From Tritrichomonas musculus (Eukaryota; Parabasalia; Tritrichomonadida; Tritrichomonadidae): a stretch of 64,000 bases of DNA. Below are positions 1 through 64,000 of the stretch, piece by piece (positions within the stretch are counted from its first letter, which is position 1; each line of letters opens with the position of its first letter). Where the stretch lies: the NCBI GenBank assembly GCA_039105265.1, contig JAPFFF010000018.1:2294001-2358000 (forward strand), written 5' to 3'. Below the pieces are notes generated by a model, which saw only the letters and a list, made by a program, of their open reading frames with translations, was not told where the DNA came from and searched no databases. A program made the translations under genes and the position numbers.

Positions 1-462
1 AACTGAGGTAGCTGGTTTTTCGGATATTTTAACTGTTTGAACAGACCAATTTTGCTGTTCACACGAAGTAATTGAAACATAGCCATCCGATGCAGCAGTA
101 GCAAAACAGAGGGCAATTGGTGCAAATGCAAGCGAATTTATTGGCGATTTATGTTGATGAAATGTCATTGCTTGCTTAAATTCTGTTAATTTGATTCTTT
201 GATATAAATAAGTTCGTCCAGCTTCATCAGCAAATGCAAAAATTGCCCCATTGTCAAAAGATGCGAATGAAATAGAAGTTGCACGTCGACAGCATGGTTG
301 AGTTTCGTAAATTGAGTGGAATTTTCGATTCTCGTCAGCTTCAAAAATTTTAACTGAGCCATCTATATAAAGAAATGCAAGTAATGTTCCTTCAGGATTG
401 AAGCAGCATTCAGCTACATTCTCAATGTTTGGAACTTGTATATTATCTGGTAGATCACCCAT
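1..462 (-). CDS. SEC13: Sec13-like WD40 repeat protein, 3' part cut by window edge
   Basis: The first 154 codons of a minus-strand gene are present and the reading frame is open to base 1, so the C-terminus lies outside the window. The product reads as successive beta-propeller blades. Two segments, around residues 31-41 (FLYIDGSVKIFE) and 105-130 (HKSPINSLAFAP, then ASDGYVS), match the order and spacing of the first Sec13 blades, where a 'VNSVQWAP...SSDGKVSV' pattern is expected. Sec13 is a scaffold of the COPII outer coat and the nuclear pore Y-complex. The ATG at 460-462 is the first one after an in-frame stop upstream. Another small WD40 scaffold such as Seh1 cannot be excluded from the N-terminal half alone. 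Confidence 0.7.
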   Translation of the reverse strand, partial: MGDLPDNIQVPNIENVAECCFNPEGTLLAFLYIDGSVKIFEADENRKFHSIYETQPCCRRATSISFASFDNGAIFAFADEAGRTYLYQRIKLTEFKQAMTFHQHKSPINSLAFAPIALCFATAASDGYVSITSCEQQNWSVQTVKISEKPATSV

Positions 463-1127
463 TTGTAAACTTTTTGATAAATCGAAAATATGGTTACTTT
501 TTTTTATTCAACTTTTTGAAAAAATGAAAACACTTATAAAATTTTCAAAATTTATTTGTGATCTGATTTATTGCAATGCTTTCCATGTTTAGGACCATAA
601 ATACAATCAAAACATCAAATTTTAATTAAGAATAACATTTTGTACCAAATATTTAATCAAAACTCCTTTGCTATTTTCCAGTATTGGGGCTTAATCCATG
701 TACAATTATATCAATCAATGAATGAAAAAATAGAATCTCTTTTTTTTGCTCATTAATATTTTCATAATTTATTTCTCAATATCAGAATTATGAGATAAAA
801 TTATTTTTTGCATCTAAATTACGTAAATAACTTATCAAATCTTAAGTAATTGTCACAAACAGCCTTAATCTATCACTTTATTTTGTTGCTGTAAAAAAAA
901 TATAATTAGAAAACTTTTTCTTCTCCTATTTTTGTGGATGAAATTAGTTTTTTAATGCTTTTATCCATTTAATAAAGAAAATAAACCAAAAATTTTACCA
1001 GAAAATTTGAATGATTCGTATTTTTTATGAATTAATTTTTTAAAGAATATGTACGTTTAGAATTATCAATTCAAATAAGAATTTGAGGAAAAAGAATTAA
1101 TTATTTTAAATACAGAAGAGACTTCTG
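463..1127. other. Divergent intergenic region, 665 bp
   Basis: This AT-rich spacer separates the Sec13-like gene (minus) from the DCX/P-loop gene (plus) and must hold both promoters. No RNA gene, clear repeat or conserved ORF is visible. Confidence 0.6.
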
Positions 1128-3467
1128 ATGAGGAAATATTATACTCATCAAAAAGACGAGCAAGGCCAAAATTCGAATGGAACAGTATTTAATGCATTTA
1201 TCTATTTAACGTTCAAAGATGATCCATCTTTACCTCCGAAAAAGATTAAGTATCCTCCTTCTTTTCAAAGTTTAATGAGACTTGCCAAAAACCTTTTTTC
1301 AGATATCGTTGATGTTCAATCTTTATTTACTAAAAACGGTAAACGAATTAAATATATCGATGATGTTATTCCAGGTGACACAATTTATGTATCACCTGCA
1401 TTAGAAAATGGCGATGGTGAAGATGAAATTAAAGTCAAAAAAAGGAATAAACCACAAAAAAAAGATCAAGATAATGTTATTCAACAACAAGGCTCATACA
1501 ATAAACTATTTGCTGGCCCTGGCAGTGAAGAGGAAAGAGTTAAAGTAACTGTCATTGGAAATCCTCATCTTTCCCTTTCATCGCAAACTCGAGATAGAAG
1601 TCAAATACCCAAATTTAAAAAATACAACGAAAATTTAAACAAAAATAACGAAAATGATGATGCCAATTTACAAAATCAATTTCAATCATCAAATTCTAAT
1701 AAAAAGAGTCTTTTCAAGAAAAGATCAATTGATGGTGTATCTGAAGATTATGTAAGTAGTGAAACTTCTGAAAGCGATGCCAATAAAAATGATTTAAAAT
1801 ATAAAAGTAGTTCAGAATCCTTTAGTTCAAAGTCAAAAAAGAAAAATGCGCAAAATCAAGAATCTGATCAACAAAGTTCAAAAAAGAATTTGAAACTCAA
1901 AAGAAATACCAGTGCCTGGTCAAATGCCACTGAAGAAGAAAGAATGAAATTAACAAAAATTACTTCGAATTTATCTGAAATTTTCTTACATGTACTTCAT
2001 GAAGAGACTCTTGCTCAAAAAGTTCCAGAAAGCCTTTATTCTATATATAACGATCCAAATGAATGGAAAGAAGATAATCAAAAGGAAGTTCCAATTGATT
2101 TTTATACTCAACTTGTAGACAATTCAAAAGACCTTGATTTTTTCTGGATCAAAAAAGGTCTAGAACTTTTTGATAACGACGATATTCAAAGATCAGAAAT
2201 ATACGGATATGATGAAATAATATCAGTTATTCGTCAAATCTTCTCAACACATCGAATTCCATTTTTTGAGTCGACTGAAATTGATTTCAAAAGCAAAAAA
2301 TCAAGAACGAACAAAAATACAGAACAAAATGACAAAATTACATTTTATTCAGGTGCCTGTTATCATTTTAATCATGCCATTGTTGGTCCTAGGCAATCAG
2401 GCAAGTCCACTTTCCTTTCATTTTTAGCTCATGAGTTACTTTTCGAACTTGTGGCCACTGAATCTATCAAAAAATACTTTATTGTCAATTTTGACCTATC
2501 GAAATGCATCATGCATGTTCATAATCCAGAACTTTTCTTCCACGACGTTGTTGACATTACGATGCGTTCATTACAATGGAATTGTCCGTGTTACACTCCA
2601 TACATTCACAGCTTAACGTCTTTTTTTAAGTCGATCACTGATGATTCAAACGAAATCGATCCCGATTCATTCACCAGGCAGCCTCCATTTGTTCCTCCCG
2701 CCTTCAAATTGAACCCGGACTTTCAGTATGTTGCTTCCTCGTTCCAATCAATTGCAAATCAAATGACAACTCTCTGGAACAATGACGAAAAATATATGGA
2801 ATGGATGCTGCGCGTCCTTCTCTTTCCAGAATCGATAGCCAAAGCTGCCGGCATCAAGCAAATGATTTACTTTGTCGATGACATCGAGCTCACTGACGTT
2901 GAACTTGAATCATCAAATGGAAATCATTTTAAAGCATTCAACGGCTGCATTTTTTTGGCAGACCTTTTCAAATTGGTTTTGTCAAATGGAAATTTCTTCG
3001 TCAGTTGTCAGAATCAAGACGACTTCTACAAATTTATTGTGCCAATTTCGGATGATCTCGGACCATCCGAATTTTTGAAAAAGATTAAAATGCTAAGTAC
3101 ACTCAATTTGATCAACATTTCAAAACAAAATCAAAATCAAGAAGAAGAAACTGAAAATTTATATTTAGATAAAGTTATTTCGGTCTTCATTGATGATGAT
3201 GATGATGATGAAATACCTATAAATTTCTCTGTAAATCACACCGGCGGAATTCCGATTTTTGTTTTCCTTTGGAAGGAAATCAATCAACTTTTCGATGAAT
3301 TCGAGCAATGCGAAGAAGGTTCAGAAGAATTTCACGAACTTTATTTGACAATCATTAATCAAGCTTCAGAATTGTTAATCCGATTGTTCTTGACTCAGGA
3401 TGGTGAAAATATCCCTGAATCTTTGGATATTAGAGATGTTAAGAGATCTTCATCTTCAAAATCATGA
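1128..3467 (+). CDS. Protein with DCX/ubiquitin-like N-terminus and P-loop NTPase region
   Basis: The 779-residue product has three parts. Residues about 20-90 resemble a doublecortin-like beta-grasp domain (FQSLMRLAKNLF, then LFTKNGKRIKYIDDVIPGD and IYVS), the class of fold used for microtubule or adaptor binding. Residues about 95-270 are low-complexity and rich in Ser, Lys, Asn and Gln. Residues about 280-760 form a globular region with a Walker A motif GPRQSGKST at 420-428 and a Walker B-like run QMIYFVDDIEL near 578-588 containing two Asp. It therefore looks like an AAA/STAND-type NTPase fused to a DCX-like module. The precise family is not recognised. A run of Asp codons (GAT repeats) lies near 3190. 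The ATG at 1128 is the first in frame. Confidence 0.75.
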   Translation: MRKYYTHQKDEQGQNSNGTVFNAFIYLTFKDDPSLPPKKIKYPPSFQSLMRLAKNLFSDIVDVQSLFTKNGKRIKYIDDVIPGDTIYVSPALENGDGEDEIKVKKRNKPQKKDQDNVIQQQGSYNKLFAGPGSEEERVKVTVIGNPHLSLSSQTRDRSQIPKFKKYNENLNKNNENDDANLQNQFQSSNSNKKSLFKKRSIDGVSEDYVSSETSESDANKNDLKYKSSSESFSSKSKKKNAQNQESDQQSSKKNLKLKRNTSAWSNATEEERMKLTKITSNLSEIFLHVLHEETLAQKVPESLYSIYNDPNEWKEDNQKEVPIDFYTQLVDNSKDLDFFWIKKGLELFDNDDIQRSEIYGYDEIISVIRQIFSTHRIPFFESTEIDFKSKKSRTNKNTEQNDKITFYSGACYHFNHAIVGPRQSGKSTFLSFLAHELLFELVATESIKKYFIVNFDLSKCIMHVHNPELFFHDVVDITMRSLQWNCPCYTPYIHSLTSFFKSITDDSNEIDPDSFTRQPPFVPPAFKLNPDFQYVASSFQSIANQMTTLWNNDEKYMEWMLRVLLFPESIAKAAGIKQMIYFVDDIELTDVELESSNGNHFKAFNGCIFLADLFKLVLSNGNFFVSCQNQDDFYKFIVPISDDLGPSEFLKKIKMLSTLNLINISKQNQNQEEETENLYLDKVISVFIDDDDDDEIPINFSVNHTGGIPIFVFLWKEINQLFDEFEQCEEGSEEFHELYLTIINQASELLIRLFLTQDGENIPESLDIRDVKRSSSSKS

Positions 3468-3838
3468 AAAAAAAACTTATTTTTTATTTTATTTTACTTA
3501 TTTTACTTAAAACTGTTATTACAAATTGTGTCGTCTTTTTATTTCGTTTGTTAAACAGCAACAACTTTAAATCATCTGTGATCAAAATCATTTATTTTTT
3601 TTAATATCTGAAATGAATTCAACTTCAATGAAGTGCATTTAGAGTTATAATTGAATCCATTTAATTTGATTCATCTATCAATATCGATTTCATTGCTCTC
3701 ATTGGTATTTCACTAGATGAATTGGTTTTAGTTTAAGTCATAATATTTTTCAATTTGGAATTCACTTCATCAATTCAAGTTGTTCATTTATTGATGATGA
3801 AATCATTTGCAAATTATTAAAAACTGTCAATTATAGAG

Positions 3839-4226
3839 TTAAATTGCTATGAATTCTCTTTAATCAAACACTTAAATTGTAATGAATTCTCTCTAATCAA
3901 ACACTTAAATTGCTATGAATTCTCTCTAATCAAACACTTAGATTGTTATGAATTCTCTCTAATCAAACACTTAAATTGCTATGAATTCTCTCTAATCAAA
4001 CACTTAAATTGTTATGAATTCTCTCTAATCAAACACTTAAATTGCTATGAATTCTCTCTAATCAAACACTTAAATTGCTATGAATTCTCTCTAATCAAAC
4101 ACTTAAATTGCTATGAATTCTCTCTAATCAAACACTTAAATTGTTATGAATTCTCTCTAATCAAACACTTAAATTGTTATGAATTCTCTCTAATCAAACA
4201 CTTAAATTGTTATGAATTCTCTTTAT
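3839..4226. repeat. 33-bp minisatellite, 12 copies
   Basis: A unit of 33 bp, containing TATGAATTCTCTCTAATC, repeats head to tail. The GAATTC marker recurs every 33 bp from 3851 to 4214, giving 12 markers with no spacing error. Units differ only by single substitutions such as TTGCTATG versus TTGTTATG. The array lies between the 3' ends of two convergent genes; the rest of 3468-4377 is unremarkable AT-rich DNA. Confidence 0.95.
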
Positions 4227-4377
4227 TTGTATTAAATGTTTGATTCAGTTAGCAAATTGTTAAACAATGAAACCATTAAATTAAGAAATACTTAATTTAA
4301 ATAAAAAAATCAATGAAATAAAGAAATTTTTATATAAAGCAAACAAACAAACATAAAAAAACACTTTTTTATCATTT

Positions 4378-5295
4378 TTATTTTGGAACCTCAGGAACGA
4401 CCGAAACGAATTCCTGATTTCCGCCAAGTGCTGCGCAATAATGCCTCATGTAATGAAGCATTTCTCTTGGATTGTCGAAATGTTCAAGACGAACGATTCT
4501 TTTTCTGTCGTTTTCATCAATAAAGAACTTCAGCATTGAATTGCAATTCATTACAGCTGCTTTTTCAAAGCCTGCATTTAGCAACAATTTATAGTAATCA
4601 TCCTCTGTTGCAGTTAATTGATAACTTTTTAAAGGGACATTTATATATTCAAATCCTTCTTTTATAAAAGTTCCATATTCATCATCCATTAATGTCATTC
4701 CATAACTAATTAAATAAGAATTTTTTAAATTTCCTATTTCTTTTAAAATATTTTGTGTTTTTTCTGGATCAAAATATATCATACTAAATTCATCAATAAA
4801 AAGTGTCGGTAAGTGAATATCAAAATTTTTTTGTTTCAATTCATTCAAAATTGAATGTGAAAAATTAAAATCAATTTTATGTAAACAAAATCCATCATTT
4901 TGATTGGTTGCTGAGTATAAAATTGCATTATCTGATATTATTTTAGCTTTTTTATTTATAAGTTCTTCTTTATCTAATTCAAACCATTTTTTAAAGCAAA
5001 TATTCTGATCACTAAGGATCCAAAATAATGTGTCATATCCACAGCCAATAACAACAACTTGACTTTCAAATCCATGCATTGAATAAAATTTTTCTGCAGA
5101 TTTCATAACAAAAATATGACGAAGATAATAACCGAGATTTTGATGTGGGAGCAATTGACTTCTAATACCAGTAAAGTAAATTATATAATTATCTTCGTAG
5201 TAGCCAGTGAATACGGCACTCCATTTTCCATTAGCTGAGTCTTCAGCTGTATCTATAACTGTACTTTTTTTACTATTAAAAAGCATAATTTTCAA
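4378..5295 (-). CDS. LCMT1: Leucine carboxyl methyltransferase (PP2A methyltransferase, LCMT/PPM family)
   Basis: A 305-residue protein of the SAM-dependent leucine carboxyl methyltransferase family, which methyl-esterifies the C-terminal Leu of PP2A-type catalytic subunits and controls holoenzyme assembly. The N-terminal element IRSQLLPHQNLGYYLRH (about 44-60) corresponds to the family's 'R-PLINRGYYAR' substrate/SAM loop. The glycine motif VVVIGCGYDT at 80-89 corresponds to 'IVSLGAGFDT'. An acidic segment (FELDKEE) that would hold the SAM ribose follows. Length is close to the usual 310-340 residues. The two PPP phosphatases in this window do not end in Leu, so they are not its substrates. 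The exact family member (LCMT1 versus LCMT2-like) is inferred from size, since the C-terminal kelch part of LCMT2 is absent. Confidence 0.85.
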   Translation of the reverse strand: MKIMLFNSKKSTVIDTAEDSANGKWSAVFTGYYEDNYIIYFTGIRSQLLPHQNLGYYLRHIFVMKSAEKFYSMHGFESQVVVIGCGYDTLFWILSDQNICFKKWFELDKEELINKKAKIISDNAILYSATNQNDGFCLHKIDFNFSHSILNELKQKNFDIHLPTLFIDEFSMIYFDPEKTQNILKEIGNLKNSYLISYGMTLMDDEYGTFIKEGFEYINVPLKSYQLTATEDDYYKLLLNAGFEKAAVMNCNSMLKFFIDENDRKRIVRLEHFDNPREMLHYMRHYCAALGGNQEFVSVVPEVPK

Positions 5296-5539
5296 AAAAT
5301 AATTATTTTCAAGGGAAAACGATAATAAAAATTTATTTTGAGAAAAAAATATTTGAAAAAAAATATATTTTCTGAAAAAATATACAATTTTTTCTTAACT
5401 TGATCGTCGAACCCTATTTTATTGAATGAGACCCCTATTTTTTTGGGGCACTTTATAAAAATTCAATTAAAATTAGACCAAATAAAAATTCTAATTAGAA
5501 CGTTATTTCTAACGAACTTTTTCAACGACAAAAATAATT

Positions 5540-6124
5540 ATGAAAAATGTTTCGTCGGTATCGCCTGAGGATAGGAATAATTTAATTCCAAAATTTAGGT
5601 CAGAAAATTTAATATATCTTGCAAAAGCCAAAATATTGGTGGCATATCCAGTTCCTACTCAATGGAATGAATACTGTGTTGGAAATCTTGCTCTTCATAT
5701 CAATAGCAATAATTGTTTATACTTTACGGTTTTTGATCATGATGGTACATCAATTCTTTTTTCGCACGAGCTCTATAAAAAATTCCATAAACATTATCAG
5801 AAAATAACGCCAAATCTTTATGCTTTTCCATCTGAAAGATGCATTATTGGTATTCAATTCTTACTTGATTCGGAAGCAAAAGATATGGAATCACAGATAC
5901 GCAAAGTTTCTCAAAAAGAAAAGAAAAAAGTTTTCAAAGGAATATTTTCAAAAAAAAAGAAGTCAACATCAATTGTTATTTCAATGCCAGAAGATGTTGG
6001 AACAAAATCTGGTGTACAATGGGATCCAGAAGCAGGATATCAAATTGACGGATCAATCGAAGAATTGCCTAAAGAGCATCTCGAGTTCATGCTTCAACAA
6101 GGGTATGTACCAGATTCAAAATAA
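5540..6124 (+). CDS. WASP-like WH1 + CRIB protein lacking a VCA tail
   Basis: The 194-residue protein has a WH1/EVH1 domain at about residues 18-125. Diagnostic stretches are YLAKAKILVAY, LYFTVFDHDG, HELYKKF and GIQFLLDSEAKDMES, which match the WASP WH1 strand pattern. A basic hinge (KKVFKGIFSKKKK) follows, then a CRIB-like motif at about 146-168 (ISMPEDVGTKSGVQWDPEAGY) and a helical LPKEHLEFMLQQGY segment like the end of a GTPase-binding domain. In WASP the GBD binds Rho-family GTP and holds the VCA region that activates Arp2/3. Here the gene stops right after the GBD, with no proline-rich, WH2 or acidic part. It could act as a Rac effector adaptor or a competitor. CRIB histidines are replaced (HxxH reads as TKSG), so GTPase affinity is uncertain. 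Confidence 0.8.
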   Translation: MKNVSSVSPEDRNNLIPKFRSENLIYLAKAKILVAYPVPTQWNEYCVGNLALHINSNNCLYFTVFDHDGTSILFSHELYKKFHKHYQKITPNLYAFPSERCIIGIQFLLDSEAKDMESQIRKVSQKEKKKVFKGIFSKKKKSTSIVISMPEDVGTKSGVQWDPEAGYQIDGSIEELPKEHLEFMLQQGYVPDSK

Positions 6125-7163
6125 ATATTGACTACTTTATTTTGAATTGTTTGATGTACAGTTGTTTTAACAACAAAATACGACTTTTTAATGTTTTTAT
6201 TTATTTGTTTATTAAGGAAAGCTATTATTATTTTATTATGTTTTACTGATTCCAAAAAGTATTTGCGTTTTTAATAAAATATACTTCATAAATTTTCTAT
6301 TTTGCTTATTTTAATTTTTAATTTTTACCATTTTAAATATATACATAATGTTTGTCATATTAAAAAGAACTTTCACGTTGATTGTGATAATAAATTAACT
6401 AAATGATACTTATAATAAAATGACCTTCTTTTTTTTATTTTAAATTTTATGTTTTTAAGTTGTCTTTATGATATAATCTTATATTTTATTCATTTCCTCA
6501 TCAAATATCAAAAATGAATACCTGAATATCCTTAGAAATAATAATAAGTTCTCTTAAATTCATAATACAATATTCCAATATATTTTAATTTATTAGAAAA
6601 TATTTTTAAATATTTATTAGAATGATTTATAATAAAAAAATAGATAATTTGCAAAGATTTAACGAAAAGTGAAGTCAATATAAATTCAGAATTGTAAATA
6701 AAAACGCATTTTCAAATTGAATACTGCACAATTTTTTAAGTCAAAATATCAAAAATAATAAAATTTTTAATTATACTTTTATTGAAATGCTTTTTTTGTT
6801 CAAAAATTAATAACTTATTAGATTTATAATTTTTAACGTATGATAAAATAAACTACACAATTATGGCTTTTGAGAGAATAAATCAGTTTGAATTTAGAAA
6901 TGTAATTTAATGAAAATATCATTCAATTGCTAATATGATTAATTTTTTATATATAAACTTGTTAGAATATGAATTTAAATGTTCAAAAATACTTTTGTAA
7001 AAAAAGTATTTAATTTTTAATGGCTATATTACATAATCTAGTTTAAATAGATGGACGTTAAAAAATATTAACGGCTGGATTTTTGAATGCAATACCGATT
7101 AAACTTGGTCAATTTTTACACCCAAAATAAATTAAGTTAACACTGAATTAAAATTGATGATAA
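6125..7163. other. Intergenic AT-rich region, about 1 kb
   Basis: No coding, RNA or repeat structure can be supported here. It is strongly AT-rich with short homopolymers and lies between two plus-strand genes. Confidence 0.6.
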
Positions 7164-8981
7164 ATGAATTATGATCTACAGGGAAAGCAAAAGAATTCTT
7201 TACAAAATAAAGCAAATGCAAAGATTTTAAAACTTCAAAAAGCACTTGATGCAGAAAAGCAGAAGGTCTACACACTCCAAGATAACGAAAGTAGACTTCA
7301 AAGAAAGATCGACGATCTAGAGTCCGCAATGCGCCTATTACAACAATCAGCAAATGATGCAAAAGAAGATGCCAAAAGAGCTATGGATGAACTTAGTATT
7401 GCTAACCGTCAGCTTGAAGTTCAACCTCCAACTGCAGACGATCTCCTTCCACCTTCATGTTATCGTTGCGATGAATTTGATCCAGCTTTATCATCAGCTA
7501 TTAGTCGTATTGCTAATAACACAGCTCTTCAACCAGTTTCTAAAATCAAGAACTGCTTTTTAACAATTAGGAAATATTACCAGAAACTTCTTGCAGAACG
7601 TGATGAAGCACTTGATCAGGCATTTTCAGAGAATCAAACTCTTTCTGCAGCTTTTAATCAATTCATTCAAGATGCTTCAATCGCTCTAACAGGAAATGTT
7701 TGCACTCTTCAAGACTTTTTCTCCAATGATGCTGGACAAAAAATTGTTGAACAGATACAAAAGCTCCGATCACAACTCGGTGATCTTAAACATGAACAGG
7801 ATATTCAACGTGGTTTTGCAAGTGCATTTACAAACAGCTTCGCTGAATTCATTACAGAACCAAATGATCCAGTTCGTGCTCTTAATGAAGTTAAAGAACG
7901 AATCAACGCTCAACAAGATCAGATTGCAGCACGAAGCAAGAAAATACATTCTCTCAAATCCCAAATTAAGAATCACGAGAGCATTCTCAAGACTAAAACT
8001 GCAGACCATGAACGTGAAAAGGAAGAACTCGACTTCCAAAGACAAGAACTAGAATCACGCGTTAATAATCTTAATAAGACTGTTAGCGAATTGCGCCAGC
8101 ATAATGAAAATCTTACAAATGAGCTCGAAGTTGCTACTCGAACTCTTGAAGAAACACAAATGACTCTTTCTCAAGAACATAGTGAACATAACACCTCAAT
8201 TCTTGAGGAAGCTGCCTCAAAAGAAGCTAAACTTAAGAATGAAGTTAAAAAGCGTACACAAGAAAACAAGCAACTTCGACAACAAATCAACGATAATTCC
8301 AAAGCACTTGATAACCTTAGGCAACAACTACAAGCTTCAAAGAATGAGAGAAGACGTGCTGATGACGATATGGAGAATCTTAAGAGAGAGATCGAAGAAA
8401 TTCAGAGAGATGCTGCAAGTCGCCTTGAAGCTGAAAAACGAAATATTGTTTCATCTTATGATGCAGCAATAAATGAACTTAAGGAACAGTGCAATAAACA
8501 AAGGAAAGATGTTGAAAGAATGGCCATGGACGCTTCCCAATATGACCTCAAGTATGCGTCAGCTCAACAAGAAATAAATGGCTTAAGGAAAGATAAAAGA
8601 AAATTAGAAAAAGAAGTTGAAGCAATGAAAGGACAGCTTGAAAGAGAACGTAAGCTTATGGAGTCTAAGATTAGAGCAGAAAAGATTCAAACTGAAAGCA
8701 ATTACTTTGCTAGATTAGAAGAACAGAAAGCTCGTTCCGAGGCTGAAAAGCGGAAGATTTTCACACTCGGTGCAGAAGCATTCAGAAACTTCTTTAATCC
8801 AAATGAACAAATTGATGAAAGATCATTCAAATTAGTTCTTGATAGAGCAAGGAATACAATTACACAACTTCAGAAATCTGATAATGACATCAGAAGACTT
8901 CTTGGAGTTGGAGAAAGTCAGACTACCCTTGATGCTGTTGCGCAAATGGTCATGAGCAAATCTCAATCAAAGCCTTTTTAA
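7164..8981 (+). CDS. Coiled-coil protein
   Basis: The 605-residue protein is mostly coiled coil (about residues 10-85 and 225-540), with heptad-like Leu spacing and a very high Glu/Lys/Gln/Arg content. A globular interruption at about 88-225 contains PPSCYRCDEFDP and FLTIRKYYQKLLAERDEAL. The C-terminal 60 residues (FRNFFNPNEQIDERSFKLV, then LLGVGESQTTLDAVAQMVM) look structured again. Parabasalids encode many such proteins in the cytoskeleton, basal bodies and flagella, but no named family is recognised. The start at 7164 is preceded by an out-of-frame ATG at 7157 that terminates after five codons. The stop is followed by AAT (TTTTTAAATT), compatible with a TAAA-type polyadenylation signal overlapping the stop. 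Confidence 0.85.
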   Translation: MNYDLQGKQKNSLQNKANAKILKLQKALDAEKQKVYTLQDNESRLQRKIDDLESAMRLLQQSANDAKEDAKRAMDELSIANRQLEVQPPTADDLLPPSCYRCDEFDPALSSAISRIANNTALQPVSKIKNCFLTIRKYYQKLLAERDEALDQAFSENQTLSAAFNQFIQDASIALTGNVCTLQDFFSNDAGQKIVEQIQKLRSQLGDLKHEQDIQRGFASAFTNSFAEFITEPNDPVRALNEVKERINAQQDQIAARSKKIHSLKSQIKNHESILKTKTADHEREKEELDFQRQELESRVNNLNKTVSELRQHNENLTNELEVATRTLEETQMTLSQEHSEHNTSILEEAASKEAKLKNEVKKRTQENKQLRQQINDNSKALDNLRQQLQASKNERRRADDDMENLKREIEEIQRDAASRLEAEKRNIVSSYDAAINELKEQCNKQRKDVERMAMDASQYDLKYASAQQEINGLRKDKRKLEKEVEAMKGQLERERKLMESKIRAEKIQTESNYFARLEEQKARSEAEKRKIFTLGAEAFRNFFNPNEQIDERSFKLVLDRARNTITQLQKSDNDIRRLLGVGESQTTLDAVAQMVMSKSQSKPF

Positions 8982-9335
8982 ATTAATCTTGATATACTTA
9001 TATATTTTATATATGTATTTTTTTACTTTTTTATCTATTTATTAATTCAATTTTTTTACCTGTTTTGCGCATGCTGTCTATATGGCTGAAATTGAGTTTT
9101 ATTTTGTGATGAACCAAAGAAGCAAGTTAAGGTTTTCCAATAGAACATTTTTTTTTTAAATAATAAATGTTGCTGAAATAGGAATTTATTGAAAAATCAC
9201 CTATTAAATAACGATAAATAAGAATTTTTAAATGTAATTAATATCAAAATGGTAATCTATATACGTAGGAAAGAAAATATGATTTATTCTTAAATTACTG
9301 ATGGTTTGTAAAAAAGTATCCCAATAATTTTTGGC
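8982..9335. other. Intergenic AT-rich DNA
   Basis: The segment starts with the 3' flank of the coiled-coil gene. Nothing else is supported. Confidence 0.5.
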
Positions 9336-9530
9336 GGGAGGATGAGAATCGAACCTGCGAATACGACTTCAAAATTGGGAATAGTCTTTTTACTCTATGA
9401 AAAAGTTAAAAAAAGTTTAACTTTTTAAAAACTTTATTTTTTTGAGTTGTTTTTAATCGTTTTGGAAAAAGTATTTTTGAACTCAATTTTTATCTTCGGG
9501 GTCACTGGTTCGATTCACATCCAAGGTCAA
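9336..9530. repeat. Small fold-back repeat with tRNA T-arm/B-box-like arms
   Basis: The arms GGATGAGAATCGAACCTG (9340-9357) and CACTGGTTCGATTCACATCC (9503-9522) are imperfect inverted repeats. Each arm contains the tRNA T-loop/B-box core GGTTCGATTC (left arm on the minus strand, right arm on the plus strand). The interior is AT-rich with AAGTTTAACTTTTTAAAAACTTTA. Neither arm completes a cloverleaf: I find no matching 5' acceptor strand. It shares arms and interior with the larger fold-back at 41563-42536. Confidence 0.55.
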
Positions 9531-10822
9531 ATTTATCATTTGTATTTTTAGAGGTGCTGACTTCACTTAAATTTTGGATTATTAAAATATTCGTATCTTC
9601 TGAAATATAATAATAAATATAATACATATTTATTTAATATTATTTTTTTTACATTAACTTCTCTGGAATATTTTGAATCTTTTATTCATCAAACATTCGA
9701 AAAGTTTCATTAATACTAAAAAAATTTGGGATTTGAATGAATAATATATAGCTCTTTTAAATCTATCAAAGGTATTGTTTATATTATTACAGAAGCTATT
9801 CCTCACATCTTTTTACTTTTTCAGATAAATCTCAAATAAGATGATATTTTTGAAAATTTTTTTAAAAAATTATTTAATCGAGCGATTTAATTGCATTATA
9901 TGGGAACCATCATTAGTATAGATAACAAATTTGTCATACACGACCAGTAAAGTTTTATAATCAGCCAACAGAATATTATTTCGCAAAAAACATTGATTCT
10001 TTAATAACATATCCAAAAGAGAATACTCATAAATACTAAGATTATTTGATATCGGTTTTATCTTATCTTGAATTATGTGTTGGGATATTATAAAAATATT
10101 GATTTTTGTAACTTTATTTTTCTTCATATCTTTTCTATATAAGCACTTATGCATACGAATTATATTAACCATATTTAATTCTCGCTACTATCATTCGTTT
10201 TCTTTTATTAAACCAATTAAATTTTTTATTTTCTATAAGGTCAAAAATTCACCTTTTTAATAACGAATAATTAAAAAAAAAAAAAATACGATAGAAGTCA
10301 ATATTGGCCTTAACCTCAGGGATCAATAAGTATCGGGGGCGATAAGTATTCCCCAAAAAAAACTTCTAAAAAATGAACTTTTTGGGCTTTGGGTAAATTG
10401 TGTGTTGAGTGATTGAAAATTATGATGGTTAACGAATTATTCTGAATTGAGTTTTGTTGAAAAAAAGTATTCAAAGAGGTCTATGTATGAAGTATTCATG
10501 TAATATGAGATATAAGTATGCCATAAAATAGTTTTTATTTAATTACTTGAGTATTAGAAAAAAAAATAAAAGCATATTAGAACAAAGTTAATTGAATTCA
10601 ATTGGGGTTCCGATTTATTTGAAAAAGTTAAATTTAATACATCAAAATAATTTTTTTAATTATATTGATAATTATTTATTCTTTTTTGAATAATTATGTA
10701 ATATCGGAATTCTTCAATAGTATTTCAAAGATCAGTTTTTGAATGAGATTGATGGATTTTTAAAGAAAACTCAAATTTCAAGTAAGATAATTTTTTCAGA
10801 ATCACTAAATCATTTTTAAAAA
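9531..10822. other. Intergenic AT-rich DNA upstream of the first Ras-like gene
   Basis: No gene is supported. A 100-codon minus-strand frame at 9870-10172 has no recognisable domain. A short imperfect repeat (ATAAGTATCGGG, then ATAAGTATTCCC) lies at 10325-10355 in an island of higher GC. Confidence 0.5.
10806..10822 (+). promoter_or_regulatory. Initiator-like core promoter of Ras-like gene 1
   Basis: The sequence AATCATTTTTAAAAA directly precedes the ATG at 10823. It fits the trichomonad initiator (Inr, TCA+1 followed by pyrimidines or T/A), which would give a 5' UTR of about 10 nt. The same arrangement occurs before the genes at 36437 and 52465 and, on the minus strand, at 52240 and 50357. 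Confidence 0.5.
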
Positions 10823-11425
10823 ATGAGCGCAAAAGAGATTAAAATCGGAATGTTTGGAGGAGGTGGTGTTGGTAAAACCTGTATCACTCTCCGATACCTC
10901 AAAGGAGAATTTACTGAAGGTTACATTCCAACTATTGAAGATGAATTTTCTAAAGTCGTTGAAATTAACAGTCAAACAATTTCTTTAATTGTTATTGATA
11001 CTGCTGGACAAGATGATTTCACTGAAATTAGGTTTAACTATTATAGGCAAGTACAAGGATTTGTTTTCGTCTTCGATATTTCTAATCCGCAATCAATTGA
11101 GGACTTAAAAACAATTTATGAAGATGTTAAAACAACATTAGATGATGAAGTTAAATGTGTTGTGGCAGCAAATAAAGCAGATTTACGTGATGAAGGAAAA
11201 TCCGATCTTGTTTCTACAGATGATTATAAATCAATTGAAACTGAATTGAAAACAAAAATATTTGAAACATCTGCTAAAACAAATCTAAACATCGATGATC
11301 TTTTTGCTTATATCGTTAAACAATTATTGAATAAAGATAAACAAGAAGCCAAATCGCCCGAAAAAAAGCAAAGCACTCCTAAACAAAACAGTGAAAGTGG
11401 TGGTGGGTGCTGTTTAATTGCATAA
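10823..11425 (+). CDS. Ras-family small GTPase (paralogue 1)
   Basis: A 200-residue Ras-superfamily GTPase with all five G motifs: P-loop GGGGVGKT (12-19), effector loop YIPTIEDEF (Ras YDPTIEDSY), DTAGQ switch II, NKAD and ETSAKT. The Gly12 and Gln61 equivalents of Ras are intact, so it should be a regulated hydrolysing switch. The C-terminus is a Lys/Ser/Gln-rich hypervariable tail ending GGGCCLIA, that is a CAAX box (CLIA) preceded by a second Cys. Prenylation with possible palmitoylation and membrane attachment is expected. It belongs to the Ras/Rap branch rather than Rab or Rho: it has no Rho insert and no Rab double-Cys end. Its paralogue lies at 20690 on the same strand. Confidence 0.95.
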   Translation: MSAKEIKIGMFGGGGVGKTCITLRYLKGEFTEGYIPTIEDEFSKVVEINSQTISLIVIDTAGQDDFTEIRFNYYRQVQGFVFVFDISNPQSIEDLKTIYEDVKTTLDDEVKCVVAANKADLRDEGKSDLVSTDDYKSIETELKTKIFETSAKTNLNIDDLFAYIVKQLLNKDKQEAKSPEKKQSTPKQNSESGGGCCLIA

Positions 11426-11598
11426 ACATCTCGAATTACTATGATTTATAAACATATTACTTTTAATATAATTTATGAATAAATGTTTATATCAAAGGAT
11501 TTTCTAAAATAAATCAACTTTTAACTAAGGATTGGTTTTATACTTTCTATACTTTTATATTTGATTTATAAAAAAAATTGGACAATCATTTTTTTCTA

Positions 11599-11620
11599 TC
11601 CATGAGTAGCTCCTCATGGA
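11599..11620. terminator. Perfect hairpin downstream of Ras-like gene 1
   Basis: TCCATGAG and CTCATGGA (8-bp stem, 6-nt loop) with further TTTC/GAAA pairing outside. It lies about 170 bp after the stop. A 3'-end role is only a guess; it may equally be a repeat remnant. Confidence 0.3.
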
Positions 11621-11653
11621 AAGAAAAAACCGCCATCTTAAGGTGAAATTTGA

Positions 11654-12196
11654 CTTATCTACTAGGCTTTTGTGTCCAAACGAGTTTGTATTCAAAAAGT
11701 ATCCAATGGATACTCATTTTTGTTCGTTATTTTTTGAGAGAATTTGAGTATCCAAAATAGCCAAAATGGACACTTTAATTCAATCTTGGATACACCTTTC
11801 AATTTTCATTGATTATTTTGAATGTATATTTCGTTTGACCAATTATATCGCTCCAAATTTACATTGAATTTTATTTTTTATTTCAAATGTTGATCTTCTT
11901 GGTCAAAATCATTCTTAGTGAATTTGAAAAGTTTATAATTCATATTTGAGAGGTTTTTTAAAAATTAAGAATAGTAGGTGTTTAAGACATTTATTATTGC
12001 TTTTTTTCTGATATTAATGAGTTTATTAAAGGAAAAATAAAGTATCCAATAAAAAATTTTTTGGATACTTCAACACAAATCTTTGAATAAAATACTAAAT
12101 AAAAAAGCAGTTTTATGTCCAAAAAAAGTGACAGCTTTTTACAAAAAGTCGAAAATGGACACTCAGTTCACTGGATACAAAAGCCTAGCTTATCTA
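11654..12196. mobile_element. MITE with 8-bp target-site duplication
   Basis: The 527-bp element at 11662-12188 starts CTAGGCTTTTGT and ends ACAAAAGCCTAG, a 12-bp perfect terminal inverted repeat. It is flanked by identical 8-bp direct repeats CTTATCTA at 11654-11661 and 12189-12196. An 8-bp duplication is typical of hAT and P superfamilies. The interior has no ORF but many subterminal copies of GTATCC/GGATAC and GTGTCC/GGACAC, which may be transposase binding sites. It is therefore a non-autonomous element. No matching transposase is identified in the window. Confidence 0.9.
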
Positions 12197-12404
12197 TATA
12201 TATATATATAAACGCTGGCCCTCTCAATTTTAAAATCAACTTTTTTGCAATTCTTTTGTGATATTTAAAATCTCCGTATTATTCTTACAATGAATCTTCT
12301 CTTTTTTAAGCACAAAATTGCGAATAAAAGGTAGTTTTCATTCAAAATGGATTTTTTTTTTATTAATTGAATTAATTGAATTAGATTATTTTTGTTTTGT
12401 TGTT

Positions 12405-12406
12405 TT

Positions 12407-12489
<83 letters not shown>

Positions 12490-12490
12490 T
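12405..12490. repeat. TTTA tetranucleotide microsatellite
   Basis: About 21 uninterrupted TTTA units, flanked on both sides by related sequence (TTAATTGAATTAGATTATTTT at 12363-12393 and a TTAATTCAATTAGATTATTTT copy at 12508-12528). It abuts the 16-bp minisatellite. Open frames through it are artefacts. Confidence 0.95.
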
Positions 12491-12534
12491 TATTATTAAT
12501 TCTATTAATTCAATTAGATTATTTTTTAATCAGT

Positions 12535-15500
12535 CCTCAGCCAATAAGCAACTCAGCCAAGGAACAACTCAGCCAAGGAACAACTCAGCCAAGGAACAAC
12601 TCAGCCAAGGAACAACTCAGCCAAGGAGCAACTCAGCCAAGAAACAATTCAGCCAAGAAACAACTCAGCCAAGAAACAACTTACCCAAGAAGCAACTCAG
12701 CCAAAAAACAACTTAGCCAAGGAGCAACTCAGCCAAAAAACAACTTAGCCAAGGAGCAACTCAGCCAAGGAGCAACTCAGCCAAGGAGCAACTCAGCCAA
12801 GGAACAACTCAGCCAAGGAACAACTCAGCCAAGAAACAACTCAGCCAAGGAACAACTTACCCAAGAAGCAACTCAGCCAAAAAACAACTTAGCCAAGGAG
12901 CAACTCAGCCAAGAAACAACTCAGCAAAGTATCAACTCAGCCAAGAAACAACTTACCCAAGGAGCAACTCAGCCAAAAAACAACTTAGCAAAGAAACAAC
13001 TTAGACAAGAAACAACTCAGCCAAGAAACAACTTAGCCAAGAAACAACTTACCCAAGGAGCAACTCAGCAAAGTATCAACTCAGCCAAGAAACAACTTAG
13101 CAAATGAACAACTTAGCCAAGAAACAACTTACCCAAGGAGCAACTCAGCCAAGAAACAACTCAACAAAGGAACAACTTAGCCAAGAAACAACTCAACAAA
13201 GGAACAACTCGGCCAAGAAACAACTCAACAAAGGAACAATTTAGCCAAGGAAAAACTCAGCCAAGAAACAACTCAGCCAAGGAGCAACTCAGCCAAGGAG
13301 CAACTCAGCCAAGGAGCAACTCAGCCAAGGAGCAACTCAGCCAAAAAACAACTTAGCCAAGGAGCAACTCAGCCAAGGAGCAACTCAGCCAAGGAGCAAC
13401 TCAGCCAAGGAGCAACTCAGCCAAGGAACAACTCAGCCAAGGAACAACTCAGCCAAGAAACAACTCAGCCAAGAAACAACTCAGCCAAGGAACAACTCAG
13501 CCAAGAAACAACTCAGCCAAGAAACAACTCAGCAAAGTATCAACTCAGCCAAGAAACAACTTACCCAAGGAGCAACTCAGCCAAAAAACAACTTAGCAAA
13601 GAAACAACTTAGACAAGAAACAACTCAGCCAAGAAACAACTTACCCAAGGAGCAACTCAGCAAAGTATCAACTCAGCCAAGAAACAACTTAGCAAATGAA
13701 CAACTTAGCCAAGAAACAACTTACCCAAGGAGCAACTCAGCCAAGAAACAACTCAACAAAGGAACAATTTAGCCAAGGAAAAACTCAGCCAAGAAACAAC
13801 TCAGCCAAGGAGCAACTCAGCCAAGGAGCAACTCAGCCAAGGAGCAACTCAGCCAAAAAACAACTTAGCCAAGGAGCAACTCAGCCAAGGAGCAACTCAG
13901 CCAAGGAGCAACTCAGCCAAGGAGCAACTCAGCCAAGGAACAACTCAGCCAAGGAACAACTCAGCCAAGGAACAACTCAGCCAAGGAGCAACTCAGCCAA
14001 GGAACAACTCAGCCAAGAAACAACTCAGCCAAGAAACAACTTACCCAAGGAGCAACTCAGCAAAGTATCAACTCAGCCAAGAAACAACTTAGCAAATGAA
14101 CAACTTAGCCAAGAAACAACTTACCCAAGGAGCAACTCAGCCAAGAAACAACTCAACAAAGGAACAACTTAGCCAAGAAACAACTCAACAAAGGAACAAC
14201 TCGGCCAAGAAACAACTCAACAAAGGAACAATTTAGCCAAGGAAAAACTCAGCCAAGAAACAACTCAGCCAAGGAGCAACTCAGCCAAGGAGCAACTCAG
14301 CCAAGGAGCAACTCAGCCAAGGAGCAACTCAGCCAAAAAACAACTTAGCCAAGGAGCAACTCAGCCAAGGAGCAACTCAGCCAAGGAGCAACTCAGCCAA
14401 GGAGCAACTCAGCCAAGGAACAACTCAGCCAAGGAACAACTCAGCCAAGAAACAACTCAGCCAAGAAACAACTCAGCCAAGGAACAACTCAGCCAAGAAA
14501 CAACTCAGCCAAGAAACAACTCAGCAAAGTATCAACTCAGCCAAGAAACAACTTACCCAAGGAGCAACTCAGCCAAAAAACAACTTAGCAAAGAAACAAC
14601 TTAGACAAGAAACAACTCAGCCAAGAAACAACTTACCCAAGGAGCAACTCAGCAAAGTATCAACTCAGCCAAGAAACAACTTAGCAAATGAACAACTTAG
14701 CCAAGAAACAACTTACCCAAGGAGCAACTCAGCCAAGAAACAACTCAACAAAGGAACAATTTAGCCAAGGAAAAACTCAGCCAAGAAACAACTCAGCCAA
14801 GGAGCAACTCAGCCAAGGAGCAACTCAGCCAAGGAGCAACTCAGCCAAAAAACAACTTAGCCAAGGAGCAACTCAGCCAAGGAGCAACTCAGCCAAGGAG
14901 CAACTCAGCCAAGGAACAACTCAGCCAAGGAACAACTCAGCCAAGGAACAACTCAGCCAAGGAGCAACTCAGCCAAGAAACAACTCAGCCAAGAAACAAC
15001 TCAGCCAAAAAACAACTTAGCCAAGGAGCAACTTACCCAAGGAACAATTCAGCCAAGAAACAACTCAGCCAAGAAACAACTTACCCAAGAAGCAACTCAG
15101 CCAAAAAACAACTTAGCCAAGGAGCAACTCAGCCAAAAAACAACTTAGCCAAGGAGCAACTCAGCCAAGGAGCAACTCAGCCAAGGAGCAACTCAGCCAA
15201 GGAACAACTCAGCCAAGGAACAACTCAGCCAAGAAACAACTCAGCCAAGGAACAACTTACCCAAGAAGCAACTCAGCCAAAAAACAACTTAGCCAAGGAG
15301 CAACTCAGCCAAGAAACAACTCAGCAAAGTATCAACTCAGCCAAGAAACAACTTACCCAAGGAGCAACTAAGCCAAAAAACAACTTCGCAAAGAAACAAC
15401 TTAGACAAGAAACAACTCAGCCAAGAAACAACTTAGCCAAGAAACAACTTACCCAAGGAGCAACTCAGCAAAGTATCAACTCAGCCAAGAAACAACTTAG

Positions 15501-17739
15501 CAAATGAACAACTCAGCCAAGAAACAACTTACCCAAGGAGCAACTCAGCCAAGAAACAACTCAACAAAGGAACAACTTAGCCAAGAAACAACTCAACAAA
15601 GGAACAACTCAGCCAAGAAACAACTCAACAAAGGAACAATTTAGCCAAGGAAAAACTCAGCCAAGAAACAACTCAGCCAAGGAGCAACTCAGCCAAGGAG
15701 CAACTCAGCCAAGGCGCAACTCAGCCAAAAAACAACTTAGCCAAGGAGCAACTCAGCCAAGGAGCAACTCAGCCAAGGAGCAACTCAGCCAAGGAACAAC
15801 TCAACAAAGGAACAACTTAGCCAAGGAGCAACTCAGCCAAAAAACAACTTAGCCAAGGAACAACTCAGCCAAGGAACAACTCAGCCAAGAAACAACTCAG
15901 CCAAGAAACAACTCAGCAAAGTATCAACTCAGCCAAGAAACAACTTACCCAAGGAGCAACTCAGCCAAAAAACAACTTAGCAAAGAAACAACTTAGACAA
16001 GAAACAACTCAGCCAAGAAACAACTTACCCAAGGAGCAACTCAGCAAAGTATCAACTCAGCCAAGAAACAACTTAGCAAATGAACAACTTAGCCAAGAAA
16101 CAACTTACCCAAGGAGCAACTCAGCCAAGAAACAACTCAACAAAGGAACAACTTAGCCAAGAAACAACTCAACAAAGGAACAACTCAGCCAAGAAACAAC
16201 TCAACAAAGGAACAATTTAGCCAAGGAAAAACTCAGCCAAGAAACAACTCAGCCAAGGAGCAACTCAGCCAAGGAGCAACTCAGCCAAAAAACAACTTAG
16301 CCAAGGAGCAACTCAGCCAAGGAGCAACTCAGCCAAGGAGCAACTCAGCCAAGGAACAACTCAGCCAAGGAACAACTCAACAAAGGAACAACTTAGCCAA
16401 GGAGCAACTCAGCCAAAAAACAACTTAGCCAAGGAACAACTCAGCCAAGGAACAACTCAGCCAAGAAACAACTCAGCCAAGAAACAACTCAGCAAAGTAT
16501 CAACTCAGCCAAGAAACAACTTACCCAAGGAGCAACTCAGCCAAAAAACAACTTAGCAAAGAAACAACTTAGACAAGAAACAACTCAGCCAAGAAACAAC
16601 TTACCCAAGGAGCAACTCAGCAAAGTATCAACTCAGCCAAGAAACAACTTAGTAAAGGAACAACTTAGCCAAGAAACAACTCAACAAAGGAACAACTCAG
16701 CCAAGAAACAACTCAACAAAGGAACAATTTAGCCAAGGAAAAACTCAGCCAAGAAACAACTCAGCCAAGGAGCAACTCAGCCAAGGAGCAACTCAGCCAA
16801 AAAACAACTTAGCCAAGGAGCAACTCAGCCAAGGAGCAACTCAGCCAAGGAGCAACTCAGCCAAGGAACAACTCAGCCAAGGAACAACTCAACAAAGGAA
16901 CAACTTAGCCAAGGAGCAACTCAGCCAAAAAACAACTTAGCCAAGAAACAACTCAGCCAAGGAACAACTCAGCCAAGAAACAACTCAGCCAAGAAACAAC
17001 TCAGCAAAGTATCAACTCAGCCAAGAAACAACTTACCCAAGGAGCAACTCAGCCAAAAAACAACTTAGCAAAGAAACAACTTAGACAAGAAACAACTCAG
17101 CCAAGAAACAACTTAGCCAAGAAACAACTTACCCAAGGAGCAACTCAGCAAAGTATCAACTCAGCCAAGAAACAACTTAGCAAATGAACAACTCAGCCAA
17201 GAAACAACTTACCCAAGGAGCAACTCAGCCAAAAAACAACTTAGCAAAGAAACAACTTAGACAAGAAACAACTCAGCCAAGAAACAACTTAGCCAAGAAA
17301 CAACTTACCCAAGGAGCAACTCAGCAAAGTATCAACTCAGCCAAGAAACAACTTAGCAAATGAACAACTTAGCCAAGAAACAACTTACCCAAGGAGCAAC
17401 TCAGCCAAGAAACAACTCAACAAAGGAACAATTTAGCCAAGGAAAAACTCAGCCAAGAAACAACTCAGCCAAGGAGCAACTCAGCCAAGAAACAACTCAG
17501 CCAAGAAACAACTCAGCCAAGGAACAATTTAGCCAAGGAAAAACTCAGCCAAGAAACAACTCAACAAAGGAACAATTTAGCCAAGGAAAAACTCAGCCAA
17601 GAAACAACTCAGCCAAGAATCAACTCAGCCAAGGAGCAACTAAGCCAAGGAGCAACTCAACTAAGAATCAACTCAGCAAATAATCAACTTAGCCAAGAAT
17701 CAACTTAGCCAAAAAACAACTCAGCATAAAAGCAACTCA
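12535..17739. repeat. 16-bp minisatellite, about 325 units, with higher-order repeats
   Basis: Consensus unit CAACTCAGCCAAGGAG with recurrent variants (GAAA or GGAA for GGAG, CTTACCCAAG, AGCAAAGTAT). Because 16 is not a multiple of 3, three units encode one 16-residue cycle in every plus frame, which explains the long spurious Q/N/S/K-rich frames. A variant block containing GCAAATGAAC occurs at 13104, 13696, 14096, 14688, 15504, 16080, 17184 and 17360 (ATG positions). Spacings are 592, 400, 592, 816, 576, 1104 and 176 bp, all exact multiples of 16. The 592+400 pattern defines a 992-bp higher-order repeat. There is strong strand asymmetry: the plus strand has few T. Confidence 0.97.
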
Positions 17740-17867
17740 TCACCGGAATGCTACACTTATTGGTGATGAATAAGAAAGATTTGATAAGATAAAATGCTAC
17801 ACTTATCGGTTTTTTTAATAAAGAGAATTTTTTTATCTCAAACCTTTTTTAATAATATTATTATTAT
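17740..17867. repeat. Array edge with duplicated ATGCTACACTTAT
   Basis: AATGCTACACTTATTGG and AATGCTACACTTATCGG occur about 60 bp apart immediately after the minisatellite, marking the junction to the purine-rich block. No gene is present. Confidence 0.5.
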
Positions 17868-18690
17868 TAAACGGGAATAGATGAAATTGGATAAAAAAGA
17901 AGAGAATAAGAGAGATTGGATAAGATAGAAAAGAATAAGAATAATAAATATTGGATAAGATAAAAGAGAATAAGAAAGATTAGATGAAATAGGAGAGAAT
18001 AGGTGATATTGGATGAGAAAGATTAATTTAGAGAGAAGAGAATAAGTGAGATTATATAAGATAAATGAGATTGGATGAGAAAGATTACATGAGATAGAAG
18101 AGAATAAGAAAGATCAAATGAGATAGAAGAGAATATGAGAGATTGGATAAGATAGAAGAGAATGAGAATAAGAAAGATTGAATAAGATAAATGAGAATAA
18201 GAAAAATTGGATGAAATAGAAGAGAATAGAAGAAAATGGATATGAAAGATTAGGATAAGAGAGATTGGGTCAGATGAAAAAGAATAAGAGAAATTAGATA
18301 AGAAAAATGAGAATAAGTTAAATTAGATGATATAGAAGAGAATAGAAAAGACTAATTGAAAAAGATAAGAATAAGAAATATTAAATTATAAAGATGAAAA
18401 TAAAGAAGAATAAATGAGAATAGATTGGATTGAATGAGAAAGATGAGAATAAAAAAGATTAGATGAAAAAGATGATAATACAGGAGATGCGATGGAATAA
18501 ATGAGACTGAAGGGAATAGATAAGATTTAATGAGAATAATAAGATTGGAAGAGATAGATGAGAATATTTAAGATTAAATGAAAAAATTAGAACAAGAGAA
18601 TAAATGATATTGAATGAGAAAGAGGAGATTAGACAAAGTTTGGCAAGAATAAATGAGGATAAACTCTTCGAAGAGTTTAGATGAAAAGAA
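17868..18690 (+). repeat. Purine-rich degenerate repeat block
   Basis: About 800 bp of loosely repeated GAGATTGGATAAGATAGA and AGAGAATAAGAAAGAT modules. The plus strand carries A, G and some T but almost no C. Units vary in length and order, so the array is old. A perfect 18-bp palindrome AAACTCTTCGAAGAGTTT lies at 18661-18678. Reading frames on either strand are products of this composition. Confidence 0.85.
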
Positions 18691-18755
18691 TTTTCTTTAT
18701 TAAAAAAATGTTTTTGATTTGGAAAAAAGAAACAATCATTTTTTAAGGTAAAAGA

Positions 18756-18782
18756 CACTTTTTGAGCGAAGCTCAAAAAGTG
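18756..18782. repeat. Perfect 12-bp hairpin
   Basis: CACTTTTTGAGC, loop GAA, GCTCAAAAAGTG. This is an unusually strong stem for this AT-rich stretch. It could be a terminus of a decayed element or a structured RNA end. A GC-rich island with GGAGC...GCTCC pairing follows at 18936-18955. Confidence 0.6.
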
Positions 18783-20689
18783 GCGTTCTAGTTCTGTTAA
18801 GAAAATTATCCAAAAAATCGTAAATTTAATTTTTACCGAAAAATTATAACTATTTGCTTTTTTTGATATGAATTTTTATATTTTTACATAATTTTTCAGG
18901 AATATGCACACCAGTAATCACCACGGAGCTGCGCGAAGCCGAATCGGGCTCCTTGAATTGCTGGATGAATCGGGAATCTATTTTAACTATATAATTATGC
19001 ATAATTTAGCAAAAATTGAATAAAAAAAAGTATAAAAAAACATTCAAAAAGTTAAAAGTTTTCAAAAAGTGAAGTAGAAAAAAACGATTCCCCTTATTAT
19101 TTTCTCTTTTTCAATATTATATAATTGACTTTTCAAATGAAGAGAGGTACGGGTACTAAAAATTTTTTTAAAAATTCTTTATATTAATATATTTTATTAA
19201 GTATATTCCATATTATATAAAAAATATTTAATGAAAGAGTTTTGTTCGTCAGGTGGAGTTTTATGAGTATTTTTATTAATTTTCGTAAACTATTGAAATT
19301 TTAAAAAAAAATTCATCAAATATTTTTCATGTTTTTGCATAAAAAAAGTCATAAAATATTAAATGCATCTTTATTATATGAAAATGTTTAATAAAAAAAT
19401 TAATTCAATCGATCTTGTAATAATATCATTTTAAATTTCTATGAATTAAATGATAAATGTGTAAAATGAAGAATGATTTTTGCATAATATAATATGATTT
19501 ATCTTTTGAAACCTTTTCTACTCTTGAAAACATGAATTGCTAAAATCTGATAATAAATATTCTCAATGAAATCTTTTAAAAATGCCTTAAGATATGCGCT
19601 GATGATTTATTTATTTACCATAATTGGTTTAAATAAGAGATTGTTGGGAGAAATTAATGAATATGTCGTAATCTTTGTTTTTTTATTATAAATTAAAACT
19701 AATTTATCTCAGTAAAAAAAGAATTTTCTTTGTTTTTAACAGAGCAATTTAAAAGATGACTATTGGAATAATGCATATTTTAATATATAATTTATCAAAA
19801 AATATTTTGAATGCTTTAATTTCCTTCTTGAAAAAAAAAGCAATTAAAAAAAAAATTCAATATGAACCGGAAATAGTCAAATATCCAACCGGAAATAGTC
19901 AAAAAGTTTTTGACATATTAATAAAAATCCTTGAAAAAGATTCATGCCAATTATTTTTTTCATTCAAAAATTTAAATTTTTTTAAAAAAATTAAAGGTTA
20001 AAACGCAGCTACGCCTGACGAATCGTTTTTTATTTTCATATATTTATAGTGATATATATTAATTATCCTATAAATTGATATATAGTTATCCCTTGAGAAT
20101 TAAACAACCATTCCAAAAAATGAGTTGTAAAATACAATTTTTTATAAATTTTATTTTTTTTCATGAAAAAAATTGTTTTATTTTAAATAAATAATTATTT
20201 AATATAAATATTATATTTATTAGTTAAATATATGATAATTATGAATTAAAAATATTTTTTCATTAAGATATTTATATATATTTAATGATTTTTGGCAATT
20301 ATGTAACTTCTTTCCCTATGAATAAATAATCAAAACAATAAGTATTTCATATAATACAATAAAAGTTTAAAATAAACATATAATAAAATTATTGAGATAT
20401 AAAATATTAAAGGAAATAAAAGCAAAATATTAAATAGACAAAATACGTTATTTTAGTCCCCGCACTTCTAAATGAAGTTAATTGAAAAAGTTTAATTTTT
20501 TAATTATAAAAAAAAATAGTCTTTGTTAGATTATTTTATATAAAAAAAGTATATATAAAAAAAGGTATTCAAGGTCATGATTTTTAAAAAACTTTTTTCA
20601 TCCTCCAATAAGAAAATAGTCTTCAGCCACCCTATTGAAATGTTTTCAAGTTTTTCTGAAATTAATTTAAAACAGCATTTTATATAAAA
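18783..20689. other. AT-rich intergenic region before the second Ras-like gene
   Basis: About 1.9 kb with no supported gene. A possible inverted pair, TTCGTCAGGTGGAG at 19246 and its relative CTACGCCTGACGAA at 20009-20022, may bound a decayed element of about 775 bp. Inside it ACCGGAAATAGTCAAA is directly repeated at 19867 and 19899. The 81-codon frame at 19756-20001 has no recognisable domain. Confidence 0.4.
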
Positions 20690-21307
20690 ATGACTGATTC
20701 TAATGCTATCAATCTTAAAATTGGAATGTTTGGTGGTGGTGGTGTAGGCAAAACATGTCTCACACTCAGATATCTCAAAGGTGAATTTTCAGAAGGTTAC
20801 ATTCCAACAATCGAAGATGAGTTTGCTAAAGTCGTTGAAGTTAATGGTAAAACAGTTTCGCTTAATGTCATTGATACAGCAGGTCAAGATGATTTTGCCG
20901 AAATGAGATATAGTTATTTTAGGCAAGTTCAAGGCTTTGTTTTTGTTTTTGATATAGGAAACCAATCATCTATTGATGATTTAAGAGTTATTTATAACGA
21001 CGCGAAAGGTGCTAACGATGATGAAAACATTAAATGTGTTATTGCTGCAAATAAGGCGGACTTACGTGAAGATCCCAAAGGCGATCTTGTCTCTACAGAC
21101 GAATACAAGAAACTTGAAGATGAATTTAAATGTAAAGTAGTTGAGACATCAGCTAAAACTGGTAGTGGAGTTGATGAACTATTCAAGGTAATAATTGCCA
21201 AATTAATAGACAAAGATAAGCCTGCTGCACAACCCAAAAATACCGAAAAAAAGAAAAACCAAAAGAAAGGTGAAAGTAGTGAAGGTGGTTGTTGCTTAAT
21301 TGCTTAA
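20690..21307 (+). CDS. Ras-family small GTPase (paralogue 2)
   Basis: A 205-residue close paralogue of the GTPase at 10823, with the same order of motifs: P-loop GGGGVGKT (15-22), YIPTIEDEF, DTAGQDDFAEMR, NKAD, ETSAKT. It has the same terminal sequence GGCCLIA (CAAX plus extra Cys). The hypervariable tail differs, being more Lys-rich (KNTEKKKNQKKGE), which would change electrostatic membrane targeting. The two genes have the same orientation and are most simply a tandem duplication whose spacer later expanded by about 9 kb of repeats. Intact Gly12 and Gln61 equivalents indicate a normal GTPase cycle. Confidence 0.95.
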   Translation: MTDSNAINLKIGMFGGGGVGKTCLTLRYLKGEFSEGYIPTIEDEFAKVVEVNGKTVSLNVIDTAGQDDFAEMRYSYFRQVQGFVFVFDIGNQSSIDDLRVIYNDAKGANDDENIKCVIAANKADLREDPKGDLVSTDEYKKLEDEFKCKVVETSAKTGSGVDELFKVIIAKLIDKDKPAAQPKNTEKKKNQKKGESSEGGCCLIA

Positions 21308-21442
21308 ATTTAATTTAGTTTTTATTTTTTCTTTTGTAATTTTTATTTTTAATTTGACTATAAAAGATTATATTTAATGGGAACTTCTCATTGGGAAGTA
21401 ATAATCATAAATGTTTTTCGATATTTAACCACTTTTGGGGAA

Positions 21443-21463
21443 AGATCATCTTCCGAAGATGAT
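21443..21463. terminator. Hairpin between convergent genes
   Basis: GATCATCTTCCGAAGATGATT forms a near-perfect stem between the 3' ends of the Ras-like gene and the TBC-like gene. Function is unknown; it is only a candidate 3'-end structure. Confidence 0.3.
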
Positions 21464-21537
21464 TAATGGTAATTTTTTGATTAAGGTTCAAAAAAAAAGT
21501 GTGTTATTATGATGAAAAGTGTTTTATTATTTATATT

Positions 21538-22578
21538 TTATAAAAATTGTGACTTTACTTCATACCCTGAAAATGATTTGAATCTTGGGCAGAAATACAT
21601 GCAACAGCTTTGGCAAAAAGATCTATTATGTTCTAAAATAACAGCAGCATCCTTAATAAGCTGCACAACATTCCAATTTTTCCAATTTGATATAAAATCG
21701 CCAACATTTTTTGTATCAGGAGGAATTCGAACTTGCATAACATGCGCGGCTGTTAAGCATTCAATAAATTCTAGTCTTGCCAATCGACCAAATATTTGGT
21801 CCCACATGTCAAGGATATCAATTATGTTATGATTTTCGGTGGCAAATAATAAAATTTCATACCGAATGCCAAAAGAAATCGATCCTGTATTTGTTGAATT
21901 CATTACCTTATATTGTTCTGGAGCAACATTTGAAATAACTTGATCTAATTCTTCAAAATGAGATAATAATTTTTGATTTGAATCTTTAATTCTTACAAGT
22001 GGTATGATTGAAATAATTGACCGAACTAAATAAAATGATATTGCTTCAGCAAAATCAGCAGAAAGTTTTGCAAGCTCTGAAAAGACAGATGTCATAACAA
22101 GGCAAACACAGCCTATATGATAAAAGTTTTGTGTGTAAGAAATTTCTTTAGATTCATGAACCATAAGAGCAAAAATTCGGCTCAATCGAAGTGTTGGAGC
22201 GTTTAATATTTTTTTGCTCATCTGACAGTCCTTGAAAAGTTGTTCAAGCCAAGGTATTGCATTTTCGACATCTTTGCGTATAACGGACTCAACAGCCATT
22301 GGAACGATTGACAAAGGTTCTTGTGGTTTTTTTGAAAAGCACTGTCTACATCTTTCGAAATAATTTTCACTTATCTGGTACAAAGTTGTCCCCCAAGATT
22401 GTCTTCTTTGATGAAGAATTCGTAATGAAACGAGCCAAGAAATAAAGCGATCTGCAACTTTTTTTTCTGGAACATTATCAGTTAAAAACTTAGCAACATC
22501 ATTATAGCAAAATATTGTGCAGTCAAGTAATCTGAGGCCTTCAACAATTTTTTCTTCTGGTGGTAAATCGAAGTTCAT
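21538..22578 (-). CDS. TBC-domain-like protein with degenerate GAP fingers
   Basis: A 346-residue helical protein that reads like a small trichomonad TBC (Rab-GAP) protein. The segment TLRLSRIFALMVHESKEISYTQNFYHIG (about 129-156) parallels the TBC 'RIL...YxQG' motif. ISFGIRYEILLFATEN...DILDMWDQIFG (about 230-265) parallels 'W.lllFe.E...vlrlWD.l'. The C-terminal AAHVMQVRIP...NWNVVQLIKDAAVIL matches the end of the fold. In active TBC proteins an Arg in IxxDxxR and a Gln in YxQG insert into the Rab site. Here the first reads IRKDVEN, with no Arg, while YTQ keeps Gln but loses the Gly. It is therefore probably a pseudo-GAP or scaffold. The assignment rests on pattern recognition only. Confidence 0.65.
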   Translation of the reverse strand: MNFDLPPEEKIVEGLRLLDCTIFCYNDVAKFLTDNVPEKKVADRFISWLVSLRILHQRRQSWGTTLYQISENYFERCRQCFSKKPQEPLSIVPMAVESVIRKDVENAIPWLEQLFKDCQMSKKILNAPTLRLSRIFALMVHESKEISYTQNFYHIGCVCLVMTSVFSELAKLSADFAEAISFYLVRSIISIIPLVRIKDSNQKLLSHFEELDQVISNVAPEQYKVMNSTNTGSISFGIRYEILLFATENHNIIDILDMWDQIFGRLARLEFIECLTAAHVMQVRIPPDTKNVGDFISNWKNWNVVQLIKDAAVILEHNRSFCQSCCMYFCPRFKSFSGYEVKSQFL

Positions 22579-22826
22579 TATCTTAGAAATCTTCTATATT
22601 TTTTGACTTTTTGATAGTATATGAGGTCGTATCACGTGAAATTCTGGATTTTTACAGCATTATATATATAATATGTATTGTTGGTTTCAGTGTGAAAAAA
22701 TGAAGAAATAATTAGAATAAATTTTTCTATATGCGATCATATTTTTGAATATAAAAAATTTTAAATTCAAATGGAATTATATTTTTAACTAAAACATATG
22801 GTTCTTGATATATATCTATTCACAAT

Positions 22827-25712
22827 TTATTTCTTTCTTTTCTGATATCTTCCTCCTCCTCGTCTATCTGGTGGCCCTTTAGTTTTTTGGTTGCTGTTTG
22901 TATTGGTATTATTTGTTGATTTTTGTGGAGGTTTCTTGTTTTGCTGATAATGAGGCTTATTATCTGCAGCTACAGACTGCGATCGTCTCATATAATTCTG
23001 TTGTCTATCGCGTCCTTTGTCTCTATTTCGATCTTGTTGTTGGTATTGATGCTGATGTTGTGATTCATTAGTTGTTGATGAGGATGTTTGTGGGGGCTTA
23101 AAAATAAATTCATTTTCCTTTTCTTTCTCAGGCTCAACTTCAGCTTCATTTGTGTTATCTCTCTGCTGTTGATCCTGGGAATCTTCTTGTTTTGTATTAT
23201 TTTCATCTTCATCGTTATCATTTTCTTCCTTTTGAGTATTATCGTCGTTATCTTCTTGATCTTGTTTATCAGCCTCTTGTTCTTCTTGATCTTGATGTTC
23301 AGTATCAGGATTCTCTTCATGTTTCTCTGTTTCATTGTTTTCAATATCATTTGTTTCATCTAATTGGGTAATTGAATTATTTTGATCCAAGTCGTCAACA
23401 TCATGAGTCTCGCGAGTATCAGGTTCATCGATTTCAGGTGGTGGAGTTGGTCTATATCCTTCTTCTTGGCTTTGAGTTTGAAAATTATTCTGGAATGAAG
23501 TATTTTGATTTAAGTTATAATTTCCTGCACTGCTTTGGTTACTGATTTGTGCAGATGACTGATCCCTAGATGCTTGCACAATTTGTAACGTCTGTATTTG
23601 TTGAAGCATTTGTTTTTGTTTTTCTTGATTTTTCTCAATACGAGTTTCGAGCAAAGTTACTTGAGTTTGAAGTTCGTCATTTTCAATTTGAAGTTTTTGT
23701 ATTTCTTCATCTTTCTGTGCAATTGTTGCTTCTGAATCAGCAGCTTTTGAAGTTGAAGTTGATGATATTTCTTGGTACTTTTTATTAATATCAGCCAATT
23801 GAAGCATAACTCTTTTGAGTTCAGCGTCTTTGTTTAAGAATTTTTCTTGTAATTCTTCGATCTCGCTTGAATTTTTGGTATCAAGTTCTTGATATTTATT
23901 TTGTTCTTCATTCAATTTTTCAGCCATCTCATTCAATTGTTTCTGAAGTTCCAATTTATTTTCAAGAGATTCTTTCAGTTTGAATTCAAGTTCACTAATC
24001 CTGTCATTTTCTGTTGGATCAGACTGTTTATTTTTCATTGAGTTTTCATCATAAAGTTTTTGCCATTCATTTACTGAATTTTCCAGAGATGTAATCTTAT
24101 TAATCCGATTAGCAAGTTCGGCTTCCAATTTATTGTTACTTTCTTTAAGCTCTTCTACTTTATTTTGAAGAGATTTAATCTCATTATTAAGAATAATTTT
24201 ATCATTTATGAGAGAATCTTTTTCTTTTTGAAGGGTTTCATTAGCTTCCTTAAATATAACGGCATCAGGTGCATCGACAACTGGAATGGACAAATTAGCA
24301 TTAGGTAAAATAATCGAATTATTGAGTGGAATTTCAGATGATAAAAATTTTGATGTACCATTCAAATTTATTTTTGATGTACTATTCATCATTTCGCTTA
24401 ATTGTTTAAGGTTTTCCTGATAAAGTGAAAGGTGATCGTCTTCATGGGACTGCATTTCATTGTATTTAACCTTTAATACATGATTTTCTGCAGTAATTTT
24501 TTCTAATTTTGCTTGATTTTCTTTTTGATCAATTTTTAATTGATTGATTTGGGACTTCAGTTGGTTTGATTCAAAGAGAGCTTCATCAAGACTTTGTTTA
24601 CTTTGCTTCAATTGTAAATTAAGTGCATTTATCTCGCAATTGAGCGACCTTTTACTACTTTCAAGATTTTCTTCATAATCAGTTTTATCTTTGCTATTTT
24701 CATTTTTCAATTTAACTACGAGAGCAGAAAGTTCTTTATTCTCTTTACGTGTTGAAAGCAGTGTTTTCTCAAGAACAGCCTGTTTTGAAATATCTTCAAC
24801 TTTATAATCAATACTTGTTCCATTAAAAGAAATAAAAGGAAAAGATTCACAAAAGTTATTAATTGCGCTTTCAATTTTTTCTTTCTTGATTGCTTCGATA
24901 TTTAAATATGTCACTTTTTCATTTAATTCAGTTATTACTTTTTCTAAATCTTGTTTTTCAGCATTTTTCTTCTCAATAATTTCGTTTAATTCTTGGTTTT
25001 GTTTCTTTATTTCATCTATTTCGTTTTGTTGTTGTTCTTGTTTTAATGCTGAATCAGCATTTATTTGCTCTATTAAAGTTTTTAATTCAGATATTTCTTT
25101 TTCTTTTTCATTTATTTTTTGTTCCCTTTCGTCATGAATTGAATTGATTAATTTTTCTATTGACTCTTGCGCATTTTTAAAATTATCTGGAGCTGTAAAA
25201 ATATCCTTTAATTCTTCCTTCAGCCACTTCTCGCGTTGATTGCTTGTATAAAGTTGGTTCTGTAGATCTTCAATTTTTGATTTCATAAATTTAAATCGTT
25301 CTCTCGCAGTAATTATTTGGTTTCTAAAATTTACATTTTCGGTATCACTCTGTAATAAAAGAGCTACAAATGCTGCGGTCACTGACCATAAATAGTTGTA
25401 TTCGTTTTTTGTTTGTGTAAGATAAGATGAAACCTCGGAATATGCGCTTTGATATAAACCAGATTTTTGTATCTCGCTTTCGTATTGTGAAGAAACTCGA
25501 ACATTGTCTTGATATAATGATGTATATTCTTGCGTTAATGAATCAATGATAGGTACAATTTTGCTTGTGATCGAATTGACGAAAAAAGAAAATGATGATG
25601 ATGTACCCATTTGATAATCAAGAGCTGAATTCAAACCATCTTTCATTTCATATAATTTTTGAATGAAATCTGAAAAGAGCTCATGGAGCTGAGAAACGGA
25701 TATTTCTTCCAT
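22827..25712 (-). CDS. Large coiled-coil protein with acidic and RGG-like C-terminus
   Basis: The 961-residue protein has an N-terminal helical domain (about 1-130) containing aromatic and hydrophobic runs (LWSVTAAFVALLLQ). A very long coiled coil (about 140-690) follows. Then come a Gln/Asn-rich stretch, a strongly acidic Asp/Glu/Asn tract (about 760-860), and a basic end with DRRGGGRYQKRKK. The last part resembles RNA- or polyanion-binding low-complexity tails. There is no named family. It is transcribed divergently from CFAP61, with 299 bp between the two ATGs, so the two genes may share a promoter region. A cytoskeletal role is plausible but not shown by the sequence. Confidence 0.85.
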   Translation of the reverse strand: MEEISVSQLHELFSDFIQKLYEMKDGLNSALDYQMGTSSSFSFFVNSITSKIVPIIDSLTQEYTSLYQDNVRVSSQYESEIQKSGLYQSAYSEVSSYLTQTKNEYNYLWSVTAAFVALLLQSDTENVNFRNQIITARERFKFMKSKIEDLQNQLYTSNQREKWLKEELKDIFTAPDNFKNAQESIEKLINSIHDEREQKINEKEKEISELKTLIEQINADSALKQEQQQNEIDEIKKQNQELNEIIEKKNAEKQDLEKVITELNEKVTYLNIEAIKKEKIESAINNFCESFPFISFNGTSIDYKVEDISKQAVLEKTLLSTRKENKELSALVVKLKNENSKDKTDYEENLESSKRSLNCEINALNLQLKQSKQSLDEALFESNQLKSQINQLKIDQKENQAKLEKITAENHVLKVKYNEMQSHEDDHLSLYQENLKQLSEMMNSTSKINLNGTSKFLSSEIPLNNSIILPNANLSIPVVDAPDAVIFKEANETLQKEKDSLINDKIILNNEIKSLQNKVEELKESNNKLEAELANRINKITSLENSVNEWQKLYDENSMKNKQSDPTENDRISELEFKLKESLENKLELQKQLNEMAEKLNEEQNKYQELDTKNSSEIEELQEKFLNKDAELKRVMLQLADINKKYQEISSTSTSKAADSEATIAQKDEEIQKLQIENDELQTQVTLLETRIEKNQEKQKQMLQQIQTLQIVQASRDQSSAQISNQSSAGNYNLNQNTSFQNNFQTQSQEEGYRPTPPPEIDEPDTRETHDVDDLDQNNSITQLDETNDIENNETEKHEENPDTEHQDQEEQEADKQDQEDNDDNTQKEENDNDEDENNTKQEDSQDQQQRDNTNEAEVEPEKEKENEFIFKPPQTSSSTTNESQHQHQYQQQDRNRDKGRDRQQNYMRRSQSVAADNKPHYQQNKKPPQKSTNNTNTNSNQKTKGPPDRRGGGRYQKRKK

Positions 25713-26011
25713 TTCTCTTTAGACTATAAAGAAAAATATTTTTATTATATTTCTGATATAATTTGGTCTGGCTATATATGATCTGAATTTAAAATTTGCA
25801 ATGATTCTATATTAAATAATGTAAAAAAATCATAAATTATTGTACCAATTTTCTCTCATTCATTTTAAAATTATGATGTTATGTGCAATTAGATCATTTT
25901 TCATTTGCTAATATAGCTTTGAAATGAAAACATTTATCTATATATTTCAATGTCCTATCGGCATCTACGTTTTTTTTTGTTTAGAATAAGTTTATTAATT
26001 CGTGTTGCGAA

Positions 26012-28786
26012 ATGTCGGAACTAACGATTCGTCGTTCTGCATCAACGGACGCAAGATCTCTTTCATCCCTTGTTGAGCGCCTCTCCGAAATGCTTGTTCC
26101 CCGTTATTCAAGAAAAGATTTGTCACAATTACTCGAAGATTCTATATTATCTTTTACCGTTCTTTCGGAAGGCCAGCCAGTTGCAATTGCTTGTTTTTCT
26201 TATCCAAAGCAAGAAGTTTATTATTCCTATCGTCAATTAAGTCTCGCTTTCTATGCTGCCGAAACTCAACATACAAATGAAGCAGCTAGGTTAATCTTGA
26301 GAACAGTTTTTGAATCACAACCGTGTATTGACACAATCATTACAAAAGTTGCTAGCTCTTCACCTCTTGAATCAGCCCTTGTTCCATTCTTTGTTGATGA
26401 TGGTGATTACATGAAATGTGCCAGAGATAGCGTTGTTCCATCGCTGCTCATCCGTGCAGCACGTGTTGAAGATTACGATGATCTAATGCCGCTATTTGAA
26501 GCTGAAGCTCCTGACCTCATACAAGAATACGGTCAATTTTTCGTTTCAGATTTAATTAAATCAGAAAATACGAAATGCCTCGTTGCAGAAGGTCACGATG
26601 GCCGTGCTGTTGCTTTTGCTGGTCTAGAGCCCGAATTTGATCCATCTGAGCACAAAGATTCATATGATTTGGAAGCATTTCAAGATTTATTCAAAGAAAA
26701 GAAAATTGCATTCCGTATCAGGATCTTCTTTATTGCTGAAGATTACAGAAATCATTCACGTGATTTCATGAAACCAATTTTTGCCTTAATGAGAGATGCT
26801 GATTATTGTTTAATGTTCCTTCCAACAAATAGCCCTCCATTCCCTCTCGCTCCTTTCTTTACTAGAATTCCAGCTTACGAACATGGAAATGAAAGATTTG
26901 TTCTTTACCTTTGTCATAGAGATTCAGTAGCTGATGTTATGCTTAGTGTTCGTCAATTTTCAGGTGATGATTACTCTCTTCTTGAAAACTTCATTGAGCC
27001 CTTACCAAATCGAACTGAAATACTTGAAATTTGTAATGAGCATCCAGAAAATGTTTATCAGCTTATGGCAAACGAAATTGTTGCTGGAATTTGCTTATTT
27101 AAACCACCAGAACCAATTGATCACCAAAATTGGGATATCGAGCAATACGTTGAAATTGGTGCCTGTTCAAGGCATTGCCAATTACTTAATTTCACAATTT
27201 CTCCCATTTTTGAAAGATTTCTCAACTTTTTCCTTGTTCGATGTTTAGAACTTCTTGATTGTCATGCTCTTTATTATATGCATACAAAACAAGAAATGTT
27301 AGATGATCTTATTGGTAAATTGTTCTTAGCTATTGAAAGACGGCAAGGCCCAGCTCCATTTAAGCTTGAAAAACATCTTGAAAGATCAGATACAATGCAT
27401 TTATTTGCAAGGAAATATGCATTGCAACCAAAATTTGAGATTAATACTTCAATTGTTGTTGTTGGTTCTACAGAAGCTGTCGCATCTTTTGTTTACAAGC
27501 TTATCTCTGTTCCATATCTTCACTTTTCTGCTATTCATGTTGTTTGTACTGGAGGAGCAGAGCGAATATGGGTTAACACGGCCGCATCTCGAGAATATCC
27601 TCCAGATTGGTTGCAGCATCTTCATCTCTTAAATGCAATTAACTTCTTTGAAGCTGATCTCGCAGAAATTAACCGTGAAGAAGATGAAATCATACTTAAT
27701 GATGGTAGTATTGTCTGTTATGACTTTTTGATATTATTAACAGCTAAAGAAGGTGAAATTGCTGATATGTGGATGGCCAAAAATTTTGTTGAAAATACCC
27801 AGCCCCCTGTTACTGTTTACGGAGACTCATTGGTCGCTTACTATATTCTTTCGCATTATCCAGGAGCTGCTCACATTGCCCACAATCCAAGATTTAAACT
27901 TGAAGGAACAATGGCAACAAAAATTACTGATTCTACCGAAGCACATTGTGACTTCAAAGAAGTTCCAGCTGTTTTACTCGGAATTATTGAGCATTCATTT
28001 CTTGTTTATGATGGAGGTATTGTCATTGATGAACTATTTCGAACTAATGATACCAAAATCTTTGCAGCAGGCCCAATTACTCAATTTTCTCGATTATATC
28101 GTGTTAAAGATGATGGAAATATCATTTCTCAAACAGAATACGGAAAACAGATTGGTGGTGTTATCCTCAGATATGTTGATCCACTTGACAAATTTGAAGA
28201 ACCACCTCCAATTGTCGGATCAGATGATGTTAAAAACCTTGTGAAGACAAAAGGGCCACAATCTGTTCCAAAATTCTCCACAAGAAGGGCTGAAATGTAC
28301 CAACTTCCAGGAGATCGTATCTTTTATAGAAATGGATTTCCATCAACTAAATGTCGGTGCTTGGAAACCTCAAAGCCAGGTCAAAGTATTCGTTTTTATA
28401 TCGATAATGCCAACTTTATTCAAGCATTTGAATATTTGGGTGATGCAGATCCTGCCATTTTTAATTGGATTAAGTTCATTGGCCTTCCTGGTGTTTTATT
28501 AAACAACATGATTGATAGATACGATAAAAAGATGATCACTGATTTCAAAGCATTCTTTAATGAGCCTTGGTGTAAAGCCTTGCTTCATGATAGATTCCCC
28601 AAATTCTTCGAAACTCTTCATCAAGAACTTATTCAGCACGAAAATGTTGACACACCTGAGGTTCATAACGAAATTAGAGCAGCAATGATGCAGTTTTTAA
28701 TTGATAACGCTGATTTGTTACCTGATTATTACACTTCTGAATCGCAATTGCCACCTTTAAGTGATGACGATGATGGTGCAAAATGA
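26012..28786 (+). CDS. CFAP61: CFAP61-like flagellar protein
   Basis: The 924-residue protein has the two-part architecture of cilia- and flagella-associated protein 61, a component of the calmodulin- and spoke-associated complex at the base of radial spoke 3. The N-terminal half (about 1-450) contains two acetyltransferase-like segments, one starting LTIRRSASTDARSLSSLVERL and a second LLIRAARVEDYDDLMPLFEAE. From about residue 475 a Rossmann-like oxidoreductase region begins (INTSIVVVGSTEAVASFVY), with later IVIDELFRTNDTKIFAAGPI resembling the FAD-binding 'TSxPxIFAAGD' segment. The dinucleotide glycines are not conserved, so it is likely non-enzymatic. It is shorter than vertebrate CFAP61 (about 1,200 residues). 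It supports a flagellated host. Confidence 0.8.
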   Translation: MSELTIRRSASTDARSLSSLVERLSEMLVPRYSRKDLSQLLEDSILSFTVLSEGQPVAIACFSYPKQEVYYSYRQLSLAFYAAETQHTNEAARLILRTVFESQPCIDTIITKVASSSPLESALVPFFVDDGDYMKCARDSVVPSLLIRAARVEDYDDLMPLFEAEAPDLIQEYGQFFVSDLIKSENTKCLVAEGHDGRAVAFAGLEPEFDPSEHKDSYDLEAFQDLFKEKKIAFRIRIFFIAEDYRNHSRDFMKPIFALMRDADYCLMFLPTNSPPFPLAPFFTRIPAYEHGNERFVLYLCHRDSVADVMLSVRQFSGDDYSLLENFIEPLPNRTEILEICNEHPENVYQLMANEIVAGICLFKPPEPIDHQNWDIEQYVEIGACSRHCQLLNFTISPIFERFLNFFLVRCLELLDCHALYYMHTKQEMLDDLIGKLFLAIERRQGPAPFKLEKHLERSDTMHLFARKYALQPKFEINTSIVVVGSTEAVASFVYKLISVPYLHFSAIHVVCTGGAERIWVNTAASREYPPDWLQHLHLLNAINFFEADLAEINREEDEIILNDGSIVCYDFLILLTAKEGEIADMWMAKNFVENTQPPVTVYGDSLVAYYILSHYPGAAHIAHNPRFKLEGTMATKITDSTEAHCDFKEVPAVLLGIIEHSFLVYDGGIVIDELFRTNDTKIFAAGPITQFSRLYRVKDDGNIISQTEYGKQIGGVILRYVDPLDKFEEPPPIVGSDDVKNLVKTKGPQSVPKFSTRRAEMYQLPGDRIFYRNGFPSTKCRCLETSKPGQSIRFYIDNANFIQAFEYLGDADPAIFNWIKFIGLPGVLLNNMIDRYDKKMITDFKAFFNEPWCKALLHDRFPKFFETLHQELIQHENVDTPEVHNEIRAAMMQFLIDNADLLPDYYTSESQLPPLSDDDDGAK

Positions 28787-29220
28787 AAAGGTTGACTTTT
28801 ATTTATTTATTTATTTATTTTTTATGAAATAAAAATGATCATTTAAAAAAAAATCTGTTTTCGATTTTCCTTTTTTATTTACCAATATTTGATTCATATT
28901 TCAAATAGTTGGTTATAAGCTATCGTATTTTGTACTTATATTATGAAATGTTGATATACTAAAATGAATAATACTAATATATTAAAGTTGAATAAGGATA
29001 TATATAATCAAATATTATTCTATAATGTAATTAATTATTTTTAGTTTTTTATTTATATTATATCATTAATTATATGATCATATTTGAAATAAATCATGGT
29101 AAATATGCTAAAATTGTTGATATAAAACTATTTATTAAATTTCAATGTTTTTCACAAAAATTTTAAAAACTCAGAATTTTTTGTAAGAGCTCGTTATTAT
29201 TTTTTGTCCAAATTCTTCAC
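28787..29220. other. Intergenic AT-rich DNA with ATTT run
   Basis: A short TTTA run follows the CFAP61 stop (28799-28822). The rest has no visible feature apart from being the promoter region of the phosphatase gene at 29221. Confidence 0.5.
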
Positions 29221-30171
29221 ATGATTTCAACAAGAATTGATAAATTATTTAAGAAACTATATCAAGCCAGAGCAGATAACTCAAAATCACCAGTTCGGAT
29301 GGATATTAATGATCTTTTATGGTTATGTGATGAATCAATAAAAGAATTAAAAAAAGATAATGTCCTTCTTCTTTTAAAAGCTCCAATTAATATTATTGGT
29401 GATATTCATGGACAATTTTACGATTTACTTCGTTATTTAGATATAGGAGATCTCCCTCCAAATTCAAATTATTTATTTCTTGGGGACTACGTAGATAGAG
29501 GGAAAAATAGCATTGAAACATTAACGTTATTATTATGTATGAAAATTAAATATCCTGCGAATGTTTGGTTACTCAGAGGAAATCATGAAACGCCAGATAT
29601 ATCTCGTTCATATGGCTTTTTTGCCGAATGTGCATCAAGATATAATCAAAGTTTGTGGGAAAAATTTAATGAAGTATTTATGTATCTTCCAATTGCTGCA
29701 GTTATAAGTGATCGAATATTTTGTGTTCATGGTGGTCTTTCACCCCTTCTAACAGATATCTCACAAATTTCATCTTTAAAAAGGCCGCTTGAAATTCCCG
29801 AATTTGGTCTTCTTACAGATTTGTTATGGGCTGATCCATCACCAGATCATTTAGGATTTAAAGAAAGCGAACGTGGTACGTCTTATACTTTTGGATATGA
29901 TGTCGTAGATGAATTTAACAAAAATCACAATTTTGATCTCGTTTGCAGAGGACATCAAGTTGTTGACCCTGGGTTTTATTTCCCATTTATGAAAAATAGA
30001 AATTTGCTCACTATTTTTTCTGCACCAGATTATTGTGAGGAATTTGGAAATAGAGGAAGTATGATGAAAGTTGATTTTGATTTAAAATGTACATTTGTTT
30101 TTATTGATCCTCCCCCGCCAGAAAAAAAGAGATTTACATTCAAAACACAAATTCAAGGAAATAGATATTAG
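29221..30171 (+). CDS. PPP-family Ser/Thr protein phosphatase catalytic subunit (1)
   Basis: The 316-residue protein has the full metallophosphatase signature: GDIHG (60-64), GDYVDRG (88-94), LLRGNHE (117-123), then CVHGGLSP, LLWADPSP and RGHQVV. It is a PP1/PP2A-type catalytic core with both metals and the catalytic His expected to be in place. The PP1 'SAPNYC' segment reads SAPDYCEEFGN. The C-terminus (FKTQIQGNRY) lacks the PP2A tail ending in Leu that LCMT would methylate. A related gene lies at 57521. Trichomonads carry many PPP paralogues; assignment to PP1 versus PP2A subgroups would need a tree. Confidence 0.95.
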   Translation: MISTRIDKLFKKLYQARADNSKSPVRMDINDLLWLCDESIKELKKDNVLLLLKAPINIIGDIHGQFYDLLRYLDIGDLPPNSNYLFLGDYVDRGKNSIETLTLLLCMKIKYPANVWLLRGNHETPDISRSYGFFAECASRYNQSLWEKFNEVFMYLPIAAVISDRIFCVHGGLSPLLTDISQISSLKRPLEIPEFGLLTDLLWADPSPDHLGFKESERGTSYTFGYDVVDEFNKNHNFDLVCRGHQVVDPGFYFPFMKNRNLLTIFSAPDYCEEFGNRGSMMKVDFDLKCTFVFIDPPPPEKKRFTFKTQIQGNRY

Positions 30172-30299
30172 TATGATAATTGTTTGTTTAATTATAAAAA
30201 AAAAAAAAAAAATTGTTAATAGCTTCAATAAAATTAATGCGTTTACTAGCTATCGACGTTTGCTGTATACTTTGAGCAATATCTAATATTGCCGAAAAG

Positions 30300-30301
<2 letters not shown>

Positions 30302-30338
<37 letters not shown>
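30302..30338. repeat. Poly(T) tract of 37 bases
   Basis: An uninterrupted T run between two convergent genes. Length is probably variable and prone to assembly error. Confidence 0.95.
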
Positions 30339-30340
<2 letters not shown>

Positions 30341-30393
30341 TGACGCAGTTCTCATGAATAAGCAATAATTAAGTTATTAACTATATTTTTGTT

Positions 30394-30948
30394 TCACAAC
30401 CAAATAAGTACTAAAGTAATAATGCAGCTTGCAATGATAAAAGTTATGATTAATGTGTGAGATTGGAATGCATCATTGTTTTTTTCATCATTTTTATTGA
30501 TTACTTTACTTGAACTAAAGCAGGCATACCTGTTTATTAAAGGAGAAATTGAGCCTTGAGCTTTTTCGTTGAAGGTATTTTTAAAGCTTGATGATGGAGT
30601 TCGCATAATCTGTTTTTCGTAACTTTGATTAAATTGTTTGTTTCGCAAAATAGAAGATAATCGAGGTGAATTCAAAGAATCACGAAATTTATTTGGGCTT
30701 GGAGGTGTTTTAAAAGAATCAGGAATTGCATACCTCTTTGGTGAATCCTGTGAAAATGATATAGACTTGTTTTTTGTGTTTTTTTGAGTATATTCTGAAA
30801 AGAATGTGCGTTTCGATGAATTTTTATGAATCATTGGACTACAATTCATATTTGGAGTTTGGCAGCAATGGTTGTAACTCTTATCTGTTCTATGAATAGT
30901 TGGCGTATGAATAGGTGTAAATGAACTATTTTCATAATATGAATTCAT
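30394..30948 (-). CDS. Putative tail-anchored membrane protein
   Basis: A 184-residue protein of unknown family. It is Ser/Thr/Pro/Asn-rich and probably disordered for about 160 residues, with repeated short SP or TP sites (HTPTIHR, KTPPSPNKF, TPSSSF) that look like proline-directed kinase sites. It ends in a single hydrophobic segment (LIITFIIASCIITLVLIWL) with almost nothing after it. That topology is a C-terminal tail anchor, with the N-terminus in the cytosol. No catalytic motif is present. The long frame, sensible composition and plausible topology support a real gene. Confidence 0.65.
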   Translation of the reverse strand: MNSYYENSSFTPIHTPTIHRTDKSYNHCCQTPNMNCSPMIHKNSSKRTFFSEYTQKNTKNKSISFSQDSPKRYAIPDSFKTPPSPNKFRDSLNSPRLSSILRNKQFNQSYEKQIMRTPSSSFKNTFNEKAQGSISPLINRYACFSSSKVINKNDEKNNDAFQSHTLIITFIIASCIITLVLIWL

Positions 30949-31096
30949 TCACGATTTGAATATGATAAAATAAACATCTTTTTTTAGGATAAGTACGTTT
31001 AAGTGAATAATTTGTATTCGTTTTTTTGAATAGTTTATTCTTTGAAAAAAATTGAATTCAAAATAAAATTTTCGAAATTATTAATCAACATCAATT

Positions 31097-31750
31097 TTAT
31101 TCAGGAGAGAAAAAGAATTTACTATTTTTTGGTTTGTTATTGCTAGATTTGTGTTCGAGTGGTCTTTGATTTTTTGACTGAGTAGGTTGTGTATTATTAC
31201 CATTTTTATCATTGCTACTGTTATTATTAATGTTATTGTTATTACTGTTGTTATTGTTTTCATTGTCTTTTTTCTGCGTTTGTTGCGGAATATCATTTTT
31301 TGATGATTGGCGAGATGTATTTTGTTTATTACGAGGTGGGCGTGGAATTTCGATTAGCTCCTGCTGAATGTTTTCATCAACATTAATACTTAATAATGAA
31401 TCACTAATGATGGCAGCACGATTTTCAAAAAATCCAATTGTAAAGAATTGTGCAAAATGATTAGTTTTTTCATTAACAATTATTCTACCGAAAACAGAAA
31501 GATTGAACCCCTTTTCAGTTGGAACAGTATTAAATTGTGTAACAAAAAGTTTGTCGCCTTTACCAATATATGGGCATAATATATTATTCGCTTCTGATAA
31601 TTTTACGCCTGTTTTTTCTGGTAAACTCTCTCTATAAATAATTGCATTATCTGGATCATAAAACTTTGAAACATCTTTCTTTGAATATACGACTGATGAA
31701 TAATATGCAGTAATAAATTCATTTGCCCATTCTTCAATATTTGGCTCCAT
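31097..31750 (-). CDS. NTF2-like domain protein with Asn/Gln-rich tail
   Basis: The product is 217 residues from the ATG at 31748-31750 (MEPNIEEWANEF); the open frame continues upstream only to a non-ATG codon. Residues about 5-125 fit the NTF2-like fold: NEFITAYYSSVVYSKKDVSKFYDPDNA matches 'FvxxYYxxL...FYxxxS', and the closing strands are FNLSVFGRIIV and HFAQFFTIGFFENRAAIIS. Similar domains occur in NTF2 (Ran import), NXT1 and the stress-granule protein G3BP. The C-terminal part is a low-complexity Asn/Ser/Gln/Lys tail, but no RRM or RGG follows, so it is not a complete G3BP. An RNA-granule adaptor or transport factor is possible. Confidence 0.7.
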   Translation of the reverse strand: MEPNIEEWANEFITAYYSSVVYSKKDVSKFYDPDNAIIYRESLPEKTGVKLSEANNILCPYIGKGDKLFVTQFNTVPTEKGFNLSVFGRIIVNEKTNHFAQFFTIGFFENRAAIISDSLLSINVDENIQQELIEIPRPPRNKQNTSRQSSKNDIPQQTQKKDNENNNNSNNNNINNNSSNDKNGNNTQPTQSKNQRPLEHKSSNNKPKNSKFFFSPE

Positions 31751-32341
31751 TTTGAAATGTGGCCAGATAAGTGTCACTTTTGGATGCTCGGTTAGCAAAA
31801 CATTCTTGATCTCTCAATTTCAGAAATTTACTCCAAAAAATTGGAACTGCTGTATCTTTTTTCTTTTAATTGATCATATCTTTACTTTATATATATACGC
31901 AATAATAATTTTTGGTGTACATAATAATTTTATTCAATTCGGAAAAAAAACTTCTTTCTTGGTTTTTTATTAGCCTATACCAAAATGTATGTCAGTAAGT
32001 ATATAGGATATCGTTATATTTAAAAATATCTATAAATAATTTTATTTATTCCCAGGTATGTCTTCCTTTAAATTATATAAATAAAATAAAATATATATTA
32101 TTTCATTATGAAAACAGGTTTGTTTTATATTATGATATCATTTTTCTATCCTATTTTTTTAAATTCGGACAAATAATTATAATTACAATAATCAACATTC
32201 TGGAATGATTTGGAAGACTTTATTGAACACAATAATAGAAAATTTTCAAATTTTTAGTTGGTTTATTTGATTGAAAGCATGAAGTGTTATTAGAATCATT
32301 TATAAAATCTATACGTTTAGAGCTGCAAAAAAAAAAATCCA
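31751..32341. other. Divergent intergenic region
   Basis: AT-rich spacer of about 590 bp between the NTF2-like gene and the coiled-coil gene. No further structure is seen. Confidence 0.5.
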
Positions 32342-33541
32342 ATGACAATGATTGATAAATATAACCAAATTATTGCCACGTTTGATGATGAGAAAGATCA
32401 ACTTGAAGATGATATTTTGGATGCGCAAATAACTTTGGCCAAGAAATATTTACAAATTATTCTCAACCAAAATGATAAATTAAAATCCGCTATTGATAAT
32501 TTGGATTTCAAAATTGATGAATCAGAAATTGAAGAAAATGGAATATATGAGCAAATGGAAGAGATACAAAATCATATAACAAATGGAATAACTGAAACAT
32601 CATCCTTTTTTGAATTTTTAAATGCAATTGATGATCAACAAAGTTTAATTTCATCAGAGATTGAATCAAATAAAAAAACTTTCAACTCTATGTATCATCA
32701 AAAAATTAAATTAACTCAATCAGTTGATTCATTGAATAGGCAAACTGAATCCAAAAAGCATCAATTGTTAAGCATGAGTACAGAAAATAGAAATTTGAAT
32801 GACCTCCTTCTTGAATCTCAGAAAAAAGTAGATGATAAAGAAATAGAATACAGAGAATCTGTATTAAATTCAGTTAGATTTCAAAAAGAGCTGGAAAATA
32901 AAACCAGTCCTCTCGTTAACTATGATTATCAACTCGAGGAACTTCGCAAAGAGCGTGATCAAGTCCAACGAGAACTTTTAATCAAAGAGCAATCTTTAAT
33001 ATCAATGGAAAAGCAAATTGAACAAACTGAATATGACCGTCAAAAAATGATTGAAAAGAGAAAAGCCCAGGAAAATAAAATGTTAAGTATTAATACTTGG
33101 AAATATAGAAGAGCAACTCTTTCAACACAAATTAAAAAAAATAAAGAAGAATATTATACAATATTAACAAATATAAATTATCAAAAAAAGCGAGATGAGA
33201 GAATCAGTGAAAAATTAAGGAATATCTTAGGGGAAGACGAAAAAGGCGATGGTACAAGCACAATCGCCCAAAAATATCTTCAAGCTGAAATTAATGAGTT
33301 TTTGAGTACTGATGATCCTATTAAAAATGAAGAAATAATGGTAGAACAAGATTATAATTCGCAACTTTTATCAGAATTAGAATTAATTGAAAATTCCATT
33401 AACGAATTGCAGCAACAAAAATCCAAAGCAATTCAAGGTTTGAAAGGTGAATTAGAGCAATGTTCTCAAGATGGATATATAAGACTCCTCGAAAATGAAA
33501 TGAAATCAATCAAAACATCACTTGCACAAACAATTCTATGA
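32342..33541 (+). CDS. Coiled-coil protein
   Basis: The 399-residue protein is predicted to be almost entirely alpha-helical coiled coil, with Glu/Lys/Gln-rich heptads from about 10 to 290 and again at 330-395. A short non-coil linker (ILGEDEKGDGTST) lies near 300. There is no named family, signal peptide or membrane segment. The size and simplicity suggest a structural or axonemal/basal-body component, but this is only inference from the many coiled-coil proteins in flagellated protists. Confidence 0.8.
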   Translation: MTMIDKYNQIIATFDDEKDQLEDDILDAQITLAKKYLQIILNQNDKLKSAIDNLDFKIDESEIEENGIYEQMEEIQNHITNGITETSSFFEFLNAIDDQQSLISSEIESNKKTFNSMYHQKIKLTQSVDSLNRQTESKKHQLLSMSTENRNLNDLLLESQKKVDDKEIEYRESVLNSVRFQKELENKTSPLVNYDYQLEELRKERDQVQRELLIKEQSLISMEKQIEQTEYDRQKMIEKRKAQENKMLSINTWKYRRATLSTQIKKNKEEYYTILTNINYQKKRDERISEKLRNILGEDEKGDGTSTIAQKYLQAEINEFLSTDDPIKNEEIMVEQDYNSQLLSELELIENSINELQQQKSKAIQGLKGELEQCSQDGYIRLLENEMKSIKTSLAQTIL

Positions 33542-34560
33542 TAATAATTTGTTTGTTTGTTTGAAAAAAATCACTCTAATAAATAAGTCTATAAAGGTTT
33601 TATTATTTAAAAAATACTTTCTCATGATGATTGTTAAGAAAGATAATTTTTTTGAACATATCATAATTTTATTTTGCAAGTCATCTGTGAGTGAAAAAAT
33701 TCATTATAAAATGATTTTTACTGAAAAAGATCTTAGCTCAAATGATTAATGAAGAATATTTATATATGTAATTATTTTTTAGTGTATTTTAAACTTATTC
33801 TAACTAAAATGTTCTTGAAAATCATTTGTTTCACTCAGATATAATTATTTTTTATATTATATAAAACATTTGAAATTATTTGAACTATAATTTTTTTTCT
33901 GATATTACTCTCAAAATAATTCTTTCAAATTTTTCTTATTTAAATTACCTTCTATCTCTAATTATTTATTTAAATATCTATATTAATTTGCATATTTACT
34001 TTTTAATAGACATGTATTAGATCAATATAAACATTTTGTTAAACCTACTTTTTTATAATTACTTTTTTTTTTTTTTTTTTTTCAAAATTTTAAAATTCAA
34101 GCCATTAATGCAATTTCATGCCCTTCTAAAAAAATATTGGTAAGTTAAATTTCAATATCAATAATATGAAATTATTCTTTAAATGTGCATATATATATTT
34201 GACTATTATCAAATAGTTTCATGAGTTTAACTTTGTCCAACTTCCATTTTAATTAGCTCAAAAAAAAAAAAAAAAAAAAAACTCATTTATTTCAGTTTGT
34301 TTCTGATATTTATCTCATATGATTAATTGAAATGTATTAAATACTAATATACAATTAAGTGGACAGTTATTTTTGTTAAAATTGTTTGTAATTATAAATA
34401 TCATATATCATTAGTTCTAATGAAGCATTTAGCTGAAGTAATATTTACGCATATAATAATTTATTAAATTATTAAATTACATAAAAATTTAAATTTATTC
34501 ATCATTTAATGCAAAAATTGTAATATATTAAACAATTCTGAACCATTCAAATATTTTATA
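33542..34560. other. AT-rich intergenic DNA
   Basis: Contains poly(T) (34064-34082) and poly(A) (34261-34280) runs and no supported gene. Confidence 0.5.
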
Positions 34561-35383
34561 GTGCTAAAATTTTGTAAAGTGTCAAAATAAAGTACTCAAA
34601 TCATTTTTTACGGTCAAATGCCTCCATAATGATATATTATTAATATTTTATCGCATATATACTATTTTTTAAATAATAAATTCTGATTTACCATACATTT
34701 TTGAGATATTTTAAATTATTTTTAGACAATTTTTTAAATGCATTTTTGGTCGGAAATAGGATTTTTCTATGATTATTTTATCGCTGCTATTTATAAAAAG
34801 ATAACTAAAAAACATGATGAAAGCCACTGAAGATGGCAAAGAATGCAAAGAATTTAAGAAAAAATATGAATAATATGCTAATACATCATTTTTGATGAAC
34901 TAACAGAAAAAATCGAAGTTTATGAAAATTTTATGCAAAATATCAGATAAAAATATGATATTATCCATAAACTTGCATATTATGAAGGATATTAATAATA
35001 AATATAAATAACATATATGATTTGAATTTCAAAAAGAAAATTATGAATTATGATATAATGCATAGGTCATAAAAGAAACCAAAATGGAAGAATTTAATAT
35101 ATTTTTCCCCAATTTCCCCGAGTATACTTATAATAAGAAAAAAATTATCCACCAAATATTCAATTGAAACTTTCTAAGAATAATTCAAATTTAAAATTTT
35201 GAATTAAAGTTTACATTCAAAAAATTTTCGGATGAAAAATATATAATATCTTAAAAATGTATGGTAAAAATTATTTAAAAATTATAATTATAAATATAAT
35301 TAGAAATATAAAGGTTTATAATTAAAATTCATACCAATCCTCCGTAAAATTTAAATTTCTGACACTTTACAAAATTTGAGCAC
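34561..35383. mobile_element. Inverted-repeat element, about 820 bp
   Basis: The left end GTGCTAAAATTTTGTAAAG and right end CTTTACAAAATTTGAGCAC are inverted repeats (one mismatch in 19). A second inner pair is ACCATACATTTTTGAGATAT near 34691 and ATATCTTAAAAATGTATGGT near 35247. The interior (about 34810-35080) has coding-like but stop-interrupted stretches, so it may be a degenerated autonomous copy. No clear target duplication is visible at the AT-rich flanks. Confidence 0.7.
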
Positions 35384-35398
35384 ACCAATAGTGGTAAT

Positions 35399-36110
35399 AA
35401 AAAATATTGATAAGAAATTTGAGAGGAAATTTCATGTTTCATTGAAAAAATTGAGAAAATTTATTTAAAAATAATTTGAGAAAATTTTAAAATTTCTTTC
35501 AAAATCATTCAAATTTAATGACCTATTCATGAATTTTATGAATCAATTGTTGGTCAATCTTTTGACCTTTTATTTATATGTTTTCTTTACCAAAAAATAC
35601 AATAATTAAATAGCGTGGTTCTGCAATCGCACAATTTTAATAAAAGCAAAACAGCTGATGCATTAGGTATTTCGTTAAATTGCGTCATAGCAGTAGCTAA
35701 ATAAATTGATGAAGGGAGACCAGAAAAAACACAACCCTACCGACCACAAATATTAACAAATGAAATCAATTATTTCATGTGCGTTAAAGCAATAATGTTT
35801 CCTGAAATCCCTGGATCTGAATTGGCAAATGTTTCCTGAACACAAATTTTATTCTTTGTATGGAATAATCTAAGTTTAGCAACAAACAATTCTTTGATTG
35901 ATTCTTTTCCAAAGAAATTGAAAAAATGCCTCGAAGTGCAAGGCAATCAAGTAAGATTTTAATTTTAATTTTTAATAAAAAATCAACTTTTTCAATTGCC
36001 GAAAAAATATTGATAAGAAATTTAACTTTTTAAATTAAAAATTTTGAAAATAAAATAACTTTTGTTAACGACGATTAACTATTGAATTCATTTCTTATCA
36101 ATATTTTTTA
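35399..36110 (+). mobile_element. Decayed element with AAATATTGATAAGAAAT inverted ends
   Basis: AAAAAATATTGATAAGAAAT at 35399 and ATTTCTTATCAATATTTTTT at 36090-36109 are inverted, and a third, direct copy sits at 36003. They enclose a stop-interrupted HTH-protein relic. The element starts only about 15 bp after the 34561-35383 element, so the two may be parts of one larger insertion. Confidence 0.5.
35606..35960 (+). pseudogene. Relic of a helix-turn-helix transposase-like ORF
   Basis: One plus-strand frame is protein-like across two stops, a TAA at about 35702 and a TGA at about 35837. It reads KTADALGISLNCVIAVAK, stop, IDEGRPEKTQPYRPQILTNE, a hydrophobic linker with FPEIPGSELANV, stop, and a further 40 residues. 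The first segment looks like an HTH (TADALGIS, then a turn). The 'GRP...L' motif is typical of Tc1/mariner- and IS630-type N-terminal domains. No catalytic DDE part remains. A similar GRPPILTPDE motif occurs in the relic at 56345-56717. Confidence 0.5.
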
Positions 36111-36417
36111 GGAATAATATAGCTTTTTCTATTTTTTCATTTGTGTTAATTAATTTTATTACGCTTTTCAATTTTTTTCCAAAAATAAAATGACATGATA
36201 TTAAAATCATAAAACTTTTTTAAAACTAAAGATAAATTTTATTTTTAAAAAAATTATTCAAATTTCAATCATTCTAAATTGAATATTTGTTGATCGGAAA
36301 TAAATTTTACTTTTCATTTGGAATGATTTATATTTAGGTAATAATTGCAATTTAAAAGATCTTTATTTTTGATTATTTACATAATATTTTTTGAGCAATC
36401 GTTTTGAATATTTAACC

Positions 36418-36436
36418 TCATTTTTTTTGATACGAA
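36418..36436 (+). promoter_or_regulatory. Initiator-like core promoter
   Basis: TCATTTTTTTTGATACGAA lies immediately before the ATG at 36437. It fits a trichomonad Inr with a 5' UTR of about 17 nt. Confidence 0.5.
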
Positions 36437-37711
36437 ATGTCTCTTTTCTTTGCGAAATCCCCAAAGCGCAGGCTCGCCCCAATGGATTACATCAATGTGT
36501 TTTGGGGTATTAACATGCAAATTGCTCTTGAGTTTGAGCACCCTCGCTATGTTGGCCAAGCCGTTGAAGAATTAATACAATGCATGAACTCTTTTCGTTG
36601 CCAGACAAATCTTCTTTACATTAGCCAAAGTAATAATGATCCAGTTGTCGAAGGAATTCCACCAGGTCTCAAAACTTTGAAAGACGTTGCCATATGGATG
36701 AATAAAGCACATATGCCAAAAAGGAATTCTCTTGCAACAATAGCATGTGATGACAGGAGAGTTGTAGTTACATCTTCACACATATGTAATGATGGTATGT
36801 ATTGTATTCATTTAATAGAACATATTTGTGACCCAAGTTCGTACGGCACATGGAAAAGCCCCCCAATTCCTAATTCAATATTCAACAATTTAAGAAAAGA
36901 AATATTTGAGCATCCTAATACTGCACTCTATTGTGCTGGAGATAAACATATTTGCAGACTTCTTCCCAAACTTCCAGTCGCAAAAGGCAAAGATGGAAAA
37001 TTTTGTCTTTTTTCATTTGAATCTCCTCTTTCCGAAATAATGGGGTATGACCCTTCTTCAGGTCGGGTCAAATCAATCACTGAAGCTCAATGGATTGCCC
37101 AAGGTTTATCACATACAGTCTTTGAGAATAACTATGATTTCAAAGACTTTGGAATTTCAACTGTTCTCGATTTACGACGAACTCTTTCACGGGAAGCTTT
37201 AAATGATCCTGCCTGGGGAGAATGTATTGCATCTGTTCCTGTTAATGCCAAACCAACAATGTCAATGACTCTTGAACAACTTGGTCAGGTAATGAGAAGC
37301 AATTTCGATGCAAGAATGAAGAATAAAGATTACTTATCCCATATGCGTTCAACTTGGGAAGCTATTTTCAGACCATGGAAAAATCCAATTCCTCCTGGAA
37401 TTGCTTTGGAAACTTCTTCTATGGGTCCAATTCATATTAAACCACCTGTGGTTGATGCATGGACTTCTTTGATTTCACCTGATAAAAATAAACTTGATCA
37501 GACATCTTTCATGACATATACACTCGATAACCAAGCTAAAAATGAAGTTAATTTTGTTGGACAATTCCAAGCAAATTCTGCTGAATTCAATGAAAAAGAT
37601 GGTGAAACATTTTTAAAGATGCTTGAATTCTCTTTAAAGAATCTAAACTATAAAATGACTGTCAAAGAAGCACTTGATGCAATTTCCAACTTTCAAAAAA
37701 GTTGTCAATGA
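36437..37711 (+). CDS. HXXXD-type acyltransferase (condensation/alcohol acetyltransferase-like)
   Basis: The 424-residue protein has the active-site motif SHICNDGM near residues 117-124. This is the HxxxDG signature of the CoA-dependent acyltransferase superfamily (BAHD, alcohol acetyltransferase, condensation domains), where the His acts as general base. Length and the position of the motif in the first third fit that superfamily. The N-terminus MSLFFAKSPKRRLAPMDYINVFW resembles the opening 'LSPLDxxf' strand of these enzymes. A typical DFGWG motif is not evident in the C-terminal half. Substrate and pathway cannot be deduced. The gene's base composition is less AT-rich than its surroundings. 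Confidence 0.7.
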   Translation: MSLFFAKSPKRRLAPMDYINVFWGINMQIALEFEHPRYVGQAVEELIQCMNSFRCQTNLLYISQSNNDPVVEGIPPGLKTLKDVAIWMNKAHMPKRNSLATIACDDRRVVVTSSHICNDGMYCIHLIEHICDPSSYGTWKSPPIPNSIFNNLRKEIFEHPNTALYCAGDKHICRLLPKLPVAKGKDGKFCLFSFESPLSEIMGYDPSSGRVKSITEAQWIAQGLSHTVFENNYDFKDFGISTVLDLRRTLSREALNDPAWGECIASVPVNAKPTMSMTLEQLGQVMRSNFDARMKNKDYLSHMRSTWEAIFRPWKNPIPPGIALETSSMGPIHIKPPVVDAWTSLISPDKNKLDQTSFMTYTLDNQAKNEVNFVGQFQANSAEFNEKDGETFLKMLEFSLKNLNYKMTVKEALDAISNFQKSCQ

Positions 37712-38008
37712 AATTTAATTTTTTATATATTTAATCTTATTATTATTGCACTCTTAAATGACTACAAAAAAGCACTTTAATGAAACTGTCTTCCAATTTT
37801 GATTATCACATTATAAAAATTGATACTTATCATTTAATATAATAAAAATATTTTTTTCCATAAACGTCTAAACTATATTACTCTTAATTATTTGAATCTT
37901 GCAAAAATATGGTCTGACTCGTCATTGAATTGATTTAATTATGAAAACTTCAAAATGAAATAATAACATAAATATTTAAAAAAAATAATATGTATGTTAA
38001 GTGTGGTA

Positions 38009-38434
38009 TCATTGTGGCTTTTTGTCAAAAAACTTGTGTGAAGACATATCTCCAGCGATCCAGATAGACGTGAAAAGAACATAAATAAAAAATAAATTTT
38101 CGCGCATTACTGGAATAGGAGAATCGAAAAGAGTAAATATATCGAATTTTAATTGGAAAGATATAATTTTTGGTATTTCTACAGATAAAATAAAAACAAA
38201 TATTATCATGGAAAATAAAATTGGTATACGAACAAATCCAAAGATGGAACCTAAAATTATGCTACATATTACACGAAAAATAAATAAAAGTTTTTTTATC
38301 TGAGCAGAATTCCAGTTTAAGTCCCTTCTCCAGTATTTTTTAAAGCATTCAAAATAACTTGTACTATCTTCATCTTCCATCGGAATTTCTTCGGTATCAT
38401 CCGTCAATTCTTCTTCTTCTTCCTCATTAGACAT
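38009..38434 (-). CDS. Small membrane protein of the Rab5IF/EMC6-like family
   Basis: The 141-residue protein counted from MSNEEEEEEL begins with an acidic leader. It continues with a YWRRDLNWNSAQIKKLLFIFRVICSIILGSIFGF region, whose 'W..de...v..w.RqiiavilGiiwGi' pattern is that of the RAB5IF/EMC6 group of ER proteins. Two more hydrophobic segments follow (ILFSMIIFVFILSVEI and LFFIYVLFTSIWIAGDM), so three transmembrane helices are expected. RAB5IF is an ER membrane factor linked to multipass-protein biogenesis. The open frame extends upstream to an ATG at 38554 (40 extra residues). I chose the inner ATG because family members start just before an acidic stretch. Confidence 0.6.
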   Translation of the reverse strand: MSNEEEEEELTDDTEEIPMEDEDSTSYFECFKKYWRRDLNWNSAQIKKLLFIFRVICSIILGSIFGFVRIPILFSMIIFVFILSVEIPKIISFQLKFDIFTLFDSPIPVMRENLFFIYVLFTSIWIAGDMSSHKFFDKKPQ

Positions 38435-38681
38435 CTCAAATCTGTTATCAAAAAGTTTGCTAAATAAATATTTCAAAAAGTTAGTAATTTCAAAATGAGA
38501 TTTGCATATTAAAACTGTCTTTAAATAATGATTGCATTCTCTTAGCTTTATCATAAAGGCACAATATTCATGAAAATATATACAAAAATAATTATTTGTT
38601 ACCGATTCTAATGAAATTAAATATGCTTGAAGATTGCATAATCAGGTAGTAAATATGCAACAGAAATAGCAAAAGTAATTT

Positions 38682-39008
38682 CTATTTTGAACATTTTGGA
38701 CAAATAAAAACCTCTTGAGAATGGTTGTATTGAGATTGCATACAAAGGTAGCAGCATTCCATATTACATACACTACAATGTCGCATGCAAACATTGCAAA
38801 CGCCTTTATGACAAATCGGACAAACAGTAGATTTATTAATTTTTTGGCAAACATAGCATAAAGTTTCCACATTTTTATAATTCTGACCATTTATTAGCAT
38901 ACTGAGCATTTGTTTAGCTTGTTTTCTCTCTGAATTGGTTGCTCGATATTCATTCAAGGGATCATTCATTTGTTTGTCTATTTGGCCAATTGATTTTAAA
39001 AAAATCAT
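38682..39008 (-). CDS. SIVA: Siva-like Cys-rich zinc-binding protein
   Basis: A 108-residue protein with a dense C-terminal Cys/His array: CYVCQK, CPICHKGVCNVCMRHCSVC, CCYLCMQ and ending FICPKC. The order and spacing of CxxC pairs match the Siva C-terminal region, which binds zinc. In animals Siva is a pro-apoptotic adaptor, and in protists its role is unknown. The N-terminus is short and helical. The ATG at 39006-39008 touches the ATG of the divergent SYS1 gene. An inner ATG (MNDPLNEY, 38967-38969) would leave room for a 5' UTR and may be the true start. Confidence 0.65.
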   Translation of the reverse strand: MIFLKSIGQIDKQMNDPLNEYRATNSERKQAKQMLSMLINGQNYKNVETLCYVCQKINKSTVCPICHKGVCNVCMRHCSVCNMECCYLCMQSQYNHSQEVFICPKCSK

Positions 39009-39476
39009 ATGTTTAGAAGAAAAGTTCCCTTCGATGCAATTTTAATTATTTCGCAGATATGTGCAATGAGTGTATCGTTCTATCTTTCATATGTTGTCTT
39101 TATTCTAATTGCAGACTGTTTTTTTAGCTTACCGTTTACCATTCAATCAATTATAAATCCATCTGTATTTCATTTTTCAACAAAAATGGGATGGATTACC
39201 ATTTTGGGTGAACTTTTTGGTGGAATTATTAGCTCGCTTATTTTCGTCTTTCTTGAAGGAAAATTCAAAAAGGCATTAGATTTTATATCAACTACTTTCA
39301 TCATCCACTTAATAATCATTACTCTTTTATGCGAATTTCCCAAAAATTTCTGTTGGTGGATATCTACAATATCATCCTTTTTGATTTCTACTTTTACTGC
39401 TGGGAAAATATCGATGAATTACGAAATGCAAGCAATAAATCTAGACTCAATTTTTCCTTCAGCATTAAGAAATTAA
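39009..39476 (+). CDS. SYS1: SYS1-like Golgi membrane protein
   Basis: The 155-residue polytopic protein matches SYS1, the Golgi integral membrane receptor that recruits ARL3/ARFRP1-type GTPases. It starts FDAILIISQICAMSVSFYLSY, corresponding to the family's FDPxLIxxQIxxxQxxyY. It has a second hydrophobic span GWITILGELFGGIISSLIFVF. The signature KKALDFISTTFIIHLIIITLLCEFPKNFCWW corresponds to 'K.cLDFtxTvxxiHLxxcxxYxxFPxxxxWW'. Four transmembrane helices are expected. Length equals the family norm. With the Sec13-like gene and the Rab5IF-like gene it belongs to the secretory pathway, but they are not functionally linked here by position. Confidence 0.85.
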   Translation: MFRRKVPFDAILIISQICAMSVSFYLSYVVFILIADCFFSLPFTIQSIINPSVFHFSTKMGWITILGELFGGIISSLIFVFLEGKFKKALDFISTTFIIHLIIITLLCEFPKNFCWWISTISSFLISTFTAGKISMNYEMQAINLDSIFPSALRN

Positions 39477-39650
39477 ATTACTTATTTGTTTGTTCTTATA
39501 AAAAAAATTATTAAATTATATTTAAAATTTCTTAAATTATTGTATAATAGAAGTTCCATGATTGAATATTTAACTTGCTAAGCATGATTTTTTTTAAATA
39601 ATTACTATATCTCTTTCAATGATCATTTTATGAGGTAAATATTTTTTTTT

Positions 39651-39740
39651 GAACTTTTTAGATTTTTTCCCCTCAATTTTTTTCTTTGTATATTTGTTCA
39701 CAAATAGTTGAACTTTTTAGATTTTTTCCTCTCAATTTTG
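39651..39740. repeat. Direct repeat of about 30 bp
   Basis: TTGAACTTTTTAGATTTTTT followed by CCCCTCAATTT occurs at 39650 and again as CCTCTCAATTT from 39708, just before the TTAA-flanked element. Confidence 0.7.
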
Positions 39741-39746
39741 ATTTTT

Positions 39747-39994
39747 TTAAGGTACAAATCCAGTACGTTATTTTTTGAATAGGAGAACGTTTATTGTTTG
39801 AATAGTTGCATGTCTCTGAAAAAGTTTAAATTGACTAGGTTTGTTTTTGACACTTATTTTACAATTTAAATAAACATTATGACATGTTATATGAAATGGA
39901 TGAAAATAATCGTTTTTTATTTAACATGTCATTTTATTCTTTGAGAATGACAAAAAAAATTGCGGTTACTAAACGTACTGGATTTGTACCTTAA
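39747..39994. mobile_element. 240-bp MITE flanked by TTAA
   Basis: The perfect 18-bp inverted repeats GGTACAAATCCAGTACGT (39751-39768) and ACGTACTGGATTTGTACC (39973-39990) are directly flanked by TTAA on both sides. TTAA duplication is the hallmark of piggyBac-type elements. Because TTAA is a palindrome, a TA duplication (Tc1/mariner) with a TIR starting AGGTAC is equally compatible. There is no coding capacity. Confidence 0.85.
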
Positions 39995-41562
39995 AAAAGC
40001 TAAAAAGCATGAAAATAAGTAAATAAAATACTAAAAGAAGAAACTATAAATATTTTAATATACATAAATAGAATTTATTAAGATTTTTCTGTTGAGAAAA
40101 AAAAATCATGAAATACCCTCCTCTCCCTATGGGTGGGACACTCTTTTTTTGACCTCAAAAAGTTTCAAAATCTCTTCGAATTTTAGGTTTTATTTGGTGA
40201 TTTTAATAAATTTTCTTACCCATTTAATAATCTTTAAATTGGTCATTGAAACCAATCAAAAAACTTAATATTCATCGAGTTTTTTTTGACTTCACAAGCT
40301 AATAGATCTCTCTTCGTAAGAGATATCCTTCAAAACTACTAATACTATTTGATTTTATACATATGCATTATACATTATAAAACATAAATATTTATAATTA
40401 CTTTGTAGTTAGTCCAAAAAAGTTAATATAATAATTATTTTTAAGTTTTTTCGATACATGATCTTTTCTAACTTTTTATTTTGTAATATTCGATTTCTTC
40501 TTTTAATGCTCAATAAAATGATATATTTTGTTTGAACATAACTTCAAAGATAAAGTTTAGTTTGAAAAATGAATTCAAAAAGTTGAATTAATAAACGGAA
40601 TGATTCAATTTTCGGCGGTTAGAAAATTAATTTTAAACGATCAAACTCAATATTTTTGCTTTAAAATATATTATAAGAATAGGGAATATTATTTAAAATG
40701 AGGTTCCGCCATTTATAAAATCAAAAAATTCAAAATGACCATTTTTTACCCAAATTATTTTTTATGGAAAATAAAATGCGATTATCTAATTCACCTTTGA
40801 TGATTTTGATTTTTTAAATAGTAAATTATATGTAGCTATTAAAAATCTATCTAAATATAAAATAACTGGAAAAAGTCTTGGATGGCTTACACATCTCTCC
40901 CTACAATTCGTATAAAATTATTCGTTATTTGTACGTTATTTTTTTAATCTTTTTGATAGAAATTGAGAAGGAAAATTGAGAGATTTATAGTGTTTTTAAA
41001 AAAATTCATAAATATATCGAAATAGAGAATCGTTTAACAAACTAAATTTAATATTTATACTTGATATAGCATATAATGTAATATTGAGTAATATAAAGAA
41101 AAAAGATTGATATGATTTTTTTAATTTTAAGAGATTTCCTATTTATAAATGTTTTTAGGAGATAGTTTTTATTTTTTTAGATAGCTTATTAAATACTTTT
41201 TTAAATTTTAATATTTAATTAACAAATTTGTTTTTGTTCTCAATGATAATTTGATTTTTCATGCATGTGCAATTAGAATAATAGTATTTGGGAAATGGAT
41301 TTGGAAAGATCAGCAAATATATTATAGGTTGAACTAGGTCATAATAGTCCATTACTTGATTTGAGTAATGATTTGAGATTAAAAACTCAAAAATCTCATT
41401 TATGGTTGAATATTGTTATTTTCTTTTTGTTTTTTGTTATATACAATACATATAGATTTCAAATCTTTTAAAAAAATAATTACAAACTTATTGGGAAAGT
41501 AATTTTTTTCATTTTAATTTAATTTAAAATTTTCAATTAAAATTTGAATTGTTTTTTCAAAT
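39995..41562. other. Gene-free AT-rich region
   Basis: About 1.6 kb without supported genes or clear repeats. Two short GC-richer patches (CCTCCTCTCCCTATGGGTGGG at about 40110 and CATCTCTCCCTACAATTCG at about 40891) may be remnants of insertions. Confidence 0.45.
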
Positions 41563-42536
41563 ATACTGATTATCCAGAAATAGTTTACTCATTAAGGACG
41601 GGAATCGAACCTGTGACCCCTGATTTTTTAACATCCAATAATAAAAATAATTTACACACTTTAAAAATAAAGTTTTTAAAAAGTTATAAAATTTATCAAA
41701 AAGTTTAACTTTTATTAACTTTTTCTAATGCAAAATTTGATTTACACATTATTGGATCCAGGCGAATGAAATACAGTAGACATAAGAAAGTGGTATGAAT
41801 TGCCTTAAAACAGCGTAAATACCTAATATAATAATCCTTTAAAAAATATATGGCATAATTACTGATTTACATTAATGTTATTATTGACATGCAATATCTA
41901 TCAATATAATGTATAAAATTGGCATAAAATAAACAAACTAATCTGTATTCCGAGTTGAATATGACCAAAATGTTCTTAAAATATAAAATAGTATGTATTC
42001 CATTAGATAATGGAAGGAATTAAATTGCATATAAATCATCTATATACCAAAACCCGAGCACTCCTTCAAATATTTATGTAGTTTCTTTTGATTTTGCATG
42101 TGAATTTCGTTGCAAGAAGTAAAAGTAAGTTTATAATTTTAAAATCTTTATTTTTGAAATACTTTTTGGTCTGCCAAAAAAATGAAATATCCTTTTTTGA
42201 ACAAATGCTGAAAGGATTTATATTACTTTTATATTATTAAAAAACATTTTATAATTTTTTTGATAAAAATTATCTGATTAAAAATTATTTTTTAAAAAGA
42301 AAAATTGCAAAATTTAATTTGAATGCATTATTCAATAATTGAATATTTTATTTATTTATAAGAAAATATTTTTATCTCAATAGTTATATAGAAGATATAT
42401 GATATATAATAAAATATTTGAGATAAAATCAATACAAAAGAAATAATTCTCTCATTTTCTTTAAATTGGGGTCAGAGGTTCGATTCTCGTCAAAAAAAAA
42501 AAAAAAAGTGTGTAAATTATTTCTGGATAATCAGTA
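41563..42536. mobile_element. Fold-back element, 974 bp, with tRNA B-box-like arms
   Basis: ATACTGATTATCCAGAAAT at 41563-41581 and its exact inverse at 42518-42536 are the ends. Further in, GGAATCGAACCTGTGACCCC (41601-41620) is inverted as GGGGTCAGAGGTTCGATTC (42468-42486). These inner arms carry the tRNA T-arm/B-box core GGTTCGATTC and a preceding GGGGTCA like a tRNA variable region. No complete tRNA can be folded. The interior has no ORF and shares AAGTTTTTAAAAAGTT-type sequence with the smaller copy at 9336-9530. Confidence 0.7.
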
Positions 42537-44437
42537 TACAAAAGTAATCAAGATTCGTTATTGTTTTTTTATCATATTTATAGTTACATCAGTATAAAAT
42601 ATATTTTAAAAAACAAAAACCAGACTTTTACTTTTCACAATAAAAATTTTTTTTCAAAGGATTATATTATTCCACATTCAATTTCACAATAATTTTTCAA
42701 ACGATTTCAATGAATATTTGTCCATATACGGTTTATTTTTCATGATGAATTTAGCCTAAGAAAATAGAAAATAAAAGCTTTTCTTCAAAAAATAATATAG
42801 AAAAAACTAAAACAATAGATATAAATGAGTATGTTTATAAAAATTCACGTTCAAAATTATAAAATGTGAAATTTTTTTAACATAATTAGGCCTTATTTTT
42901 TTTACATCACAAATACTATAAACGTCTCTTTAACGTATTTTTTCGTAAAATAACGTTTTTTTGATTTGTAGTATTAATGAAACTTTTTGAATGCGAATAA
43001 ATTTTTTTTTATTTTATGAAGAGAAGGGGCAGCACTCTGCAAATCTCTATAGGATTTTTCTAAAATTATAATATTTATTTTATTAATGGACAGATAATTG
43101 GTTTTTATTATTTTTAATCTATTCCATATGGCCAATTTTGAAATATTACATATGATCATTTTGAAAAGGACATGTGAGATGAAATTTGTTTTGAAGAAGA
43201 AAAATATGAGAAATTTAACACAAAAAAGATGTATAAAAGAGTCAAAAAAAACCACATACAAATATTTGATGGAATTGTTTATTATTGAATAAAAATAAAT
43301 GGGAATGCAGTTATTTCAAATGCATTTATACAAATCTTTCCGATAAAAATTAACATATTGGAATAATTCAGTTTATTTAGATATTTATTAATAATTGCAT
43401 ATATAAATTAAATCTTTTGATTAAAAATAGTAGATATTTGATAGAGAATTCGTAATTTTGTAAAAGGGCAATAGATAAAAGCCGCCGAGTAAAATAATAC
43501 CATTATTATTAACGCTTGCTCTATAAATGATAAAAATTCAAGAGATATCTAAGAATCTTATTTTTAATTAATAATAACTAGACAAAAAAATGCTATTCTT
43601 TGAAAGCAAAACATTGTCGGTATTTTTTTAAAAAAGACTTAGTGGCTCTATTTAAAAATAAAGGCGGAGAACAGTAAAGCTTTGATAGAGATAATAATCA
43701 TTTCATCTAACATGTCATATTCAAAAAAAAAAATTCTGATATCAGAAATTTTATAAAAATTGAAAACATAAATATACAAAAATTGGCCATATGATTTGGA
43801 AGAATATTTTGGATATAATATCTTCAATCGATATTACAATATATAAAAAACCTGATATAAAATCGTATAGAAATCTAAGTCACTATCAAGATGTTAATTT
43901 TCTGAAGAAAAAGCAGTTTTTCTCTCAAAAATAAAATAACTAAACATATATATATTCATAAATATTAAATATTTTTTTACGAAATTAGTATTATTATTAT
44001 TAAATATATGTAATAGTATATAAATATAATTATCAACTCTCAAATTCTCGTATTTAATGGAAAAGCGGATTTGACACCTGAGTGAAACCCCCTCTTTATG
44101 AAGAATCAAAAATAATATTATTTAATTTGAAAAACATTATACTATTTTATCTTTTTATTTTTAAATTATTTAAAACATTTTTAATATAAAAAAATAATTG
44201 TAGATCAAGATAAAAATAAAAAACTAATATCGAGAAAATAACGTATTTACAATTGTAATTACAATTGTAATTTTTAAACGGACAAGTTGTATACAATTGT
44301 AAATACAAAAACCAAGGCTTAAACATAATTCAAATGATAAGCCCAAATCTTAATTAAAATATTTTTTTTGCTAACTGTAAATGAATAAATTAATTTTTAT
44401 TTTTTGGAAATGAGAAAATGTCTTTTTTGAATTAAAA
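42537..44437. other. Gene-free AT-rich region
   Basis: About 1.9 kb. The only structure noted is an inverted pair GTATTTACAATTGT...ACAATTGTAAATAC at about 44243-44310. Short frames on both strands lack recognisable content. Confidence 0.45.
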
Positions 44438-44931
44438 TTTCTGAGTAGACTTGTTATTTTGAGAATCGATATCAAAAACGTCACTTTTTTGCATCTGATA
44501 CTCGATTATCAGTTTAAAAATCTGATATCGAGATTATCGATTATCAAGATATCAGATATGAAATGTGATATAAAAATAATTGTAAACTTGATATCAATTA
44601 CCGAGATCTCGAGATCTCAAATTGATTTATCTTTTTTTATAATTGGTATTTGTGATTTAATAATATTTAAAAATAAATAATAGAATGTATTGATGTTTAT
44701 TTTAAGACTAAAATCAAAAAATACATTCTTTTTTATGAAATATTTGAGATTAAAATACGATCATATATTTATCAAAAAGTTTAATTGAAAATTCTGATAT
44801 CAAAAGCTGAGAAAAAAAATTCTAGATCTCTGAAATCGATCTCGAGAATCTGTGTATATTTATGTATCGATATCAAAAAGCCAATCAATTATCGATCTCG
44901 AGAATCGGAGAATAACAAGTCTATTTCTGAG
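44438..44931. mobile_element. MITE with perfect 8-bp target-site duplication
   Basis: The 478-bp element at 44446-44923 begins TAGACTTGTTATT and ends AATAACAAGTCTA (13-bp perfect TIR). It is flanked by TTTCTGAG at 44438-44445 and 44924-44931. Subterminal GAGAATCGATATC and CGATCTCGAGAATC copies continue the inverted symmetry, and the interior is unusually rich in GATATC, GAGATC and ATCGAT motifs. The 8-bp duplication fits hAT or P elements. It lies 350 bp upstream of a P-like transposase relic, but no shared ends could be shown. A TAGACTTGTTA end also occurs at 47760. Confidence 0.93.
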
Positions 44932-45278
44932 AGCTTTAAAAAATCGTTTATTTTCAATTATTTATCGATAAATGATATTTAGCTACAATATATTTTGCGA
45001 TATGTCTGTAATAAAATGACCGAAAAGTTTCGATATGTAGGCGTTGATTTAAAATTCGAATTTCGTTAACTTCTTGATAAATCGTTAGCGTATCTAATAT
45101 CGAGTTTATTGTTTGGTAAAGTTATTTTGCACTTTCTTTGTCTTTATTCGGATATTTTGCTATTTGATAAATGAGTGGTTGAACAGATGAATTCACCTAT
45201 CTAAGGTTAAATATTTTCACAGATTTACAACAAAACCAATAAAATTCAATAGGAATAATACAAGAACATTTTTCCTTC

Positions 45279-45560
45279 ATGTCCTCACCATCATTGATAC
45301 AAGAACAACAATCTTCCGTCACATCTTCACCATCATTGAAACAACAGCAACAATCTTCCGTCACATCTCCACCATCATTGATACAATAGCGACAATTTTC
45401 CTTCATGTCTTCACCATCATTGATACAAGAACAACAATCTTCCGTCACATCTTCACCATCATTGATACAAGAAATACAGCAACAATTTTCCTTCATGTCC
45501 TCACCATCATTGAAACAACAACAACAATCTTCCTTCATATCTTCGCCATCGTTGATGCAA
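45279..45560 (+). repeat. Coding tandem repeat in the transposase N-terminus
   Basis: Units encoding TSSPSLIQEQQQSS-like peptides (TCTTCACCATCATTGATACAA, 39-48 bp apart) are repeated six or seven times. The antisense strand gives a Cys-rich frame (45197-45805) that is only a shadow. Confidence 0.7.
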
Positions 45561-47416
45561 GAACAACAGAAATTTTGCATGGAACTTCCACCACCGCCAA
45601 GACAAGAACAACAACAGCAGCAGCAGAAAACTGATGCGTATGTTTCTAAATTATTGCCTAATGAGAGGATGAAATATGCTCGAAAATGTAGAGAAAACAA
45701 ACAGATTAATGAACAAAAAAATAATGCAACAAGAACAATTTCGTTAATGAAACATAGAATTGATGTTCTAGAAAAAGAAAAACTTGAGCTTAAAAAAGTG
45801 CTCAATGAACTTTTTAAAGAAAATGAAAATATATGTAATTTGCTTTGTAGAATAGAAAAAGAAGAGCAGTATGGTCCTCCTACATTAGATGAAGTGATAA
45901 TAGAAGATTTGTTAAAAAATATGCATATATCAAAATATAGGAGAACATATTCAAGTACTTTGCTATCTATTTGCTTTATTCTTCTTAGCTATTCACCCAT
46001 CACTTATAGAAAATTAACAGAATTATTGCCTTTCCCCTCAGAAAAAAACAATCAGGGAGAAGTTCAAATCTGAAATGAAGACGACAAGTGAAAATTTGTT
46101 GAATATAAATCAGTTAAAAATTATATTGCATGAATTGCATAAGTTTTACACTTCTGATGATGAAGAAGAAATAGTTGCTTCAATTGCAATTGACGCTGCT
46201 GCAATGAAGCCAACACAATCTTCGAAAAAGTCGTTTGTTGGTATCCAAGTCCAACCTTTAGATAAGAATCACAAGCCTGAGATTACCCAAGTAGTTATTA
46301 AAGGTAATGGAAGATTGGATGATGATATTTTGAATAAAACCGAAGATTTTGTAAAAGCAGGCAATGAAGAAAAGTTTAAATTTGTTTTTGTGGCGACAGA
46401 TGGAGAGAATAAGACAAACTCGTTACACAAAAATATACAAAGTTTCTTACAAGATGTAAGCTGTATTTTTGATGAAGAAATTGAGGCAATGAAACAATAT
46501 GGAATCCTGCCGATTTCAGATCCTTTACACTTACTGAAAGGAATGAAAAAACAATATTTAAAACATTTCATTCAGATGACAAAAAAAAGTAATTTAATCA
46601 ATCATAAAAATGAAAAAGATGTATTTAAACTTTCCAATTTATATCATGAGGAAGTGGAAACGTCATCTTCATTGTCATCTATGAGAGATGACTTATCTTT
46701 AATGTTGTTTAACAAAGAAAATTTGTATCTTTTAGGAACATATGGTCACTTAACAAACTTTGCATTTCAATTTATTCTTGTCTTATCAATCTAAAAATCT
46801 GTCCATTGATGCAAGAATAGAATTATTCAGATTAGCATTTTATTGTTTAAGGATAATAAATGAAAACAGTGTAGATTTTCAAAGGAAAAAGGTAAAAGAT
46901 GGATATATTGTTCGATATGTCGATGGAAACACATTTAACCGATTAAGCAACAATTTTCTTTGCTACGCTCATGCATTTAAGTATTATGGACAAAACATAC
47001 AAACATCAAGTTTAGGGACACATCCGTTGGAATTAACTTTTGGACGAATTCGGCAAGGCTCATTCGGAAACGATACCAGTGAAATGGCTATCAATATAGT
47101 AGCCAAAGGAAAAATGAGAGACCGTTTATTAAGCAATTTAGGAAAAGATCAATCAACCGTAAAAGGTAGATGTAATATAGCTGGTAGTTGCCAGTCTGAA
47201 GAATGGAATCTTGATATTCCTAACCATATAGACTACCAAGCTATTCCAATTGAGATTCTGCAAATTTGGGATAATGAAATGCAATTTGAAGATTTTTTAA
47301 ATTCTAATATTTGGAATCTTGTAGTTTTTTTGAATGAAAACTCTCCGACTTATGTACCAAGTTTATCAGCTTCTAATTCAGGTTCAAGAATTATCAGTCG
47401 CTTCCATAATTATTAA
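45279..47416 (+). pseudogene. P-element/THAP9-like transposase, broken
   Basis: Three consecutive plus-strand frames make up one transposase of about 710 codons. Part 1 (45279-46073) has an N-terminal SSVTSSPSLIQEQQ-type repeat region, a coiled coil and a PITYRKLTELLPFPSEK segment. Part 2 (46075-46794) has SIAIDAAAM, FVFVATDGENKTN and ISDPLHLLKGMKKQYL, candidates for the first two catalytic Asp and the DPxH/K motif. Part 3 (46760-47416) has GTHPLELTFGRIRQGSFGND, like the P/THAP 'LE.fFg.iR..gG.n' block with the catalytic Glu. Breaks are a TAG at about 45387 in the repeats, a +1 shift in the A7 run at 46041-46047, and another +1 shift between about 46760 and 46794. Family assignment is by motif only. 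Confidence 0.7.
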
Positions 47417-49028
47417 AACATAAATTATATATATATGTTTTAAATTATAGTACTATTTATGTTTTTTATTTTTATTTATTTTTATATTTGATGAATTTAA
47501 TTCAAATATATTTGCATTTTATTTTTTTTTATATTTTATTTTTCAGATTGAAAGAAATAATAACGATTTTTTATATTATTTTTTTTTCTCATACTTTTTC
47601 ATTTATTCATTATCTCATGATTTATAAGAAGAATAAACTATAACATTATATATATATAATATTAACTTAATAATAAAAATATATTTACACTTTATAAAAA
47701 AAAATATCGGCAATTTTTTAGTTTCCACACAAATATAGATTGTATCGTTCACCTTTGTATAGACTTGTTAAGGGAGTAGTCAGAACGGTAGACACTAAAC
47801 CGTTTATAATTTTTTCAAAATTTTGATTTCGAAAAACGATTGATTTTGAATATTTTAAATTTTTAGTTTGAATTTTTATTAAGCACAAATATAATAAAAA
47901 TTTTAATCTATTAGATTTATTTTAATTATTATTTTAAATGAGAAATTTATGTTTTTTAAAATCAGAATTGAGAACTTTACAAGATTTCCTCTCAATTTCA
48001 AATCCGTCTTTTCTCTCCAATTTCATAACAAATTTTTGAAATATTGATAAAATCATCGTTATCATATATGTATTTTCTGATAGCTAAATTTCATTGAATT
48101 TGGTGCGCTACTTTTTTCGTAACAGAAATATGATTTACTTATTTAAGTTTATTTTTTTAGAAATATAAATTCCTAATGATGATTATCAATAATCAACAGG
48201 ATATTTTATGTTTTGGAGCTTCATTTCATCAAATCATCAAAAAAAATACATATCTAATTTAATATACATTAGCCAAGTCCAACATTATTCGGCAAGAAAT
48301 TCCAATTTATACCAACCAAAAAGCCAATATATGATACTTTTATGAAATAAATGATTAATAAAATGTTTTTTATAGAAAAGTTTTAACAAAATTTTTCAAA
48401 GTTAAAAATTTGCCTATTACGATCAGCATTTGAATTTAAAAGTCATTATTTTTTTATAGTAATATCTTGTTTTCTATCGCATTAAATATATCATAATTAA
48501 TAATTTAATTTTATTATATGTTATTAAATAAAATATATTAATTATAATCATATTTGTTATAAATTCGATAGTTTCGACCCTTCTGAGTAGTCTCACTTTT
48601 ATTTATTTAAAATAAACACAAATATTAATATTAATAAATAATAAAAATGCGTATTTAATATATTTTTTTAGTATTACTCAATATTATTTATTTTGGGATG
48701 ATATATTTATATTTTATATATATAATATTATTTCTCTCAATTTTTGTGGTATATATATATTGAATAAAATCTTTGATGCCATAAAAAAATTGAATGAAAA
48801 TTTTAGATTATCATATTTGCTAAGATTTTCGGTATATTTGACTCAAACAAAAGCCTTATTCATTACCACATGCTTGTTCATCAAATATTCTATCATTTCT
48901 TATTAATTGCGCCTTTTTTAAATTTCACCCAAAATGATCAATTTGATTATTATTGCTGTTTCTGGCTGATCACTAATGCAGTTTAGGTTTTGTATAAATA
49001 AATAAAAAGAAATGAATTATTAATGAAA
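47417..49028. other. Gene-free AT-rich region between two transposase relics
   Basis: About 1.6 kb. It contains the 20-bp sequence TAGACTTGTTAAGGGAGTAG at 47760, which has a distant inverted partner at 55361-55380. Otherwise no structure is supported. Confidence 0.45.
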
Positions 49029-50357
49029 TTATTTATTCATCAATTGGCAATAAGGGACTCCAACATAATCGCCACCGTTGGATTTCATTTCACTTTTGAA
49101 GTTCTTACGTTGGATTGACTTGTTCCTTTGGAATTCAACAGTGCTTCTTTTTTCTTTTAACTTTTTCTTTTCAGTGTTGTTTGATTCAATGTTTTTTAAA
49201 TCAACATTATTCGTTTTTGCTCTGCATCTTTCACGAATTAGATAAGCGCATTCATAAGGTCTGTTGTGTTTAAGATAGCTATAGTAAACTCTTCCCTCAT
49301 AACCTTCTTTGCTCCATGGAGTATTTTTGTCTGCAATACGCGCAGTTGAGGCATGCAAAGATTCATTGGCATTAGTATTTAATGTCGGATCGACCTTATC
49401 AAAGATGCTCTGTGTATCAACCAAGAAGTCATGGAAATCTTCTCTAAGTTTCTTGTCATTCATTCCATTTTTCCATTCAAAGCACTTAACTTCTCCATGA
49501 TTACAAAAGCCATGCTTTCCAAGAACCTGATTTTCAGTATTAAGCCATTTTGCTTTCTTTGTTTCTGCATCTATTTTTTTGTCATACAATAAATTAATGA
49601 ACCAATCAGTAACATGCGTCTTTAAGCCATAAAACTTTTTTTTGTATTTAATTAATGTGAAAAACATCAATGCAGAAATACTAAATTCAATTAAGTTTCG
49701 AGCTTTCCTGTATGCTCCATTAATAAGTCGATCCCAATAGTATGGAAACCATTTTTTCCCATGGTTAGGATCTATTTTTTCTGATGCATCTGGAGCCTGA
49801 TAAGCCCATATATTTCTTGTTTTATTGTCCCTGTCATGAACGAATTTGGCAACTTTTTTACTATCAATTTGGGCCTAATTTTGTCGGATCATTTCACTCT
49901 CCATCATGTTGCTTGATCCAACAAAATCGCCATTTTTTCTTTCCTTTGTGATAACGCTGCCAGCAACAATCTTCCCAGTTTTGCAATTCATGAATGCACC
50001 ATTACACTGAGAAGAGTTGCGGCGGTGGTCGAATGCGCCATCACATGATAAAAATGATCCTTCAGTCATTTTCATTGATTCTTCTTGAATTGACTCCTTT
50101 GACAACTGAATTATGATAGAATTAACCTTTTGCTGGTGACGATAAAAGGTTGATTTTGAAGGCGATTCAACGCCTTGAGCTGCTAAAATACCTTTTGCCT
50201 TTTTATATGTAGAACCGTTCTCGTAACATGAGATAACCATCATAGTTGGATCAGCACGTGGATTAACGACTTCATTTTCATCTTTGTTCCATCTTTTTTT
50301 AGCTGCCATCTGAGCTTTTAGTCTCCTTTGCTTGCTTTTTGGTACACCACGAAACAT
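49029..50357 (-). pseudogene. Mutator-like (DDE) transposase interrupted by one in-frame TAG
   Basis: Two open segments, 49875-50357 (160 codons) and 49029-49874, lie in the same minus-strand frame and are separated only by the TAG at 49875-49877. The first holds a basic N-terminus, an HTH-like segment (GILAAQGVESPSKSTFYRHQQKV) and SCDGAFDHRRNSSQCNGAF...TGKIV. That matches the first catalytic Asp block ('xxDGxWxxRgxxSxxG...TGkv') of Mutator-like transposases. The second holds FCNHGEVKCFEWKNGM and NTNANESLHASTARIADKN, corresponding to the 'N.NESlNs..W' block with the catalytic Glu. The codon before TAG is AAT and the downstream context keeps full coding quality, so this is either a recent nonsense change (e.g. 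CAG to TAG) or readthrough. The promoter side has TTCATTTTAATG, a host-type initiator. Confidence 0.75.
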
Positions 50358-50890
50358 TAAAATGAAGCGAAAATGGAAAGAAAAATTTTCAAATATGCAT
50401 TCAATTTTTTCATTGAATTTTTTTCAATTTATATTTGTTTTATAAAGCATTCAAAATATAATTTTTTTTGTATTAATATTTGTTTTGTAGGTATTCAAAA
50501 AATGTGACTTTTATAGGGCTAGCACGAAATAATTAGCAAATCATTTGATAAAAAGATCTATTCCGAATTAGCTTCGATCAAAAAAATTATTATTGTGTGC
50601 ATTTTTTCCAAAAAAAAAATTAATTTTTCCATAAATAAAATTTTACCGCAGAAATTGTGATCAATTTTTCACAAAAAAAATTTTTTGCGAAAACGGTTTT
50701 TGGTCTAAAGTATTAACCTGTATTAATTTGAAAAAAATTTTGAGCAAAAACAATTAAATCATGTGAAAAAAAATTTAAAAATAAAAAAAAATATTGAATA
50801 AAAAAATAAAAGAAAAAGAAAATTTTAATTAATTTTGATAAAAATAATTATGATTATAATTTTCACTTGTCCTTTAAAGAGTTTTTATAT

Positions 50891-52240
50891 TTATTTTGTG
50901 ACAAAACTTATGACATTTTCGATAGATGCATCACATAATTGATCATTTAATTCACTATATTGAATATCTTTGAGAATTGGTATGATATCATATAATAATA
51001 AATTTGTTCTTAGCTCACATTCATGATGAGAATTTATAGATAAGCATATTAAAGTTTGTAAAATAAAAAGTAGATTCACTATATCTTCAAAAATAAAATC
51101 ATTTAAATGGTCACAAATTATTTGAAATAATTGAGAATCGAAAATTATTTGAGTAGATAAATTAATTTTTGGATTCAACAAATATGTCAAACACTTGATT
51201 GATATAGATTTTGTTTTTGCTGGATATTTATGATAATTTTGGATAATTTTTGTCCATAATAAATTAGAAATAGGGTTTTCATGAAGAATGTTGACTCTGA
51301 TCATAAATATTTGATAAATTGAATTTATCTTTTGATAATTGCTTGATTCTAGAATTAACCAATAGTAATTAATGTTTAATTTATGCAAAATATAATAAAT
51401 TTTCTTGTTGTTGATTTCTCCCAACCTTTTTAATATTATTAATATTAAATCAATCATTTCTTCTGAATAATAATTTGAATTCGACATTTTCATGAATTTA
51501 TCTATGATTATATCAGGAATCAAAGGTATGAATTCAACAGCATTTCTATATATTTGATATAAATATTTTAAAAATTGAATTTGTTTTTCATCAAAAATAT
51601 CAACTTTAAATCCTGTAACAATTTGTAAAATAAAATTGTTGATTTCTAACATATTATATGCATATGTCATTTGGTTTTTGGACAAAAACATAATTAATTT
51701 CAATTTTGTTGATATTTCAAATATTTCATTATTATGTAAACAAAATAAAATATATTCAGAATATTGAACAGAACTTTTGGATAATCTGATAAATTCACAA
51801 ATGCAATCAACAATCAAGGAATTTGCTTGCAAATTATTATTTTCAAATATAAACAACTTAATGGCACTTTTTTCGAGGCTAGTCAAATTGTTAAAATCAA
51901 TTAGGATATTTGATTGTAATAGATTGAATATGAAATTAATAACTATCATTTTGATGCAATTATCATGAAGTATATTGAAATCAATTAGTTTCTCCAAAAA
52001 AAGAGTAAGTATTTCAGAAAATGCTGTATTATTTTTTTCTTCATTTGGTGTTGTTATTATTAATTTCATAAGAGAAACAATTGAACTTTCAAAGACATCC
52101 CTGATGCCAAGATCAAGACTGTTGAGTGTTAATGCAATTTGTTCTTTAATTAACTGGGTATGGTCAATATTTGTAATGAAATCAATTTCGCTTGTAAACA
52201 TATCGGTTTGTCTATGTTTAGCATCAAATGGTTTATACAT
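50891..52240 (-). CDS. Armadillo-like helical repeat protein in the TIR element
   Basis: The 449-residue protein consists throughout of short amphipathic helices rich in Leu, Ile, Asn and Lys (for example SLMKLIITTPNEEKNNTAFSEILTLFLEKL and TKSISIKCLTYLLNPKINLS). This is the periodicity of ARM/HEAT-like solenoids such as importin-alpha relatives. The N-terminus (MYKPFDAKHRQTDMF) is basic and could mimic an importin-binding segment. No catalytic motif is seen. The ATG at 52238-52240 is preceded on its strand by ATCATTTTTTATC, a host-type initiator. Its divergent neighbour, about 225 bp from ATG to ATG, is the USP gene. Codon usage is more AT-rich than the host genes around 26-28 kb. Confidence 0.7.
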   Translation of the reverse strand: MYKPFDAKHRQTDMFTSEIDFITNIDHTQLIKEQIALTLNSLDLGIRDVFESSIVSLMKLIITTPNEEKNNTAFSEILTLFLEKLIDFNILHDNCIKMIVINFIFNLLQSNILIDFNNLTSLEKSAIKLFIFENNNLQANSLIVDCICEFIRLSKSSVQYSEYILFCLHNNEIFEISTKLKLIMFLSKNQMTYAYNMLEINNFILQIVTGFKVDIFDEKQIQFLKYLYQIYRNAVEFIPLIPDIIIDKFMKMSNSNYYSEEMIDLILIILKRLGEINNKKIYYILHKLNINYYWLILESSNYQKINSIYQIFMIRVNILHENPISNLLWTKIIQNYHKYPAKTKSISIKCLTYLLNPKINLSTQIIFDSQLFQIICDHLNDFIFEDIVNLLFILQTLICLSINSHHECELRTNLLLYDIIPILKDIQYSELNDQLCDASIENVISFVTK

Positions 52241-52451
52241 GATAAAAAATGATTATTTTCAGTTAACTTCTAAATTGAATTGTCGGAAATTACTTTTAAG
52301 TTTTTTGTTATGCATTGAAATTTCAATGAAACTGTGACAGCTAAAATTTTTTTAAAATTTTCCAAAATTTTTTAAAAATTTTTTTAAAAATTTTGCCAAA
52401 ATTTTGTTCAATGAATTGTTTTTTATTCTTATTCTTATTTTATTTTTCACC

Positions 52452-52464
52452 TCATTTTTTTAAA
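52452..52464 (+). promoter_or_regulatory. Initiator-like core promoter of the USP gene
   Basis: TCATTTTTTTAAA directly precedes the ATG at 52465, giving a 5' UTR of about 11 nt. It supports 52465 rather than the upstream ATG at 52411 as the start. Confidence 0.5.
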
Positions 52465-54239
52465 ATGAATTTCCCTATAAGATCTACTCCTGTACGTCTA
52501 TGTAACATTAATAACGTGTGCTCCATTAATTGCATTATTCAAGTCCTCTTTAACGATGCCGATTGTTGGCAAATGATTAACCAATTAAACGATAATGATA
52601 TCCTAAAGCAGCTTGCAGTTCGCTATTCAACAATTACCAATGGTAATAGGTCAATCAATATGGAAGATTTATATGAAACTTTCCAACCAGTTATCGACAC
52701 AAAAAATGAAGAAAAGCTAATGCATCCTGATGAAAATATTAGAGGAATCCAAATTGATCCTTTGCATTTGTTCCAAAATAATCTTAGCAGATACAATTTT
52801 CTTAATGAATATTTTAAGAATTCAGAGGAAGAAACAAATTTCAGTCAAATAATTTCAATATCAGATGATTCAGTTGACGTTCAAGTAGGTTTAGATTGTA
52901 GGATCTATCAAAATCTTAATGAATTTCCATATGCTCCTAAATGCTTATGTATTAATGTCATAAGAGTGTTGCCAAATGCACTAGTATCTTCAAGAAATAA
53001 TGCCAATACAAATGCGTTGTATATAAGTAAGAAACCTATTACACCAAATAGGTACATTCATTATGCGCCATTTGGTTCAGATATTGATGAATATTATAAA
53101 TTATATTCAATTATCATTCATCGTAATAATGAAATTAATCGAGGTCATTTCGAAGTGCTACTGTTTATAAATGATAAATTTTATCATTGTAATGATAATC
53201 ATGTCACACCATACCTCAAAAATGAAATATCAGACTCGACGTTAGAAAAAAAAAATATATTTTTTTCTATCAAAAATTGGAAAGAAAACCTGAAGATTTC
53301 GAAAATCAAACACAAATATCACCTCCCAGAAAAAGAAAATTCGCTGAAATAGAGAATTCTTTTTCTTCAAATGAATCAATATCGCAAAACAGTAGTATTA
53401 TTAACAGTTTTCCAAATAGAAACGGAAATGAATTATTTCCAGTTACAGATTTGAATACAAAAACTATACCGCTATTTATCCCTTATGACATTCAAGCAGA
53501 TGGGAACAGTATTCCCGAGGAAATACATATAGATGATGAATCTCTAAATATGTTTAAATTGGTTGAAAAAACTCAAAACAATGCAATCAAATATGATATA
53601 CATAAAAATTTCAAATACTTAAATGGTTTTCTTGATATAGCTCCTGGTGAATCACCAGCAAATGAATACTCGACATCAAAACCAATTTATTTATATACTC
53701 AAAAAATACTTGAGGTTTTTACAGAGATTTTATGCAACCTTATTTATAAATCAGATTCCACATCAAATGGTGAAATTAATGCAAATTTAACAGCTAACCA
53801 ATTGAATATAGATTTTGAATCTCACTTAAATTTACAGGTAAAAGAAGTTGGTGAACAGTTATACAATCTATTTAAAGATTATGAAAATCGGAATTTAAAA
53901 ATTGTTAAAGAAAAAATTGAGGGAGAAATTGTTGAAATAATTAAAGATATGATTGCATATCATTTTGATGAGGAAGACAAAATAATACCTGAACATAAAA
54001 AAAATAACTCAAATAAACTTTCAGATATTGATTTTCCAGATGAGAATTATGATTGGCAATCAAGGATTGATGAGTATGGTATTAAGCGAATACTTGATGA
54101 AATGAAAAAAAAGAACTATAAAAATGAAAATGAAAAATTAACAGCCACCAGAGATAAGGTCAGAGAAAAATTATGGAATGATTTTTTAGCCAAAAAAAGT
54201 GAAATCAAAAGCAAAAGAAAATTATATTTAAATATCTAA
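52465..54239 (+). CDS. Ubiquitin-specific protease (C19) with C-terminal tail reached by a -1 shift
   Basis: From the ATG at 52465 the frame encodes a compact USP domain. The Cys box is CNINNVCSINCIIQVLFN (C of NVC is the catalytic Cys; the canonical form is NxGNTCYxNSxLQ). The His box YKLYSIIIHRNNEINRGHFEVLLF...CNDNHVTPY has the catalytic His in GHF and a following Asn/Asp. This frame ends at 53352. The USP signature that normally follows, 'aYiLfYe', is found in the -1 frame as KKYIFFYQKLE. That frame stays open to 54239 and adds about 310 residues with an NLS-like PPRKRK and a helical, charged end. The switch point is an A10 run at 53246-53255 that reads A AAA AAT in the zero frame. Either programmed -1 frameshifting or a one-base indel joins the parts. 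The hydrophobic extension from 52411 is probably untranslated. Confidence 0.75.
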
Positions 54240-54653
54240 TAATATTTTTTATAACTGCAATTTATATTAATTTTCTTGAAAATAAAAAGAAAATTGTTGC
54301 AACAATATATTTAGAAATAATTAAATTCCATATTACAAATTATTTTTATCGATAGAATTTTATATTTGAGGGAAATTGATTTCAATTTTATTCATTTTGC
54401 TTGTACTTTTTTCTCAAGAGATAGGACTAAATTCGTTATATCGAAAACCGTTTTCGAACAATGCCATAATAAATTCGTTATATTGAAAACCGTTTTCGCT
54501 AAAAAAATATTTCTATCAAAATTGCTAATAATTTCTGCGGAAAAATTTTTGTTTTTGAAATTTTTTTATTATTTTTGTCAAAATTGATTAGAAAAATCAA
54601 AAAATTTTTATTTTCTCAAGTAAAATTCCAAATTATTTCATGCTAGCCCTATA

Positions 54654-55558
54654 TCACAATTTTTTTTTTAGTTTTAAAACAATTTTATCTTTCAAAAAAA
54701 TAATATTTTATATCAATTTATAGAATAATAATTCAAACAATCTAGCATCATAAATCAAGATAACAGATTTTTTTGCGTAGAATCAATAATTAATGGGATA
54801 TATTCAAAGCAATATAATTTATAAATTATGAGAAAATTTATTTATAAAAAAATAATATGCTTTTTTTTAAAGAAAGAATTAATAATTATTAAAAAATGAT
54901 GCTCAATTCTATAATAATCATCATTTCCTTCATGTCAAATACAAAATATTATTTTGATGACAAAATCAATCTGTTCAACAATCATTTGAAATTTTGGCTC
55001 TAAATCATTGATGCTTAATTGATTTTGTAAAACCGAACTAAGATATGACTTCATATTACACAATGCAAACTTGATCAATAAAAAAAGTTCTTTTAGATTT
55101 AGCATAATTTTTGTTTATATTATTTATATGTATTTAAATATAAGATTTTTTTTATGTAATAAAATTTACTATAATTAAAAATAACAATAAAATACTATAA
55201 AAAATAAAGAGAATTAAAGCATATTATTATGTTGAATTTTTCTTCATATTTATTATTTATTTATCTAAGAATTAATACATATTTCATTAATCATACTAAA
55301 ATAAATTGTATTTTTTTAAAAGCATTTTATTCAAAAATTTGAATGAAAATTTTTAACGATACTACTCCCTTAAAAGTCCGGGACAAATGCACTTTTCATG
55401 GACTTTTTGTGGACTCGGGACTTGACGTGGACCTAACAAACCTTGTCAATTTATTTTTATTTTATATCTCAAAAAAGAACTCATTTTATGCATATATTTT
55501 ATAGTTTATTTGTTTATTTAATTTTTTTTGTTTATTTAAATAGAAAAGTAGTAACTAA
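54654..55558. other. AT-rich DNA right of the TIR element
   Basis: No gene. A GC-richer island at 55370-55440 contains GTCCGGGAC, GGACTTTTTGTGGACTCGGGACTTG and related short repeats next to the outer inverted end at 55363-55380. Confidence 0.4.
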
Positions 55559-56235
55559 TTACGGCTTCATTTTTGGACCAAGATGAGTAAAAAGTTGGTC
55601 CATTTTTTTGAGAGAAAAACGATAAAAATTTTCACAATTTTTTTCATTGCATAAAATTTCATACATACTAAAGAAGTGAAAGCAAAAAAGAGTATAATGA
55701 CATTATTTTTTAATAAATAATTTATTTTATTAAGCTCTCTTTGTTTTTTTGGTATAAAAATGTATTTTGGACCAAATAATCTAAGAAAGTGATTTAATGA
55801 TGCGCGCAATCTAGTGTTTTAATTGATTAGTTGGTAATATAAGCATTTGCGCTTCGTTTGATTCATCTTTTTGAACAAGATATTTAAAAAATATTTTACA
55901 TTTGCTATAAACTTAATTAGCTTATTAATTATATAAGCAAGCCAGTACTTCTAATATTTTAGGCAAATAATAAATACTTGCACAAATATAAATCTTTCGA
56001 AAATGATTCTTTTTAATAAAATTTTATATTTATTATTAGAATAAGAATTTGTATTCAAATTTTTGAATACTTTTTTACTAAAATATCTCAGAATATTTTG
56101 GACCAAAGAAAATAGATTTTTTGGACCATGTAAACTTATTAAAATAACATGTAAAGCATTCAAAAACTGGAAAATCGGTTTTTTTGGACCAAAATGTAAA
56201 ACTATTTAGACCTAGCTAATTTTTTTTAGACCAAG
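55559..56235. repeat. Cluster of TTTTGGACCA motifs, probable non-autonomous element
   Basis: TTTTGGACCA occurs at about 55571, 55765, 56095, 56118 and 56182, with an inverted copy at 55596 and a variant TTTTTAGACCA at 56223. No exact TIR was found. Such spaced subterminal motifs are typical of transposase-binding sites in MITEs. Confidence 0.45.
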
Positions 56236-56344
56236 GCGAAATTTTGACGAAAAAATAGTAAATTTTCTATCAATTTTTTGAGAATTTTTAGCTTGGTAGC
56301 TTTGAAAAAATAGTTCAAAAAGTTATTCTGAAAATTGAATAGTA

Positions 56345-56717
56345 TTGAATACGCAAACTCACTAAATTCGTGGGAGTAATGGGTATTTGAAGTTCATCTG
56401 GTGTCAAAATTGGAGGACGTCCATCTATTCCTTCACCACGTAAAAATTTTATATGGCATTTTTATCCTTTCTGCCTCGAAATGGCAAAGACATAACCAAT
56501 TTGTCTATACTTTACTTTTAAGGATCCTGAACGTTAAAATACACACAAAAAAAAAACCTAATTGTTGGTTAAATGCTACCGCATATAAGAATGTGTCCTG
56601 AGAAATGGATTGATTAAAAGCAGATTTTTCTTCTTCAGTGCCTATAAATGAATTTATCATTTCTTGTGCTGGCTTGTATTTCTTCTTCGGAGCTTTTGCG
56701 TTTGCTTCTTCTTGCAT
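56345..56717 (-). pseudogene. Relic of a transposase-like N-terminal region
   Basis: The minus strand begins MQEEANAKAPKKKYKPAQEM with a charged, helical region (56505-56717). After a frame change it reads FLRGEGIDGRPPILTPDELQ near 56390-56450. The GRPPILTPDE motif is typical of the linker after the HTH of Tc1/mariner-like transposases and echoes the relic at 35606-35960. At least one frameshift separates the parts. No catalytic domain is visible. Confidence 0.4.
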
Positions 56718-57520
56718 CAAATGAAGTTATATGATTTCATTCAATTTTTTCTATTCATTATCGCCTTTTCAATCAAATTTTCTTTATTAAATCGATGAAT
56801 TCGGCAACTTTTCTGATAAAATTACACCTCATCGAACCAAAATTCAATGGAAATGATCGAATTTTTTGTGAGACTGATTGAAACTACTCTTATTTTATTC
56901 TATAAACTTTCTCAAATTTAGAAATTTGAATAAAAACTTTGAACCTGACTTTAACTTTTTGAAGCAAAATACTCTTAACTTTTACAGAAGTTTAGTATTT
57001 TGAATGGAAAAGGTTATATAAACCCAACTTTTTCATTTTGAAACCCACTTTTTCACGGCAATCTAATTATATTCAAATATATTTGAATATAATATTTGAT
57101 GAAATGTGAATATTATATAATTAATATATTAGAAAAAAGTTATTTAATTGTTATTAATTAGGTTTATTTTCAAAAATAAGATAAATAACAAAAGGAACAT
57201 ATAGAATAAATACGTTATTTTCATTCATCACTATTGAAATGATAACCAACTTTTTGCATGGTCCCTATTTATTGAAAGGCTGTTAAATTTTTTTTCTGTA
57301 ATTTCTTTCAAAATAAAATTAAATATATTCAATTTCCCTAATTCTAAGTGTTCGGGTTTTAAATAGAGCATGTATTTTTATGTTAACATTTCTTCTAAAT
57401 CAGAGAAAGATAGATATTGATTATATATAGTCGATTCATTCAAAGAACTAGAATATTCATATCGGTTGACGGTTTTTTATTGAAAATTCATACAAAACAA
57501 AAGAAAAAAAAAACTTACTC
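56718..57520. other. Intergenic AT-rich DNA upstream of the second phosphatase
   Basis: Contains short related runs (CCCAACTTTTTCATTTTGAAACCCACTTTTTCA split across 57023-57055) but no gene. Confidence 0.45.
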
Positions 57521-58480
57521 ATGCTGACAGACACAGAAAGAAATGAAATAGAGCAAACATACAGGAATCTCTATGAAAATAGAAATCTTCCACATGATAA
57601 ACACATTAAAATTCCAGATGAAAAGATTAAATTAGTTTGCCAAAAATCAATCGAATTTTTAAATCAAGATCCAATGTTACTTCAACTCACTGCTCCAGTT
57701 AATGTCGTCGGCGATGTTCATGGCCAATTCAACGATGCCATGAAATATATCGAAATTGGTGGTGATCCAGCTAAAACTCAATATTTATTTTTGGGCGATT
57801 ACGTAGACAGAGGACAAAATTCCGTCGAAACAATAACAACTATGTTATGTCTTAAGATATTATACCCCACAAATGTTTACCTATTACGTGGTAATCATGA
57901 AACAGAAGATATATCACGCTTATATGGGTTTTATGACGAATGCATTGAATACTACGACGAAAATACTTGGAATATATTCAACGAGGTTTTCACGTATTTA
58001 CCATTAGCCGCAATCATTAGTCAAAGAATTTTTTGCGTTCATGGTGGAATCAGTCAACACATTCAATCTCCATCAATAATTAAAAGCATTGAACGACCCC
58101 TTAAAGAAATTAAAGAAGACAGCTATATTTCCGACCTTTTATGGGCAGATCCAGATCCAGAAATCAGTGGTTATCAAGCAAGTGAAAGAGGGACATCTTT
58201 TACTTTTGGCTCAGACGCAGCTGATGCTTTTCTTAACCAAAACGATTTTGATCTTATATGTAGAGCTCATCAAGTTGTTCCAGATGGATACGAATTTCCA
58301 TTTTATCCAAAACCAACAGTAGTCACAATTTTCTCAGCACCGAACTATTGTGATTTTGAAAATAATGGAGCCATGCTCAAGATTAACGATAAATTAAATT
58401 GCTCATTTGAATTCGTTCTATCACCAGAAGGATTAACTGGAGAAAGTGGCGCAGATCGTCCAGCTACCCCAGCATGCTAA
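57521..58480 (+). CDS. PPP-family Ser/Thr protein phosphatase catalytic subunit (2)
   Basis: The 319-residue PP1/PP2A-type catalytic subunit has GDVHG (64-68), GDYVDRG (92-98), LLRGNHE (121-127), CVHGGIS, LLWADPDP and SAPNYCDFENNGAML near the C-terminus. It is closely related to the gene at 29221: both have the SRxYGFxxEC region and a SERGTSxTFG loop. They differ in the tail, which here is ESGADRPATPAC and contains no Leu terminus for LCMT-type methylation. The intact metal ligands predict an active enzyme; substrate choice would depend on regulatory subunits. A PP1 subgroup is favoured by the SAPNYC segment. Confidence 0.95.
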   Translation: MLTDTERNEIEQTYRNLYENRNLPHDKHIKIPDEKIKLVCQKSIEFLNQDPMLLQLTAPVNVVGDVHGQFNDAMKYIEIGGDPAKTQYLFLGDYVDRGQNSVETITTMLCLKILYPTNVYLLRGNHETEDISRLYGFYDECIEYYDENTWNIFNEVFTYLPLAAIISQRIFCVHGGISQHIQSPSIIKSIERPLKEIKEDSYISDLLWADPDPEISGYQASERGTSFTFGSDAADAFLNQNDFDLICRAHQVVPDGYEFPFYPKPTVVTIFSAPNYCDFENNGAMLKINDKLNCSFEFVLSPEGLTGESGADRPATPAC

Positions 58481-60924
58481 TGTTATGAATTCACTTTCCT
58501 TTTTAAAATACTTTTCACCATTATTTTTATTAAATAATGAACTTTTACTTTTGGATTTTTACTTAATTTCAATCTATACACACATATCTTATTATAATCC
58601 TTTTAATCATTGAAACTTTTAGATTAAAAAAAAAAAAAAGAGAGTTTATATATCACTTCACAATCTGTTTATTTTTTTATGGTGAAGCGATATTTTATTC
58701 GTTAAATATTGCATTAAAAATATCTTAAAGTTCAATTTTTTTATTATATAATCAATAAATATTTTGCAAATTTATTAAAAAAATTTTTTATTTTTATTTT
58801 TTTTTTTCTACATTTAATAATCTCTCATAACTAGGCTGGTTAATAAAAATTGAAAAGCTCTATGAATTCATTCAATTTTTGAAGCAAATCTTACAAATTT
58901 AAATGGAAAACTTTTTTAAAGACCAGAATTCAATATCACTAACTTTTTTAAAGACGACGATCATTTTTATTCAATCAGATATAAATCCTTTATTTATTAT
59001 AGATGAAGATATATGATTTTTGCAAAATAAAATTTTATAACAATTAAAATATTTATTTCCTTTTGCAACATTACTAGTTGAAAATGTTTCTTTACAGTTT
59101 TAACAAACTTATAAGACAAAATACTTTCTTTTATCACTGGTTAATTCGTTATTAAAAATATAATTATTAAATATGTATTTATCTTCTGCCATCACTGTTT
59201 TCATTTTAGAAAAATGGTATTCTAATATTTGTAAATATATTCTATTTTTCAATTGTAGATATTTTTTTTTTGAGAAGAAAAATTTGATAAAACTCATAGA
59301 AACGGCCAGCTTACTCATAACCAAATTTGATTTCAATTCAAAAAATTCAATACTTTTAACAAATTAACGAAATACCAAAAATAATAATATCTTAAAAATT
59401 AAATATTATTTCTATTTAATAAATTCTTAAATCAATATCTGATAAAATCTATATTCATTTAATATAACATACAAATCAAAGAATTTGTTATTTATTCCAT
59501 AAATCATTAAAATAAGAGTTTTTATTATGATATTTGAGGCTTTTTCTTAAATGATTTATTATTTACATTATTTATATATAACCTGAAATATAATAATAAT
59601 TCTTAATAAATTATATTATTGATATTCAAGAAATTATTGTTTTTTATAAATAAAAATTTTGAATTAATAATTGAATAAAATGCTAGTTTTTGAAAAAATT
59701 ATTTTGATAATATCAGAATTTTGAAAAAATATTATATTTATTAACAAATACTTATTTTATGGATAATATATTAGTAATATCATCATATTAATGATAAAAT
59801 ATTTATTATATATAATATAAAATATATTTATATTATTATAAAATATTAATTTACATTTTTACACAGTTTATTTGTATATCACAATTGAGAATTAATTATA
59901 ATAACGTATTAATTCAATTTTATTTTTCATAAATAAATTTATCTTGCATGATATTTAATTAATTACTTTTTAATTAATTTAAAAGATGTAAATTAAATTA
60001 TAAAAAAAGAATATATGACATGAATGTTACAAAATATTTATATATTTGGATATTTACAAATTCTCAAAATCTCTTTGAATGGTTAGATAAGAACTCAAAA
60101 ATATTTTCACCTTTCAAAAGTTAAACTTTTTCTGTTTTTATTTTTTTTAGGGAACTACAGTTGTTCCACTTTTGTAACGAAAAATGTAACCACAAAATTT
60201 TTATCACTTATCTTTTTGATTTTATTTCGACTTTCGTAACGAAAAATTTTTTTTTATATTTTTCTCATGCTTAAATTATATATGATATGTTATGTTTATG
60301 GATCACCAAATATAACTCAGGTAATTGCGGCTCATTTTTACCAATTTCTTGATAAATTGAGGTTTAATTATCTCGCCGATTATCTCCAATTCCATCTCGT
60401 AAAAACCGAATACATATATTTATATATCAAATAATTTAATAAAATACCAAAAATATAGTCAATATTTGCTTTTATTTACTTTATCAAATATTTGATTCTT
60501 ACAAAACTACATTTTTTTTAAATTTATTTTCTCAAATATTCATGAATTATTAAATTTATTGAAATAATAAAGACTAAAATCTACAAAAAACTAAAAAAAA
60601 TATATGGTATTTTTGGGCTAAAAAAAAAATTCATTCAAAAACTTTTTCATAGGAGCACCTTAAATTCAAACTTAAATTTCAGAATCAAAATTCAAAAAGT
60701 TTTTCCTATCATTTAATTCCTTGCCATTTGAAACTATCAAGTCGACCATACCGATGGAATATATTCTCAACTAATATATTAATTTAATTTAATTAACTCA
60801 TTATAATTTATACAATTTGATTTATAAGTTCTCACCTTTTTTTAAAAACATGATATTGGATTAATAATGAATTTGATCTGTATTGAGATGATGCTAACCC
60901 CAAAAGACCATTACGTATAAATAA
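58481..60924. other. Gene-free, extremely AT-rich region
   Basis: About 2.4 kb. Notable only for A/T content (especially 59360-60050), a GGAACTACAGTTGTTCC hairpin at about 60151, and a repeated GTAACGAAAAAT motif at about 60175 and 60236. No gene is supported. Confidence 0.5.
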
Positions 60925-62172
60925 TTATATTGAATCTATATCAATATCATCTATGCTTTCCTTTTCAGTCTTTTCGGTTTTCTCATTTGCATCACTAGGA
61001 GCTTTATCGTTCTCTTCTTCTTCTTCTTCTTCAGGCGGTGTTTGTTCATATGGTGATTCATCAACCCATTTAATAAAATCTTTTAGAATTACATTTCTAA
61101 GATAATCAGAAGCTTTAACACCACCTTCCATGCTTTTCGAAGGCTTTTTTAGCCAAAGCTTTAGTCCTGCATCATCAATTATTTCATTATCATAGAGAGT
61201 GTAAAATATTATAGGCGCTGATGACAACAATTCTGGATGGGTTTTAGTAATAAATTGAACCAAAACACTTAAAAATCCTTTCTGATCATTTTCATTCATT
61301 AAAAATAAAATCAAAAATTTACGTCTTTTTTTGATTACATTCAACATATCAGTAGGGTTATCTTCAAAAAGTGCATGAAATACCACTAATATCATCCATG
61401 CATCTTTGGCGTTCCATTTTTTTTGATATTTTTGTACTTCATTGAAAATTTCTTCATCTGATACCTTTGATGAATCTTCAGCTGCCATTTTTTGAATGCT
61501 ATCAAAAAAGTCATCTTGATCTTTTTTACTTGGTTCGTTGACTTTTCCTTCAAGCTTACTACTAATTTTATCAAGCTCTTCTGTATTAATATAAACACCT
61601 TCTTCGGGAATTTCACCTCTCATATCTGAAGTTTGCTGATGATCTTCGACTTTGGTACTCTTTGGAACGATTTGTGTTGATTGAGTTGCAATTGACGCAT
61701 TAGATCCCTCTGTAGAAAAATGAATATTAATCCAGTCACGCATTTTAGTGAAATATGCACCTTTATTTGGATTGACTTGAGATGTATTACCACAAGAAGT
61801 GCAATGAAGATAAAGTGAATTACCTCTGTGAACATATGTTGTTTCTGGATTGGAACAAACTGGACAAAGAACAAATGTATCAATGAATTCGTAAAGCTTA
61901 TCAATAAGGGCTTTCGATTGATGATCACCATTTAAATAAATCTGGGTTCCATTCTGAACTTGTTTCGCTTGAACTGCAAGTGAATAACTATACCATTGTG
62001 TCAAACTAGCTGTTGTACGCCCAATAGCGTTTGCAATTGATCGAGCATTAAATATTGAGGTTTTAATACCATTACCGGCTGATAATTGTTTACATTGAAG
62101 TTGGGGCATTTTATACCGATAATGCTGATCAGCATCACGTTTAATTGGAATGAGATTTTCTCTTTTCGACAT
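60925..62172 (-). CDS. EIF5: Translation initiation factor eIF5
   Basis: The 415-residue protein matches eIF5, the GTPase-activating protein for eIF2 in the scanning pre-initiation complex. The N-terminal domain has YRYKMPQLQ at 18-26, with R19 at the position of the catalytic Arg finger (Arg15 in human), and GNGIKTSIFNARSIANAIGR. A zinc-binding ribbon uses C103, C106, C124 and C127 (FVLCPVCSNPET, then CTSCG). The C-terminal W2/HEAT domain spans about 240-385 (DAWMILVVFHALFEDN, KWVDESPYEQ) and ends in an acidic tail (EEEEEEEND, then SIDDIDIDSI), which binds eIF2-beta and eIF1 partners. I chose the ATG at 62170-62172 because it aligns with the family N-terminus; an upstream in-frame ATG at 62217 would add 15 residues. 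Confidence 0.95.
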   Translation of the reverse strand: MSKRENLIPIKRDADQHYRYKMPQLQCKQLSAGNGIKTSIFNARSIANAIGRTTASLTQWYSYSLAVQAKQVQNGTQIYLNGDHQSKALIDKLYEFIDTFVLCPVCSNPETTYVHRGNSLYLHCTSCGNTSQVNPNKGAYFTKMRDWINIHFSTEGSNASIATQSTQIVPKSTKVEDHQQTSDMRGEIPEEGVYINTEELDKISSKLEGKVNEPSKKDQDDFFDSIQKMAAEDSSKVSDEEIFNEVQKYQKKWNAKDAWMILVVFHALFEDNPTDMLNVIKKRRKFLILFLMNENDQKGFLSVLVQFITKTHPELLSSAPIIFYTLYDNEIIDDAGLKLWLKKPSKSMEGGVKASDYLRNVILKDFIKWVDESPYEQTPPEEEEEEENDKAPSDANEKTEKTEKESIDDIDIDSI

Positions 62173-62922
62173 TCGAATTATGTTTGACCAAATGTCTTTC
62201 AATATTTCAATATACATGTCAAAATTTTAATTGAAATTTGAATTAGAAAATTTGATTGCGTTTTTAAATAAATAATTAATTACCAATAACTAAACAATTT
62301 TAAAAAATATTTTCTTATTTATATGAATTAGTATAATCATTTATATTGTTATTAATCATATTATAACCATTTAAATAAAATATAATCAATATATCGTTAT
62401 TGTATCTAGAAATTAAAATCTTTAGTACAAAATTTATATATTATTATTTTTATCTTTTAGTAAGCATAGAATATTAATATTTAAAATATTTTATTACAAT
62501 TAATAATATTTAACAATCATAATAAAAATAAATAACAAATGAATTAATAACTAATGAATGCAATATTCAAATTTTTATTTGAAATTTGATGAATTATTTG
62601 AATTTATTTTAAACATCAATATATCATCACCATATTATCAAATATTATAATATTTCTAGCTTTAAATGTCTGATGACCATTTTTTAGCATTTGCTTTTTT
62701 TGAAAGAAAAGATACTGTCTTTTTGATTATCACTACCCATTTTGAGCAAAATGATTTGTATATAATGATCATTTTCAGCTCAAAATGACCACCAATTTAA
62801 AGCCTAGATTATATTATTATTATATTATTATTCCATATGAAAAAGATTTAATTTTCTCAAAAAATACGTTATTTAAATCTATTGGAATTTGAAGTTATAT
62901 TTGTTCATTAATTATATTTTAA
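62173..62922. other. Divergent intergenic region with a small inverted-repeat element
   Basis: Promoters of eIF5 and UBXN11 plus the inverted pair described at 62655-62808. The remainder is AT-rich and unremarkable. Confidence 0.5.
62655..62808. mobile_element. Small MITE-like inverted repeat, about 154 bp
   Basis: TCTAGCTTTAAATGTCTGATGACCA on the left and TGACCACCAATTTAAAGCCTAGA on the right are imperfect inverted repeats. The interior has further CATTTTGAGCAAAATG and CATTTTCAGCTCAAAATG palindromes. The right end AAAGCCTAG equals the end of the MITE at 11662-12188. No duplication is evident in the AT-rich flanks. Confidence 0.45.
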
Positions 62923-63840
62923 ATGTCAGACAAGTATAAAGCCCAAGGTGCAAAAAAACTCTCACAAGTACCTCTAGGCATCCCAGCAAAAAAAGTTCCA
63001 GCTAAAACTGCTACAAAAAAAACGATTGACTACCCAAAAAAAATTGAGCAATTACAAAAAACAGCAGAAGAAAGACTCCAAATGATCAATAACTTAAAAG
63101 AACAAATAGAATCACAGAAAAAAGATAGAACTGCTTTAGAAAAACAAATAGGTGAAATGAAACAATTTTTAGCTGATTATGGGTTTCAATGGGTTGGCGG
63201 CCCAGCTCCTGCTTTTGGATCTTTCCCTAATGGACCCATCGATATGTCTGTTTTTATGCAACGTGTTGAAGATTTAAATAAGCTTGCCGATTCAAATCAA
63301 CATATTAAAGATTCTAATGGTATTAAAGGATATCACAACACGAAAACAATGAATTTAATATTGAAAAATAATGGATTTATTGTGAATAACGGACCTCTTC
63401 GACCTTATTCTGAGAATAATAATGGAATGTTCTTTCAAGATATAATGGATGGTTATTTTCCTGGCGAATTTAAAAAGGAGTACCCAGATGGAGTTAAATT
63501 TTCTGTTGATGATCAAAGAAGTCTTGATTTATTTAGTGGAACACCTCGCAGGCTCCTTGAATCAGCTAGGTCGTCTCGTTCAGAAAAAGATGATCAACTA
63601 GGTGAAGGCGATGGAAAACTGAAGATTAAGTTTCCTGACGGATCTGATTTAGTTGTTAATACTCTTGGCAATCAAAAAATTAGGCAAATACGCAGATTAA
63701 TTGTTAATAATTTTGAGATTGATGATGAATTTGAACTATGCTCACCTCCTTCTAATAATTATTTAAATGATAATCATACTTTAGCATCTCTCAATTTGTA
63801 TCCTCGAGGAATTGTATTAATAACTATCAAAAAAAAGTGA
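62923..63840 (+). CDS. UBXN11: UBXN11 (socius)-like SEP/UBX protein
   Basis: A 305-residue protein with three parts. A coiled coil at about 37-85 (IEQLQKTAEERLQMINNLKEQIE) comes first. An SEP domain at about 143-204 follows (LILKNNGFIVNNGPLRPYSENNNGMFFQDIMDGYFPGEFKKEYPDG), matching 'NGivvydGPfRsY..p....fi.DImdGyFPseL...yPdGV' very well. The third part is a UBX/ubiquitin-like domain at about 230-305. UBX proteins are Cdc48/p97 adaptors. UBXN11 is the coiled-coil/SEP/UBX member associated with Rnd GTPases and with ciliated or flagellated lineages, which fits CFAP61 in this window. TTCATTAAT about 20 nt upstream may be the initiator. Confidence 0.85.
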   Translation: MSDKYKAQGAKKLSQVPLGIPAKKVPAKTATKKTIDYPKKIEQLQKTAEERLQMINNLKEQIESQKKDRTALEKQIGEMKQFLADYGFQWVGGPAPAFGSFPNGPIDMSVFMQRVEDLNKLADSNQHIKDSNGIKGYHNTKTMNLILKNNGFIVNNGPLRPYSENNNGMFFQDIMDGYFPGEFKKEYPDGVKFSVDDQRSLDLFSGTPRRLLESARSSRSEKDDQLGEGDGKLKIKFPDGSDLVVNTLGNQKIRQIRRLIVNNFEIDDEFELCSPPSNNYLNDNHTLASLNLYPRGIVLITIKKK

Positions 63841-64000
63841 TTTTCAGATTATTAATTTATTTTTTAATAGATATTTTGTTAAATGGATTTTATACTTTCA
63901 TATTATAGTATAATATTTAAAATTTTATTGTCATTTATGAGCCGATTTATGATTTTTGAATGAGGTGCGAGAACTAGGAAATTGGATAAAGAAGCTTGGT
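63841..64000. other. 3' flank of UBXN11 to window end
   Basis: A minus-strand frame from the window end to a TGA at about 63937 (22 codons, PSFFIQFPSSRTSF) could be the 3' end of a convergent gene, but it is too short to support. Confidence 0.25.

Follow-up and report, generated by a model that had tools for sequence, protein, structure and literature searches.

A putative deubiquitinase at the N-terminus of an IS630-Tc1-mariner-type transposase in Tritrichomonas musculus, and an internally deleted copy of the transposon

In a 64,000-nucleotide stretch of the genome of the mouse gut protist Tritrichomonas musculus (hereafter "the window"; C18:2294001-2358000), two inverted arms enclose a USP-type peptidase gene and a second, divergent gene, with no transposase domain between them. 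A first-pass annotation had described this locus as an element that carries a deubiquitinase and an armadillo-like (ARM) protein instead of a transposase. Has a transposon here taken up host genes as cargo, or is the locus what remains of a larger element? We compared it with its relatives in the assembly (193,395,805 bases in 746 contigs). The inverted-arm element is confirmed, with arms and divergent genes as described, and both genes are part of it, since they lie together between the same arms in a full-length, 7.4-kb copy, L053 (C1:10651429-10658828). The phrase "instead of a transposase" does not hold: L053 encodes a 977-aa protein in which the USP forms the N-terminus and an IS630-Tc1-mariner-type (DD35E) transposase the C-terminal end, and the window copy has lost the transposase part. 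The features of the window copy are:

50512..50513, no strand: left copy of the TA target-site duplication (TA here in 20 of 20 copies; empty site of copy L048)
50514..50710, plus strand: left terminal inverted arm, TAGGGCTAGC... (arm matches and copy comparison)
50891..52240, minus strand: second element gene, a complete ORF of 449 aa with an all-helical prediction ("ARM-like" in the first-pass annotation), near-identical in L053
52411..53352, plus strand: 313-aa ORF encoding the N-terminal portion of the USP-transposase protein, including Cys37 (52519-52521), His246 and Asp262 in L053 protein numbering
53241..54230, plus strand: middle region (aa 278-607) of the USP-transposase, continued in another frame and pseudogenic
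54218..54223, no strand: junction of a 3.26-kb internal deletion with 6-nt microhomology AAAATT (comparison with L053)
54455..54651, minus strand: right terminal inverted arm, ...GCTAGCCCTA (arm matches and copy comparison)
54652..54653, no strand: right copy of the TA target-site duplication (copy comparison; empty site of L048)

The window copy corresponds to positions 1-3713 of the L053 element joined to 6965-7400, at 99.5-99.6% identity. About 3.26 kb is absent relative to L053, the joint falling in a shared AAAATT, and the missing stretch had held the DDE transposase part. A single T is also absent near 53255, from about which point, at the end of the USP, the reading frame of the 313-aa ORF is shifted. 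The Cys and His boxes noted earlier are present in this ORF as Cys37 and His246, together with Asp262. From this comparison, the window copy is a non-autonomous internal-deletion derivative, which could be moved only by a transposase made elsewhere; we agree with the first-pass annotation on this dependence, as the transposase part has been deleted. Directly to the left of the element, on the minus strand at 49029-50357, lies a broken transposase-like gene; for a 160-aa part of it, there is a weak match to the Pfam Mutator model (1.4e-4, which is below the cut-off).

A search of the host assembly with the arms, which the first-pass annotation had proposed as a check along with definition of the termini and target duplication, places them at about 20 genomic positions with ~99% identity. 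The left arm has at least 21 strong matches (20 over the full 199 nt, one split; 40 of 68 candidates scored) and the right arm at least 20 (17 over the full 199 nt, two shortened, one split), with an additional lone match at 86% (40 of 69 candidates scored), so that both counts are lower bounds. Weaker relatives of the arms follow at about 71-78% identity. Our copy comparisons use the 20 two-armed copies, namely the window copy, L039-L056 and a copy on C29. L058, a lone right arm, was left out, as was L057 (C333), which holds the left end of a copy; its left flank and inner structure are the same as those of the C29 copy, of which it is probably an assembly duplicate. All 20 copies start with TATAGGGCTAGC, end with GCTAGCCCTATA and have TA at both ends. 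When their 600-bp flanks were compared with one another, no similarity was found at E 1e-8.

The target duplication can be read from copy L048, whose flanks lie inside a genomic repeat. Joined together, these flanks find matches that span the joint in at least 40 places (40 scored of 138 candidates), and two repeat members that we fetched have the empty site CCTTTATAGC, versus the filled CCTTTA-TATAGGG...CCCTATA-GC. The difference is a 2-bp TA duplication, which, like the terminal inverted repeats, is a characteristic of IS630-Tc1-mariner elements, and the element proper is therefore 50514-54651. The duplication is read directly for this one copy, the other copies having TA at the same positions; for L041, whose joined flanks were part of the same query, the 40 matches listed include no empty site. 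The repeat into which L048 inserted is itself high-copy and 98-99% identical over 199 bp (e.g., C371:8038-8236 and C51:982752-982950; L072 and L073).

Among the 20 two-armed copies, the transposase part is found in one (L053), the USP part in two and the whole 449-aa ORF in two, while at least the 3' part of the 449-aa gene is present in 19, with none in L054. The first-pass annotation had held that arms without the two genes would speak against its reading. Taken literally, such arms are the rule (18 of 20 copies have no USP match), but the cause is internal deletion, and the arms are not unrelated insertions. Nine copies share a deletion joint at L053 964/6658 and four share one at 513/6662, which indicates that derivatives multiplied after their deletions. 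The C29 copy (L059-L061; C29:750414-778763) holds ~25 kb of other DNA; we considered it as a 28-kb giant autonomous element and rejected this, as its length comes from large insertions into a short derivative. Its insert includes an ORF with DDE_1 (PF03184) and two ORFs of equal length (826 aa) in opposite orientation, neither with a Pfam family.

In the L053 protein, Cys37, His246 and Asp262 follow the order of a USP (Cys box, His box, Asp), the fold is that of USP / peptidase C19, and the USP part scores 32.1 bits with Pfam UCH against a curated cut-off of 23.9. We regard this part as a putative deubiquitinase. Another deubiquitinase class was rejected, since Pfam assigns UCH, not OTU or a tegument family, to the N-terminal regions of P0002, P0007, P0009 and P0010. 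For the transposase part, DDE_3 is above gathering in P0002, P0004, P0005 and P0007-P0010, the D-D-35-E spacing is present in 7/7 proteins aligned, and the IS630 NCBIfam model matches at 2.9e-22, its 79.5 bits falling short of the cut-off of 100. The span of this model is aa 625-889, within which helices are predicted; an N-terminal helix-turn-helix that binds the arms is a further characteristic of such transposases. As the VIA-align rows cover aa 24-292 only, the fold of the transposase part is taken from Foldseek, which gives a match to the Mos1 fold. The stretch that follows the USP, aa 309-391, has very low model confidence. Pfam rows for ORC_WH_C and Mug135_C were weak and below cut-off, and we disregarded them.

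The fusion is found beyond this family. The transposase region alone, used as a query, retrieves 7 database proteins, with 32-47% transposase identity among the relatives. Besides P0003, three have UCH and DDE_3 above cut-off, namely P0007 (47% transposase identity), P0009 (43%) and P0010 (32%). The alignment shows P0004 to be a complete fusion, with 58% identity in the USP part, in which Pfam calls no UCH domain at E <= 0.01; P0005 is without an N-terminus, and P0009 starts past the Cys box. Cys, His and Asp are all kept in P0004, P0007 and P0010. In the genome, a search with P0010 gave 59 matches (38 of 1299 candidates scored), with at least 10 places at which USP and transposase matches lie on the same strand, in the same open-frame length and without stops:

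C4:5130602-5135392: unbroken fusion frame, 1622 aa
C1:8640552-8644316: unbroken fusion frame, 1297 aa
C10:3920964-3924503: unbroken fusion frame, 1215 aa
C17:2148072-2152016: unbroken fusion frame, 1338 aa
C8:5700953 and C73:236918: unbroken fusion frames, 1040 aa each
C1:2577464: unbroken fusion frame, 1058 aa
C33 (two) and C52 (one): unbroken fusion frames, 1234 aa each

With L053, this makes at least 11 unbroken fusion frames, ten of them known from match coordinates; in these ten, the offsets between the USP and transposase match pieces are multiples of three. The further frames, of 1040-1622 aa, constitute several families, and the USP-transposase fusion recurs in divergent ones. There are also broken fusions (e.g., on C35, C25 and C49 and at C4:2423224), an interrupted relative at C3:3418260-3422331, and many further frames that match in the transposase part only.

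The "ARM-like solenoid" of the first-pass annotation is a real second gene of the element, whereas its assignment to ARM is still a guess; the all-helical model, built from two sequences, is poor (pLDDT 42). The 449-aa protein has no Pfam family above cut-off, no Pfam repeat and no convincing PDB match, and its one database relative, P0006, is near-identical and shorter. The proposed role of an ARM protein in nuclear entry is without support in our analysis. In four of the nine related loci that we read (L062, L063, L065 and L066), the last ~97 residues recur with 40-43% identity at a distance of 0.2-1.1 kb from the related arms, which places the second gene in at least two element families. 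L062-L070 represent arm families that are related at about 71-75% identity; several of them retain a remnant of the second gene but no detectable USP or transposase part.

Taken together, the family is very probably a recently mobile 7.4-kb IS630-Tc1-mariner-type transposon with two divergent genes, one of them a fusion of USP, middle region and DD35E transposase, and the window copy its non-autonomous internal-deletion copy. Current activity is putative, the transposase part being present in one copy alone. The fusion protein would bind the arms, cut the element out and paste it into a TA. The USP would travel with the DNA-bound transposase, in cis to the DNA ends, and there might strip ubiquitin either from its own transposase or from nearby chromatin or repair proteins. 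Shielding the transposase from proteasomal degradation is a plausible role, if short of probable; a tentative second candidate is that the USP acts locally, on chromatin or repair factors that carry ubiquitin. The first-pass annotation had proposed stabilisation of a transposase by deubiquitination, and this remains a fair guess, now in cis.

The same fused transposon could instead carry a USP part that is no longer an enzyme and serves as a ubiquitin-binding or protein-contact module. P0008 (1058 aa) is consistent with this, as in its USP region the catalytic Cys is replaced by Pro and the His is gone, with the DDE motif retained, and the protease thus appears not to be required in every relative; the USP part is also less conserved than the transposase part (70/244 versus 158/361 identical between P0003 and P0007). 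However, the Cys is kept in 4/5 proteins that cover its position (P0003, P0004, P0007 and P0010) and the His in 5/6, and we consider the loss of enzymatic function unlikely. A USP normally requires a ubiquitin-like substrate, which argues against a USP that cuts the fusion itself and so releases transposase and protease from one polyprotein. Although viral deubiquitinases often process polyproteins, according to an excerpt of PMC9741609, and the USP is followed by the low-confidence stretch, we judge self-cleavage very improbable. Hardly credible is a reading in line with the first-pass annotation, in which the element captured a USP and an ARM gene from the host as cargo and works with an unrelated transposase: the window copy's two genes do lie between arms with no transposase domain, and host-type USP matches are plentiful (at least 138 scored), but in L053 one reading frame runs through both USP and transposase, which also speaks against a Pack-type element with a captured host gene apart from the transposase, and the same domain order is found in divergent families. 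Those UCH matches come from a PF00443 search (138 of 271 candidates scored, strong throughout) that includes many frames of >2000 aa and from which the element USPs are not resolvable.

Deubiquitinase-bearing transposons and the DD35E spacing are already known, and the comparisons here draw on excerpts of the cited papers. The closest precedent is a T. vaginalis protein, XP_001314237.1, which combines Transposase_11 (pfam01609) and Peptidase C19 (Bao et al. 2010; PMC2836005); like the L053 protein, it unites a transposase with a USP-type peptidase in a single parabasalid polypeptide. It is known to us from a one-sentence description, as a single protein of another transposase superfamily, whereas here we find DDE_3 of the IS630-Tc1-mariner type, arms, a TA duplication and many relatives. 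Helitrons and Helentrons also have a deubiquitinase domain (VTD or OTU) on a transposon protein, and for VTD the authors suggest that transposition proteins are shielded from the proteasome (PMC9741609); these are rolling-circle RepHel elements with other protease classes, whereas the element here has TIRs and a DDE transposase that bears a USP. Ginger1 transposons share the fusion of a ubiquitin/SUMO-kind cysteine protease to a DDE transposase, but theirs is Gypsy-integrase-like with C-terminal OTU or Ulp1 domains, for which Bao et al. suggest a DNA repair link (PMC2836005), rather than an N-terminal USP. Tvmar1 of T. vaginalis is likewise a trichomonad Tc1/mariner-type element with autonomous and broken copies, but it is 1,304 bp long, D,D34D, with only a transposase ORF as described, compared with 7.4 kb, DD35E, a fused USP and a second gene here; the word "ubiquitin" is absent from the available Tvmar1 text (PMC4021607). 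Traveler, a vertebrate DD35E Tc1/mariner family, shares the spacing and, by description, differs in host range and architecture (PMC7093834). The string "transpos" is absent from the available text of the T. musculus assembly paper (PMC11978803), and among open-licence PMC papers, in titles and the starts of abstracts, we found no description of a Tc1/mariner-type transposase with a fused USP.

The locus illustrates that the appearance of a "USP + ARM cargo" can arise through internal deletion of a fused transposase gene. As a tentative proposal, the IS630-Tc1-mariner-type transposons of trichomonads may include a large, old group that carries a USP in cis as a counter-defence, escaping ubiquitin marking by the host or erasing ubiquitin at the DNA ends, with the second, all-helical gene as a partner. 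Ubiquitin/SUMO-kind proteases in unrelated transposons (Helitrons, Ginger1 and MULEs; excerpts of PMC9741609 and PMC2836005) suggest that ubiquitin matters for transposition. Here, a USP is joined to a well-studied class of cut-and-paste transposases, with many unbroken frames in one genome, and the old guess about ubiquitin thereby becomes testable.
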